From Oscillospiraceae bacterium (GTDB lineage: Bacteria; Bacillota; Clostridia; Oscillospirales; Oscillospiraceae), in contig JAFQZN010000031.1 in NCBI GenBank assembly GCA_017405865.1, positions 1 through 42,559 on the forward strand: DNA of 42,559 nt. Reading direction: 5' to 3'. The notes below the pieces were generated by a model. That model was not told the DNA's origin. It made no database searches and worked only from the letters and a program-made list of their open reading frames with translations. This document shows, one piece after another, positions 1 to 42,559 of this stretch. Each line of letters begins with the position of its first letter. Positions within the stretch are counted from its first letter, which is position 1. The translations under genes were made by a program, and so were the position numbers.

Positions 1-45
1 CTGTCAAAAAACGTAGGGAGTAGTTATTTCGGAGGGAAAGAAAGT

Positions 46-158
46 GTGAAAGAAAACCGTCAGGGTTGTCTTTCACGTTCAATAAAGCAGGATTTTCAAA
101 CTGATTTTAAGTTTGAAAATCCGCATGAGCGCGTCAAAAAGCCTTTTTTGACACGCTC
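46..158. repeat. Array of three stem-loops before the uraA terminator
   Basis: Three inverted repeats lie almost back to back. At 46-76 the arms are GTGAAAGA and TCTTTCAC with further pairing inside. At 90-122 the arms are GGATTTTCAAA and TTTGAAAATCC, a perfect 11-bp match. At 127-158 a 32-nt hairpin has arms GAGCGCGTCAAAAA and TTTTTGACACGCTC with one mismatch. They abut the uraA terminator hairpin at 159-190, so four hairpins fill 145 bp. No gene is visible in bases 1-158. The third hairpin has a same-length relative at 42427-42458. Confidence 0.75.
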
Positions 159-190
159 AAACGCAGGGGCAGAGAACTGCCCCTGCGTTT
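159..190 (-). terminator. Stem-loop terminator of uraA
   Basis: Perfect 14-bp arms AAACGCAGGGGCAG and CTGCCCCTGCGTTT around a 4-nt loop, 9 bp past the uraA stop codon. The U tract is part of the stem (three U) rather than a long run, so it may work together with the adjacent hairpin at 127-158, whose arms contain runs of A and T. Confidence 0.7.
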
Positions 191-198
191 GTGTCACA

Positions 199-1488
199 TT
201 ACTTCTTCTTTTCCTTGCTGCGCGCTTCGCTCTCCTCCTTCGGGAGGATCTTGGCGAGGATGACGCCGAGGACAGCCGCGATCGCGGTGCCGCTGACGGT
301 AACGCTGCCGATGCTGATGCCGCTCGACAGACCCAGACCGATGACCAGCATGACGGCGGCGATGATCAGATTGTAGCTCTTGGTGAAGTCTACGTGGTTC
401 TCCACGAGCATGCGCAGACCGACCGAGGCGATCATGCCGAACAGAACGACGGAGACGCCTCCCATGACGGGGGACGGAATGCTGCCGAGAAGACCCGAAA
501 CCTTGCCGAACAGGGAAAGGACGATGGCGAAGACGGCGGCGATGCGGAGGGTTGCGGGGTTATAGTTGCGGGTCGCAGCCAGAACGCCGGTGTTCTCGGA
601 GTAGGTGGTGGCAGCGGGGCCGCCCATGCCGCCGGAGAAGACGGAGGCGAGGCCGCAGCCGAGGAGCGTGCGGTGCAGGCCGGGATCTTCGATGTAGTTG
701 TGTCCGGTGACGGCGCCGTTGGCGGTGATGTCGCCGACGTGCTCGACAAAGGTGACGATGGAGATCGGAGCGATCATGGTGATCGCGAAGATCACCTTGC
801 TCCAGTCCGTGCCCTGGAAGAACGGGGTGAACTTCGGCAGGGCGAACCAGCTTGCCTGCGCGAGCGGCTGGGTGTCGACCATGCCGAGCGCGAGCGCGGT
901 CAGGTAGCCTGCGATGATGCCGAACAGGATCGGAATGAGCTTCCAGAAGCCGCGGAAGAAGAACATGACGATGATGATCACGGCGATCGTGACGACGGCG
1001 ACGATCCAGTTTTTCCAAACAGGAATGCCCTCGGCGACCGTGGTGATATTGCTCATTGCCGTGGGAGCGAGCATCATGCCGATGATGATGATCATGCAGC
1101 CTGTGACGATCGGCGGGAAGAAGGAGGTAATGCGCTTGGTGCCGAGCAGCTTGACCAGAAGCGACAGAATCAGGTACAAGATGCCGGACGCCATGATGCC
1201 CCAGCCAACGTAGGGGGCAAAGTCCTTGCCGCCGCTGTTCGCGGCGACTGCGGTGATGGACGCGATGAATGAGAAGCTGGAGCCCATAAAGGCGGGCACG
1301 ACGCCCTTGGTGATCAGGTGGAAGATCAGCGTGCCGACGCCCATGCAGAACAGGGTGACAGCCGGGTCCAGACCGGTCAGCGCGGGAACGAGGACGGTGG
1401 AGCCGAACATGGCAAAGACATGCTGAATGCCGAGCGTGACGGCTCTGCCGGGCTTGTCACCGCCCCAGAGCACAGTTTTCAGTTTCAT
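199..1488 (-). CDS. uraA: Uracil permease (NCS2 family)
   Basis: Inner-membrane uracil importer, driven by proton symport in studied members. The 429-residue product has the hydrophobic pattern of the 14-helix NCS2 fold. The family signature segment GGPAATTYSENTGVLAATR (about residues 289-307) is the uracil-permease version, with the acidic substrate-contacting Glu in SENTG; a second acidic contact is expected in the FVEHVGD segment. The C-terminus is a charged cytoplasmic tail rich in Lys and Glu. The start follows a GGGAGG ribosome site. The gene is monocistronic, with its own strong promoter at 1519-1547 and a hairpin terminator. Xanthine permeases are in the same superfamily, but the motif fits uracil better. 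No pyrimidine-attenuator (PyrR-type) structure is evident in the short leader. Confidence 0.93.
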   Translation of the reverse strand: MKLKTVLWGGDKPGRAVTLGIQHVFAMFGSTVLVPALTGLDPAVTLFCMGVGTLIFHLITKGVVPAFMGSSFSFIASITAVAANSGGKDFAPYVGWGIMASGILYLILSLLVKLLGTKRITSFFPPIVTGCMIIIIGMMLAPTAMSNITTVAEGIPVWKNWIVAVVTIAVIIIVMFFFRGFWKLIPILFGIIAGYLTALALGMVDTQPLAQASWFALPKFTPFFQGTDWSKVIFAITMIAPISIVTFVEHVGDITANGAVTGHNYIEDPGLHRTLLGCGLASVFSGGMGGPAATTYSENTGVLAATRNYNPATLRIAAVFAIVLSLFGKVSGLLGSIPSPVMGGVSVVLFGMIASVGLRMLVENHVDFTKSYNLIIAAVMLVIGLGLSSGISIGSVTVSGTAIAAVLGVILAKILPKEESEARSKEKKK

Positions 1489-1518
1489 AGGAGTCCTCCC
1501 TTTTCAAAAGATACTTCG

Positions 1519-1547
1519 ATTATAGCATAATGGGAAAAACTGTGCAA
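1519..1547 (-). promoter_or_regulatory. uraA promoter
   Basis: Reading the minus strand, TTGCAC (1542-1547) is followed by a 17-bp spacer and a perfect TATAAT (1519-1524). The predicted transcript begins about 25 nt before the uraA start codon. This is a sigma-A type promoter by consensus. Confidence 0.8.
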
Positions 1548-1796
1548 TCCTTTCCCGGAAAAACTTGCGAAAAAATAAACTTTTCGACAGATCACGACAG
1601 ATGCAACGGAAGAAAACCGCGCCGCGTGACGGACGAATTTCTGGATTATCGTTGAAAATCAAACTTTTTGACGGTGAAAACGCGGAAAGCGTCGAATCGT
1701 GACAGGTGAAAAAGATGGAATAATGCCCAAAAGTGTGCTTCAATCATAGACGCCGCGCACCGCCGGCATCGTGCCGCTGCGAAGTGCAGTGACCGT

Positions 1797-1832
1797 GGCG
1801 ATCCGTGCCTTTCAATCCGGGACACTTCATCG
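1797..1832. repeat. Decayed fragment of the dispersed palindromic repeat
   Basis: The segment GGCGATCCGTGCCTTTC followed by ACACTTCATCG matches the internal part of the 126-bp repeat that starts 24 bp downstream (GGCAATCTGTGCCTTTC and ACACTTTACCG), with scattered substitutions. The left terminal TGTCATT is not recognisable, so it looks like an older, degraded copy. The rest of the 584-bp gap between uraA and the next gene holds only the uraA promoter and the intact repeat copy. Confidence 0.5.
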
Positions 1833-1855
1833 TAAAGACAAATGCACTTTCGTTC

Positions 1856-1981
1856 TGTCATTGCCCGGCTTGCCCGGGCAATCTGTGCCTTTCGACATGG
1901 AACACTTTACCGAAATACGATATACGTGCCATACCTGCTGCGGACAGATTCCCTGCCTGACTGTGTCAGGCGGGAATGACA
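1856..1981. repeat. Dispersed palindromic repeat, copy A (126 bp)
   Basis: Bounded by TGTCATTGCCCG and CGGGAATGACA, which are inverted relatives of each other. Inside are two hairpin halves: CCCGGCTTGCCCGGG followed by CAATCTGTG on the left, and GGACAGATTCCC with a GCCTGA..TCAGGC stem on the right. A centre with CTTTACCG and CCATACCTGC joins them. Copies at 5032-5157 and 26053-26181 share ends, centre and near-identical length. No coding capacity is evident. It resembles a REP/BIME or MITE-like element. Confidence 0.7.
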
Positions 1982-2072
1982 TAATTGAGCTTCATACGAC
2001 ACAGTTCCCAGCTCTGCTACGGAGGCGAGGCAAGAGGACATGAATCATTGTATATATGGGGAGGAACACAGA

Positions 2073-2345
2073 ATGATCAAGGACTTTGCACTGCGCAGCG
2101 TCCGCTGCGAGAACGGCGAAGACGCCGCGCTGCTGTACAGCATCGTTGCGGAAGAAACGGACGGCACCACGAGCTACGGCGCGCAGATCGTGATGCGGCG
2201 GGGCGGCCGGACAGAACGCGCCACAGTGCGCGACGTCACCGCTTCCTACCGGAGGATCCGGGCGTTTCTGACGCAGCTGGCCGAGAATACCGTAACGCCC
2301 TGCACCCTGCTGGACGTCGTGGTGGACGCGATCAATAATTATTAA
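2073..2345 (+). CDS. Small conserved protein, probably DUF6514 family
   Basis: A 90-residue protein of unknown function. It starts MIKDFALRSV, has a central YGAQIVMRRGG segment and ends with the pattern TPCTLLDVVVDAI. This pattern of a two-stranded start followed by a helix with a final P-C-x-L-x-D-V-V motif is how I remember the clostridial DUF6514 family; I cannot confirm it without a profile search. No signal peptide or membrane segment is present. The start is fixed by GGGGAGG seven bases upstream of ATG 2073; an earlier in-frame ATG at 2040 has no good ribosome site. It lies 72 bp upstream of nrdR on the same strand, with no terminator between them, so cotranscription is possible. Confidence 0.6.
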   Translation: MIKDFALRSVRCENGEDAALLYSIVAEETDGTTSYGAQIVMRRGGRTERATVRDVTASYRRIRAFLTQLAENTVTPCTLLDVVVDAINNY

Positions 2346-2353
2346 AAAAAGGA

Positions 2354-2394
2354 TAGACAATTTGTGGCTTGTCTGATAATATATAGCTAGATAT
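2354..2394 (+). promoter_or_regulatory. Possible nrdR promoter with palindromic AT-rich box
   Basis: TAGACA (2354-2359), 17 bp, then TAATAT (2377-2382) form a moderate promoter. Overlapping and downstream of the -10 is a near-perfect palindrome, ATATATAGCTAGATAT (2379-2394), followed by TGTGC. The segment ATATTGTG resembles one half of the known NrdR box (ACAC-WATATATW-GTGT), so autoregulation by NrdR is possible. The match is only partial. An AGACAA/TTGTCT inverted repeat also spans 2355-2374. Confidence 0.35.
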
Positions 2395-2417
2395 TGTGCA
2401 AAAAAGGAGAAATTGCT

Positions 2418-2873
2418 ATGAAGTGCCCGTATTGCGGTTATCAGGAAAGCAAGGTCGTCGACTCACGCCATTCCGACGACGGCAGCAGCATTCGCCGCCG
2501 CAGAGAGTGCCTGTCCTGCCAGAAGCGCTTTACCACCTACGAGACGGTCGAAAGCCTGCCGATCGTTGTGGTGAAGAAGGACAACAGCCGCGAGCCGTTC
2601 GACCGCAACAAGATCCTGCGCGGCATGGTACGCGCCTGCGAGAAGCGCCCCGTCTCCATGAAGGATTTGGAAGCAGCTGTCTCGGAGATCGAGCAGATCG
2701 TCCAGAACTCCCTCGAGCGCGAGGTCAGCACCGGCAAGATCGGCGAGCTGGTCATGGAACGCCTCAAGCCCCTTGACGAGGTCGCCTATGTGCGCTTTGC
2801 CTCGGTCTACCGCCAGTTCAAGGACATCAACAGCTTCATGCACGAGCTGAATAAGATTTTGGAAGAGAAGTAA
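2418..2873 (+). CDS. nrdR: Transcriptional repressor NrdR
   Basis: Zinc-ribbon/ATP-cone repressor of ribonucleotide reductase genes. The 151-residue length is typical. The N-terminal zinc ribbon is CPYCGY with the second Cys pair in CLSCQKRF (about residues 3-34), along with the family motif VVDSR and an Arg-rich RRRREC stretch that contacts DNA. The ATP-cone domain follows from about residue 46 ([20 protein letters not shown]), where (d)ATP binding controls oligomerisation. ATG 2418 is preceded by AAAGGAG; an in-frame upstream ATG at 2394 would add eight residues before the zinc ribbon and is unlikely. It is followed after 6 bp by the deacetylase gene, so the two are probably cotranscribed. 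No ribonucleotide reductase gene is in the window. Confidence 0.97.
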
Positions 2874-2879
2874 ACCGGA

Positions 2880-4115
2880 ATGAAAAAAGCAATCATCATC
2901 CTTTCCGTTGTACTTGCCCTTCTGCTGATCGTCGCGGCGATCCTGTTCTTTACGAGCCGGGAGCCGTCTGCACAGGTCGAGCCGACACAGGTTCCCGTGA
3001 CCGAAAGCGTCCTGCCCACGGAAGCAACTCAGGCGGTCACAGGGCCTGCAACGACCGAGGCAACAGAAACCTTGCCGGAGATCGAGGTCGTGCCGGACGA
3101 GCAGGTGAGCGTCCTCAACGGCTTCCGCGTCGAGACCTGTCTCATCGACGGTGAGCGCATGATCGAGCTGCAGACCTTTGCCGACGCGATCGGCTGGGAT
3201 TTGGAAAATAAGGAGCCGCAGAAGCTCTTCGGTGTGGATACCATTGAATGCGTAGGAGACGGATACGGCGCAGTCATCAACGGCGAGAACATCCGTTCTA
3301 TGGCGTTTTCTGCAGACAGCAAGCCAAACGGTGCCAGGGTCTATCTGTCCTTTGACGAACTGATCGCCGCGCTGGGCTGCCCGGAATACGTCGACGAGGA
3401 CACCGGAGTGCATTACTACACGCCGTCTGCGCGGCGTTTCGAGATCCCGCAGGGCGTCAACGTGCCGGTTTTGATGTACCACGCCGTCAGTGACGAGATC
3501 TGGAGCAGCATCGGCGAGCTGTTCGTCAGCCCGTCGGACATGGAAGCGCAGCTTTCCTACATCGTCGACAACGGCTATGACGCGATTTGGTTCGAGGACC
3601 TTTCGCACATCGAGGACTATGACAAGCCCGTGATCCTGACCTTCGACGACGGCTACGAGGACAATTATACCGAACTGTTCCCGCTGCTGAAAAAGTACGG
3701 GGTTAAGGCGACGATCTTCGTCATCGCCGGCGCGCCGAACAATCAGCAGCACATGGCGACCGAGCAGCAGATCCGCGAAATGTCCACCTCCGGGCTGGTG
3801 TCGATCCAGAGCCATACCTATTCTCACCCCGATCTGGACGGACTGGGCTATGACGATACCGAGTATGAGCTGGCGCAGTCCAAGAAGATCATCACGCGCA
3901 TCGCGGGCAAGGAGCCGATCGTGCTGTGCTATCCGACCGGAAAGTACAACGACTATACGCTCCAGCTCGGACCGGAGTATTACATGTTCGGCATCAAGAT
4001 GAACGGCGGACTGTACAACACCTCGGCAAATCCGTTCCTCGTCAACCGCTACTACGTTTCTCGCTATACCGATCTATATTCCTTCGCCGCCTTTTTGTCT
4101 GCGGCGGGAACGTGA
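2880..4115 (+). CDS. Membrane-anchored polysaccharide deacetylase
   Basis: Probable extracytoplasmic carbohydrate esterase of family CE4 (NodB fold), acting on N-acetylated cell-wall or biofilm glycan. The 411 residues begin with a signal anchor (MKKAIIILS then a hydrophobic run to about residue 25). A low-complexity Pro/Thr/Glu linker follows (about 27-75), then a segment (about 80-190) resembling the copper-amine-oxidase-N-like domain found on Clostridial surface proteins. The catalytic domain starts near residue 197 with VPVLMYHAVSDE. LTFDDGYEDN holds the metal-binding and catalytic Asp pair, and SHTYSHPDL supplies the metal-binding His pair (H-x3-H). The exact substrate is unknown. It sits 6 bp after nrdR and 6 bp before the HPr-kinase-like gene, forming an apparent three-gene operon. 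Confidence 0.9.
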   Translation: MKKAIIILSVVLALLLIVAAILFFTSREPSAQVEPTQVPVTESVLPTEATQAVTGPATTEATETLPEIEVVPDEQVSVLNGFRVETCLIDGERMIELQTFADAIGWDLENKEPQKLFGVDTIECVGDGYGAVINGENIRSMAFSADSKPNGARVYLSFDELIAALGCPEYVDEDTGVHYYTPSARRFEIPQGVNVPVLMYHAVSDEIWSSIGELFVSPSDMEAQLSYIVDNGYDAIWFEDLSHIEDYDKPVILTFDDGYEDNYTELFPLLKKYGVKATIFVIAGAPNNQQHMATEQQIREMSTSGLVSIQSHTYSHPDLDGLGYDDTEYELAQSKKIITRIAGKEPIVLCYPTGKYNDYTLQLGPEYYMFGIKMNGGLYNTSANPFLVNRYYVSRYTDLYSFAAFLSAAGT

Positions 4116-4121
4116 GGCAAC

Positions 4122-4853
4122 ATGGACAATCAACTGTACATCTCGCTTGCGGGTCTGACCGCAGAGATCAACTACATTCGCAGAAGAATCCCGCACTTTT
4201 TTCGCGACTATTGGATCGAAAAGCCGGAAAACGGCGTTGACATCGTCGCCACCGCGACCCCGGAGGGCGTCGAGGCGGAGTTGGAAGAGGATCCGACCGT
4301 CGGCGCGCTGAACGCGGAGAAGTCCTGCATCTTCCGCTGCATTGCGGAGCGCAGCCCGTATTTCGGCAGCTTCCTCTTCCACTGCGCGGCGATCTCCTAT
4401 GAGGGAGAGGGCTACCTCTTCGGCGCGCTCAGCGGCACGGGGAAGTCCACGCACATCAGCCTTTGGCGGCAGTATCTCGGCGAAAAGGTCGAGATCGTCA
4501 ACGGCGACAAGCCGCTGCTGCGGATGAAGGACGGACAGCCGGAGATCTGCTCGACCCCGTGGGCGGGCAAGGAGGGCTGGCAGAAAAACTGCATCGTGCC
4601 TCTGCGCGGCATCTGCCTTTTGTGCCGCGGCGAGGAGAACAAGATCGAGCGCGTCGAGCCGAAGGACTGCATGCGGCTCATCATCCAGCAGGTCTATCTG
4701 CCGCGCGACAGGCAGGCGCTGATTTTGACGCTGGACCTGCTCGATCAGATTTTGCAGAAAACGCCGGTCTACCTGCTGCACTGCGACATTTCCGAGGAAG
4801 CAGTCAAGACCTCCTTTGAAGCGATGACCGGCAGACCGTATCCGAAGAGATGA
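4122..4853 (+). CDS. HPr-kinase/PEP-carboxykinase-like P-loop protein
   Basis: A 243-residue soluble protein of uncertain function. The clearest feature is a Walker A P-loop, GALSGTGKST (residues 101-110), followed by HISLWRQYL and a VNGDKPLL segment (127-134) whose Asp is placed like the Walker B acidic residue of HprK. This arrangement occurs in the HPr-kinase/PEPCK-like clan, including uncharacterised stand-alone proteins and peptide-modification cassettes. The true HprK N-terminal domain and the K/R-rich C-terminal signature are not evident, so it is unlikely to be the genuine HPr(Ser) kinase. It is the last gene of the nrdR-deacetylase group and is followed by a strong terminator. A small-molecule or protein kinase role is inference only. 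Confidence 0.6.
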   Translation: MDNQLYISLAGLTAEINYIRRRIPHFFRDYWIEKPENGVDIVATATPEGVEAELEEDPTVGALNAEKSCIFRCIAERSPYFGSFLFHCAAISYEGEGYLFGALSGTGKSTHISLWRQYLGEKVEIVNGDKPLLRMKDGQPEICSTPWAGKEGWQKNCIVPLRGICLLCRGEENKIERVEPKDCMRLIIQQVYLPRDRQALILTLDLLDQILQKTPVYLLHCDISEEAVKTSFEAMTGRPYPKR

Positions 4854-4878
4854 ATCGCGCCCTTCGGCACACAATATG

Positions 4879-4912
4879 AAAGACGGATGTGTTGATCGGC
4901 ACATCCGTCTTT
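4879..4912 (+). terminator. Rho-independent terminator of the nrdR operon
   Basis: Perfect 13-bp arms AAAGACGGATGTG and CACATCCGTCTTT with an 8-nt loop, 25 bp after the stop of the HPr-kinase-like gene. The 3' arm ends in TTT followed by GT. Confidence 0.8.
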
Positions 4913-4936
4913 GTATGAGATATGAAAACGCTCCAT

Positions 4937-4985
4937 ACGCACAGATTTCCACGACTAACGAAGTCGGTCGTGGAAATCTGTGCGT
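4937..4985. repeat. 19-bp perfect inverted repeat, relative of the dispersed repeat
   Basis: The arm ACGCACAGATTTCCACGAC is followed by an 11-nt loop and its perfect reverse complement. The CACAGATT / AATCTGTG edges match the inner edges of the hairpin halves in the 126-bp repeats, so this looks like a symmetrised half-element. It lies in the 337-bp gap between convergent genes, together with a terminator and repeat copy B; no gene is visible there. Confidence 0.75.
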
Positions 4986-5031
4986 CTTGTCATCGAACAC
5001 CTCTCCGTAACAACATCAACCTCTCAAGGTC

Positions 5032-5157
5032 TGTCATTGCCCGACTTGCTCGGGCAATCCGTGCGTATCGTTGATGCACACTTTGCCGTGATATGGAACA
5101 AGCTCTATCCCTGCAACGGACGGATTGCCACGCCTGCTCCGCAGGCTCGCAATGACA
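5032..5157. repeat. Dispersed palindromic repeat, copy B (126 bp)
   Basis: Starts TGTCATTGCCCGACTTGC and ends GGCTCGCAATGACA, with exactly the same length as copy A. The left half contains CCCGACTTGCTCGGG then CAATCCGTGCG. The right half contains GGACGGATTGCC with the GCCTGC..GCAGGC stem. It lies 33 bp beyond the metA stop codon, so its right hairpin may also end metA transcription. Confidence 0.7.
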
Positions 5158-5190
5158 CGACCGAAGAACTGCGGCTTCGCGAGGGACGGG

Positions 5191-6102
5191 CTATTTCGTA
5201 AAATCGTACGGCGTGGTCTGGTAGACGAAGTAGTTCAGCCAGTTGGAGAAGAGCAGGTGGGCGTGACCGCGCCAGCTCACGATCGGCGGCTGCGTGTCGT
5301 CGTCGTTCGGGAAGTAATTCTTCGGCACGGCGATCGGCAGCCCCAGCGCCTTGTCGCGTTCGTATTCGCGCTTGAGGGTGTCGGGGTCATATTCCGAATG
5401 CCCGGTGAGGAAGACCTGATGGCCGCCGGCGGTAAAGACGGCGTAAACGCCCGCCTCCTCGCTGCCAGCGGCGATCTTCAGCGCGGGGATCGCCTCGATG
5501 TCCTCGCGGCGCACCGTGGTATGGCGCGAGTGCGGCACCATGAAGACCTCGTCAAAGCCGCGCAGGAGGATCGGATTTTTGTATTCGACCCGATGCGGGA
5601 ATACGCCGAACAGCTTTTCGGGCAGGGGATATTTCTGAATGCCGTAATGGTAGTACAGCCCGGCCTGCGCGCCCCAGCAGATGTGCAGGGTGCTGTGAAC
5701 GTGGGTTTTGCTCCACTCCATGATCCTGCAAAGCTCGTCCCAGTATTCGACCTGCTCGAAGGGCAGATGCTCCACCGGCGCGCCGGTGATGATCATGCCG
5801 TCGTACTTTTTCGAGCGCACCTCGTCGAAGGTCTTGTAGAAGGTGAACAGATGCTCGGCAGAGACGTTTTTCGCCACATGGGAGCTGGTGTGGATAAATT
5901 CCAGATGCACCTGCAGGGGGCTGTTTCCGAGCAGGCGGGCAAACTGCGTCTCGGTTTCGATCTTCGTCGGCATCAGATTGAGTATGAGGATCTCCAGCGG
6001 ACGGATGTCCTGCGTCATTGCGCGCGTCTCCGTCATGACGAAGATGTTTTCTGACTGCAGGGTGGCGGTCGCCGGAAGGTCGTTCGGGATCTTGATGGGC
6101 AT
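5191..6102 (-). CDS. metA: Homoserine O-acetyltransferase (MetA family)
   Basis: Acylates L-homoserine for methionine synthesis. The 303-residue protein has the MetA glutamine-amidotransferase-like fold with nucleophile Cys142 in [11 protein letters not shown] and the His/Glu pair in LTGHSEYD. Residue 111 is Glu (GAPVEHLPF). In studied MetA enzymes Glu at this position goes with acetyl-CoA and Gly with succinyl-CoA, so I predict O-acetylhomoserine as product despite the usual 'succinyltransferase' family name. ATG 6102 follows AAAGGAG. It is the second gene of a metY-metA operon with a 23-bp gap. The partner MetY uses O-acetylhomoserine directly, consistent with the acetyl prediction. Confidence 0.95.
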
Positions 6103-6125
6103 TCGGTATGCTCCTTTTAGAAAAA

Positions 6126-7412
6126 TCAGATTGCGGCCAGCGCCTGATCGAGGTCGGCGATCAGATCGTCCGCGTTTTCCAGACCGCAGCTCAAGCGCAC
6201 GAGATCGGGGCTGACGCCTGCGGCGGCGAGCTGCTCGTCGTTCATCTGGCGGTGGGTCGTGCCTGCAGGATGCAGGCAGCAGGTGCGCGCGTCTGCGACG
6301 TGCGTTTCAATGGCGGCGAGCTTCAGTCTGCCCATGAAGGCTGCTGCCGCCGCTCTTCCGCCCTTCACGCCGAAGGAGATCACGCCGCACGAGCCGTTCG
6401 GCAGATACTTCTGCGCGCGCTCGTAATACTTGTCGCCGGGAAGACCGCAGTAGCTGATCCATGCGATCTTTTCGTGCTTTTGCAGATGCTCCGCGACTTT
6501 CTGCGCCGTTGCGCAGTGCTGGCGCATGCGAAGCGGCAGGCTTTCCAGCCCCAGATTGATATAGTAGGCGCTCTGGGGCGACTGCACGGAGCCGAAGTCG
6601 CGCATGAGCTGCGCGGTCGCCTTGGTGATAAACGCGCCCTCTTTGCCGAACCGCTCGGCATAGACGACGCCGTGATAGCTCTCGTCCGGGGTGCACAGAC
6701 CGGGGAATTTCTCGGCATGCGCCATCCAGTCAAACTTGCCGCTGTCGACGATGCAGCCGCCGACCGTCGAAGCGTGACCGTCGATGTATTTTGTGGTCGA
6801 ATGGGTCACAATGTCCGCGCCCCATGCAAACGGGCGGCAGTTGATCGGCGTGGCGAAGGTGTTGTCCACGATCAGCGGAACGCCGTGCGCGTGCGCGGCG
6901 CGGGCGAATTTCTCAATGTCCAGCACGGTCAGCGCGGGATTGGCGATCGTCTCGCCGAAGAGCGCCTTCGTGTTCGGGCGGAACGCGGCGTTCAGCTCCT
7001 CCTCGGAGCAGTCGGGATCGACGAAGGTGAAGTCGATCCCCATGCGCTTCATCGTGACGGCGAAGAGATTGAAGGTGCCGCCGTAGATGCTCGCGGAGCT
7101 GACGATATGATCGCCGCAGCCGGCGATATTGAAGACGGCGAAGAAGTTTGCCGCCTGACCGGAGCCGGTCAGCATGGCGGCGGAGCCGCCCTCCAGCGCA
7201 GCGATCTTTGCCGCGACCATGTCGCAGGTGGGATTGGCAAGGCGGGAGTAGAAATAGCCCGGCGCTTCCAGATCGAACAGCTTTGCCATGGCTTCGGCCG
7301 TTTCATAGCGGAAGGTCGTGCTCTGGATGATGGGGATCTGGCGCGGTTCGCCGTTTTTCGGACTGTAGCCTGCCTGAATGCAGAGCGTTTCGTTGTGCAG
7401 CTTGTCGTTCAT
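6126..7412 (-). CDS. metY: O-acetylhomoserine sulfhydrylase (MetY family), paralogue 1
   Basis: PLP enzyme of the Cys/Met metabolism family. It makes homocysteine from O-acetylhomoserine and sulfide in the cytoplasm. The 428 residues carry PLP-binding Lys208 in [10 protein letters not shown], the phosphate-binding SGSGQAAN segment and the tetramer-contact Tyr in [10 protein letters not shown]. Start choice: the ATG at 7412 has CGAGG at correct spacing. Upstream in-frame ATGs at 7418 and 7451 are either too close to that site or at the predicted transcription start. It is first in the metY-metA operon, whose promoter (7454-7482) matches consensus at both hexamers. A second paralogue lies at 19451-20728. 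Confidence 0.93.
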
Positions 7413-7453
7413 AGTCATACCTCGTTCGGACGCGTCTGAAAAATGTTTCATTT

Positions 7454-7482
7454 ATTATATTGAAAAGCGTCCTGCTTGTCAA
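7454..7482 (-). promoter_or_regulatory. metY-metA promoter
   Basis: On the minus strand, TTGACA (7477-7482), 17 bp, TATAAT (7454-7459): both hexamers are perfect. The leader is only about 35 nt. A short TGAAA-AATG-TTTCA inverted repeat at 7439-7452 lies at the expected transcription start and could be an operator. No S-box or T-box would fit in this leader. Confidence 0.85.
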
Positions 7483-7536
7483 CCGAGACGGAAGATTTTT
7501 CCACGCCGCTTTTTTGCCCCAAAAGGGAAAGAAAGG

Positions 7537-7565
7537 TTGCTTTTTCTGTTGTTTTACTGTATAGT
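7537..7565 (+). promoter_or_regulatory. ATP synthase operon promoter
   Basis: TTGCTT (7537-7542), 17 bp, TATAGT (7560-7565). The predicted 5' leader of about 45 nt ends in an AGGGAAGGG ribosome site before atpZ. It is divergent from the metY promoter, with the -35 boxes about 55 bp apart. Confidence 0.7.
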
Positions 7566-7615
7566 TGTATAAAAGGGAAGTTTTGGATTACGCCGAAGGA
7601 AGGGAAGGGTGCGCG

Positions 7616-7879
7616 ATGCCGAAAAAACTCATCAAGGCAGTGTACGCGCTGAATTATATCTTCCAGGCGGCGTTCAGCATGCTCGTCCCGGCAGGGCTTC
7701 TGATTCTCGGCGGCTGGTATTTGAACAGCCGGTGCGGCTGGGGCAAGTGGGTGCTTGTCGTTGCCATCGTCCTCGGCGTGGCGTTCGGCTTCTACAGCAT
7801 GATCTACTACATCGTCAAGACGAAAGACTACGTCGATCCGACGGAGCATAAAGGAGAGGACAATGGAACGTCGAAATAA
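7616..7879 (+). CDS. atpZ: AtpZ/AtpI-type small membrane protein
   Basis: An 87-residue protein with two predicted transmembrane helices (about residues 10-35 and 42-65) and a charged tail. It matches the AtpZ/AtpI family encoded at the head of many atp operons, proposed to help c-ring assembly or Mg2+/Ca2+ handling. The function is known only by association. ATG 7616 has AGGGAAGGG six bases upstream; a longer in-frame start at 7565 would lie within the promoter. Its 3' end overlaps atpI by 17 bp, implying coupled translation. Confidence 0.8.
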   Translation: MPKKLIKAVYALNYIFQAAFSMLVPAGLLILGGWYLNSRCGWGKWVLVVAIVLGVAFGFYSMIYYIVKTKDYVDPTEHKGEDNGTSK

Positions 7880-8261
7880 GGCAGTCGAGGCGCTGCGGTC
7901 GATGCTGCCGATCCTCTTGATCGCCGTGGCGCTGACGGGCGTGATGATCGGCGTTTACGCGCTGCTCGGTAAGCTGACGGGAAAAGTCCTGCTCGGCGCC
8001 TTGCTCGGCACGGCGGCGGCGCTGCTCAATTTTGCGGTGATGACCTTCTCCGTCGTCAAGGCAGAGAGCGCGGAAAGTCCGGAGCGCGGCGCGCTGCAGG
8101 TGCGCCTGAATTACGTCATTCGCATGCTCGTGCTGGCGGCGGCGCTGATTGTCGCGCTGAAAACTGACCTGTTCGATCCGGTGGCAACGGTGCTTCCGCT
8201 CTGCTTCACCCGCATCGCGATATTTATCTCTGAAATCTTTCGGAAGAAGGAGGCGAACTGA
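7863..8261 (+). CDS. atpI: ATP synthase protein I
   Basis: A 132-residue membrane protein with four predicted helices (about 13-35, 38-62, 82-100, 104-124), matching the ATP synthase I chain family that assists c-ring assembly. Its position between atpZ and atpB is the standard one. AGGAGAGG before ATG 7863 lies inside atpZ. Two bases separate its stop from the atpB start. Confidence 0.85.
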   Translation: MERRNKAVEALRSMLPILLIAVALTGVMIGVYALLGKLTGKVLLGALLGTAAALLNFAVMTFSVVKAESAESPERGALQVRLNYVIRMLVLAAALIVALKTDLFDPVATVLPLCFTRIAIFISEIFRKKEAN

Positions 8262-8263
8262 TC

Positions 8264-9025
8264 ATGGACGGTATCGGCAACGGTCCGAGAATACTGCTGG
8301 AATTTAACCTGTTCGGACTGCACGTGAGCATCACCCAGACGGTGCTTTCCTCGTTTATCGTCATGGTGGTTTTGCTGATTTTGAGCTGGCGGCTCGGCAA
8401 GGGACTTGAGAAGCGTCCGACGCGCCGGCAGGTGCTCGTGGAAAAGGGCGTTTCGATCCTATACAATCTGGTCGAGGACACCATGGGCAAGCACAACAGC
8501 CACTTCACGCCCTTCATCGGCGCGCTGTTCTGCTCCTCCGTGCTGGGGACGCTGATCAGCCTGTTCGGCGGCGTCTTCCGCAGCGCGACGGCGGACCTCA
8601 GCACGACGATCACGTGGGCACTGATCGTGACGGTCATGGTCTGGTATCACAACATCAAGCGCAACGGCTTCTTCGGCTGGCTCAAGGGCTTTACGGAGCC
8701 GGTCGCCGTGATGACGCCGATGAATATCATGAGCGAGATCGCGCAGCCGATCTCCATGTCGTTCCGTCACTTCGGCAATATCGCCGGCGGCGGCGTGCTG
8801 ACGACGATGATCTACGGGGCGCTGGCAGCGGGCAGCTCGCTGATCTTGAGCTGGATCCCCAATGAGATCATCCGCTCCATTCCGTTTTTGCAGGTCGGCA
8901 TCCCCGCCTTCCTGTCCATCTATTTCGATCTCTTTACCGGCTTTATCCAGGCGCTGGTCTTCTGTATGCTGACCATGGTCTACGTGGGCGCTGCCTGCCC
9001 GCCGCCGGAAGAAACGGCAGCCTGA
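8264..9025 (+). CDS. atpB: F-type ATP synthase subunit a
   Basis: Membrane stator subunit a, which forms the ion half-channels facing the c-ring. The 253 residues contain the family's essential Arg in SFRHFGNIAGG (about residue 167) and the conserved QPISMS stretch just before it. Five to six hydrophobic segments are visible. GGAGG lies upstream of ATG 8264. It ends in a Pro/Glu-rich tail. The gene order a-c-b-delta-alpha-gamma-beta-epsilon follows. Confidence 0.95.
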   Translation: MDGIGNGPRILLEFNLFGLHVSITQTVLSSFIVMVVLLILSWRLGKGLEKRPTRRQVLVEKGVSILYNLVEDTMGKHNSHFTPFIGALFCSSVLGTLISLFGGVFRSATADLSTTITWALIVTVMVWYHNIKRNGFFGWLKGFTEPVAVMTPMNIMSEIAQPISMSFRHFGNIAGGGVLTTMIYGALAAGSSLILSWIPNEIIRSIPFLQVGIPAFLSIYFDLFTGFIQALVFCMLTMVYVGAACPPPEETAA

Positions 9026-9037
9026 AACTGCAATTAA

Positions 9038-9301
<264 letters not shown>

Positions 9302-9341
9302 TTTGGAGCATACCGAAGTCTAACGAAAGGAGAGATGCGGC

Positions 9342-9860
9342 TTGGATTTTTTAACCGGATTTGAGAGCTTCGTGGGCGTCAACCCGTGGACGTGCCTGTT
9401 TACCTTGTGCAATCTTTTGATCCTGTACAAGTTTATGAAAAAGCTCCTGTTCAAGCCTGTCAAAAACATGATCGATTCGCGTCAGCAGGAGATCGACGAT
9501 CTCTATGCCGACGCCAACGCTTCCAAGGAAGCCGCCGCCGAGCTGAAAAGTCAGTACGAGGCGCGCCTGACCGAGGCGAACGCCGAGAAGGAAGCGATCC
9601 TCAAGGACGCCTACCGCAAGGCACAGCTGCGCGACGAGGAAATGCTCCGCGAGGCGCAGGAAAAGGCGGCGCAGACGCTCCGCCGCGCCGACGAGCAGAT
9701 CGCGCTGGAGAAGAAGCGCGCAATGAACGACATCAAGGACGAGGTGTCCGTGATGGCGGTGGACATTGCGTCCGCCGTGCTGGCGCGCGACGTCAAAAAG
9801 AGCGAGCATGCTGCGCTGATCGACTCCTTCATCGAGAATCTGGGGGAGAGCCATGATTGA
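9342..9860 (+). CDS. atpF: F-type ATP synthase subunit b
   Basis: Peripheral-stalk subunit of 172 residues. One N-terminal membrane helix (about 13-32) is followed by a long charged coiled coil rich in Glu, Lys and Ala (about 40-150). I chose the TTG at 9342 as start because AAAGGAGAG lies 8 bases upstream and the frame has no ATG before the membrane helix. The nearby ATG 9335 is in another frame that closes at once. The last 8 bp overlap atpH. Confidence 0.92.
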   Translation: MDFLTGFESFVGVNPWTCLFTLCNLLILYKFMKKLLFKPVKNMIDSRQQEIDDLYADANASKEAAAELKSQYEARLTEANAEKEAILKDAYRKAQLRDEEMLREAQEKAAQTLRRADEQIALEKKRAMNDIKDEVSVMAVDIASAVLARDVKKSEHAALIDSFIENLGESHD

Positions 9861-10386
9861 CGCGGCGGGCTACGGGAAAGCCCTGTTTGAGCTTGCCTCG
9901 GAAAGCGGCGCCGACACGCAGGTGCGGGAGGAATTGGAGCTCATCCGCGCGGCGTTTTTGCAGCAGCCGGACTATGTGACCCTGCTGGATACCCCGGCGC
10001 TTGCCACGGAGGAAAAGCTGCGCCTGCTGCGCGAGGCGTTCGGCTCGATGGAGCCTACGGTGCTGAACTTTATCAGCATCCTGTGCGAAAAGCGCTCATG
10101 CTATCAGTTTTCCGCCTGCGCGGACGTCTTTAACGCCTGCTACGACGAGGCGCACGACCTTCTGCGGGCTACCGCGATCACGGCGGTTCCCATGCAGGAG
10201 CGGCAGCAGGAGGCGCTGAAGCAAAAACTCTCTGGCATCACAGGCAAGACCGTGATCCTGACCAACCGCATCGACGAAACGCTGATCGGCGGCATGACGC
10301 TGCGGTACGGCGGGGTGCAGCTGGACGACAGCATCCGGTCAAGGTTGGACAAGCTGCGCCGCAGCCTGTCCGACACGATAGTATAA
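9853..10386 (+). CDS. atpH: F-type ATP synthase subunit delta
   Basis: F1 delta subunit of 177 residues joining the peripheral stalk to the alpha3beta3 head. The N-terminal helical bundle begins [15 protein letters not shown]. The C-terminal family signature is visible near residues 140-165 ([20 protein letters not shown]). The start overlaps atpF by 8 bp, with GGGGGAG inside atpF as ribosome site. Confidence 0.93.
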
Positions 10387-10402
10387 TAAGGTTGGTGAAA
10401 CC

Positions 10403-11917
10403 GTGAATCTGAAAATTGACGACATCAGCAAGATCATAAAGGATCAGATCAAGACCTACGCGTCCAAGACGCAGCAGGACGAGATCGGCTACGTCATCCA
10501 GGTCGGCGACGGCATCGCAAAGGTGCACGGTCTGGATAAGTGCAAGGCAAACGAGCTTTTGCGCTTTGAGAACGATTCGTTCGGCATGGCGCTGAACCTC
10601 GAGGAGAGCTTCGTCAGCGTCGTTATGCTCGGCACGGACGTCGGCATTTCCGAGGGCAGCCTCGTCAAGCGCACGGGACAGGTCGTTTCCGTCCCCGTCG
10701 GCGAGGCGCTGATCGGTCGCGTCGTGGACGCGCTGGGTCAGCCGATCGACGGCAAGGGTCCGATCAGCTCAACGGAAATGCGCCCGATCGAGCGCAACGC
10801 CCCCGGCATCATCGAAAGAAAATCCGTCTCCGTTCCGCTGCAGACCGGCATCAAGGCGATCGACTCCATGATCCCGATCGGTCGCGGTCAGCGTGAGCTG
10901 ATCATCGGCGACCGCCAGACCGGCAAGACGGTCATTGCGACGGACACTATCATCAACCAGAAGGGCAAGGGCGTGACCTGCATCTACGTCGCGATCGGTC
11001 AGAAGCGCTCCACGGTCGCCCAGCTGGTCGATACGTTAGAGAAGAACGGCGCAATGGACTATACCATCGTCGTCTCCGCGACTGCCTCGGAGCTGGCTCC
11101 CCTGCAGTATATCGCGCCCTACTCCGGCTGCACGATGGGCGAATACTTCATGGATCAGGGCAAGGACGTCCTCATCATCTATGACGACCTGTCCAAGCAC
11201 GCGGTCGCTTACCGCGCCCTGTCGCTTCTGATCCGCCGCCCGCCCGGACGCGAGGCGTACCCCGGCGACGTGTTCTATCTGCATTCGAGACTCCTGGAGC
11301 GCGCTGCGCGCGTTGCGCCGGAATACGGCGGCGGCTCTCTGACCGCCCTGCCGATCATCGAGACGCAGGCGGGCGACGTCTCCGCCTATATCCCCACGAA
11401 CGTCATTTCCATTACCGACGGTCAGATCTATCTGGAATCCGAGCTCTTCCACGCCGGCGTCCGTCCCGCCATCAACCCGGGCATTTCCGTGTCCCGTGTC
11501 GGCGGCAGCGCGCAGATCAAGGCAATGAAGAAGGTCGCGGGCTCTCTGAAGCTGATGTACTCCCAGTACCGCGAGCTGCAGTCGTTTGCGCAGTTCGGCT
11601 CCGATCTGGACGCCGATACCAAGGCGCGGCTGGCGCAGGGCGCACGCATCGTGGAGATTTTGAAGCAGAACCGCAACAGTCCCATCGACGTGGAGCTGCA
11701 GGTCTGCATCATCTATGCCGTCACGCAGGATCTGCTGGCGGAAGTCCCCGTGGAGAAGATCCACGACTTCGAGACGGCGCTGTTCGAGTATCTGACGGTG
11801 CAGCGCCCTGGCATTTTGGAGAGCATCCGCGACGAGGGCGTGCTCACCAAGCCCAATGAGGAAGAGCTGCGCAGCGCCATTGCGGCGGTCAAAGAGCAGT
11901 TTGTCACAAAGGAGTAA
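10403..11917 (+). CDS. atpA: F-type ATP synthase subunit alpha
   Basis: Non-catalytic nucleotide-binding subunit of F1, 504 residues, typical length. Walker A GDRQTGKT lies at about residues 169-176, and the alpha-chain signature region [17 protein letters not shown] is intact. Translation begins at a GTG (10403), with a weak GGTTGGTG site upstream. No ATG in this frame precedes the conserved N-terminal segment. A 16-bp gap separates it from atpH and 3 bp from atpG. Confidence 0.98.
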
Positions 11918-11920
11918 GCC

Positions 11921-12763
11921 ATGTCGGGAGCGTCGATGAAGCAAATCAAGACGCGCATCAGAAGCGTCGAAAGCACCCGGCAGATCACCAAAGCGATGGA
12001 GCTGGTGGCGACGAGCAAGCTGCGCAAGGCAAAGCAGCGCGCCGAGAACACCCGCCCGTACCATGAGGTGCTGGCGCAGGCGATCTCCTCTTTGCAGGCA
12101 GGCGCGGCGGATGCGCCGACGGTCTATGCCGCCCAGCGTGAGGTCAAGCGCACCTGCTATGTCGTCATTGCGGGCGACCGCGGTCTGGCGGGCGGCTATA
12201 ACGCCAACCTCTTCCGCATGGTCAAGGGCATGACCGAGGGGCAGGACTACTGCGTTCTGCCCGTGGGCAAAAAGTCCATGGAGCATTTTCAGCGTCTCGG
12301 CGCGGAGCTGGTCAGCACCTACTTCGGCGTGACCGGCACCGTCGGCGTCAGCGACTGCGCGCAGATGGCAAAACTGCTGTGCGACGGCTTCGCGGAAGGA
12401 AAGTATGACCGCGTGATCGTCGCCTATACGCGCTTCCAGTCGATGCTGTCGCAGGTTCCCACGACCGAGGAGCTTCTGCCGCTGCACCTGACAGAGGCGA
12501 AAACCAACGCAGGCGCGCTGGTGGAGGGTTCTGCGGAAGCGCTGATCGCAAAGATCGTTCCGCAGTACGTCTCCGGCATCCTCTTTGCCGCCCTCTGTGA
12601 GGCGGCTGCCTCCGAGCACGGCGCGCGCCGCACCGCGATGAACTCCGCAAACAAGAACGCTTCCGAGATCATCGACACGCTGGTGCTGCACTACAACCGC
12701 GCGCGGCAGGCGGTCATTACGCAGGAAATCACCGAAATTGTCTCCGGCGCGGAAGCGCTGTAG
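11921..12763 (+). CDS. atpG: F-type ATP synthase subunit gamma
   Basis: Central-shaft subunit of 280 residues. Both long terminal helices of the coiled-coil shaft are present: residues 6-55 begin MKQIKTRIRSVESTRQITKA, and the C-terminal helix ends with ARQAVITQEITEIVSGAEAL. AAGGAG spans the atpA stop codon and supports ATG 11921; a second ATG at 11936 would remove only five residues. Confidence 0.95.
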   Translation: MSGASMKQIKTRIRSVESTRQITKAMELVATSKLRKAKQRAENTRPYHEVLAQAISSLQAGAADAPTVYAAQREVKRTCYVVIAGDRGLAGGYNANLFRMVKGMTEGQDYCVLPVGKKSMEHFQRLGAELVSTYFGVTGTVGVSDCAQMAKLLCDGFAEGKYDRVIVAYTRFQSMLSQVPTTEELLPLHLTEAKTNAGALVEGSAEALIAKIVPQYVSGILFAALCEAAASEHGARRTAMNSANKNASEIIDTLVLHYNRARQAVITQEITEIVSGAEAL

Positions 12764-14577
<1,814 letters not shown>

Positions 14578-14593
14578 GCAGGAGGAGCTCAAT

Positions 14594-15196
14594 ATGGACA
14601 TCCTTGAAATCATCGGTTATTTCTCTACGGCGCTCGTTCTGGTGTCGTTCCTGATGGCTTCGGTCGTCAAGCTGCGCATCATCAACACGATCGGCTCCGG
14701 CATCTTCGTGGTCTATGCGATCCTGATCGGCTCATATCCTACGGCGGTCATGAATCTGGGCATCGTGTGCATCAATGTTTACTTTCTCGTCCGCCTGCTG
14801 CGAGCGGAAAAGCTCACGACCATGCTGCCGATCGAAACAGACAATGCCTATCTCAAGGAGTTTATGACCTTCTACGGCGCGGACATGCAGCGCTTCTTCC
14901 CCGAGGTCGCGCTGGAAAAGGACACGGCGGACGCGGCGTATTTCGTCTATTACGACCTCGTGCCGGTGGGCGTCCTGCTGGGCAAAAAGCAGGACGACGG
15001 CTCGCTGCGCATCCTCGTGGACTACTCCACGCCGAAGTACCGTGATGCCTCCGTCGGCAGATTCCTGCACAAGAAGCTGCTGGCGAATGAGTACACCTGT
15101 CTGGAGTTCGTCGATCCGTCGGAGAAGCACGAGAAGTATCTCCACTCCGTCGGCTTCGTCAAGGACGGCAACGTCTACCGCCTGAAGAAGCAGTAA
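14594..15196 (+). CDS. YgjV-like membrane protein with C-terminal GNAT-like domain
   Basis: A 200-residue protein of unknown function. The N-terminal 75 residues contain three hydrophobic helices (about 5-23, 27-46, 50-68), like the YgjV inner-membrane family (first helix IIGYFSTALVLVSF). From about residue 78 the protein is soluble, and RFLHKKLLANEYTCLEFVDP with KYLHSVGFVKDGNVY at its end resembles the last strands and helix of a GNAT acetyltransferase. No acetyl-CoA P-loop (Q/RxxGxG/A) is clear, so catalysis is doubtful. It lies 16 bp after atpC with GCAGGAGG as ribosome site and before a terminator, so it is probably the last gene of the atp transcript. Confidence 0.65.
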   Translation: MDILEIIGYFSTALVLVSFLMASVVKLRIINTIGSGIFVVYAILIGSYPTAVMNLGIVCINVYFLVRLLRAEKLTTMLPIETDNAYLKEFMTFYGADMQRFFPEVALEKDTADAAYFVYYDLVPVGVLLGKKQDDGSLRILVDYSTPKYRDASVGRFLHKKLLANEYTCLEFVDPSEKHEKYLHSVGFVKDGNVYRLKKQ

Positions 15197-15206
15197 TCAG
15201 TAAATG

Positions 15207-15248
15207 AAGAACACGCTCCGCGTCTTATTTGACGCAGAGCGTGTTCTT
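15207..15248. terminator. Bidirectional terminator between the atp and sulfur operons
   Basis: Arms AAGAACACGCTC and GAGCGTGTTCTT with an additional inner GCGTC/GACGC stem. A T run follows on the plus strand (TTCTTTTTT) and A residues precede it for the minus strand. The convergent operons ending at 15196 (+) and 15251 (-) both end here. Confidence 0.85.
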
Positions 15249-15250
15249 TT

Positions 15251-15679
15251 TTATATCGAGTAGTTGTCTGCAAGGTCGGTTTGGATAATATCGGCAAGGG
15301 TCTTGCTGTCAAAAAACTCGTTGATGAGGCGGAAAAGCTCCACCCAAAGCGGATATGTGCGGCATTCATATTCCCGCTCGCAGGGCTTCGCGTCGCATTC
15401 CAGACAGGCCACCGGCGCAAGATCGCCCTCGGTTAAGCGGAGAACGTCGCCGATCCGCAGCTCCTCCGGCGCTTTGACCAGACGGTAGCCGCCGCCCTTG
15501 CCCTGTACGCCGTCCACGATGCCGTTCTTTACTAAAACGGGGATGATGCGTTCCAAGTATTTCAGAGAAATGCCCTGCCGCTCGGCGACGTCCTTCATCG
15601 GCACATAGCCGTCCTTTGCATGCTCGGCAAGGTCGATCAGTACGCGCAGGGCGTAGCGCCCTCTGGTTGAGATCATCAT
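15251..15679 (-). CDS. Rrf2-family regulator with cysteine cluster (IscR-like)
   Basis: A 142-residue winged-helix regulator. The N-terminal MISTRGRYALRVLIDLA and the recognition region ISLKYLERIIPVLVKNGIV (about 37-55) are typical of Rrf2 proteins. Cys92, Cys95, Cys100 and Cys106 lie in CLECDAKPCEREYEC, the region that holds the [2Fe-2S] cluster in IscR and NsrR. I infer an Fe-S or thiol sensor. It is the last gene of the operon carrying nifS, nifU and cysK, and the operon promoter bears two palindromic operators, so feedback control of the whole unit is likely. Start: AGAGGT lies seven bases from the first of two adjacent ATGs. It could be called IscR or CymR; the sequence alone does not decide. 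Confidence 0.9.
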   Translation of the reverse strand: MMISTRGRYALRVLIDLAEHAKDGYVPMKDVAERQGISLKYLERIIPVLVKNGIVDGVQGKGGGYRLVKAPEELRIGDVLRLTEGDLAPVACLECDAKPCEREYECRTYPLWVELFRLINEFFDSKTLADIIQTDLADNYSI

Positions 15680-15734
15680 AAGTCATACCTCTTCTCAATG
15701 GAATGATACCATAAATCAGACGTTATTTCAATCG

Positions 15735-16805
15735 TCATCTTCGCGCAATGACGCCGCCGCCGAGGACGGTATCTCCCTGATACAGTACTGCGGCCTGCCC
15801 GGGCGTGATCGCGCGCTGCGGCTCGTCAAAGCGCAGCTGCACGGCGCCGTCCTCTGTCGGGACGGCGGTAGCCCACTGCTCCGGCTGACGGTAGCGGATT
15901 TTTGCTTTACAGCGAATTGCATTTTGCGGCGTTTTGCCGCTGATCCAATGAAATGCACGCACTATGGCGTCACTGCGGAACAAATCGCTGTTTTCGCCGA
16001 GCACTACCGTGTTACTTTCGGGGGAAATATCGCAAACGTAGAGCGGCTCCGGCGCGGAAATGCCAAGCCCTCTTCTTTGGCCGATCGTGTAGTGAAGGAT
16101 TCCTCTGTGCCGACCGAGAATGTGTCCGTTTTTGTCCGTAAAATCACCGGGCACGGGCTGCCTGCCGGAAATGCGCTGTACGACGCTTGCGTAATCGCCG
16201 TTCGGCACGAAGCAAATATCCTGACTGTCCGGCTTCTGCGCATTGCAAAAGCCGCTTCGCTCCGCCATGGCGCGCACCTCCGACTTTTTCAGGTCGCCGA
16301 GCGGGAAGACGGTATGCGCAAGCTGCTTCTGCGTCAGATGATACAGCACATAGCTCTGATCCTTTGATTCATCAAGGGCTTTTTTCAGAACAAAACTGCC
16401 GTTTTCCTTTTCAATTCTTGCATAATGCCCCGTCACGATACAATCACAGCCGAGGAGCACGGCGCGCTGATAGAGCTTCTGGAATTTCAGATAGGTGTTG
16501 CAGTCAATGCAGGGATTCGGCGTGATCCCGTTTTCGTAGCTGTCTGCGAATTTCCGGATCACTTTTTGACGAAATTCCTCTGTAAAGTTAAAGACGTAAT
16601 ACGGAATGCCGAGACGATAGGCGACGCTTCTGGCGTCCTCCACGTCGTCGAGAGAACAGCAGGTTTTTGACCGCTCCACCCCAGCGTCCTCGTTTTGAAA
16701 GAGCTTCATCGTGCAGCCGATGCACGAATATCCGTTTTCAAGCATGAGTTTGGCGGCGAGGGATGAATCCACGCCGCCGCTCATTGCAATCAGTGCCTTT
16801 TTCAT
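15735..16805 (-). CDS. mnmA: tRNA-specific 2-thiouridylase MnmA
   Basis: Makes 2-thiouridine at the wobble position (U34) of tRNA-Lys, -Glu and -Gln, using sulfur relayed from a cysteine desulfurase and ATP. The 356 residues contain the PP-loop SGGVDSS (9-15) and the two catalytic cysteines, Cys99 in NPCIDC and Cys198 in QDICFV. The C-terminal beta-barrel that grips tRNA begins near HYTIGQRRGLG. It lies three bases after nifU in the operon, which links the desulfurase to tRNA thiolation. Confidence 0.97.
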   Translation of the reverse strand: MKKALIAMSGGVDSSLAAKLMLENGYSCIGCTMKLFQNEDAGVERSKTCCSLDDVEDARSVAYRLGIPYYVFNFTEEFRQKVIRKFADSYENGITPNPCIDCNTYLKFQKLYQRAVLLGCDCIVTGHYARIEKENGSFVLKKALDESKDQSYVLYHLTQKQLAHTVFPLGDLKKSEVRAMAERSGFCNAQKPDSQDICFVPNGDYASVVQRISGRQPVPGDFTDKNGHILGRHRGILHYTIGQRRGLGISAPEPLYVCDISPESNTVVLGENSDLFRSDAIVRAFHWISGKTPQNAIRCKAKIRYRQPEQWATAVPTEDGAVQLRFDEPQRAITPGQAAVLYQGDTVLGGGVIARR

Positions 16806-16808
16806 TTG

Positions 16809-17240
16809 TTACAGTTCGCAATGCTCGCAGCTTTCGCACTGCGGGAACTGCGAGCGGTCGTAGTCGATGCCGTTCTTTTCGTAGTAGTCCTGCAGCGCCT
16901 TTTTGATCGCCTCCTCGGCGAGGACGGAGCAGTGCAGCTTGTGCGCGGGCAGACCGTCCAGCGCCTCGGCGACCGCCTTGTTCGTCAGCTTCAGCGCCTC
17001 CGAGACAGGCTTGCCCTTGATGAGCTCCGTTGCCATCGAGCTGGATGCGATCGCGCTGCCGCAGCCGAAGGTTTCAAATTTTACATCAGATATGGTGTCG
17101 CCGTCGATCTTCAGGTACATTTTCATAATGTCGCCGCACTTGGCGTTGCCGACCTCGCCGACGCCGTCGGCGTCCTCGATCACGCCCACGTTGCGGGGAT
17201 TGCGGAAATGATCCATCACTTTTTCACTGTATAATGCCAT
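16809..17240 (-). CDS. nifU: Fe-S cluster scaffold NifU/IscU
   Basis: A 143-residue U-type scaffold on which new [2Fe-2S] or [4Fe-4S] clusters are assembled. The three ligand cysteines are present: Cys35 in NAKCGD with the partner Asp37, Cys60 in FGCGSA and Cys104 in LHCSVL. There is an extra C-terminal CESCEHC tail, common in Clostridial NifU-like proteins. No central [2Fe-2S] or C-terminal NifU domains, so it is the short form. It follows nifS by 10 bp. Confidence 0.95.
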   Translation of the reverse strand: MALYSEKVMDHFRNPRNVGVIEDADGVGEVGNAKCGDIMKMYLKIDGDTISDVKFETFGCGSAIASSSMATELIKGKPVSEALKLTNKAVAEALDGLPAHKLHCSVLAEEAIKKALQDYYEKNGIDYDRSQFPQCESCEHCEL

Positions 17241-17250
17241 AGCAATCGCC

Positions 17251-18450
17251 TCACTTAATGATAAATTCCCGTTTGCCGCTCTGCAGGTCGCGCCAGACCG
17301 GCGACATGCCGCGCAGATAGCTGACGACCTCCCTGACGGCCTGCACGGTGTAATCGACGTCCTCCTCGGTCGTTTCCCCGGACAGCGTCAGCCGCAGCGA
17401 GCCGTGGGCAACGTCGTGGACTCTGCCGATCGCGAGCAAGACATGGCTCGGGTCGAGCGAGCCGGAGGTGCAGGCAGAGCCGGACGAGGCGGCAATGCCC
17501 TTGTCGTCCAGCAGAAGCAGGAGCGATTCTCCCTCGATGCCCTCAAAGCAGAAATTCACGTTGCCGGGCAGCCGCTTTTCCCGGTCGCCGTTGAGCACGG
17601 CGTGAGGAATTGCGAACAGGCCGTCAATCAGCTTATCGCGCAGCGCGGTGAGCTTTTTTGCGTTTTCTGCCATCGAGGCGCAGGCTTCCTCCAGCGCCGC
17701 CGCCATACCCATGATTGCAGGCAGATTCTCCGTACCCGCGCGTTTGCCGCGCTCCTGTGCGCCGCCCTCGATCAGATTGGAAAGCGCGACGCCCTTGCGC
17801 GCAAAGAGCACACCGACGCCCTTCGGTCCGTGGAACTTGTGCGCCGAGAGGGACAGGAGGTCGATCTTCTGCGCGGTCACATCGACGCGAACGTGTCCTA
17901 CCGCCTGCACGGCGTCCGTGTGGAACAGAACGCCCTTCCGGCGACAAACCGCGCCGATCTCCGTGATTGGCTCAATCGTGCCGATCTCATTGTTGGCGTA
18001 CATGACCGTGACGAGGCAGGTGTCGTCCGTGATCGCGTCCTCCACCTGCTGCGGAGTAACCAGACCGTTTTCATCCACGTCCAGCAGAGTGACGGAGAAG
18101 CCCTCCTGTTCCAGCCGCTTCAGCGTGTGCAGGACGGCGTGATGCTCGATTTTTGTCGAGATAATGCGCTTTTTGCCCTGCCGCGCGCCGAGCGCTGCGG
18201 CGGAGCGGATCGCCTGATTGTCCGCCTCGCTGCCTCCGGAGGTGAAGGTGATTTCCCGCGCGGTGCAGCCGAGACAGGCGGCGATTCGCTCGCGGGCGTT
18301 TTGCAGCGCCTCGGCGGCAGCCTGCCCCGCAGAGTGGAGACTGGAGGGATTGCCGTAGACGCCGTCAAAATAGGGGAGCATCGCCTCGATCGCCGTCCGG
18401 CTCATTTTCGTGGTGGCGGCATTGTCGAGATAGATTGTACAGTTTGCCAT
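17251..18450 (-). CDS. nifS: Cysteine desulfurase NifS/IscS type
   Basis: PLP enzyme releasing sulfur from L-cysteine as a protein persulfide. The 399 residues contain PLP-binding Lys205 in SAHKFHGPKG, the His of IEHHAV and active-site Cys327 in SSGSACTSGSLDPS, the class I loop that donates to NifU/IscU. It is flanked by cysK (15-bp gap) and nifU, so cysteine made by CysK can feed cluster assembly and tRNA thiolation in one transcript. Confidence 0.96.
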   Translation of the reverse strand: MANCTIYLDNAATTKMSRTAIEAMLPYFDGVYGNPSSLHSAGQAAAEALQNARERIAACLGCTAREITFTSGGSEADNQAIRSAAALGARQGKKRIISTKIEHHAVLHTLKRLEQEGFSVTLLDVDENGLVTPQQVEDAITDDTCLVTVMYANNEIGTIEPITEIGAVCRRKGVLFHTDAVQAVGHVRVDVTAQKIDLLSLSAHKFHGPKGVGVLFARKGVALSNLIEGGAQERGKRAGTENLPAIMGMAAALEEACASMAENAKKLTALRDKLIDGLFAIPHAVLNGDREKRLPGNVNFCFEGIEGESLLLLLDDKGIAASSGSACTSGSLDPSHVLLAIGRVHDVAHGSLRLTLSGETTEEDVDYTVQAVREVVSYLRGMSPVWRDLQSGKREFIIK

Positions 18451-18464
18451 GGCAGTTCCTTCCG

Positions 18465-19397
18465 TTATTCCGCAAACAGTGCGGTCGAGAGATAGCGGTC
18501 GCCGGTGTCAGGCAGGAGGACGACGATGGTTTTGCCCTCGTTTTCGGGGCGCTTTGCAAGCTCGATCGCCGCGAACGCCGCCGCGCCGGAGGAAATGCCC
18601 ACCAGCACGCCCTCGCGTCTGCCGATCTCCTTGCCGGTGGCAAAGGCGTCTTCATTCGATACGGGGATGATCTCGTCATAGATCTTCGTGTTCAGCACGT
18701 CCGGCACGAAGCCTGCGCCGATGCCCTGAATCTTGTGGGCACCAGCAACGCCGGTCGAAAGCACGGCGGAGGAGGCGGGCTCGACCGCCACGACCTTCAC
18801 GGCGGGATTTTTGGATTTCAGATACTCGCCAACGCCCGTCACCGTGCCGCCCGTGCCGACGCCTGCGACGAAAATATCGACCGCGCCGTCGGTATCCTCA
18901 TAGATCTCGGGGCCGGTGGTTTCTCTGTGTGCCGTCGGGTTGGCGGGATTGACGAACTGACCGGGAATAAAACTGTTCGGAATCTGCTCTGCCAGCTCCG
19001 CAGCCTTGGCGATCGCGCCCTTCATGCCTTTTGAGCCCTCGGTCAGCACGATCTCTGCGCCATAGGCCTTCATGAGCTGGCGGCGTTCGACCGACATGGT
19101 CTCCGGCATGGTGATGATGATGCGGTAGCCGCGCGCGGCGGCGACGGAGGCAAGACCGATGCCCGTGTTGCCGGAGGTCGGCTCAATGATGACGGAGCCC
19201 TCCTTGAGCTTGCCGTCCGCCTCCGCCCTGTCGATCATCGCCTTGGCGATGCGGTCCTTGACGGAGCCTGCGGGGTTGAAATACTCGAGCTTGGCGACGA
19301 CCTTCGCCTTTAAGCCGTATGCTTTTTCGATGTGTGTCAATTCGAGAAGCGGTGTTTTTCCGATCAGCTGATCGGCGGAAGTATAAATGTTAGACAT
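18465..19397 (-). CDS. cysK: Cysteine synthase A (O-acetylserine sulfhydrylase)
   Basis: Forms L-cysteine from O-acetylserine and sulfide. The 310-residue PLP enzyme has Lys47 in NPAGSVKDR, the substrate loop EPTSGNTG and the PLP phosphate loop [10 protein letters not shown], all typical of CysK. Start MSNIYTS at 19397 follows AAAGGA at correct spacing; an open extension to 19454 has no ribosome site and overlaps metY2. It may be read from the operon promoter and from an internal promoter at 19426-19454. Confidence 0.96.
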
Positions 19398-19425
19398 GGT
19401 AACGCATCCTTTCTTTTCCATATAG

Positions 19426-19454
19426 ATTATAGTACAATTTGGTGTGCATTTCAA
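19426..19454 (-). promoter_or_regulatory. Internal promoter ahead of cysK
   Basis: On the minus strand, TTGAAA (19449-19454) overlaps the metY2 stop codon. It is followed by 17 bp and a perfect TATAAT (19426-19431). No copy of the CCTAC-type operator is visible beside it, so cysK and downstream genes may have basal transcription independent of the main operon promoter. Confidence 0.6.
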
Positions 19455-20728
19455 GACGCGAACGCCTGATCCAGATCGGCGATGATGTCGTCGATGTGCT
19501 CCGTGCCGATCGACAGGCGGATCGTATTCTGCCGAATGCCCTGATCGAATAGCTCTTCGTCGTTCAGCTGGCTGTGCGTCGTGGTCGCGGGGTGGATGAC
19601 AAGGGACTTTACGTCTGCGACATTGGCAAGCAGAGAGAAGAGCTTCAGCTTGTCAATGAATTTGTGCGCCTCCGCCGCGCCGCCGCGGATCTCAAACGTG
19701 AAGATCGAGCCGCCGCCGTTCGGGAAGTATTTCTGATAGAGCGCGTGGTCAGGATGATTGGGCAGGGAGGGGTGGTTGACCTTTTCCACCTGCGGGTGTT
19801 TCACCAGATAGTCAATTACCTTTTTGGTGTTTTCCGCGTGGCGCTCTACGCGCAGGGACAGTGTCTCGACCCCCTGCAGCAGCAGGAAGGCTGCGAACGG
19901 GGAGATCGCCGCGCCGGTGTCGCGCAGTAAAATGGCGCGGATGTAGGTGACGAAGGCGGCAGGTCCCGCCGCCTGCACGAAGGAAACGCCGTGGTAGCTC
20001 GGGTTCGGCTCGGCAATGTCGGGAAACTTTCCGCCTGCCGCCCAGTCGAAGTTGCCTGATTCGACGATGATCCCGCCGAGCGTCGTGCCGTGACCGCCGA
20101 GGAACTTCGTCGCCGAGTGGACGACGATGTCCGCGCCGTGCTCGATCGGACGGATCAGATACGGCGTGCCGAAGGTGTTGTCCGCGACGAGGGGAATGCC
20201 GTAGCTGTGGGCAAGCGCGGCAAGCGCGTCGATGTCGGGAATATCGCTGTTCGGGTTGCCGAGCGTTTCAATATAGATCGCTCTCGTATTGTCCTGTATG
20301 GCGGCTTCCACCGCAGCAAGATCGTGAATATCGACGAAGCTCGCGGTGATGCCGAAGCCGGGGAGGGTGTGGGCAAGCAGGTTGTAGCTGCCGCCGTAGA
20401 TTGTCTTCTGCGAGACGATGTGACCGCCGTTTCTGCCGAGCGCTTCGAGCGTGTAGGTGATCGCGGCAGCGCCGGAGGCAAGCGCCAGCGCCGCAGAGCC
20501 GCCTTCGAGCGCGGCGACGCGCTTTTCCAGGACCTCCTGCGTGGAGTTCGTGAGCCTGCCGTAGATGTTGCCTGCGTCGGTCAGCCCGAAGCGGGCTGCG
20601 GCGTGGGCGCAGTCGCGGAAGACATAGGAGGTGGTCGCGTAGATCGGCACCGCGCGGGCGTCGGTCGCGGGGTCGGGCGTTTCCTGCCCCACATGGAGCT
20701 GCAGGGTTTCAAATTTGTAATCAGACAT
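19451..20728 (-). CDS. metY: O-acetylhomoserine/O-acetylserine sulfhydrylase, paralogue 2
   Basis: A second MetY-family PLP enzyme, 425 residues, with Lys208 in [11 protein letters not shown], the SGAAAITYT phosphate loop and the QLHVGQ N-terminus typical of O-acetylhomoserine (thiol)-lyases. It differs from paralogue 1 in many active-site-flanking segments ([13 protein letters not shown] against [13 protein letters not shown]). It heads an operon of cysteine and Fe-S genes. It could supply homocysteine, or take part in sulfide assimilation with O-acetylserine; sequence alone does not settle the substrate. AAAAGGAG precedes ATG 20728. The untranslated leader contains a small cysteine-codon ORF. 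Confidence 0.92.
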
Positions 20729-20764
20729 CGTTCTTCTCCTTTTCGTGACTGGTGTGTGTTGTGA

Positions 20765-20839
20765 TCAGAGTTGACGGCAACATCGCATTCGTCCGAAACG
20801 GAAGTTAGCGCGAACGAGCTGTTCAAACGTGTTTTTCAT
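20765..20839 (-). CDS. Putative cysteine leader peptide (24 codons)
   Basis: A small ORF in the leader of the metY2 operon. It begins MKNTFEQLV and ends GRMRCCRQL, then TGA. Tandem Cys codons (TGT TGC) stand four codons before the end. GTGAGG lies six bases upstream of its ATG. It starts about 40 nt after the predicted transcription start and ends 36 nt before the metY2 start codon. Ribosome stalling when charged tRNA-Cys is scarce would be a logical control for a cysteine operon. I do not see an intrinsic terminator hairpin between it and metY2, so any mechanism would be Rho- or translation-based. Expression is unproven. Confidence 0.5.
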   Translation of the reverse strand: MKNTFEQLVRANFRFGRMRCCRQL

Positions 20840-20862
20840 AAGCTGCCTCACTTGGAAAAATA

Positions 20863-20885
20863 AAACCTACCTTGCGGGTAGGTTT
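20863..20885. promoter_or_regulatory. Operator 2 of the sulfur/Fe-S operon
   Basis: Perfect palindrome with 9-bp arms AAACCTACC and GGTAGGTTT around TTGCG. It lies immediately downstream of the -10 box, covering the predicted transcription start, a classic repressor position. It shares AAACCTAC, TTG and TAGGT at identical spacing with the upstream copy at 20899-20921. The Rrf2-type regulator encoded at the end of the operon is the obvious candidate ligand. Confidence 0.7.
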
Positions 20886-20914
20886 ACGATAGCATAAAAA
20901 ACCTACTTTGTCAA
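20886..20914 (-). promoter_or_regulatory. Promoter of the metY2-cysK-nifS-nifU-mnmA-rrf2 operon
   Basis: On the minus strand, TTGACA (20909-20914, perfect), 17 bp, TATCGT (20886-20891). The -35 lies inside operator 1 and the start site lies inside operator 2. Confidence 0.75.
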
Positions 20915-20921
20915 TAGGTAG
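20899..20921. promoter_or_regulatory. Operator 1 of the sulfur/Fe-S operon
   Basis: AAACCTAC and TAGGTAG flank the -35 hexamer. The first 21 bases align without gaps with operator 2, with differences confined to the centre. Centre-to-centre distance is 36 bp, about 3.4 helical turns. Confidence 0.65.
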
Positions 20922-20932
20922 TTAGCAATTTA

Positions 20933-20946
20933 TGGAAAATTTTCCA
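20933..20946. promoter_or_regulatory. 14-bp perfect palindrome between divergent promoters
   Basis: TGGAAAATTTTCCA is perfectly self-complementary. It lies between the divergent sulfur-operon and thyA promoters, about 18 bp upstream of the former -35 and 25 bp upstream of the latter. It may be an operator or an AT-rich upstream element; no known site is recognised. Confidence 0.35.
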
Positions 20947-20971
20947 AACCGCAGGCAGAGCCGCTGCGTGA

Positions 20972-21000
20972 TTGACTTTTCCGCCCGGATTTGCTATGCT
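20972..21000 (+). promoter_or_regulatory. thyA-folA promoter
   Basis: TTGACT (20972-20977), 17 bp, TATGCT (20995-21000). Transcription would start near 21007, leaving a leader of only about 10 nt before the ATG at 21017, so the start is either nearly leaderless or the promoter call is shifted. Confidence 0.6.
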
Positions 21001-21016
21001 GTTATGGGTGATGAAC

Positions 21017-21847
21017 ATGAGTTACGCAGATAAAGTATACATTGAAACCTGCAAAAAAATATTGACGCAGGGCGTCTGGGACACCGACCGCGCCGTGCGT
21101 CCGCATTGGGAGGACGGGACTCCCGCGCATACGGTCAAATGCTTCGGCGTCGTCAACCGCTACGACCTGCGCAGGGAATTTCCGATCATGACCCTGCGCC
21201 GCACGTATTATAAATCCTGCATCGACGAGCTTTTGTGGATCTGGCAGAAGAAGTCCAACAACGTCCACGATCTCAAAAGCCACATCTGGGACAGCTGGGC
21301 GGACGAAAGCGGCTCGATCGGCAAGGCGTACGGCTATCAGCTCGGCGTGAAGCACCAATATCCCGAGGGGCAGTTCGATCAGGTCGACCGCGTTCTGTAC
21401 GACCTCAAGCACAATCCCGCCAGCCGCCGCATTATGACCAACCTCTACAATTTCAGCGATCTCAATGAAATGGCGCTCTATCCCTGCGCCTATTCGATGA
21501 CCTTCAACGTCAGCGGCAACACCCTCAACGCCATCCTCAATCAGCGCTCGCAGGACATGCTGACGGCGAACAACTGGAACGTCGTCCAGTACGCTGTTCT
21601 GGTTCACATGATGGCGCAGGTGAGCGGGCTGGAGGCAGGGGAACTGGTGCACGTGATCGCCGACTGCCACATCTACGACCGCCACGTGCCGATGGTCGAG
21701 CGCATGCTGGAGCTTGAGCCGTACGAGGCGCCGAGATTTTATGTAAACCAAGACGTGAAGGACTTCTACGACTTCAAGGTGGAGGATTTCCGCATCGAGG
21801 GGTATCAATACCATGAATTCAAAGAAAAGATCCCCGTCGCCATTTGA
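21017..21847 (+). CDS. thyA: Thymidylate synthase ThyA
   Basis: Converts dUMP to dTMP with methylene-tetrahydrofolate, releasing dihydrofolate. The 276 residues contain catalytic Cys157 in YPCAYS, the dUMP-phosphate Arg pair in NPASRRIMTNLYN and NQRSQDML, and the C-terminal IPVAI. The start MSYADK at 21017 matches close relatives as I recall them and has GGGTG six bases upstream; ATG 21011 would add two residues. It is followed by folA after 9 bp, the standard pairing because the reaction oxidises folate. Confidence 0.96.
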   Translation: MSYADKVYIETCKKILTQGVWDTDRAVRPHWEDGTPAHTVKCFGVVNRYDLRREFPIMTLRRTYYKSCIDELLWIWQKKSNNVHDLKSHIWDSWADESGSIGKAYGYQLGVKHQYPEGQFDQVDRVLYDLKHNPASRRIMTNLYNFSDLNEMALYPCAYSMTFNVSGNTLNAILNQRSQDMLTANNWNVVQYAVLVHMMAQVSGLEAGELVHVIADCHIYDRHVPMVERMLELEPYEAPRFYVNQDVKDFYDFKVEDFRIEGYQYHEFKEKIPVAI

Positions 21848-21856
21848 GGCAGCGCC

Positions 21857-22354
21857 ATGATCGCGATTGTGAACGTGACCCCGGACTGGGGCATCGGGAA
21901 GGACGGGCGTCTGCTCGTCGCAGTCAAGGACGATCTGAAACGCTTCCGCCGATTGACGGAGGGGAAGACTGTGATTTACGGACGCAAGACGCTTTCGACC
22001 TTCCCGGGCGGGAAGCCGCTGAAGAACCGTCGCAATCTGATCCTGTCGGGCATACGCGGCTATGCGGTCGAGGGCGCGGAGGTCTGCCGCAGCGTCGAAG
22101 AGGTCATGGAGAGGATCAAAGACACGCCGTCCGATGAGGTCTTTCTGATCGGCGGAGCAAGCGTCTACCGGCAGCTTTTGCCGTACTGCGAGCGCGCTTT
22201 CGTCACGATGACCTACACGCAGGAAGACGCGGACAGCTTTTTCCCTGATCTGGACGCGCTGCCCGACTGGGAGCAGGTCGCCGCTTCCGAGCATATGGAA
22301 GAAAACGGCGTCACCTACCGGTACATAGATTATGTAAACCACGATACAGAATAA
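21857..22354 (+). CDS. folA: Dihydrofolate reductase
   Basis: Reduces dihydrofolate to tetrahydrofolate with NADPH, recycling the ThyA product. The 165-residue protein starts MIAIVNVTPDWGIGKDG and has the catalytic acid at Asp26 (KDDLKRF). The NADPH-binding segments VIYGRKTLSTFPG and FLIGGASVYRQLLPYC are present. The ribosome site is weak (GAGGCAGC), in keeping with coupling to thyA nine bases upstream. Confidence 0.95.
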   Translation: MIAIVNVTPDWGIGKDGRLLVAVKDDLKRFRRLTEGKTVIYGRKTLSTFPGGKPLKNRRNLILSGIRGYAVEGAEVCRSVEEVMERIKDTPSDEVFLIGGASVYRQLLPYCERAFVTMTYTQEDADSFFPDLDALPDWEQVAASEHMEENGVTYRYIDYVNHDTE

Positions 22355-22388
22355 AAATTGCCGGCGGGTTTTCCCGCCGGCAATTTTT
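22353..22388. terminator. Bidirectional terminator between folA and gdhA
   Basis: Perfect 16-bp arms AAAAATTGCCGGCGGG and CCCGCCGGCAATTTTT with a TTTT loop, starting at the folA stop codon. It serves the convergent thyA-folA and serC-serA-gdhA transcripts. Confidence 0.9.
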
Positions 22389-22404
22389 ACGATTCGAGCC
22401 GAGA

Positions 22405-23754
22405 TCAGAACACGCCCTGCTCCATCATGGCGGTGGCGACCTTCTTGAAGCCAGCGATATTCGCGCCGGCGACCAGATCGTAGCCCAGACCGTATTCCTT
22501 CGCAGCCTCTGCAGAGACGCGGTGGATGGTCTCCATCATGCGGTGCAGCTGCGCGTCGACCTCTTCGGACGACCAAACCAGACGCTCGGAGTTCTGCGCC
22601 ATTTCCAGCGCAGACACGCCGACGCCGCCGGCGTTGACCGCCTTCGACGGCGCAACGATCAGGTGCTTCTGCTGACGCAGGAAAGCAAGCGCGTCGTTGG
22701 TGGTCGGCATGTTGGCGACCTCGATGTAGTACTTCGCGCCGCAGGCGGCGATCTTCTCGGCGGATTCCATCTTCACGTCGTTCTGCATGGCAGACGGCAT
22801 GACGATGTCGACCTTGACGCCCCAGGGCTTCTCGCCGGGGAAGAACTGCACACCGAACTTATCGGCGTAGTCCTGCACACGGTTGCGGTTGGAGTTGCGC
22901 ATTTCGACGAGGTATTCGATCTTCTCTTCGGTGGTAACGCCGTCGGGATCGTAGACGTAGCCGTCCGGACCGGACAGGGTGACGACCTTCGCGCCGAGCT
23001 GGGTTGCCTTCTTGCAGATGCCCCAAGTGACGTTGCCAAAGCCTGCGCAGGCGATGGTCTTGCCCTTGATGTCCTCGCCCTCATGCTTGAGGACCTCGTT
23101 CAGATAGTACACTGCGCCGTAGCCGGTCGCTTCCGGACGGATCAGAGAGCCGCCGTAGGTCAGACCCTTGCCGGTGAGAACGCCGTTCTCCCAAACGCCC
23201 TTGAGTCTGCGGTACTGGCCGAACAGGTAGCCGATCTCACGGCCGCCGACGCCCATATCGCCTGCCGGAACGTCGATGTCCGGCCCGATATAGCGGTACA
23301 GCGCGGTCATGAAGCTCTGGCAGAAGCGCATGATCTCTGCGTCGGACTTGCCGGTGGGATCGAAGTCGGAACCGCCCTTGCCGCCGCCGATGGGAAGACC
23401 CGTCAGCGCATTCTTGAAAATCTGCTCAAAGCCGAGGAATTTGATGATGCCGGGATAGACGTTCTTCTGGAAGCGCAGGCCGCCCTTGTACGGGCCGATC
23501 GCGCCGTTGAACTGGCAGCGGTAGCCGGTGTTGGTGTGGTAGGCGCCGTTGTCGTCCATCCAGACGACGCGGAAGGTGAACATCCGCTCCGGCTCGACGA
23601 TGCGGTTCAGAAGGTCGGCCTTCTCGTACTCGGGATGCGCGTCGATGACGGGACCGAGGGAGGAGAGGACCTCCTCGACGGTCTGCACGAACTCGGGCTC
23701 GGAGGCGTGCTTGGCTTTGACGTTTGCAATGACACTTTCAATATACGCGTTCAT
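22405..23754 (-). CDS. gdhA: NADP-type glutamate dehydrogenase
   Basis: Reversible reductive amination of 2-oxoglutarate, the main ammonia-assimilating step and a donor of glutamate to SerC. The 449-residue length and sequence fit the hexameric class I family: substrate lysines in GPYKGGLRF (Lys90) and GGGKGGSDFDP (Lys126), DVPAGDMGVG, and the dinucleotide fold from about residue 235 (ACAGFGNVTWG). The Rossmann acidic residue pattern (LSGPDGYVYD) favours NADP(H). AAAGGAG precedes ATG 23754. It follows serA by 12 bp. Confidence 0.96.
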   Translation of the reverse strand: MNAYIESVIANVKAKHASEPEFVQTVEEVLSSLGPVIDAHPEYEKADLLNRIVEPERMFTFRVVWMDDNGAYHTNTGYRCQFNGAIGPYKGGLRFQKNVYPGIIKFLGFEQIFKNALTGLPIGGGKGGSDFDPTGKSDAEIMRFCQSFMTALYRYIGPDIDVPAGDMGVGGREIGYLFGQYRRLKGVWENGVLTGKGLTYGGSLIRPEATGYGAVYYLNEVLKHEGEDIKGKTIACAGFGNVTWGICKKATQLGAKVVTLSGPDGYVYDPDGVTTEEKIEYLVEMRNSNRNRVQDYADKFGVQFFPGEKPWGVKVDIVMPSAMQNDVKMESAEKIAACGAKYYIEVANMPTTNDALAFLRQQKHLIVAPSKAVNAGGVGVSALEMAQNSERLVWSSEEVDAQLHRMMETIHRVSAEAAKEYGLGYDLVAGANIAGFKKVATAMMEQGVF

Positions 23755-23766
23755 ATCCGTTCTCCT

Positions 23767-24672
23767 TTAGAAGTTTTCGATGATGGAAACGATCTCGGTG
23801 CCGATGCGCTTCTGGGCTTCCTGCGTCGCTGCGCCGATGTGCGGTGTGCAGGATACCATCGGGTGGCTGTAGAGCGCCTTGTTGGTCGACGGCTCGCTTG
23901 CCCAGACGTCCAGACCGGCGGCGCGGACCTTGCCGCTTTCCAGCGCGGCAAGCAGAGCGTCCTCGTCGACGTTGGTGCCGCGGGAGGTGTTGATGATGCA
24001 GACGCCGTCCTTCATCTTCGCGATGTTCTCGGCGCTGATCAGCGCGCCGCCGTCCACTGCGGGAGCGTGGACGCTGATGAAATCGGACTTTGCAAGCAGC
24101 TCATCCATCTCGACGTACGGAATGCCCATTTGCTCCTCGATGCCGGGGATGTGGAAGATATCGAACGCGATGACGTCCATGCCGATCGCCTTCGCCATTG
24201 CGCCGAGGTGCTGGCCGATACGGCCGAAGCCGACGATGCCGAGGGTCTTGCCCTGCAGCTCGATGCCCTTGCCGTAGGCCTTCTTTTCCCACTTGTCCTC
24301 GCGCATGGTCGCGCCGGCAATGGAGATGTAGCGGGCGCAGGCGAACATGTGCGCCATGGCCAGCTCGGCAACGGACTGGGAGGAGGCCTTCGGGGTGTTG
24401 CGGACGGCGATGCCGTTGGCCTCTGCATACTTGACGTCGATATTGTCAACGCCGACGCCGCCGCGGATGATGAGCTTCAGCTTGCCGCCCTTGGCTTCGT
24501 CGATGTGATTGGCACGGACCTTGGTCTTGGAGCGAACGACGACGGCGTCGAAGTCGCGCAGCGCTGCGCCGAGCTGATCCGGCTCATAGAACTGCTCAAC
24601 GACCTCGTGACCCTTCGCCTGCAGCGCGGCGATGGCGGACTTGTCCATTCCGTCAGTAACAAGAATACGCAT
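23767..24672 (-). CDS. serA: D-3-phosphoglycerate dehydrogenase (short form)
   Basis: First step of serine synthesis, oxidising 3-phosphoglycerate. The 301 residues hold the NAD-binding GFGRIG motif (Gly148, Gly150, Gly153), Asp171 marking NAD preference, and the catalytic Arg231 (NTSRG), Glu260 and His278 (TPHIGA). The ACT regulatory domain of longer SerA proteins is absent, so serine feedback by that route is not expected. The neighbours serC upstream and gdhA downstream support this over other 2-hydroxyacid dehydrogenases. AAAGGAG precedes ATG 24672. Confidence 0.92.
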   Translation of the reverse strand: MRILVTDGMDKSAIAALQAKGHEVVEQFYEPDQLGAALRDFDAVVVRSKTKVRANHIDEAKGGKLKLIIRGGVGVDNIDVKYAEANGIAVRNTPKASSQSVAELAMAHMFACARYISIAGATMREDKWEKKAYGKGIELQGKTLGIVGFGRIGQHLGAMAKAIGMDVIAFDIFHIPGIEEQMGIPYVEMDELLAKSDFISVHAPAVDGGALISAENIAKMKDGVCIINTSRGTNVDEDALLAALESGKVRAAGLDVWASEPSTNKALYSHPMVSCTPHIGAATQEAQKRIGTEIVSIIENF

Positions 24673-24714
24673 AAAAAATCTCCTTTATCAATTATTCGTT
24701 AGTACACACTGCAA

Positions 24715-24732
24715 GGGCGGCTCTTGCCGCCC
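24715..24732 (-). other. Stem-loop in the serC-serA gap
   Basis: GGGCGGC and GCCGCCC arms around a 4-nt loop in the 78-bp gap. No U tract follows on the minus strand, so it is more likely a processing or stability element, or a weak attenuator, than a full terminator. Confidence 0.4.
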
Positions 24733-24750
24733 TCACAGAAGTTGACTGAA

Positions 24751-25833
24751 TCAGTGCTCCGCCTCGAATTTCTTCAGGCAGTCGACCAGCGCGATCACGC
24801 CGTCGATCGGCATGGCGTTGTAAACAGAGGCGCGCAGACCGCCGACGGACTTGTGCCCCTTGAGGTTCTCAAAGCCTGCCTTCTTGGTGTAGGCGATGAC
24901 CTCGGCGTCCAGATCGGGGTCGCCGGTGACGAACGGGATGTTCATCAGGCTGCGGTCCTCGGGAACGACCGTGCCCTTGAAGAGCTTGGACTGGTCGAGG
25001 AAGTCGTAGAAGACCTTTGCCTTCTCAATATTGATCCTCTCCATCGCTTCCAGACCGCCGATCTTCTTGAGGTACTTGAAGACCTTGCCGCAAACGTAGA
25101 TCGCCCAACAGTTTGGGGTGTTGTACATGGAGCCGTTGTCGGCGTGGATCTTATACTGCAGATAGACGGGAAGATCGGTCAGATCGTCGCGGATGAGGTC
25201 CTCGCGGATGATGACAATGGCAAGACCCGCCGGGCCGATGTTCTTCTGCACACCGCCGTAGATCACGCCGTAGTCGGAGACGTTGCAGGGCTTGGAGAGG
25301 AACATGGAGGACTGGTCGGAGACGAGGACGTGACCCTTGGTGTTCGGGAGCTTGTTCCACGTCACGCCGTGGATCGTCTCGTTCTCGCAGATGTAAACGT
25401 AGTCGGTGTCCTCGGGGATGTCCAGATCGGAGCAGTCGGGGATGTAGGTATAGTTCTTATCCTTGGAGGAGGCGGCGACGATGACCTCACCGACCTTCTT
25501 CGCCTCGGCGATCGCCTTCTTGGACCATGCGCCGGTCTCGATGTAGACGGCCTTGCCGTTCTTCATCAGGTTCATCGGGATCATGGAGAACTGCAGGGTC
25601 GCGCCGCCCTGAAGGAAGAGCACCTTGTAGTTGTCGGGAATGCCCATCAGATCGCGCAGATCCTGCTCGGCTTCGTCGATGATCTGCTGATAGACCTTGG
25701 AGCGGTGGGACATTTCCATGACGCACATGCCGGAGCCTCTGTAGTTCATCATTTCATCGCGGATTTCCTCGAGCACTTCTTCGGGCATGGTAGCGGGACC
25801 TGCAGAGAAATTGTAGGTACGGTTGTATTTCAT
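24751..25833 (-). CDS. serC: Phosphoserine aminotransferase
   Basis: Second step of serine synthesis: transfers the amino group from glutamate to 3-phosphohydroxypyruvate. The 360 residues start YNFSAGPATMP, with PLP-binding Lys197 in YGGVQKNIGPAG and FLQGGATLQF as cofactor loop, all family hallmarks. An open extension upstream to 26058 runs through the promoter and is not coding. The start is fixed by AGGAGG before ATG 25833. It probably opens the serC-serA-gdhA transcript. Confidence 0.96.
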   Translation of the reverse strand: MKYNRTYNFSAGPATMPEEVLEEIRDEMMNYRGSGMCVMEMSHRSKVYQQIIDEAEQDLRDLMGIPDNYKVLFLQGGATLQFSMIPMNLMKNGKAVYIETGAWSKKAIAEAKKVGEVIVAASSKDKNYTYIPDCSDLDIPEDTDYVYICENETIHGVTWNKLPNTKGHVLVSDQSSMFLSKPCNVSDYGVIYGGVQKNIGPAGLAIVIIREDLIRDDLTDLPVYLQYKIHADNGSMYNTPNCWAIYVCGKVFKYLKKIGGLEAMERINIEKAKVFYDFLDQSKLFKGTVVPEDRSLMNIPFVTGDPDLDAEVIAYTKKAGFENLKGHKSVGGLRASVYNAMPIDGVIALVDCLKKFEAEH

Positions 25834-25855
25834 ATACGGTATCCTCCTGTATTTT

Positions 25856-25868
25856 TGGGCATCCTGCC
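25856..25868 (-). other. Small hairpin in the serC leader
   Basis: GGGCA and TGCCC arms around three bases, lying between the predicted transcription start (about 25875) and the AGGAGG ribosome site. It is too small to be a riboswitch. Confidence 0.3.
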
Positions 25869-25881
25869 CATTTATAATATC

Positions 25882-25910
25882 AGTATACGCCATCGGGCGG
25901 AAATAATCAA
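25882..25910 (-). promoter_or_regulatory. serC-serA-gdhA promoter
   Basis: On the minus strand, TTGATT (25905-25910), 17 bp, TATACT (25882-25887). The predicted leader is about 42 nt, leaving no room for a T-box. Confidence 0.7.
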
Positions 25911-26052
25911 CCGCAAAAAACGCAAAAGAGGGACAAAAAGCCGGAAAACCGTGCGGAATTGAAAAATCGGGATTTCGCACAATTTCAAGGCGGAAAATTG
26001 TAAGGTTTGACAGAGAAAAGCGGCGTGAGTTAAAGCGAACCGCGTTCCAGCC

Positions 26053-26181
26053 TGTCATTGCTGCGGAGTCAGCCGTGGCAATCTGTGCGTATCGACATGG
26101 GGCGCTTTCTCAGAATACGGGACAGATGCCATACCTGCGACGGACAGATTCCCTCGCCGATTTCATCGGCGGGGAATGACA
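26053..26181. repeat. Dispersed palindromic repeat, copy C (129 bp)
   Basis: Begins TGTCATTGC and ends GGGGAATGACA, with the shared centre GGCAATCTGTGCGTATCGACATGG, quoted here in part as GGCAATCTGTG, then CCATACCTGCGACGGACAGATTCCC (quoted as CCATACCTGC). The right hairpin is CGCCGAttTCATCGGCG-like. It lies in the 496-bp gap between serC and spoIIID. Downstream, 26210-26275 holds a degraded related half-unit (GACAGATTGTACCC and GGGGTACGCCATATCCGTGC). A weak rightward promoter-like pair (TTGACA 26007-26012, TTAAAG 26030-26035) precedes it. Confidence 0.7.
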
Positions 26182-26293
26182 CACTGGGTGGGCTTGCAGT
26201 GTAAACGATGCAGTTCCTAATCCTGCGACGACAGATTGTACCCGCAATACCCGCAAGGGGTACGCCATATCCGTGCCTCGGAAAACGCACAAT

Positions 26294-26323
26294 GCCGCAA
26301 GGTCGGGAAACCGACCCTGCGGC
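26294..26323 (-). terminator. Stem-loop downstream of spoIIID
   Basis: GCCGCA-A-GGTCGG and CCGACC-C-TGCGGC arms around a GAAA loop, just past the spoIIID stop codon. On the minus strand it is followed by ATTGTGCGTTTT, a weak U tract. Confidence 0.55.
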
Positions 26324-26329
26324 TGCTTG

Positions 26330-26578
26330 CTATACGCCCCGGTACTTTCGGCGGGTGGCGAGGCCGCCCCGGATATGGCGCTCTGCCTTATTCTGCTCCA
26401 GTACCTCCTTGACCTGCAGGTAGAGTGGCCGGTTGCAGTGCGGCAGACGCTCGCTCAAATCCTTATGTACGGTGGACTTCGAGATCCCGAACTGCTTTGC
26501 CGCAGCGCGGACCGTCGCTTGATTTTCGATGATGTACACAGCCAAATCACAGGCTCGCTGCTCAATGGTTTGCCTCAT
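26330..26578 (-). CDS. spoIIID: Sporulation regulator SpoIIID
   Basis: Mother-cell DNA-binding protein that, with sigma-E, activates and represses genes of mid-sporulation. The 82-residue protein contains the helix-turn-helix TVRAAAKQFGISKSTVHKDL (about 22-41) and the following ERLP and HIRGGLATRRKY segments that characterise SpoIIID. AAGGAGGTC gives a strong ribosome site for ATG 26578. It is monocistronic here. Its presence is the best single sign in the window that the organism forms endospores. Confidence 0.95.
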   Translation of the reverse strand: MRQTIEQRACDLAVYIIENQATVRAAAKQFGISKSTVHKDLSERLPHCNRPLYLQVKEVLEQNKAERHIRGGLATRRKYRGV

Positions 26579-26581
26579 GTG

Positions 26582-26629
26582 CCTGACCTCCTTCGCTGTG
26601 TGTCCGAAACAGTCTATGCGAAGGTCAGG
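26582..26629. repeat. Inverted repeat upstream of spoIIID
   Basis: On the plus strand CCTGACC-TCC-TTCGC (26582-26596) pairs with GCGAA-GGTCAGG (26618-26629), leaving a 3-base bulge. The proximal arm contains the spoIIID Shine-Dalgarno sequence. If the transcript begins upstream of both arms, the hairpin would hide the ribosome site; if it begins at the candidate sigma-E promoter, the repeat can act only as DNA. Confidence 0.5.
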
Positions 26630-26639
26630 AGGGAAATTC
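26611..26639 (-). promoter_or_regulatory. Candidate sigma-E-type promoter of spoIIID
   Basis: On the minus strand, GAATTTC (26633-26639), 14 bp, CATAGACT (26611-26618). The -10 matches CATACAMT at 7 of 8 positions and the -35 matches KMATATT at 5 of 7. spoIIID is sigma-E dependent in Bacillus subtilis, which makes this plausible. The match was found by eye. Confidence 0.4.
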
Positions 26640-26667
26640 CGAAAAGCGTTCTATCGGCAAATCATGT

Positions 26668-28056
26668 TCAGTCTACGGCGTGCTTCCGCTTCCAGCGGGC
26701 AAAGAGGATCAGCGCGAGGATCGCGCCGCAGGTCTCGCCCGCGATCAGCGCGCAGACCAGACCGACCTTGCCGAACAGAGCGTTGAGCAGATACATGAAC
26801 GGAATGTAGAACACCAGCTCGCGGCAGAAGGAGTGGATCAGCGTATCGCGCCCGTTCCCCACCGCCTGCATGCAGAAGGAGGTGTGATAGTTCAGGAATT
26901 GAGAGATCGAGGCAACGCAGCGGATCTGCAAAAACAGCGTCGCATAGCCGATCGTCGTGACCGCGTCGTCAACCCTGCCGGCAGAGGTGCTCAAAAACAG
27001 CCGCACCACCTGCGCCGCGAAAAGCTCAAACAGGACGAGACTGACCGCCGCGATGATCAGCCCGTAAACGCGGACGGAGCGGATGACCGTGTTCATGCGC
27101 TCGCGGTTGCCGGAGGAATAGTTGTAGGCGACGATCGGCAGCATGCCCTGGCACAGACCGATGTTGATCGCATTCGGCAGGCGCTCCGCCTTCATGACAA
27201 TGCCGATGGCGGCAAGCTCCAGATCGCCGTGGATAGACATCAGAGAGTTGAGGAAAATGTTGGCGGTATCGAACAGGGCGGTCAGCGCAGCCGACGGAAC
27301 GCCGACGGAAAACAGCGACTTGATCTCCGGCTTTTCGATCGCTTTCGCGTCTCGTGGGCGGAAGCTCAAGGGCGCAGAGGCGCTCACGCGGCGGAAGGTC
27401 AAAAGCAGATATACGCAGGCGGCAACATTGGCAAGCAGGGTGGCGATCGCCGCGCCGAGCACCTCCATACCCTCCGGCAGGAGAAGGAACATGAACACAG
27501 GATCGAGGAGGATGTTCAGGATACCGCCGCCGCTGAGCCCGATGCTCGCCTGCCTGGAATAGCCCGTGTTGCGCAGCAGATGCGCGATGGTCTGCGACAG
27601 GATCACGGGCAGATTGCCCGCCACGACGACCACCAGAACGTACTGCCTTGCATAGCCGATGGTCGCCTCCGACGCGCCGAGCAGGCGCAGGATCGGATCG
27701 AGAAACGCGCCGATGAGCAGGGAATAGAGCAGGGCGATCCCGATGGCGCAGTAAAAGCTGAACGCGCTGACCTTTTTCGCATCGTCCTCGCGTTTTGCAC
27801 CGATCAGCCGCGCGATCAGACTGCCGCCGCCGATGCCGAAGAGGTTAGAGAAGGCGACCGTCATCATAAAGATCGTGAAGGCGACCGTAACGGCGGCGGT
27901 CTTGTAGGCGTCGCCCGTCTGCCCGATGAAGATTGTGTCGACCGTGTTGTAGATCAGGTTGATCAGCTGACTGATGATCGTCGGGATCGCCATAGTCGCG
28001 ATCGCTCTTGGGACGGGCATGGATTCAAATAATTCTTTTTTGCTTTGCGTGCGCAT
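26668..28056 (-). CDS. MATE-family multidrug/Na+ exporter
   Basis: A 462-residue inner-membrane protein with twelve hydrophobic segments arranged as two six-helix halves. The first half starts at MAIPTIISQLINLIYN, typical of MATE proteins of the MepA/DinF-like group. Family members export cationic drugs or other organic compounds against Na+ or H+; the substrate here is unknown. Start MRTQSK at 28056 follows GAAGGAAG; the open extension to 28137 runs through the promoter and the degV terminator. It is separately transcribed. Confidence 0.9.
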   Translation of the reverse strand: MRTQSKKELFESMPVPRAIATMAIPTIISQLINLIYNTVDTIFIGQTGDAYKTAAVTVAFTIFMMTVAFSNLFGIGGGSLIARLIGAKREDDAKKVSAFSFYCAIGIALLYSLLIGAFLDPILRLLGASEATIGYARQYVLVVVVAGNLPVILSQTIAHLLRNTGYSRQASIGLSGGGILNILLDPVFMFLLLPEGMEVLGAAIATLLANVAACVYLLLTFRRVSASAPLSFRPRDAKAIEKPEIKSLFSVGVPSAALTALFDTANIFLNSLMSIHGDLELAAIGIVMKAERLPNAINIGLCQGMLPIVAYNYSSGNRERMNTVIRSVRVYGLIIAAVSLVLFELFAAQVVRLFLSTSAGRVDDAVTTIGYATLFLQIRCVASISQFLNYHTSFCMQAVGNGRDTLIHSFCRELVFYIPFMYLLNALFGKVGLVCALIAGETCGAILALILFARWKRKHAVD

Positions 28057-28090
28057 AAAAACGGCTTCCTTCTGACAATTTCTGCGCCTA

Positions 28091-28120
28091 TTATACCGCA
28101 ACGTGCATAAAAAAAGCAAG
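28091..28120 (-). promoter_or_regulatory. MATE gene promoter, overlapping the degV terminator
   Basis: On the minus strand, TTGCTT lies in the last bases of the degV terminator and its U tract; 18 bp follow, then a perfect TATAAT (28091-28096). Confidence 0.55.
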
Positions 28121-28152
28121 CCTGCCCCGTGAAGCACGGTGCAGGCTTTGCA
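28109..28152 (-). terminator. Rho-independent terminator of degV
   Basis: On the minus strand, GCAAAGCCTGC and GCAGGCTTGC arms with an inner CCGTG..CACGG stem, followed by seven U. It is a textbook intrinsic terminator, 10 bp past the degV stop codon. Confidence 0.9.
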
Positions 28153-28161
28153 ATCAGCGGT

Positions 28162-29040
28162 TTATTTGTCCGGCTGGCGATCCTTGCCGTAGTAGAAGGC
28201 GGTGACCAGTCCGGGACCGGTGTGTGCGCCGATGGTCGTGCCGATCTGTGAAATAAACACGTCGCGGAAGGGCGTCAGCGCCAGAATCGCGGCCTTATAT
28301 GCCTCGACCGCTTCGGGCGCGTTGCTGTGGCAGAGGTAGAGGGTCTGCTTCTCCGGGGCGATCGCCAGCTCGTGGATCATTTCGGCAACGCGGCGGTACG
28401 CCCGCGTTCTGCCCCGGCACTTGTCAATGACGCGCAGTTCGCCCTTGTCGTTCAGGTTGAGGATCGGCCAGATGTTGAGCGTCTTGGAAATGATCGCGCC
28501 TGCGCGGCTGACGCGGCCGCCTCTGTAGAGGTATTCCAGATCACCGGTCGTGTAGATCGCGTTGCAGCTCAAGCGCTTTGCCTCGATCTGTCTGACGCAT
28601 TCGTCAGGCGTCACGCCCTCATCGCGCAGCCGCGCGGCGTCAATGACCAGCAGACCGTAGGACATGCAGGCGCCGAGGGAGTCGATCACGTAAATCTGTG
28701 CATCGGGATACGCTTCGAGCAGGAGCGAGCGGGCGTTCACTGCGTTCTGATAGGAAGAGGAGATGCCGCTTCCCAGACTGATGTGTACGATCGGCTTGCC
28801 GGCGTCCAGCAGCTGCTTCCAGAAGCTGATATAATCCTCAATGTTGATCGCGGTGGTGTGCGCCTGCGCGCCGTCCTTCATTTTCTGATAGAACACGGCG
28901 AGGTCTTCCTCGTGCATTGTTTCGGTATAGCTCTGACCGTCGATCTCATACTGCATCCGCAGCACGTGAACATCCAGCTCCTGTGCGGTGGCGAGGGTCA
29001 GATCACAGCCGGAATCCGTGGAAAGAATGTAAGAATTCAT
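28162..29040 (-). CDS. DegV family fatty-acid-binding protein
   Basis: A 292-residue cytoplasmic protein of the DegV family (FakB-like), whose members bind a long-chain fatty acid; some present it to the kinase FakA. The N-terminus YILSTDSGCDLTL carries the conserved D-S nucleoside/fatty-acid pocket start. The Ser-rich SLGSGISSSYQNA loop and IGAHTGPG near the C-terminus are family motifs. AAGGAG precedes ATG 29040. No FakA homologue is in the window. Its own promoter and terminator make it monocistronic. Confidence 0.9.
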   Translation of the reverse strand: MNSYILSTDSGCDLTLATAQELDVHVLRMQYEIDGQSYTETMHEEDLAVFYQKMKDGAQAHTTAINIEDYISFWKQLLDAGKPIVHISLGSGISSSYQNAVNARSLLLEAYPDAQIYVIDSLGACMSYGLLVIDAARLRDEGVTPDECVRQIEAKRLSCNAIYTTGDLEYLYRGGRVSRAGAIISKTLNIWPILNLNDKGELRVIDKCRGRTRAYRRVAEMIHELAIAPEKQTLYLCHSNAPEAVEAYKAAILALTPFRDVFISQIGTTIGAHTGPGLVTAFYYGKDRQPDK

Positions 29041-29072
29041 TGCAATTCTCCTTGTCGTCTTTAGATGTCATT

Positions 29073-29101
29073 ACTTTACCATGCCGCAGGCGTTTCGTCA
29101 A
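29073..29101 (-). promoter_or_regulatory. degV promoter
   Basis: On the minus strand, TTGACG (29096-29101), 17 bp, TAAAGT (29073-29078). Confidence 0.65.
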
Positions 29102-29142
29102 TCGGCAAAGGCGGAGAATCGGCTGGATTATCCGTAGAAGCC

Positions 29143-29163
29143 AACTCTACCGAGAGTAGAGTT
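29143..29163. promoter_or_regulatory. 8-bp palindrome between degV and the methyltransferase
   Basis: AACTCTAC and GTAGAGTT arms around CGAGA, perfect, located between divergent promoters. The size and symmetry fit a repressor operator. The half-site differs from the CCTAC element of the sulfur operon, though both contain CTAC. Confidence 0.4.
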
Positions 29164-29244
29164 GAATTTTCTATAACGGTTTTCGCAGGAAAAATATAAT
29201 TTTTTTCGGAAAAACCGAAGAATTCGGAGCGGTTCTGAAAATGC

Positions 29245-29273
29245 TTGCGCCACGGGGCGGAACGTGATAGAAT
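29245..29273 (+). promoter_or_regulatory. Promoter of the RNA methyltransferase gene
   Basis: TTGCGC (29245-29250), 17 bp, TAGAAT (29268-29273), about 32 bp upstream of the start codon. Confidence 0.6.
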
Positions 29274-29304
29274 AAGATCGGAATTTTGAGACGAGGATGA
29301 ACGA

Positions 29305-30132
29305 ATGGCAAATATCATTGAGATCACGGACTTTTCCGCGCCGGAGCTGGACGTCTACGCCCGCCTCACGGAGGGGCAGCTCAAAAACCGCGCCGAGCCG
29401 GAAAAGGGACTGTTCATAGCGGAAAGCCCGAAGGTGATCGACCGCGCGCTTGACGCGGGCTTCGAGCCGGTGTCGCTGCTGATGGAGCGAAGACATGTGG
29501 ATGGGCAGGCAAAAGCAATCGTCGAACGCTGCGGAAAAATTCCTGTCTACACCTCCGATCTGGACGTTCTGACCCAGCTCACCGGATTTCAGCTTACGCG
29601 CGGCGTACTGTGCGCCATGCGCCGCCGTCCGGTCCCGACGGCGCGGGAGGTCTGCCAGAATGCCCGCCGGATCGCCGTGCTGGAGGATATTATGAATCCA
29701 ACCAATCTCGGCGCGATCTTTCGCTCCGCCGCAGCGCTCAATATAGACGCGGTGCTTTTGACGCCCGCCTGCTGCGATCCCCTCTACCGCCGCGCCGTGC
29801 GCGTCAGCATGGGAACGGTCTTTCAGGTTCCGTGGGCGACGATCGGACAGGAGACAGGCGACTGGCCGCAAATCGGCATGGCGGAGCTTCGCGCCATGGG
29901 CTTCAAAACTGCGGCGATGGCGCTGCGCGAGGATTCGTGCAGCGTGGACGATCCGGCGCTTTCTGCGCAGGACAGACTCGCTATCGTGCTCGGCACCGAG
30001 GGCGACGGGCTGGCGGATCGCACGATTGCAGACTGCGACTTTACCGTGCGCATCCCAATGTCGCACGGCGTGGACTCTCTGAACGTCGCCGCTGCCAGCG
30101 CGGTCGCCTTCTGGCAGCTCGGAAAACAGTAG
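29305..30132 (+). CDS. SpoU/TrmH-family RNA 2'-O-methyltransferase
   Basis: A 275-residue SPOUT-class methyltransferase, acting on rRNA or tRNA ribose 2'-OH with S-adenosylmethionine. The N-terminal part (about 15-105) is a substrate-binding extension. The catalytic part has motif 1 NPTNLGAIFRSAAAL with the key Asn and Arg, motif 2 VLGTEGDGL and motif 3 IPMSHGVDSLNVAAASAV, which forms the knot. Which RNA site it modifies cannot be told from sequence. ACGAGGA before ATG 29305 supports the start. Confidence 0.92.
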   Translation: MANIIEITDFSAPELDVYARLTEGQLKNRAEPEKGLFIAESPKVIDRALDAGFEPVSLLMERRHVDGQAKAIVERCGKIPVYTSDLDVLTQLTGFQLTRGVLCAMRRRPVPTAREVCQNARRIAVLEDIMNPTNLGAIFRSAAALNIDAVLLTPACCDPLYRRAVRVSMGTVFQVPWATIGQETGDWPQIGMAELRAMGFKTAAMALREDSCSVDDPALSAQDRLAIVLGTEGDGLADRTIADCDFTVRIPMSHGVDSLNVAAASAVAFWQLGKQ

Positions 30133-30233
30133 AAAAGCCTCCCCCACAAGTAACCGCTGGTTTAATGCATCATACTTCCAGGGTAGTACGATAATAGACA
30201 TCGAGAATTTATGCAAGCGGAGGAGATTAAAAA

Positions 30234-30743
30234 ATGACAGACTTTTTAGATTTGGCCGAAAAGAGATTCTCTGTTTTGGAGTATACGAAGCAGCATGTCG
30301 AGGAAGATGTTATTCAGCGTATCCTCAAAGCCGGTCTCTGTGCACCAACTGCATGTAATTATCAGCCGCAGCGTATCAGAGTCATTAAAACAGATGAGGA
30401 CAGAAACAAACTGAATCATGTTATTCCAAGCAAATACTACGTTCCTGCAGCATTCCTAATTTGCTTTGACAAGAATAAAAGCTGGACAAGACCGATGGAT
30501 GGAAAAAGCAGTGGCGATATTGACGCATCCATCGTATCGACACACATGATGCTGGAGGCGACTGACCTGGGACTGGGTTCAATCTGGGTTATGTTTTGGT
30601 CTCCTGACAAGATGCGGGAAGAATTTGAGTTGGAGTCAAACATGGAGCCTGTGGCTCTCCTTATAGTGGGTTATAAATCTGACGAGGCCAAACCACGGAA
30701 AGGACATCTTGAAAGCATCTCAATTGAGGAAATGCTCTTGTAA
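30234..30743 (+). CDS. Nitroreductase family protein
   Basis: A 169-residue FMN-dependent oxidoreductase of the nitroreductase fold. The N-terminal R-F-S-V-x-E-Y-T segment (RFSVLEYT) supplies the FMN phosphate contact, APTACNYQPQ is the usual A-P-S-A-x-N-x-Q-P motif, and GLGSIWVMF lies in the second half. Short members like this act on quinones, nitro compounds or as dehalogenase-like enzymes; the substrate is unknown. GGAGGAG precedes the start. The gene is visibly AT-richer than its neighbours, with A/T-ending codons and AT-rich flanks, suggesting horizontal acquisition. Confidence 0.9.
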   Translation: MTDFLDLAEKRFSVLEYTKQHVEEDVIQRILKAGLCAPTACNYQPQRIRVIKTDEDRNKLNHVIPSKYYVPAAFLICFDKNKSWTRPMDGKSSGDIDASIVSTHMMLEATDLGLGSIWVMFWSPDKMREEFELESNMEPVALLIVGYKSDEAKPRKGHLESISIEEMLL

Positions 30744-30778
30744 TTGTAGAGAGACCATTGCTCTGTGAAGTAAATTCT

Positions 30779-30803
30779 TTTGCCAATTCATAGAATTGGC
30801 AAA
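30779..30803 (+). terminator. Stem-loop after the nitroreductase gene
   Basis: Perfect 11-bp arms TTTGCCAATTC and GAATTGGCAAA around ATA, 36 bp past the stop codon. There is no U tract after it, so termination is uncertain. Confidence 0.5.
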
Positions 30804-30871
30804 CACAACAATTCTTAAGTCTTCATTCTTCAGTTTTCAGCATTCATTCTGCCGCGTCCCGCGACGAGACG

Positions 30872-30903
30872 CACAGATTGCCCGCGTAAAGCGGGCAATG
30901 ACA
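30872..30903. repeat. Solo half of the dispersed repeat, copy D
   Basis: CACAGATTGCCCG then CGGGCAATGACA, the reverse complement of the left half of copy A (TGTCATTGCCCG..CGGGCAATCTGTG). It lies directly beside the terminator at 30904 in the gap between nitroreductase and the ABC operon. Confidence 0.6.
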
Positions 30904-30942
30904 TATAAAGAGGCTCCTCTGCACAAGAGGAGCCTCTTTATA
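30904..30942 (-). terminator. Terminator of the ABC transporter operon
   Basis: Perfect 17-bp arms TATAAAGAGGCTCCTCT and AGAGGAGCCTCTTTATA around a 5-nt loop, 28 bp past the ATPase stop codon. It can work in both directions. Confidence 0.85.
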
Positions 30943-30970
30943 TAGACGGAAACGCCACGATAGGCAAAAA

Positions 30971-31534
30971 TCAGTCCAATCGGATCGTTTTACCGTTGAG
31001 ATATTCGGCGTCCGACAGGTCGTGCGTGACGAGGACGACGGGACGTTTTTGCGCGTAGTCGCGCACGGCGTCCAGCATTTTTTGCTTCCATTCCCCGTCG
31101 AGCGCGGAAAACGGCTCGTCCAGCAGGAGAAGATCGCCCTCAAAGGCAAAGGCGCGCGCCAGCGCGAGCCGCTGCCGCATGCCGCCGGACAGACTGCCCG
31201 GCAGGCTGCCTGCCTCGTTTTCAAGACCTACGGCTCGCAGGAAGCGCAGCGCCTCACCGCGCTGCTTTTTCTCCAGCACGAGGGCGACATTTTCCAGCGC
31301 GGTCAGCGCGGGAACGAGGCGAAGATCCTGAAAGACGTAAGAAATGCGGCTTCCGGTGACGACCTCGCCGGAGTACTTCTTTTCCAGCCCCGCCAGAATG
31401 CGGAGCAGGGTCGTCTTGCCGCTGCCGTTGCTGCCGACCACGGCAGTCACGCCGTTTTCGCCGAGCGTCATGGAAAAATCGTGCAGCACTTCCTTATCTC
31501 CGAAATGCTTTGTCACGTGGGAAAGAGCGATCAC
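30971..31534 (-). CDS. ABC importer ATP-binding protein (NitT/TauT-like)
   Basis: A 187-residue ATPase that powers the importer encoded just upstream. Walker A GSNGSGKTT (34-42), Q-loop in YVFQD, signature LSGGMRQRLALARA, Walker B LLLLDEPFSALD and the H-loop VLVTHD are all present. It is shorter than the usual 240-260 residues because it stops soon after the H-loop, lacking the C-terminal extension. The start overlaps the permease stop by 4 bp. Confidence 0.93.
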   Translation of the reverse strand: MIALSHVTKHFGDKEVLHDFSMTLGENGVTAVVGSNGSGKTTLLRILAGLEKKYSGEVVTGSRISYVFQDLRLVPALTALENVALVLEKKQRGEALRFLRAVGLENEAGSLPGSLSGGMRQRLALARAFAFEGDLLLLDEPFSALDGEWKQKMLDAVRDYAQKRPVVLVTHDLSDAEYLNGKTIRLD

Positions 31535-32292
31535 GTTTCGTCACCGCCCTTCGTCAGCCGAAGCAGCAGCGCGCGCAGCAGCTTTTCAATCAGGAGGCTC
31601 AAAACAACGACCGTCACCGTCCAGGCAAAGACGTCGACCGTTTCCAGATAGAGCTTGGAATTGTGCAGCTCTCTGCCGATCGAGCGCGCAGGCAGGCTGA
31701 TGACCTCTGCGGCGACGCCCGCCTTCCACGCAAGACCGAGGCAGGTACGGCAGCCTGCCGAAAAGTTCGGCAGCACCGCAGGCGCATAGAGCGCCCGCAC
31801 CTTCCGCATCTTTGGCACACGGTAGACCTGCGCCATCTCCAGAAGCTCCGGCGAAACGGCGCGGACGCCCGTGTGGACATGGCTCTGCATGATCGGAAAG
31901 ACCATCAAAAAGGAGATGAAAACGGGAATCGCCTCGCGCCCCATCCAAACGAGGGCGAGAATGATGAAGGAGGCGACCGGCGTGGCGCGGATCACGGTCA
32001 GAAGGGGAGAGAGCAGTCCTTCGGATAGGGGCAGCTTCGCCGTCAGGATCCCCGTCAGCGTACCGAGCAGTACGCCCGCGAGGAAGCCCGCCGTGACGCG
32101 CAGGATGCTGTAAGACACGCTTGTCCAGAACGCCGCCGTCTGCACGAGCTCCCACAGCCGGACGAATACGCGCGCCGGCGTCGGCACGAGCACCTCGCGG
32201 TTGACGATCAGGGCGACGGCGTACCATACGCCGATCCAGAGCAGAGGAAACAGAACCCAGCGAAGCAGCCGCTTAACGGTAGAATTCGTCAT
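31531..32292 (-). CDS. ABC importer permease (NitT/TauT/SsuC-like)
   Basis: A 253-residue inner-membrane permease with six predicted helices (the first at LLRWVLFPLLWIGVW). The cytoplasmic EAA-type coupling loop is around the AGVAAEVISLPARSIG segment, with the family's A-G-V-A-A-E-V start. This resembles permeases for sulfonates, taurine, nitrate or pyrimidine precursors. Substrate not determinable. It overlaps the substrate-binding gene by 20 bp. Confidence 0.9.
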   Translation of the reverse strand: MTNSTVKRLLRWVLFPLLWIGVWYAVALIVNREVLVPTPARVFVRLWELVQTAAFWTSVSYSILRVTAGFLAGVLLGTLTGILTAKLPLSEGLLSPLLTVIRATPVASFIILALVWMGREAIPVFISFLMVFPIMQSHVHTGVRAVSPELLEMAQVYRVPKMRKVRALYAPAVLPNFSAGCRTCLGLAWKAGVAAEVISLPARSIGRELHNSKLYLETVDVFAWTVTVVVLSLLIEKLLRALLLRLTKGGDET

Positions 32293-33328
32293 CCGGCAGC
32301 GCGCCTCCCACGGACTTGGGGTCTGCGTTGTAGAGAACCTCCAGCATCTGTTTGACGGCGGTGTGCATTTCCTCGCCGGTGATGAGGCAAATGTTGCAGT
32401 TGGGCAGCGCCTTCTGGGCGACGGCTGCCTTAGGCACGATGCCGGCGCTTTCGATCAGCACGGAGGCTGCAGCCGGATCGGCGTTGACGAAATCAACCGA
32501 GGCGCGGTATTCTTCGAGGAAGGTCGCGACGGCGTTCGGATACTGCTCGGCAAAGGCGCGGTTGACGATGATGCAGCCCTGCACCAGCGTGCTGTCTGCG
32601 ACCTTGTCCCATTCCTCCGTCAGATCGAGCGCGATGCGCACGTCGGGATTTCCCGACAGGACAGCGGTGACGTTCGGCTCCGGCAGCATGCCGAGGGCGA
32701 CGTCGCCTGCGGACATCTTGGTTGCCAGCTCCGCATGCTCGGAAAGATACTCGACCGTCAGATCGGCCTCCGGGTCAAGACCGTTCGCCTCGAGCAGATA
32801 GTTGAGGACGTATTCCGGGGTCGCGCCCTGACCCGTCGCGTAGAGGGTCTTGCCCGCGAGATCGGAAATGCTGTGAATGGAGTCGCCGTTTTCCAGAACG
32901 TAGAGCACGCCGAGGGTGTTGACCGCGATGACCTGCACGTTCTGTTCGGTCTTCTGCCAGAGAACGGAGGCGAGATTGACCGGCACGGCGGCGATATCCG
33001 CGCTGCCGCTGATGATCGAGGAGGCGACCTGATCGGGCGCAGAGGAGACGGTAAATTCATAGTTGCCCTCCGCGCTGCCGCTGGCGGCGTCATCTATCAG
33101 CCTTGCCATGCCCATGCCGGTCGGCCCCATCAGCGTGGCGACGCGGACGACCTCCGGCGCAGGCGCTTCCGTTTCGGTGGGTGCTTCGGTCGGCGCTTCC
33201 GTTTCGGTGGGCGCAGCTTCCTGCGTGGACGGCTGCGCATCGGCCGGGTCAGCCGGACTGCCCGCGCAGGCGGCAAAGCAGGCGACGATCAATACGAGCG
33301 TCAAAAGAATGGAAATCAGTTTTTTCAT
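32273..33328 (-). CDS. ABC importer substrate-binding lipoprotein
   Basis: A 351-residue exported lipoprotein. The signal peptide MKKLISILLTLVLIVACFAAC has candidate lipidated Cys17 (I-V-A-C) or Cys21 (F-A-A-C). A Thr/Glu/Ala/Pro-rich linker follows (about 25-60, repeated TEAPTEAP), then the type II binding fold from VVRVATLMGPTGMGMA. It looks like the PhnD/SsuA/NMT1 superfamily; the substrate is unknown. GGAGGT precedes ATG 33328; the frame stays open to 34021 but that extension overlaps the regulator gene and is not coding. Confidence 0.88.
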   Translation of the reverse strand: MKKLISILLTLVLIVACFAACAGSPADPADAQPSTQEAAPTETEAPTEAPTETEAPAPEVVRVATLMGPTGMGMARLIDDAASGSAEGNYEFTVSSAPDQVASSIISGSADIAAVPVNLASVLWQKTEQNVQVIAVNTLGVLYVLENGDSIHSISDLAGKTLYATGQGATPEYVLNYLLEANGLDPEADLTVEYLSEHAELATKMSAGDVALGMLPEPNVTAVLSGNPDVRIALDLTEEWDKVADSTLVQGCIIVNRAFAEQYPNAVATFLEEYRASVDFVNADPAAASVLIESAGIVPKAAVAQKALPNCNICLITGEEMHTAVKQMLEVLYNADPKSVGGALPDDEFYR

Positions 33329-33984
33329 CGTGTGGTACCTCCGTAGATTTTTTGAAATTCTTCCGCCGACGTCAGGCGGACGGTTTTTCCGGTTCGGGTG
33401 AGCTGTCCGCTCTGCTCCAAAAAGGCGAAGGCGCGGTAGAGGCTCGCCCTGCCGAGATCGAGCAGAGCAGAAAGCCTTACCATGCTCACCGGCAGGGTCA
33501 GCTCGCCGTTTTCCGCAGGCAGCGAGAGCAGATACTGCGCCAGCTTCTTCTCCGCAGACCCTGCGGTGAAGGCGGCGATTTTGCGGTTGAGAAAGCCGAT
33601 CCTGTCCGTGAGGAAGCAGATGTAGTTCCGCGCGAACGTGAAGTCCGCGCGCATCAGCTCCTCCACCGTTTTCTGCGAAAACAGCAGCACGACGCTCTTC
33701 TCGCAGGCGGTGACGGCGGTGAGCCATGAGCGGCTGCCGAACAGGGAGGCCACGCCGAAGCAGTCTCCCGCGCGGAGCTTGTTCAGAACGAGAGCACTGT
33801 CTCTGGCCGCACCGGACACGAGCACACTGCCGGAGCGGATCAGGCACAGAAACTCGCCGACGCCGCCGATCTGCTCGCCCTTGGCAAACGTACGGACGGC
33901 GCAGCGCTCCGCTGCGGTCTGCAGCACGGCCTCGGAGACGTGAGAAAACAGCGGCGCGGCTGCAATGCAGGATAAAACTTCCAT
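33325..33984 (-). CDS. Crp/Fnr-family transcriptional regulator
   Basis: A 219-residue regulator with an N-terminal cyclic-nucleotide-binding-type beta-barrel (about 10-120, with the LRAGDCFGVASLFG turn) and a C-terminal winged helix whose recognition segment is LSALLDLGRASLYRAFAFLE. The Fnr-type four-cysteine N-terminus is absent, so it is not a classical oxygen sensor; the effector is unknown. It heads an operon with the substrate-binding, permease and ATPase genes, overlapping the next gene by 4 bp, and a palindrome overlaps its promoter. It is probably a local regulator of this importer. Confidence 0.9.
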   Translation of the reverse strand: MEVLSCIAAAPLFSHVSEAVLQTAAERCAVRTFAKGEQIGGVGEFLCLIRSGSVLVSGAARDSALVLNKLRAGDCFGVASLFGSRSWLTAVTACEKSVVLLFSQKTVEELMRADFTFARNYICFLTDRIGFLNRKIAAFTAGSAEKKLAQYLLSLPAENGELTLPVSMVRLSALLDLGRASLYRAFAFLEQSGQLTRTGKTVRLTSAEEFQKIYGGTTR

Positions 33985-33997
33985 TTCTCCTCCAAAA

Positions 33998-34025
33998 CTG
34001 TCTCAAATGATACATTTTCAAACAG
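33998..34025. promoter_or_regulatory. Palindromic operator at the crp-ABC promoter
   Basis: CTGTCTCA and TCAAACAG form imperfect outer arms (8 of 10 outer pairs match) about a centre with AAATG-ATA-CATTT. It covers the predicted transcription start of the regulator gene. Dimeric Crp/Fnr proteins bind such sites, so autoregulation is likely. Confidence 0.5.
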
Positions 34026-34029
34026 ACTC

Positions 34030-34058
34030 ATTGTAGCACCGACAGCGGCGTTTGTCAA
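34030..34058 (-). promoter_or_regulatory. Promoter of the crp-ABC transporter operon
   Basis: On the minus strand, TTGACA (34053-34058), 17 bp, TACAAT (34030-34035). Confidence 0.8.
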
Positions 34059-34123
34059 GCAGGAATACCGTACGGAATTCTACAGGAAATCACGTTTGCC
34101 GCCGCAGTTTCCAAGATTTTTTC

Positions 34124-34152
34124 TTTACATCCGTCGGATTATCTGCTATAAT
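34124..34152 (+). promoter_or_regulatory. Hydrogenase operon promoter
   Basis: TTTACA (34124-34129), 17 bp, TATAAT (34147-34152). The leader is about 49 nt, ending in AGGAGGG before hydC. No Rex-type TTGTTA..TAACAA box is visible around it. It is divergent from the crp promoter, 66 bp away. Confidence 0.8.
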
Positions 34153-34207
34153 ACCTCTGAAGTTTGGATACTTTACATATTTATTATTAGGAGGGACGCA
34201 AAACCTT

Positions 34208-34699
34208 ATGGCTTCTAAAAAAACCACGGTCCCGTTCCAGGGCACAAAGGAACAGGAAGAGAAGCTGATGGCTGTCATTGCCGAGCTGAAGGATCAGCCC
34301 GGCTCGCTGATGCCCATCATGCAGAAAGCGCAGGACATCTACGGCTACCTGCCCATCGAGGTGCAGACCATGATCTCCGAAGCGATGGGCGTACCGCTGG
34401 AAAAAATCTACGGCATCGCAACCTTCTACGCGCAGTTCACACTTGCGCCGAAGGGCAAGTACCGCTGCTCGGTCTGCCTCGGCACCGCTTGCTACGTCAA
34501 GGGCGCGCAGGCGATCTACGACAAGCTCGTGGAGCTGCTCGGCATCAATGAGGGCGAATGCACACCCGACGGCAAGTTCTCGCTGGAGGCCTGCCGCTGC
34601 GTCGGCGCCTGCGGCCTTGCGCCTGTCATGATGATCAACGACGACGTCTACGGCAGACTGACGCCGGATATGCTGCCCGATATTCTCGCAAAATATTAA
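34208..34699 (+). CDS. hydC: HydC: 24-kDa [2Fe-2S] subunit of NADH-linked hydrogenase
   Basis: Thioredoxin-like ferredoxin subunit, homologous to NuoE, of the trimeric [FeFe] hydrogenase that oxidises NADH and reduced ferredoxin together to make H2 (or runs in reverse). The 163 residues have an N-terminal helical domain and a [2Fe-2S] site at Cys90, Cys95, Cys131 and Cys135 (C-x4-C and C-x3-C). AGGAGG precedes ATG 34208; the open upstream extension overlaps the promoter. It opens the ten-gene operon, separated from hydB by seven genes rather than adjacent to it. Confidence 0.93.
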   Translation: MASKKTTVPFQGTKEQEEKLMAVIAELKDQPGSLMPIMQKAQDIYGYLPIEVQTMISEAMGVPLEKIYGIATFYAQFTLAPKGKYRCSVCLGTACYVKGAQAIYDKLVELLGINEGECTPDGKFSLEACRCVGACGLAPVMMINDDVYGRLTPDMLPDILAKY

Positions 34700-34714
34700 G
34701 CTCGGAGGCCGCCT

Positions 34715-35059
34715 ATGAAAATCCGTGAGATTGCACAGCTGCTCGAGGCGCAGGTGCTCTGCTGCGAGGAAGAGCTGGACGCCGAGGTGTCCGACGCCTT
34801 CTGCTGCGACATGATGAGCGACGTGCTCGCCTTCGCAACCAACCAGTCCGTGCTGATCACGGGGCTGCTCAATCCCCAGGTGGTGCGCACGGCGATGATG
34901 CTGGATATGCACTGCATCGTCTTCGTCTGCGGCAAGCAGCCCACGCCGGAGATCGTCTCGCTGGCCAGAGCCAATGACATCGTCACCATGGTCACGGAGC
35001 ATCACATGTTCTCCGCTGCCGGGCGGCTGTACGAGACGGGCCTTCTACACGGAGAATAG
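34715..35059 (+). CDS. DRTGG-type small protein 1
   Basis: A 114-residue cytoplasmic protein that I assign to the DRTGG domain family, based on the overall pattern IREIAQLLEAQVL.., a central DVLAFATNQSVLITG and a final sensing-like TPEIVSLARANDIVTMVTEHH. The family's function is unknown; it is often found beside CBS domains or in hydrogenase operons. Six cysteines (for example CC at 16-17 and FCCD) could be redox-active, but no standard cluster motif is present. It lies 15 bp after hydC and 3 bp before the GHKL ATPase gene. GGAGG precedes the start. Confidence 0.65.
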   Translation: MKIREIAQLLEAQVLCCEEELDAEVSDAFCCDMMSDVLAFATNQSVLITGLLNPQVVRTAMMLDMHCIVFVCGKQPTPEIVSLARANDIVTMVTEHHMFSAAGRLYETGLLHGE

Positions 35060-35062
35060 GCC

Positions 35063-35482
35063 ATGGCTGCGCTGACGTTTCACTATGACGTGGACGGGCA
35101 GGACTTCTCCTCTGCGGGCGAAGCCTCCGTTGCCGTCAAGAAAAAGCTGCGCCAGCTGGGCTTCCCGTCCGACGTGATCCGCCGCTGCTCGATCGCAATG
35201 TACGAGGGCGAGATCAATATGGTCATCCACGCCAATGGCGGCACGGCCGACGTGCTGGTAGAGCCTGAGAAGATCACGATCATCCTCGAGGATCACGGCC
35301 CGGGCATCCCGGACGTGGAGCTTGCCATGAAGGAGGGCTATTCCACCTCCACGGAGGCCATCCGCACGATGGGCTTCGGCGCCGGTATGGGTCTTCCGAA
35401 CATGAAGCGCTACACCGAAAGCCTCGAGATCGAGACGGAGGTCGGCGTGGGGACGAAGCTCACCATGGTCGTGAAAGTTTAG
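35063..35482 (+). CDS. Stand-alone GHKL ATPase domain (RsbW/anti-sigma-like)
   Basis: A 139-residue protein consisting of one GHKL ATP-binding domain. The N-box is in YEGEINMVIHANGG (about 47-60), G1 is EDHGPGIPD (about 85-93) and G2 is GFGAGMGLPNMKR (about 112-124). Size and layout fit the anti-sigma-factor kinase group (RsbW/SpoIIAB-like). There is no phosphoacceptor His domain and no partner anti-anti-sigma factor nearby. It probably phosphorylates or sequesters another product, perhaps one encoded in this operon; that is inference. The ribosome site GGAG overlaps the previous gene's end. Confidence 0.85.
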   Translation: MAALTFHYDVDGQDFSSAGEASVAVKKKLRQLGFPSDVIRRCSIAMYEGEINMVIHANGGTADVLVEPEKITIILEDHGPGIPDVELAMKEGYSTSTEAIRTMGFGAGMGLPNMKRYTESLEIETEVGVGTKLTMVVKV

Positions 35483-35503
35483 AAAACAGGAGGAAGTAGT
35501 CGC

Positions 35504-36790
35504 ATGGCATCCTTTCAGCATTCCGTGTCTCTGGACGCGCACAAGTGCATCGGCTGTACCTCCTGCCTCAGGCAATGCCCGACGGAGGCCATCCGCATCC
35601 GCGACGGCCGTGCGGTGATCCGCACGAATCTTTGCATTGACTGCGGCCGCTGCGTCCGCGTGTGCCAGCACAAGGCCAAGCGCGCCGTGTTTGACCGCAT
35701 CAGCGAGATCGACCCGAAGTACAAGTGGCGCATTGCGCTGCCCGCGCCTGCGCTCTACGGCCAGTTCGACGAGCTGAATGAGGTCGGCGACCTTCTGCAG
35801 GCGCTGCTGGAGCTGGGCTTCGACGACGTCTATGAGGTTGCGCGCAGCGCAGAGATCATCTCCGAGTGTACCCGCCGCTATATGCGAAAGCCGGAGATTC
35901 TCAAGCCGGTGATCAGCTCGGCCTGCCCCGCCATCGTGCGGCTGATCCGGCTCCGGTTCCCGGAGCTTTGCGACCACGTGCTGCCGATCCTGCCGCCGGT
36001 GGAATACGCCAGCAGAGCTGCCAAGCAGGAGGCGCTGCTGCAGCATCCCGAGCTGAAGCCCGAGGAGATCTGCACGGTGTTCATCAGCCCCTGCCCCGCC
36101 AAGACCAGCTACGCCAAAAACGGCTTGAGTCAAACCAAGAGCACGATCGACTACGTCGTGTCCATGACCGACGTGTACCGGAGGCTCTCCGGTAAGCTCG
36201 GCAAGACGAAGAGCGTCACCATGAAGAGCAAGGCAGGCATCGCGGGCGTGAAGTGGGCAAGCTCCGGCGGCGAGGCCGAGGGACTCTATTCCGACCGCTA
36301 TCTGGCGGCCGACGATATGGACAACGCGATTCAGGTGCTCGACGCGATCGAAAACGGCAAGCTGCCCGCGCTGGAGTTTGTCGAGCTCAACGCCTGCCCG
36401 GGCGGCTGCGTGGGCGGGGCGGCGACGGTCGAGAACCCCTATATCGCAAAGGCAAGACTGCTTTCGTTAAAGCACAAGCTGCCGAATTACCGCAACTATT
36501 TGAAGGTCGAGAACAAGGAACCCGACTTCATTCCCGACGACGCGCTGGTGGATAACCCGATTCTCGATTACGTTCCACCCGAGCGCTTGAGCGAGGATCG
36601 CCTCGAGGCAATGCGCATGATGGCGGAGATCGAGGAGATCTACGAGCTGCTGCCGCAGATCGACTGCGGCTCTTGCGGCGCGCCGACCTGCCGCACCTTT
36701 GCCGAGGACGTGGTCAAGGGCGAGTGCCGCGTGGAGGACTGTATCGTGCTTCTGAAAAAGAAGCTGCAGGAGCAGGAGGAGCAGCTATGA
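35504..36790 (+). CDS. HydS-type putative sensory [FeFe] hydrogenase (group D-like)
   Basis: A 428-residue iron-sulfur protein related to the H-cluster domain. Order: two [4Fe-4S] ferredoxin motifs (CIGCTSCLRQCP 15-26, CIDCGRCVRVC 44-54), a reduced H-cluster domain (about 75-330), and a C-terminal four-cysteine Fe-S motif with Cys388, 391, 396 and 408. The H-cluster loops are degenerate. L1 is SSACPA (Ala140 then Cys141) instead of TSCCPxW; L2 is SPCPAK (Cys197, Lys200) instead of MPCxxK; L3 is NACPGGCVGG (Cys298, Cys302) with Asn in place of Met. Four cluster cysteines and the Lys remain. As I recall, group D enzymes such as Thermoanaerobacter mathranii HydS also carry Ala at this site, have low activity and are thought to sense H2. 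No PAS domain is fused. Confidence 0.85.
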   Translation: MASFQHSVSLDAHKCIGCTSCLRQCPTEAIRIRDGRAVIRTNLCIDCGRCVRVCQHKAKRAVFDRISEIDPKYKWRIALPAPALYGQFDELNEVGDLLQALLELGFDDVYEVARSAEIISECTRRYMRKPEILKPVISSACPAIVRLIRLRFPELCDHVLPILPPVEYASRAAKQEALLQHPELKPEEICTVFISPCPAKTSYAKNGLSQTKSTIDYVVSMTDVYRRLSGKLGKTKSVTMKSKAGIAGVKWASSGGEAEGLYSDRYLAADDMDNAIQVLDAIENGKLPALEFVELNACPGGCVGGAATVENPYIAKARLLSLKHKLPNYRNYLKVENKEPDFIPDDALVDNPILDYVPPERLSEDRLEAMRMMAEIEEIYELLPQIDCGSCGAPTCRTFAEDVVKGECRVEDCIVLLKKKLQEQEEQL

Positions 36791-37113
36791 CCGTGCAAGC
36801 ATTGGCCGAGGCACTTTGCCTCACACCGCTGTGTATGCCGGAGCCTGACCGCGAGGTCGAGGGCGGCTATATCGGCGACCTGCTCTCCTGGGTCATGGGC
36901 AACGCCCAATCCGGCGACGCGTGGATCACGATCATGTCCAACGACAACGTGGTGGCCGTCGCGGTGCTGACCGACGTCGCCTGCGTCATTCTCTCCGAGG
37001 GCGTGACGCTCGACGGGCGGCTGCGCGAGCTGGCGGAGAAGAAGGGGATCAACGTCTTCTCAACGGAGCTTTCCTCCTTTGCCGTCGGCGCGAAGGTGGC
37101 GGCGCTGCTATGA
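36787..37113 (+). CDS. DRTGG-type small protein 2
   Basis: A 108-residue protein with the same overall plan as DRTGG protein 1: an N-terminal helix MTVQALAEALCL, the shared GDLLSWVMGNAQSGDAWITI region, and the C-terminal REKK-type helix RLRELAEKKGINVFSTELSSF. The two are paralogues or at least the same fold. It overlaps hydS by 4 bp (ATGA) and the PHP gene by 4 bp, so HydS, this protein and PHP are translationally coupled. Function unknown; a ligand-binding or regulatory subunit is guessed. Confidence 0.65.
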   Translation: MTVQALAEALCLTPLCMPEPDREVEGGYIGDLLSWVMGNAQSGDAWITIMSNDNVVAVAVLTDVACVILSEGVTLDGRLRELAEKKGINVFSTELSSFAVGAKVAALL

Positions 37114-37847
37114 GCCGCTACTTCTACGACCTGCATCTGCACTCCTGCCTCTCGCCCTGCGCTGACGACGATATGACGCCGGCGAATATCGCGGGCATGG
37201 CGTCTTTGTGCGGGCTGCAGCTTGTGGCGCTGACGGATCACAACACCTGCGGCAACTGCGGCGCCTTTCTCACGGCCTGCCGGAAATACGGCATCGTGGG
37301 CGTTCCGGGCATGGAGCTGACCACGGCGGAGGAAATCCACCTCGTGTGTCTGTTCCCGACGCTGGAGGCCGCCGAGGCCTTTGCCCGCGACGTGAAGGCG
37401 GCGCGCCTGCCGATCAAAAACAAGCCCGCCGTCTTTGGCAACCAGCTTTATATGGACGACGGGGATCAGATCCTCGGCGAGGAACCGAATCTGCTGATCC
37501 CGGCAACGCAGCTCTCGCTTGAGGAAGGGACTGCGCTGGCGCTGTCCCACGGCGGCGCAGCCTATCCTGCGCACATCGACCGTCCCTCCAACGGCATTCT
37601 CGGGATTCTGGGCGCTCTGCCCGAACGACCGTTTTTTCCGACGCTGGAGATCAACGATCCGGAGAATCTCGAACGTTACCGTGAGCAGTACGGACTGCAA
37701 AACCGCAGGCTGCTCTGCTCGTCCGACGCGCACCGTCTGGAGAGCATGCGCGACGCCGGGTCGTACCTTGATCTGGACGACGAGCCGTACAGCTCGCAGC
37801 GGGTCAGGGACGTGCTGATCGGGCTGCTGCGAGGGGAAATGCAATGA
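37110..37847 (+). CDS. PHP-domain phosphoesterase
   Basis: A 245-residue metal-dependent hydrolase of the PHP family. Metal-binding motifs: DLHLHSCLSP (H-x-H near the N-terminus), LTDHN, GMELTT with the bridging Glu, ALSHGG, and SSDAHRL near the C-terminus. PHP enzymes include histidinol-phosphate phosphatase, the polymerase proofreading domain and the 3',5'-bisphosphate nucleotidases; a match to any of these cannot be decided. In this position it may dephosphorylate a signalling partner or a nucleotide. It overlaps both neighbours by 4 bp. Confidence 0.88.
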   Translation: MSRYFYDLHLHSCLSPCADDDMTPANIAGMASLCGLQLVALTDHNTCGNCGAFLTACRKYGIVGVPGMELTTAEEIHLVCLFPTLEAAEAFARDVKAARLPIKNKPAVFGNQLYMDDGDQILGEEPNLLIPATQLSLEEGTALALSHGGAAYPAHIDRPSNGILGILGALPERPFFPTLEINDPENLERYREQYGLQNRRLLCSSDAHRLESMRDAGSYLDLDDEPYSSQRVRDVLIGLLRGEMQ

Positions 37848-38371
37848 AAGAACTGTCCTTGAACATCCTCGATATTGCAAAGAACTCCGTGAAAGCCAAG
37901 GCAACGCTGATCGAGATCGTCATTGACGAGCGTGACGGCTGGCGGCGGCTCACGATCCGCGACAACGGCTGCGGTATGCCGCCGGAGATGGTCGCGACCG
38001 TGACCGACCCCTTTACCACGAGCCGCACGACGCGGCCGGTCGGCATGGGACTGCCGCTTCTGAAGCTCGCGGCGGAGCAGACCGGCGGTACGCTGTCGGT
38101 GAAGTCCTCGCAGGGCGAAGACCACGGCACCGAGGTCACGGCGACCTTTGCGACGGATCACCTCGACTGCGTTCCCGTCGGCGACTACGCCGGCACGATG
38201 GTCACGCTGATCCAGGGAAGCCCTGAAATCGACTTTTCGTTTACCTACCGCCGCGATGGCGGAGAAATCAATCTGGAAACCGCGCAAATGCGTGAAATAC
38301 TGGGCGACGTCCCGCTTGATACCCCGGAGGTTCTCTCTTGGGTGTACGAGAGCCTGACCGCGCCTGAATAA
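37844..38371 (+). CDS. Stand-alone GHKL ATPase domain, second copy
   Basis: A 175-residue protein with a GHKL ATP-binding domain in residues 1-105: N-box LNILDIAKNSVKAKA, G1 DNGCGMPPEM, F-box DPFTTSRTTRP and G2 VGMGLPLLKLAAE. It resembles the catalytic half of a histidine kinase more than RsbW. A C-terminal stretch of about 70 residues has no domain I recognise. There is no dimerisation/phosphoacceptor His domain and no transmembrane part. It overlaps the PHP gene by 4 bp and is followed after 45 bp by the ferredoxin-like gene. The partner is unknown; the two GHKL proteins could be a kinase pair. Confidence 0.85.
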   Translation: MKELSLNILDIAKNSVKAKATLIEIVIDERDGWRRLTIRDNGCGMPPEMVATVTDPFTTSRTTRPVGMGLPLLKLAAEQTGGTLSVKSSQGEDHGTEVTATFATDHLDCVPVGDYAGTMVTLIQGSPEIDFSFTYRRDGGEINLETAQMREILGDVPLDTPEVLSWVYESLTAPE

Positions 38372-38416
38372 CTCTGTAAGCAATATTTTTGATACAAAAA
38401 AGGAAAGGAACGTACT

Positions 38417-38791
38417 ATGAAAACTTTGGCGGAACTTCAAGCCATCCGTGACCGGATGAAGGACACTGTCAATCTGCGCAGCGGCAGCGGCAGCATTCGC
38501 GCCGTGGTCGGCATGGCAACCTGCGGCATCGCCGCCGGCGCCAGACCCGTACTCTCTGCGCTTGTTGAGGAGGTCAGCAGGCTCGGCCTCACCGATAAGG
38601 TCACCGTGACCCAGACCGGCTGCATCGGCATCTGCCGTTATGAGCCCATCGTCGAGGTCTACGAGGCCGACAAGGAAAAGGTCACTTACGTCAAAATGAC
38701 CGCCGAAAAGGCGCGCCGCGTTGCCGAGGAGCATCTGCAGGGCGGCAAGGTCGTGGAGGAATACACGATCGGCGCAGTCGAAAACGCATAA
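38417..38791 (+). CDS. Thioredoxin-like (2Fe-2S) ferredoxin-type protein, HydABC-associated
   Basis: A 124-residue protein of the thioredoxin-like ferredoxin type (TM1420-like) that accompanies hydB in many anaerobes. It probably passes electrons to or from HydB or assists its assembly. Cys36 is in GMATCGIAAGA; Cys69 and Cys73 are in TGCIGIC. The classical motif has four Cys and I see only three, so the fourth ligand is not obvious. AAAGGAAAGGA precedes ATG 38417. It is 12 bp from hydB. Confidence 0.85.
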   Translation: MKTLAELQAIRDRMKDTVNLRSGSGSIRAVVGMATCGIAAGARPVLSALVEEVSRLGLTDKVTVTQTGCIGICRYEPIVEVYEADKEKVTYVKMTAEKARRVAEEHLQGGKVVEEYTIGAVENA

Positions 38792-38803
38792 GGAGGAACG
38801 CAA

Positions 38804-40621
38804 ATGATTCGATCCCATGTACTGATCTGCGGAGGCACCGGCTGTACCTCTTCCGGCAGCGTGAATGTCAAGGCAAAGCTGGAGGAAGAGCTTGCGGCGA
38901 AGGGCCTGAACGGAGAGATCAAGGTCGTTCAGACCGGCTGCTTCGGCCTGTGCGCCCTCGGCCCCGTGATGATCGTCTATCCCGAGGGTACGTTCTACAG
39001 CCGCGTCACGCCGGAGGACGTTCCCGAAATCGTTGAAGAGCATCTGCTCAAGGGCCGCATCGTCACCCGCCTGGAATACAAGGAAGGCGCGGAGATCACG
39101 CAGCCCGGCGAGAACGTCTCCCTCAACGACACCGATTTCTACAAATCCCAGCTCCGCGTGGCGCTGCGCAACTGCGGCGTCATTAACCCGGAGAACATCG
39201 ACGAGTATATCGCCCGCGACGGCTATATGGCGCTGGGCAAGGTACTCACCGAGATGACGCCCGACGACGTCATTCAGGTCCTGCTGGACTCCGGTCTGCG
39301 CGGCCGCGGCGGCGCAGGCTTCCCCACCGGCCTGAAGTGGAAGTTCGCCAAGGGCTACGAAAACGACCAGAAGTACGTCTGCTGCAACGCCGACGAGGGC
39401 GACCCCGGCGCGTTCATGGACCGCTCCGTTCTCGAGGGCGATCCTCACGCCGTGCTGGAAGCCATGACCATTGCCGGTTATACCATCGGCTCCTCGCAGG
39501 GTTACATCTACGTCCGCGCCGAGTATCCCATCGCGGTCAAGCGCCTGCAGATCGCCATTGATCAGGCGCATGAATACGGCCTCTTGGGCGATAATATCCT
39601 CGGCACCGGCTTCAAGTTCGACATCGGCCTCCGCCTCGGCGCAGGCGCGTTCGTCTGCGGCGAAGAGACCGCGCTGATGACCTCCATCGAGGGCAACCGC
39701 GGCGAGCCCAGACCCCGTCCCCCGTTCCCTGCGGAGAAGGGTCTGTTCCAGAAGCCGTCCATCCTGAATAACGTCGAAACCTGGGCGAATATCCCCCAGA
39801 TCATTCTCAAGGGCGCCGATTGGTTTGCCTCCATGGGTACCGAAAAGTCCAAGGGTACCAAGGTCTTCGCCCTCGGCGGCAAGATCAAGCACACCGGCCT
39901 CGTCGAAATCCCGATGGGCACGCCCCTGCGCCAGGTTATCGAAGAGATCGGCGGCGGCATCCCCAACGGCAAGAAGTTCAAGGCGGCGCAGACCGGCGGC
40001 CCCTCCGGCGGCTGCATCCCGGCCAGCCTCATCGACACCCCGCTGGATTATGAGAGCATGGCGGCCATCGGCTCCATCGTCGGCTCCGGCGGCCTGATCG
40101 TCATGGACGAGGACAACTGCATGGTCGACATTGCGAAGTTCTTCCTGAAATTCACGGTCGACGAGTCCTGCGGCAAATGTACCCCCTGCCGTATCGGCAC
40201 CAAGCGCCTGCTGGAGATTCTGGAGAAGATCACCTCCGGCAAGGGTACGCTCGAGGATATCGACAGGCTCGAGGAGCTGTGCAACTACATCAAGGCGAAC
40301 GCTCTCTGCGGCCTCGGCCAGACGGCGCCGAACCCCGTGCTGTCCACGCTGCGCTACTTCCGCGACGAGTACATTGCCCACGTGGTAGAAAAGCGCTGCC
40401 CCGCCGGCGTTTGCAAGGATCTGCTGAAATTCGTCGTGGATAAGGAAAAGTGCATCGGCTGCGGCCTGTGCATGCGCAACTGCCCCGCCTCCGCCATCAG
40501 CAAGACCGACTACGTTGCCCCCGGCCACAAGCTGCCCTCTGTCGAGATCGACCCCGACAAGTGCGTCAAGTGCGGCGTCTGCATGGGCAACTGCAAGTTC
40601 AAGGCCATCAGCAAGCAGTAA
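38804..40621 (+). CDS. hydB: HydB: NADH/FMN-binding flavoprotein subunit
   Basis: The 605-residue flavoprotein of the NADH-linked [FeFe] hydrogenase, NuoF-like, where electrons from NADH and ferredoxin are joined. Order: N-terminal [2Fe-2S] thioredoxin-like domain with Cys9, Cys14, Cys46, Cys50; the FMN/NADH domain with GRGGAGFPTGLKW (about 166) and CNADEGDPGAFMDR; the SLBB and 4Fe domain with ESCGKCTPCRIGT (about 453); and a C-terminal pair of [4Fe-4S] motifs, CIGCGLCMRNCPASAIS and CVKCGVCMGNCKFKAIS. This layout is that of HydB in Thermotoga and acetogens. AAGGAGG precedes ATG. It is 12 bp upstream of hydA. Confidence 0.96.
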   Translation: MIRSHVLICGGTGCTSSGSVNVKAKLEEELAAKGLNGEIKVVQTGCFGLCALGPVMIVYPEGTFYSRVTPEDVPEIVEEHLLKGRIVTRLEYKEGAEITQPGENVSLNDTDFYKSQLRVALRNCGVINPENIDEYIARDGYMALGKVLTEMTPDDVIQVLLDSGLRGRGGAGFPTGLKWKFAKGYENDQKYVCCNADEGDPGAFMDRSVLEGDPHAVLEAMTIAGYTIGSSQGYIYVRAEYPIAVKRLQIAIDQAHEYGLLGDNILGTGFKFDIGLRLGAGAFVCGEETALMTSIEGNRGEPRPRPPFPAEKGLFQKPSILNNVETWANIPQIILKGADWFASMGTEKSKGTKVFALGGKIKHTGLVEIPMGTPLRQVIEEIGGGIPNGKKFKAAQTGGPSGGCIPASLIDTPLDYESMAAIGSIVGSGGLIVMDEDNCMVDIAKFFLKFTVDESCGKCTPCRIGTKRLLEILEKITSGKGTLEDIDRLEELCNYIKANALCGLGQTAPNPVLSTLRYFRDEYIAHVVEKRCPAGVCKDLLKFVVDKEKCIGCGLCMRNCPASAISKTDYVAPGHKLPSVEIDPDKCVKCGVCMGNCKFKAISKQ

Positions 40622-40633
40622 GGAGGACCGATC

Positions 40634-42379
40634 ATGGAAGAATATACCATTAAAATCAACGGCATCGAGGTCACCGCACCGAAGGGGACCACGATCCTGC
40701 AGGCTGCGAGAATGGCCGGCATCCAGATCCCCACGCTCTGCTACCTCAAGGACATGAACGAGATCGGCGCCTGCCGTATCTGCGTCGTCGAGGTCAAGGG
40801 CGCGCGCGGACTGTGCGCCTCCTGCGTGTACCCGATCGCCCCGAATATGGAAGTCTTTACCCACACCCCGAAGGTCGTGGAATACCGCAGAAAGACGCTC
40901 GAGCTGATCCTCTCGGATCACAACTGCTCCTGCCTGTCCTGCGTCCGCTCCGGTCAGTGCGAGCTGCAGACCCTCTGCCGCGAGTACGGCGTGGAGAACG
41001 AGGAGGTCTACGCGGGCGAGAAGAATCCGTCCGAGCTGGACGAGTCCGCCGTGCACATGGTGCGCGATAACTCCAAGTGCATCCTCTGCCGCCGCTGCGT
41101 CGCCGCCTGTGAAAAGGCGCAGGGCATCGGCGTCATCGGTGCGAACGAGCGCGGCTTCAAGACCAACATCGGCAGCGCCTTTGACATGGGACTGGCTGAG
41201 ACGAGCTGCGTCTCCTGCGGCCAGTGCATCGCGGTGTGTCCCACGGGCGCGCTGTATGAGAAGTCCTGCATCGACGAGGTCACCGAGGCAATCAACGACC
41301 CCGAAAAGTACGTCGTCGTGCAGACTGCCCCCGCCGTCCGTGCGGCGCTGGCGGAAGCGTTCGGCTACCCGATCGGCACCAACGCCCAGGGCAAAATGGC
41401 TGCCGCGCTGCGCCGCCTCGGCTTTGACAAGGTGTTTGATACCAACTTCGGCGCAGATCTCACGATCATGGAGGAGGCCAACGAGTTTATCGAGCGCGTG
41501 AAGAACGGCGGCAAGCTGCCGATCATCACCTCGTGCTCGCCCGGCTGGGTCAAGTTCTGCGAGCATTACTACCCCGAATTCCTTGACAACCTCTCCACCT
41601 GCAAGAGCCCGCAGCAGATGCAGGGCGCGATCACCAAGAGCTATTTCGCCGAGAAGAACGGCATCGACCCGAAGAAGATCGTTTCCGTCTCGGTCATGCC
41701 CTGTACGGCAAAGAAGTTCGAGATCGGCCGCGAGAATCAGGGCCGTGACGGCCTGCCCGACATGGACTACACCATGACCACCCGCGAGCTTGCCCGCATG
41801 ATCAAGCGCGCCGGCATCCGCTATGAGGATCTGCCGGAGGAAGAGTTTGACCATCCGCTGGGCGAAGGCACCGGCGCAGCCGTGATCTTCGGCGCGACCG
41901 GCGGCGTCATGGAAGCGGCGCTGCGTACCGCCGTCGAGACGCTCACAGGCGAGACCCTGCCGCGTCCCGACTTCAAGGAAGTCCGCGGCACCGACGGCAT
42001 CAAGGAAGCGACCTACGAGGTCGCCGGTCTGACCGTCAATATCGCGGTCGCCTCCGGGCTTTCCAACGCCCGCAAGGTGCTGGATATGGTCAAGAGCGGC
42101 GAGAAGAACTATCACTTCATCGAGATCATGGCCTGCCCGGGCGGCTGCGTCAACGGCGGCGGTCAGCCGCAGGTTCCGGCGTCGATCCGCAACTTCGTGG
42201 ACATCCGCGCCGAGCGCGCTAAAGTGCTGTATTCTCTGGACGAGACCAACACGATCCGCAAGTCGCATGAGAATGCCGCGGTCATCGAGCTTTACAACTC
42301 CTATCTCGGCAAGCCCGGCTCCCACAAGGCGCACGAGCTGCTGCATACGAGCTACACCCCGCGCAAGGGCTACAAATAA
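40634..42379 (+). CDS. hydA: HydA: [FeFe] hydrogenase catalytic subunit
   Basis: The 581-residue catalytic subunit, reducing protons to H2 or the reverse. N-terminal [2Fe-2S] domain (CYLKDMNEIGACRICVVEV, cysteines 36, 47, 50, 64); the His-Cys3 [4Fe-4S] motif (DHNCSCLSC..QC, about 95-109); two [4Fe-4S] motifs, CILCRRCVAACEKAQG (149-164) and CVSCGQCIAVCPTGA (192-206); then the H-cluster domain with L1 TSCSPGW (299-305), L2 MPCTAK (355-360) and L3 EIMACPGGCVNGGGQP (497-512). The L1 form with Ser after the Cys is frequent in NADH-linked trimeric enzymes as I recall. AAGGAGG precedes ATG 40634. It ends the operon. Confidence 0.97.
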   Translation: MEEYTIKINGIEVTAPKGTTILQAARMAGIQIPTLCYLKDMNEIGACRICVVEVKGARGLCASCVYPIAPNMEVFTHTPKVVEYRRKTLELILSDHNCSCLSCVRSGQCELQTLCREYGVENEEVYAGEKNPSELDESAVHMVRDNSKCILCRRCVAACEKAQGIGVIGANERGFKTNIGSAFDMGLAETSCVSCGQCIAVCPTGALYEKSCIDEVTEAINDPEKYVVVQTAPAVRAALAEAFGYPIGTNAQGKMAAALRRLGFDKVFDTNFGADLTIMEEANEFIERVKNGGKLPIITSCSPGWVKFCEHYYPEFLDNLSTCKSPQQMQGAITKSYFAEKNGIDPKKIVSVSVMPCTAKKFEIGRENQGRDGLPDMDYTMTTRELARMIKRAGIRYEDLPEEEFDHPLGEGTGAAVIFGATGGVMEAALRTAVETLTGETLPRPDFKEVRGTDGIKEATYEVAGLTVNIAVASGLSNARKVLDMVKSGEKNYHFIEIMACPGGCVNGGGQPQVPASIRNFVDIRAERAKVLYSLDETNTIRKSHENAAVIELYNSYLGKPGSHKAHELLHTSYTPRKGYK

Positions 42380-42390
42380 TCCATGATAAG

Positions 42391-42426
42391 AAAAGCCGGA
42401 CTCACCAAAAGATGAGTCCGGCTTTT
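42391..42426 (+). terminator. Terminator of the hydrogenase operon
   Basis: Perfect 14-bp arms AAAAGCCGGACTCA and TGAGTCCGGCTTTT around an 8-nt loop, 12 bp past the hydA stop codon. Confidence 0.9.
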
Positions 42427-42458
42427 CAGCGTGTCGAAAAACCCTTTTCGACACGCTG
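42427..42458. repeat. 32-nt hairpin, relative of the one at 127-158
   Basis: Arms CAGCGTGTCGAAAA and TTTTCGACACGCTG. It has the same length, the same A-tract/T-tract loop edge and near-identical GCGTGTC stem as the hairpin at 127-158 beside uraA. Both stand directly next to a strong terminator hairpin. Confidence 0.65.
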
Positions 42459-42486
42459 ACAGGCTGTCAAAAAGTTCGGAAGACAA

Positions 42487-42534
42487 GCAACTCACGACCG
42501 TCGGCGTACATAGGTACGGTAGGTCGTGAGTTGC
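42487..42534. repeat. Nested palindrome at the window end
   Basis: Outer 13-bp arms GCAACTCACGACC and GGTCGTGAGTTGC enclose an inner CGTAC-ATAG-GTACG palindrome. The sequence after hydA up to the window end (42380-42559) contains this, the hairpin at 42427 and the terminator, but no gene. Confidence 0.65.
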
Positions 42535-42559
42535 GCAGTAAGTCAAAATTCTTGCGAAG

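Follow-up and report, generated by a model that had tools for sequence, protein, structure and literature searches.

A conserved five-gene unit around a putative sensory group D [FeFe]-hydrogenase beside the HydABC genes of an Oscillospiraceae bacterium

The hydrogenase-like gene hydS and the four genes around it (DRT1-GHK1-hydS-DRT2-PHP) are, as judged by gene order and co-occurrence, a contiguous, conserved and co-inherited unit, which in this organism lies among the genes of a HydABC hydrogenase. We propose that their products belong to a conserved signalling complex around a group D [FeFe]-hydrogenase that would control a ferredoxin/NAD(H) enzyme post-translationally, a proposal to which we assign an even chance of being correct.

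Gene content of the locus

The window analysed is the whole 42,559-nucleotide contig JAFQZN010000031.1. All ten genes of the preliminary description were present as open reading frames on the + strand at 34208-42379, and the names it gave them were backed by Pfam and NCBIfam profiles (DRTGG PF07085 twice, HATPase twice, Fe_hyd_lg_C with FeS and Fer4, PHP PF02811, 2Fe-2S_thioredx, Complex1_51K and HydA NF040763). The reported 4-bp overlaps and gaps of 45 bp or less were found at three and six of the nine junctions, respectively (gaps of 3-45 bp), gaps being the commoner. The contig ends 180 bp past hydA and gene content is known only up to there. The features, in order, were:

34124..34152, +: sigma-70-type promoter match TTTACA-17-TATAAT, 55 bp before hydC (consensus match only, 11/12)
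34208..34699, +: hydC, NuoE-like, 2Fe-2S thioredoxin fold (PF01257, 2.7e-51)
34715..35059, +: DRT1, single DRTGG domain, opens the five-gene module (PF07085, 2.3e-9)
35063..35482, +: GHK1, SpoIIAB/RsbW-like GHKL ATPase, presumed Ser/Thr kinase (PF02518/PF13581)
35504..36790, +: hydS, group D (M2e) putative sensory [FeFe]-hydrogenase (PF02906, PF04060, Fer4)
36787..37113, +: DRT2, second DRTGG protein (PF07085, 3.4e-7)
37110..37847, +: PHP-family metal phosphoesterase, predicted (PF02811, 9.1e-7)
37844..38371, +: GHK2, histidine-kinase/MutL-type GHKL ATPase with a C-terminal extension and without HisKA (PF02518, 6.9e-18)
38417..38791, +: HydD-like 2Fe-2S-thioredoxin-fold protein, first canonical Cys missing (NF041612, 6.3e-12, its profile match being below cut-off only)
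38804..40621, +: hydB, NuoF-like flavin/NAD subunit (PF01512, 6.2e-45; PF10589)
40634..42379, +: hydA, catalytic subunit, group A6 NADH-dependent [FeFe]-hydrogenase (NF040763, 903.9 bits, cut-off 765)

HydA, HydB and HydC make up a group A6 HydABC, and the nearest solved chain to HydA was HydA1 of the Acetobacterium woodii HydABC (7q4v), the TSCSP motif being common to both. The HydD-like protein is likened by description to A. woodii HydD, a small subunit predicted in the accessible text of PMC6288185 to carry no cofactor; among short homologues with the motif CGxAAGA, 110 of 110 have no Cys in the five residues before it. As had been stated beforehand, no HisKA or receiver domain was detected in the ten genes (Pfam, E 0.001), which rules out an ordinary two-component system made of a HisKA/DHp protein and a receiver among them. 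The same scan detected no STAS domain.

Conservation of the five-gene unit and natural fusions

Of 80 close loci, 78 had the order DRT1-GHK1-hydS-DRT2-PHP complete and the remaining two were truncated by the contig. The order was also complete in 47 of 60 diverse loci that were hand-picked for family spread with odd cases included, a non-random set in which some loci are cut by contig ends (13/60 lacked the full order). A chance run of genes is rejected because the order is kept in both sets. The preliminary description had named as its counter-case homologous operons in which the inserted genes are usually absent or scattered; what was found instead was this shared order together with co-occurrence with hydS. 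It had also described a cassette of six genes, of which five are indeed contiguous, but the sixth, GHK2, co-occurs with the unit and sits with hydC-fdx-hydB-hydA, being found immediately 3' of hydC in 31 of the 60 diverse loci. The arrangement with hydC immediately 5' of the module and GHK2 after PHP was seen in 68/80 close loci and 0/60 diverse loci, and the gene order at 34208-42379 looks like a local rearrangement.

A survey of 299 genomes, which are related so that the counts are not independent, identified group D hydS in 120 (fragmentary matches included), and GHK1 was present in 119 of these (118 within 6 kb of hydS), PHP in 112 and GHK2 in 114. Among the 179 genomes without hydS the numbers fell to 7, 4 and 11, respectively, as counted with profiles built from hydS-adjacent genes that possibly miss stray relatives, although all GHK1 matches within the limit of 1e-22 reached 8.3e-49 or better. 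Among family-level groups with group D hydS, GHK1 was near hydS in 46/46 and PHP in 39/46.

Neighbouring genes of the module were also found fused. DRT1 is joined to GHK1 in four loci (L123, L124, L147, L161), GHK1 to HydS in L155, HydS to DRT2 in L128 and PHP to GHK2 in two loci (L148, L149), so that a fusion was seen for every neighbouring pair of the five-gene unit except DRT2-PHP. These four kinds of fusion argue that the products would form a complex. The structural model of the L161 DRT1-GHK1 fusion (pLDDT 91.9, pTM 0.81) has halves that match SpoIIAB and DRTGG structures, its GHK1 half aligning to SpoIIAB 1til with a TMt of 0.84. In L163 and L164 hydS is broken into two frames, and in L181 the gene is decayed. 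No HydS was found in viral contigs.

HydS and the proteins encoded beside it

The gene described beforehand as hydS-like is, on its sequence motifs, a group D (M2e) [FeFe]-hydrogenase without a PAS domain, and its product is probably a sensor; the class was assigned by motifs, and an E-value cut of our own, at about 1e-60, set group D apart from presumed group C. The H-cluster Cys (C141, C197, C298, C302) and those for two N-terminal [4Fe-4S] clusters (C15/18/21/25/44/47/50/54) are followed by a C-terminal Cx2Cx4Cx16C motif (C388/391/396/413), and all 16 cluster Cys were invariant in 23 HydS sequences. So was A140, an Ala in place of the proton-path Cys299. The C-terminal motif, with a last spacing of 15-18, was present in 136/136 HydS scoring above 300 bits, where the proton-path position reads SSACP in 97 and could not be read by pattern in 39. 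Met353 is replaced by Ser (FISPC) in this HydS; at that position the 136 sequences have S in 96, T in 26 and A in 2 (12 unread). The Met497 position is Asn296 here and N in 73/136 (53 unread by pattern), and is maybe no defining feature. Group C identity was ruled out by the absence of a PAS domain in the Pfam scan of this HydS. Longer and much weaker matches (ORFs of 555-611 aa) presumably belong to group C.

This HydS resembles TamHydS of Thermoanaerobacter mathranii, which in the available text of PMC8163306 and PMC13104023 has the same Cys299 to Ala and Met353 to Ser replacements, the Cx2Cx4Cx16C motif and no PAS domain, and whose gene lies close to those of a histidine-kinase-like ATPase and a bifurcating HydABC. 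It differs at the Met497 position, given as Leu in the TamHydS account and aligned to Asn here. Neither DRTGG nor PHP proteins are named as partners in the available portions of these papers, which do mention an AraC regulator; no AraC is encoded among the ten genes. The group D TamHydS is described there as slow in H2 production (PMC8163306) and as shifting its secondary structure under H2 (PMC13104023), both in line with the scheme proposed below. The group C sensory [FeFe]-hydrogenases (TmHydS; R. albus HydS and HfsB) likewise place an H-domain hydrogenase as a proposed sensor beside catalytic hydrogenases but, in the part of PMC11837493 available, have the PAS domain that is absent here.

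GHK1 is by its sequence an anti-sigma-kinase-like (SpoIIAB) putative kinase, but none of the ten genes encodes a STAS or sigma partner for it. Its best PDB match was SpoIIAB, it shares the fold and the N-box Glu and Asn (E48 and N52, aligned to 1til) of the SpoIIAB/RsbW anti-sigma serine kinases, and E48, N52, H56, D77, G79 and G81 were kept in 58/58 aligned sequences. Unlike those kinases it scores below the SpoIIAB cut-off (TIGR01925, E 2.4e-14, 53.4 bits against 135) and is not accompanied by a STAS antagonist in the ten-gene run. Of the two kinase-like ATP-binding proteins placed in the cassette by the preliminary description, GHK1 retains the residues expected of a SpoIIAB-like kinase, and GHK2 falls outside the contiguous unit; in GHK2, D10, N14, D40, G42 and G44 were kept in 47/47 aligned sequences.

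The two small proteins are paralogues, as proposed, with DRT2 matching DRT1 in hhalign (99.8%, E 1.9e-27). D32, S35 and T49 of DRT1 were kept in 52/52 aligned sequences, and D31, S34, T48 and N54 of DRT2 in 58/58. A generic DRTGG protein (2ioj) aligns over the stretch that holds the invariant Ser, which weakens the case for this residue being phosphorylated. The assignment of PHP as a phosphoesterase is supported by conservation of its predicted metal site: H9, H11, D43, H44, E69, H77, H155, D206 and H208, which we take to be the metal-binding set, were invariant in 21 aligned sequences, and a wider set of 53 kept each of them in 50-53 sequences. The usual PHP motif is SDG, and Cys17 stands in place of its Asp in 53/53. 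The AF2 model of PHP had a pLDDT of 95.8 and its PDB matches were PHP proteins.

Proposed signalling and alternative readings

In the proposed scheme, the H-cluster of HydS would read H2 or reductant and change the shape of HydS, which would act on GHK1. As a presumed ATP-dependent Ser/Thr kinase of the SpoIIAB type, GHK1 may also have its activity set by the DRTGG proteins as possible binders of adenine nucleotides. The partner that GHK1 would then modify may be a DRTGG protein, GHK2 or one of the HydABC subunits; the PHP enzyme would remove the mark, and GHK2 and the HydD-like protein would pass the signal to HydABC. The output would be post-translational control of a ferredoxin/NAD(H) enzyme, and in some lineages Rex would add NADH control at the level of transcription.

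Hydrogenase may not be the only target, because module versions adjoin Rnf (8/60 diverse loci), half of a formate dehydrogenase (7/60) or NfnAB (3/60), and some versions bear CBS domains and no HydS. CBS domains are fused to GHK1 in six loci (L122, L154, L174, L175, L176, L177), the last four of which have no HydS. More tentatively, and with somewhat less confidence than doubt, we suggest that the module is a signalling kind of its own in anaerobes, neither two-component nor Rsb partner-switching, in which a DRTGG-GHKL-DRTGG-PHP-GHKL core with an exchangeable input (H2 via group D HydS, or adenine nucleotides via CBS) would adjust the ferredoxin-NAD(P)H enzymes HydABC, Rnf, NfnAB and HydBC-linked formate dehydrogenase. 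Module versions lacking HydS (L174-L180) exist, and H2 is therefore not always the input.

The same neighbours and CBS-GHK1 fusions would also fit a core whose DRTGG (and CBS) domains sense energy charge or adenine nucleotides, with HydS an optional redox input and several ferredoxin/NAD enzymes tuned rather than the hydrogenase as such. The DRTGG proteins match the CBS-DRTGG regulatory part of the Clostridium perfringens pyrophosphatase (3l2b, 3l31), sharing its fold, and CBS and DRTGG proteins also occur together in module versions; unlike that enzyme, the module DRTGG is stand-alone or fused to a GHKL kinase or HydS, not to a pyrophosphatase. Against this, group D HydS was present in 119 of 126 GHK1-bearing genomes, and the Pfam scan detected no CBS domain in DRT1, DRT2 or GHK1 at this locus. 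We consider this reading rather unlikely.

It is improbable, in our estimate, that the module serves assembly or maturation, with the GHKL ATPases and DRTGG proteins as chaperones building HydS or HydABC and no signal relayed. Chaperone-like ATPases exist among GHKL folds, GHK2 and the HydD-like gene lie inside the HydABC unit, and HydF and HydG escaped detection in many carriers: neither appeared above cut-off in the source genome (G000, 92% complete; T. maritima control positive in each search), and among matches of 1e-100 or better HydG was found in 27/50 HydS carriers of the order and not in 23/50, the source genome included. At 1e-20 (16 genomes), one HydG-less genome (G072) has a HydG match below cut-off (172.5 bits against 312). 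HydG thus does not follow hydS, which speaks against assembly, as do the nearness of GHK1 to a serine kinase, the at least 92 genomes with HydA and without hydS (HydA in 212/299) and the module versions beside Rnf or NfnAB with HydABC absent from the stretch read (L150, L154, L144, L145). That HydF and HydG were not found also counts against H2 sensing in this organism, though the predicted active-site residues of HydS are kept, and no HydS column separates HydG-less from HydG-bearing genomes (12 against 11 rows).

That HydS is a slow accessory enzyme or HydABC electron relay, with the small proteins as regulatory subunits and no H2 sensing, would accord with its full set of H-cluster and N-terminal cluster Cys and with the catalytic activity of TamHydS, low in H2 production by the available account (PMC8163306), but is made decidedly improbable by the Cys to Ala and Met353 to Ser replacements, as in putative sensors, and by modules that are divergent from hydABC (L116, L173) or have no hydABC within the sequence read (L170, L171).

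A close published arrangement is that of Thermoanaerobacter, where every strain examined has, upstream of its bifurcating hydrogenase, a histidine kinase protein and a hydrogenase of group-D-like architecture; the available part of that account makes no mention of DRTGG or PHP, of fusions or of versions that lack the hydrogenase-like gene (PMC3608648). For T. tengcongensis, the accessible text of PMC3492117 reports kinases upstream of the hydrogenase and, quoting Soboh 2004, that NAD(H)-dependent hydrogenase activity falls fourfold when H2 is high. In its available portion, a 2026 TamHydS paper calls finding interaction partners of group D hydrogenases critical for the signalling mechanism (PMC13104023). 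Gene order, co-occurrence and the four kinds of fusion point to DRT1, GHK1, DRT2, PHP and GHK2 as candidate HydS partners and to predicted contacting pairs, which opens this standing question to tests on purified proteins. If the wider reading is true, fermenting anaerobes would own a dedicated kinase-like system balancing H2, ferredoxin and NADH, with a bearing on rumen H2, ethanol yield and acetogenesis.

At the level of transcription, five sigma-70-type sites like that before hydC occur in the region against 2.0 expected. No Rex operator was found upstream of hydC at this locus (best site 6 mismatches). Some module versions adjoin Rex, and of 153 regions upstream of module or GHK2 operons, 20 carry a Rex site with at most 2 mismatches, where 1.35 would be expected and the highest count among 60 Markov shuffles was 5.

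The ten-gene run and its hydrogenases

ORF reading of the window, which is the entire contig (G000:C33, 42559 bases), identified ten ORFs on the + strand at 34208-42379, overlapping by 4 bp at three junctions and lying 3-45 bp apart at the other six, bearing out the ten one-direction genes with short junctions of the preliminary description. Pfam and NCBIfam named these, in order, as hydC, DRTGG, GHKL, [FeFe]-hydrogenase-like, DRTGG, PHP, GHKL, 2Fe-2S-thioredoxin-like, hydB and hydA (hereafter hydC, DRT1, GHK1, hydS, DRT2, PHP, GHK2, HydD-like or fdx, hydB and hydA). The following features lie upstream, and the divergent regulator could control the ten-gene operon:

55 bp upstream of the ten-gene run: promoter match TTTACA-17-TATAAT (consensus match)
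33325-33984, - strand: Crp/Fnr-type regulator (PF00027, PF13545), divergent from hydC
34058-34030, - strand: promoter match of the Crp/Fnr-type regulator gene

The window hydA exceeded the A6 cut-off (NCBIfam), and its nearest solved chain was A. woodii HydA1, with which it has TSCSP in common. The HydD-like 2Fe-2S-like protein (38417-38791) is without the first canonical Cys, which was also missing in 110/110 short HydD-like homologues with the CGxAAGA motif, and may be cluster-free.

Judged by its sequence, the window HydS is a group D [FeFe]-hydrogenase. The Cys of the two N-terminal clusters, the H-cluster and the C-terminal cluster were invariant in an alignment of 23 HydS sequences. In the window protein the proton-path Cys is replaced by Ala (SSACP) and Met353 by Ser (FISPC), and no PAS domain was found. 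It carries the Cx2Cx4Cx16C motif, also given for TamHydS, the putative sensory group D (M2e) hydrogenase of Thermoanaerobacter mathranii, in the accessible part of PMC8163306. The HydS-kinase-HydABC neighbourhood was already known, because the accessible text of PMC3608648 (2013) noted, for every Thermoanaerobacter strain examined, a histidine kinase and a group-D-like hydrogenase 5' of the bifurcating genes. The system is a variant of known sensory hydrogenase systems. Among open-access papers, none was found linking DRTGG or PHP proteins to this neighbourhood; the one naming both 'DRTGG' and 'hydrogenase' deals, in its accessible portion, with a different DRTGG protein.

Conservation and co-inheritance of a five-gene module

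Profiles of all ten genes were used to scan 80 contigs (close loci) and 60 regions (diverse loci) that we picked among HydS-search matches for family spread. The full order DRT-GHK1-hydS-DRT-PHP was present at 78/80 close loci, the remaining two stopping at the contig edge, and at 47/60 diverse loci, with 13 lacking it. The genes of the six-gene insert previously described are therefore neither usually missing nor usually scattered, but the contiguous unit comprises five genes and the placement of GHK2 varies. Among full-order loci, the window-type layout (hydC directly 5' of the module, GHK2 3') was found at 68 close loci and at none of the diverse ones, hydC-GHK2 directly 3' of PHP at 8 close and 31 diverse, GHK2 directly 3' of PHP with no hydC 5' at 0 and 8, and other layouts at 2 and 8. 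The genes hydC-GHK2-fdx-hydB-hydA were separate from the module in L185 and divergent to it in L116 and L173. Given these counts and loci, the window layout appears to be a local rearrangement, the module usually lying 5' of hydC.

Across 299 genomes of the phylum, group D hydS was detected in 120, spanning 46 family-level groups. GHK1 was present in 119/120 of these (118 within 6 kb) compared to 7/179 others, PHP in 112/120 (106 near) compared to 4/179, and GHK2 in 114/120 (104 near) compared to 11/179, so that the anticipated co-occurrence across relatives held. Coordinates indicated contig-end cuts in G332, which has GHK1 only, and in G289, which has PHP only. HydA was detected in 212/299 genomes (E 1e-150), and group D hydS is therefore missing from at least 92 HydA-bearing genomes. 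Co-inheritance of hydS and the module genes is strong.

Fusion of neighbouring genes is a usual sign of proteins in contact. Natural fusions joined DRT1-GHK1 (L123, L124, L147, L161), GHK1-HydS (L155), HydS-DRT2 (L128) and PHP-GHK2 (L148, L149), all supported by Pfam save for the DRTGG part, unmatched in L147 and below cut-off in L123. Pfam also matched two CBS domains N-terminal to GHK1 in L154, L174, L175, L176 and L177, and one with GHK1 in L122. The model of the L161 DRT1-GHK1 fusion (pTM 0.81, though with a low-confidence linker) hints that the two proteins are held in a fixed arrangement.

Predicted roles and H-cluster maturation

The best match of GHK1 in both sequence and fold was SpoIIAB, and its N-box Glu and Asn were kept in 58/58 sequences. 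GHK2 matched histidine-kinase ATPase domains and MutL, with Asn14 and the DxGxG box kept in 47/47. DRT1 and DRT2 are paralogues with the DRTGG fold. For PHP, the structure model (pLDDT 95.8) matched endonuclease Q, RNase AM and an AMP-bound phosphoesterase; the expected metal residues were invariant in 21 sequences and kept in 50-53/53 of a wider set. Cys17 of PHP (37110-37847), invariant in 53/53, occupies a position that is Asp in many PHP enzymes.

The sequence basis is established, comprising a conserved unit, fused partners and intact kinase-like and phosphoesterase-like sites. HydS would provide the H2 or redox input, GHK1 would act as the kinase, the DRTGG proteins as regulators or carriers and PHP as the reversal step, with HydABC or another ferredoxin/NAD enzyme as the target. 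The signalling interpretation of the preliminary description is plausible in outline, the kinase substrate, H2 signal and target all being putative. The accessible part of PMC3492117 (quoting Soboh 2004) reports that NAD(H)-dependent hydrogenase of T. tengcongensis drops fourfold when H2 is high, which fits H2 control via the module and is no proof of it.

Evidence against H2 sensing came from the maturases. Searches of the window genome gave neither HydF nor HydG over cut-off, with the T. maritima control positive every time. Of 98 genomes of the order, HydA was detected in 90 (E 1e-150; 74 over cut-off) and HydG in 45, HydG not being found in 49/90 HydA-bearing genomes. By a tally from hand-copied lists, 27 of the 50 group D HydS carriers had HydG and 23 had none, 11 of these 23 being at least 97% complete. 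HydF and HydG agreed in 16/16 genomes checked for both (7 with, 9 without); G072 gave a HydG-like match below cut-off. The active-site motifs are nevertheless intact: the HydA motifs TSCSPGW, MPCxAKK and MxCPGGC were kept in 12/12 HydG-less and 8/8 HydG-bearing genomes read, and the HydS H-cluster Cys in both groups alike. HydG-less lineages may mature the H-cluster by another route, the HydF/HydG genes may have been missed in these genomes, or the diiron part may have been lost from the site. Until the missing maturases are accounted for, H2 sensing by the organism that carries the window is putative.

HydS-less versions and neighbouring redox enzymes

A wider reading of the module, beyond hydrogenase sensing, could be new. 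DRT1-[CBS-GHK1]-DRT2-PHP-GHK2 without HydS was found in L174 (5' of rnf), L175 (5' of hydC-fdx-hydB-hydA) and L176, and DRT1-[CBS-GHK1]-fdx-rnfCDGEAB in L177, also without HydS. Further HydS-less loci combined DRT1-GHK1-DRT2-GHK2 with rex and rnfC (L179; the same arrangement in L178, DRT1 not being called) or DRT1-GHK1 with rex, nfnAB, fhs and rnf (L180), and L182 and L183 carried DRT1-hydC-GHK2 but neither GHK1 nor group D hydS. Of the 60 diverse loci, 11 had Rex nearby (8 families), 8 had Rnf (7 families), 7 had a formate dehydrogenase half (4 families) and 3 had NfnAB (3 families), with Pfam confirming at least one example each of Rex, RnfC, an NfnB-like protein and the molybdopterin half. 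Sites resembling the Rex-operator consensus were enriched upstream of module/GHK2 operons; none was found upstream in the window.

In L151, an in-frame TGA at 15960 breaks the formate dehydrogenase frame within a hydC-GHK2-fdx-hydB operon, at a position as for a predicted selenocysteine. hydS was in two frames in L163 and L164 and only in fragments in L181, where PHP was also a fragment, GHK1 was not found and two DRTGG genes were left, which suggests joint decay of the module genes. In L142 and L167 (family-level group f49), a second hydS copy without GHK1 or PHP was accompanied by one DRTGG gene, hydC, hydB and hydA.
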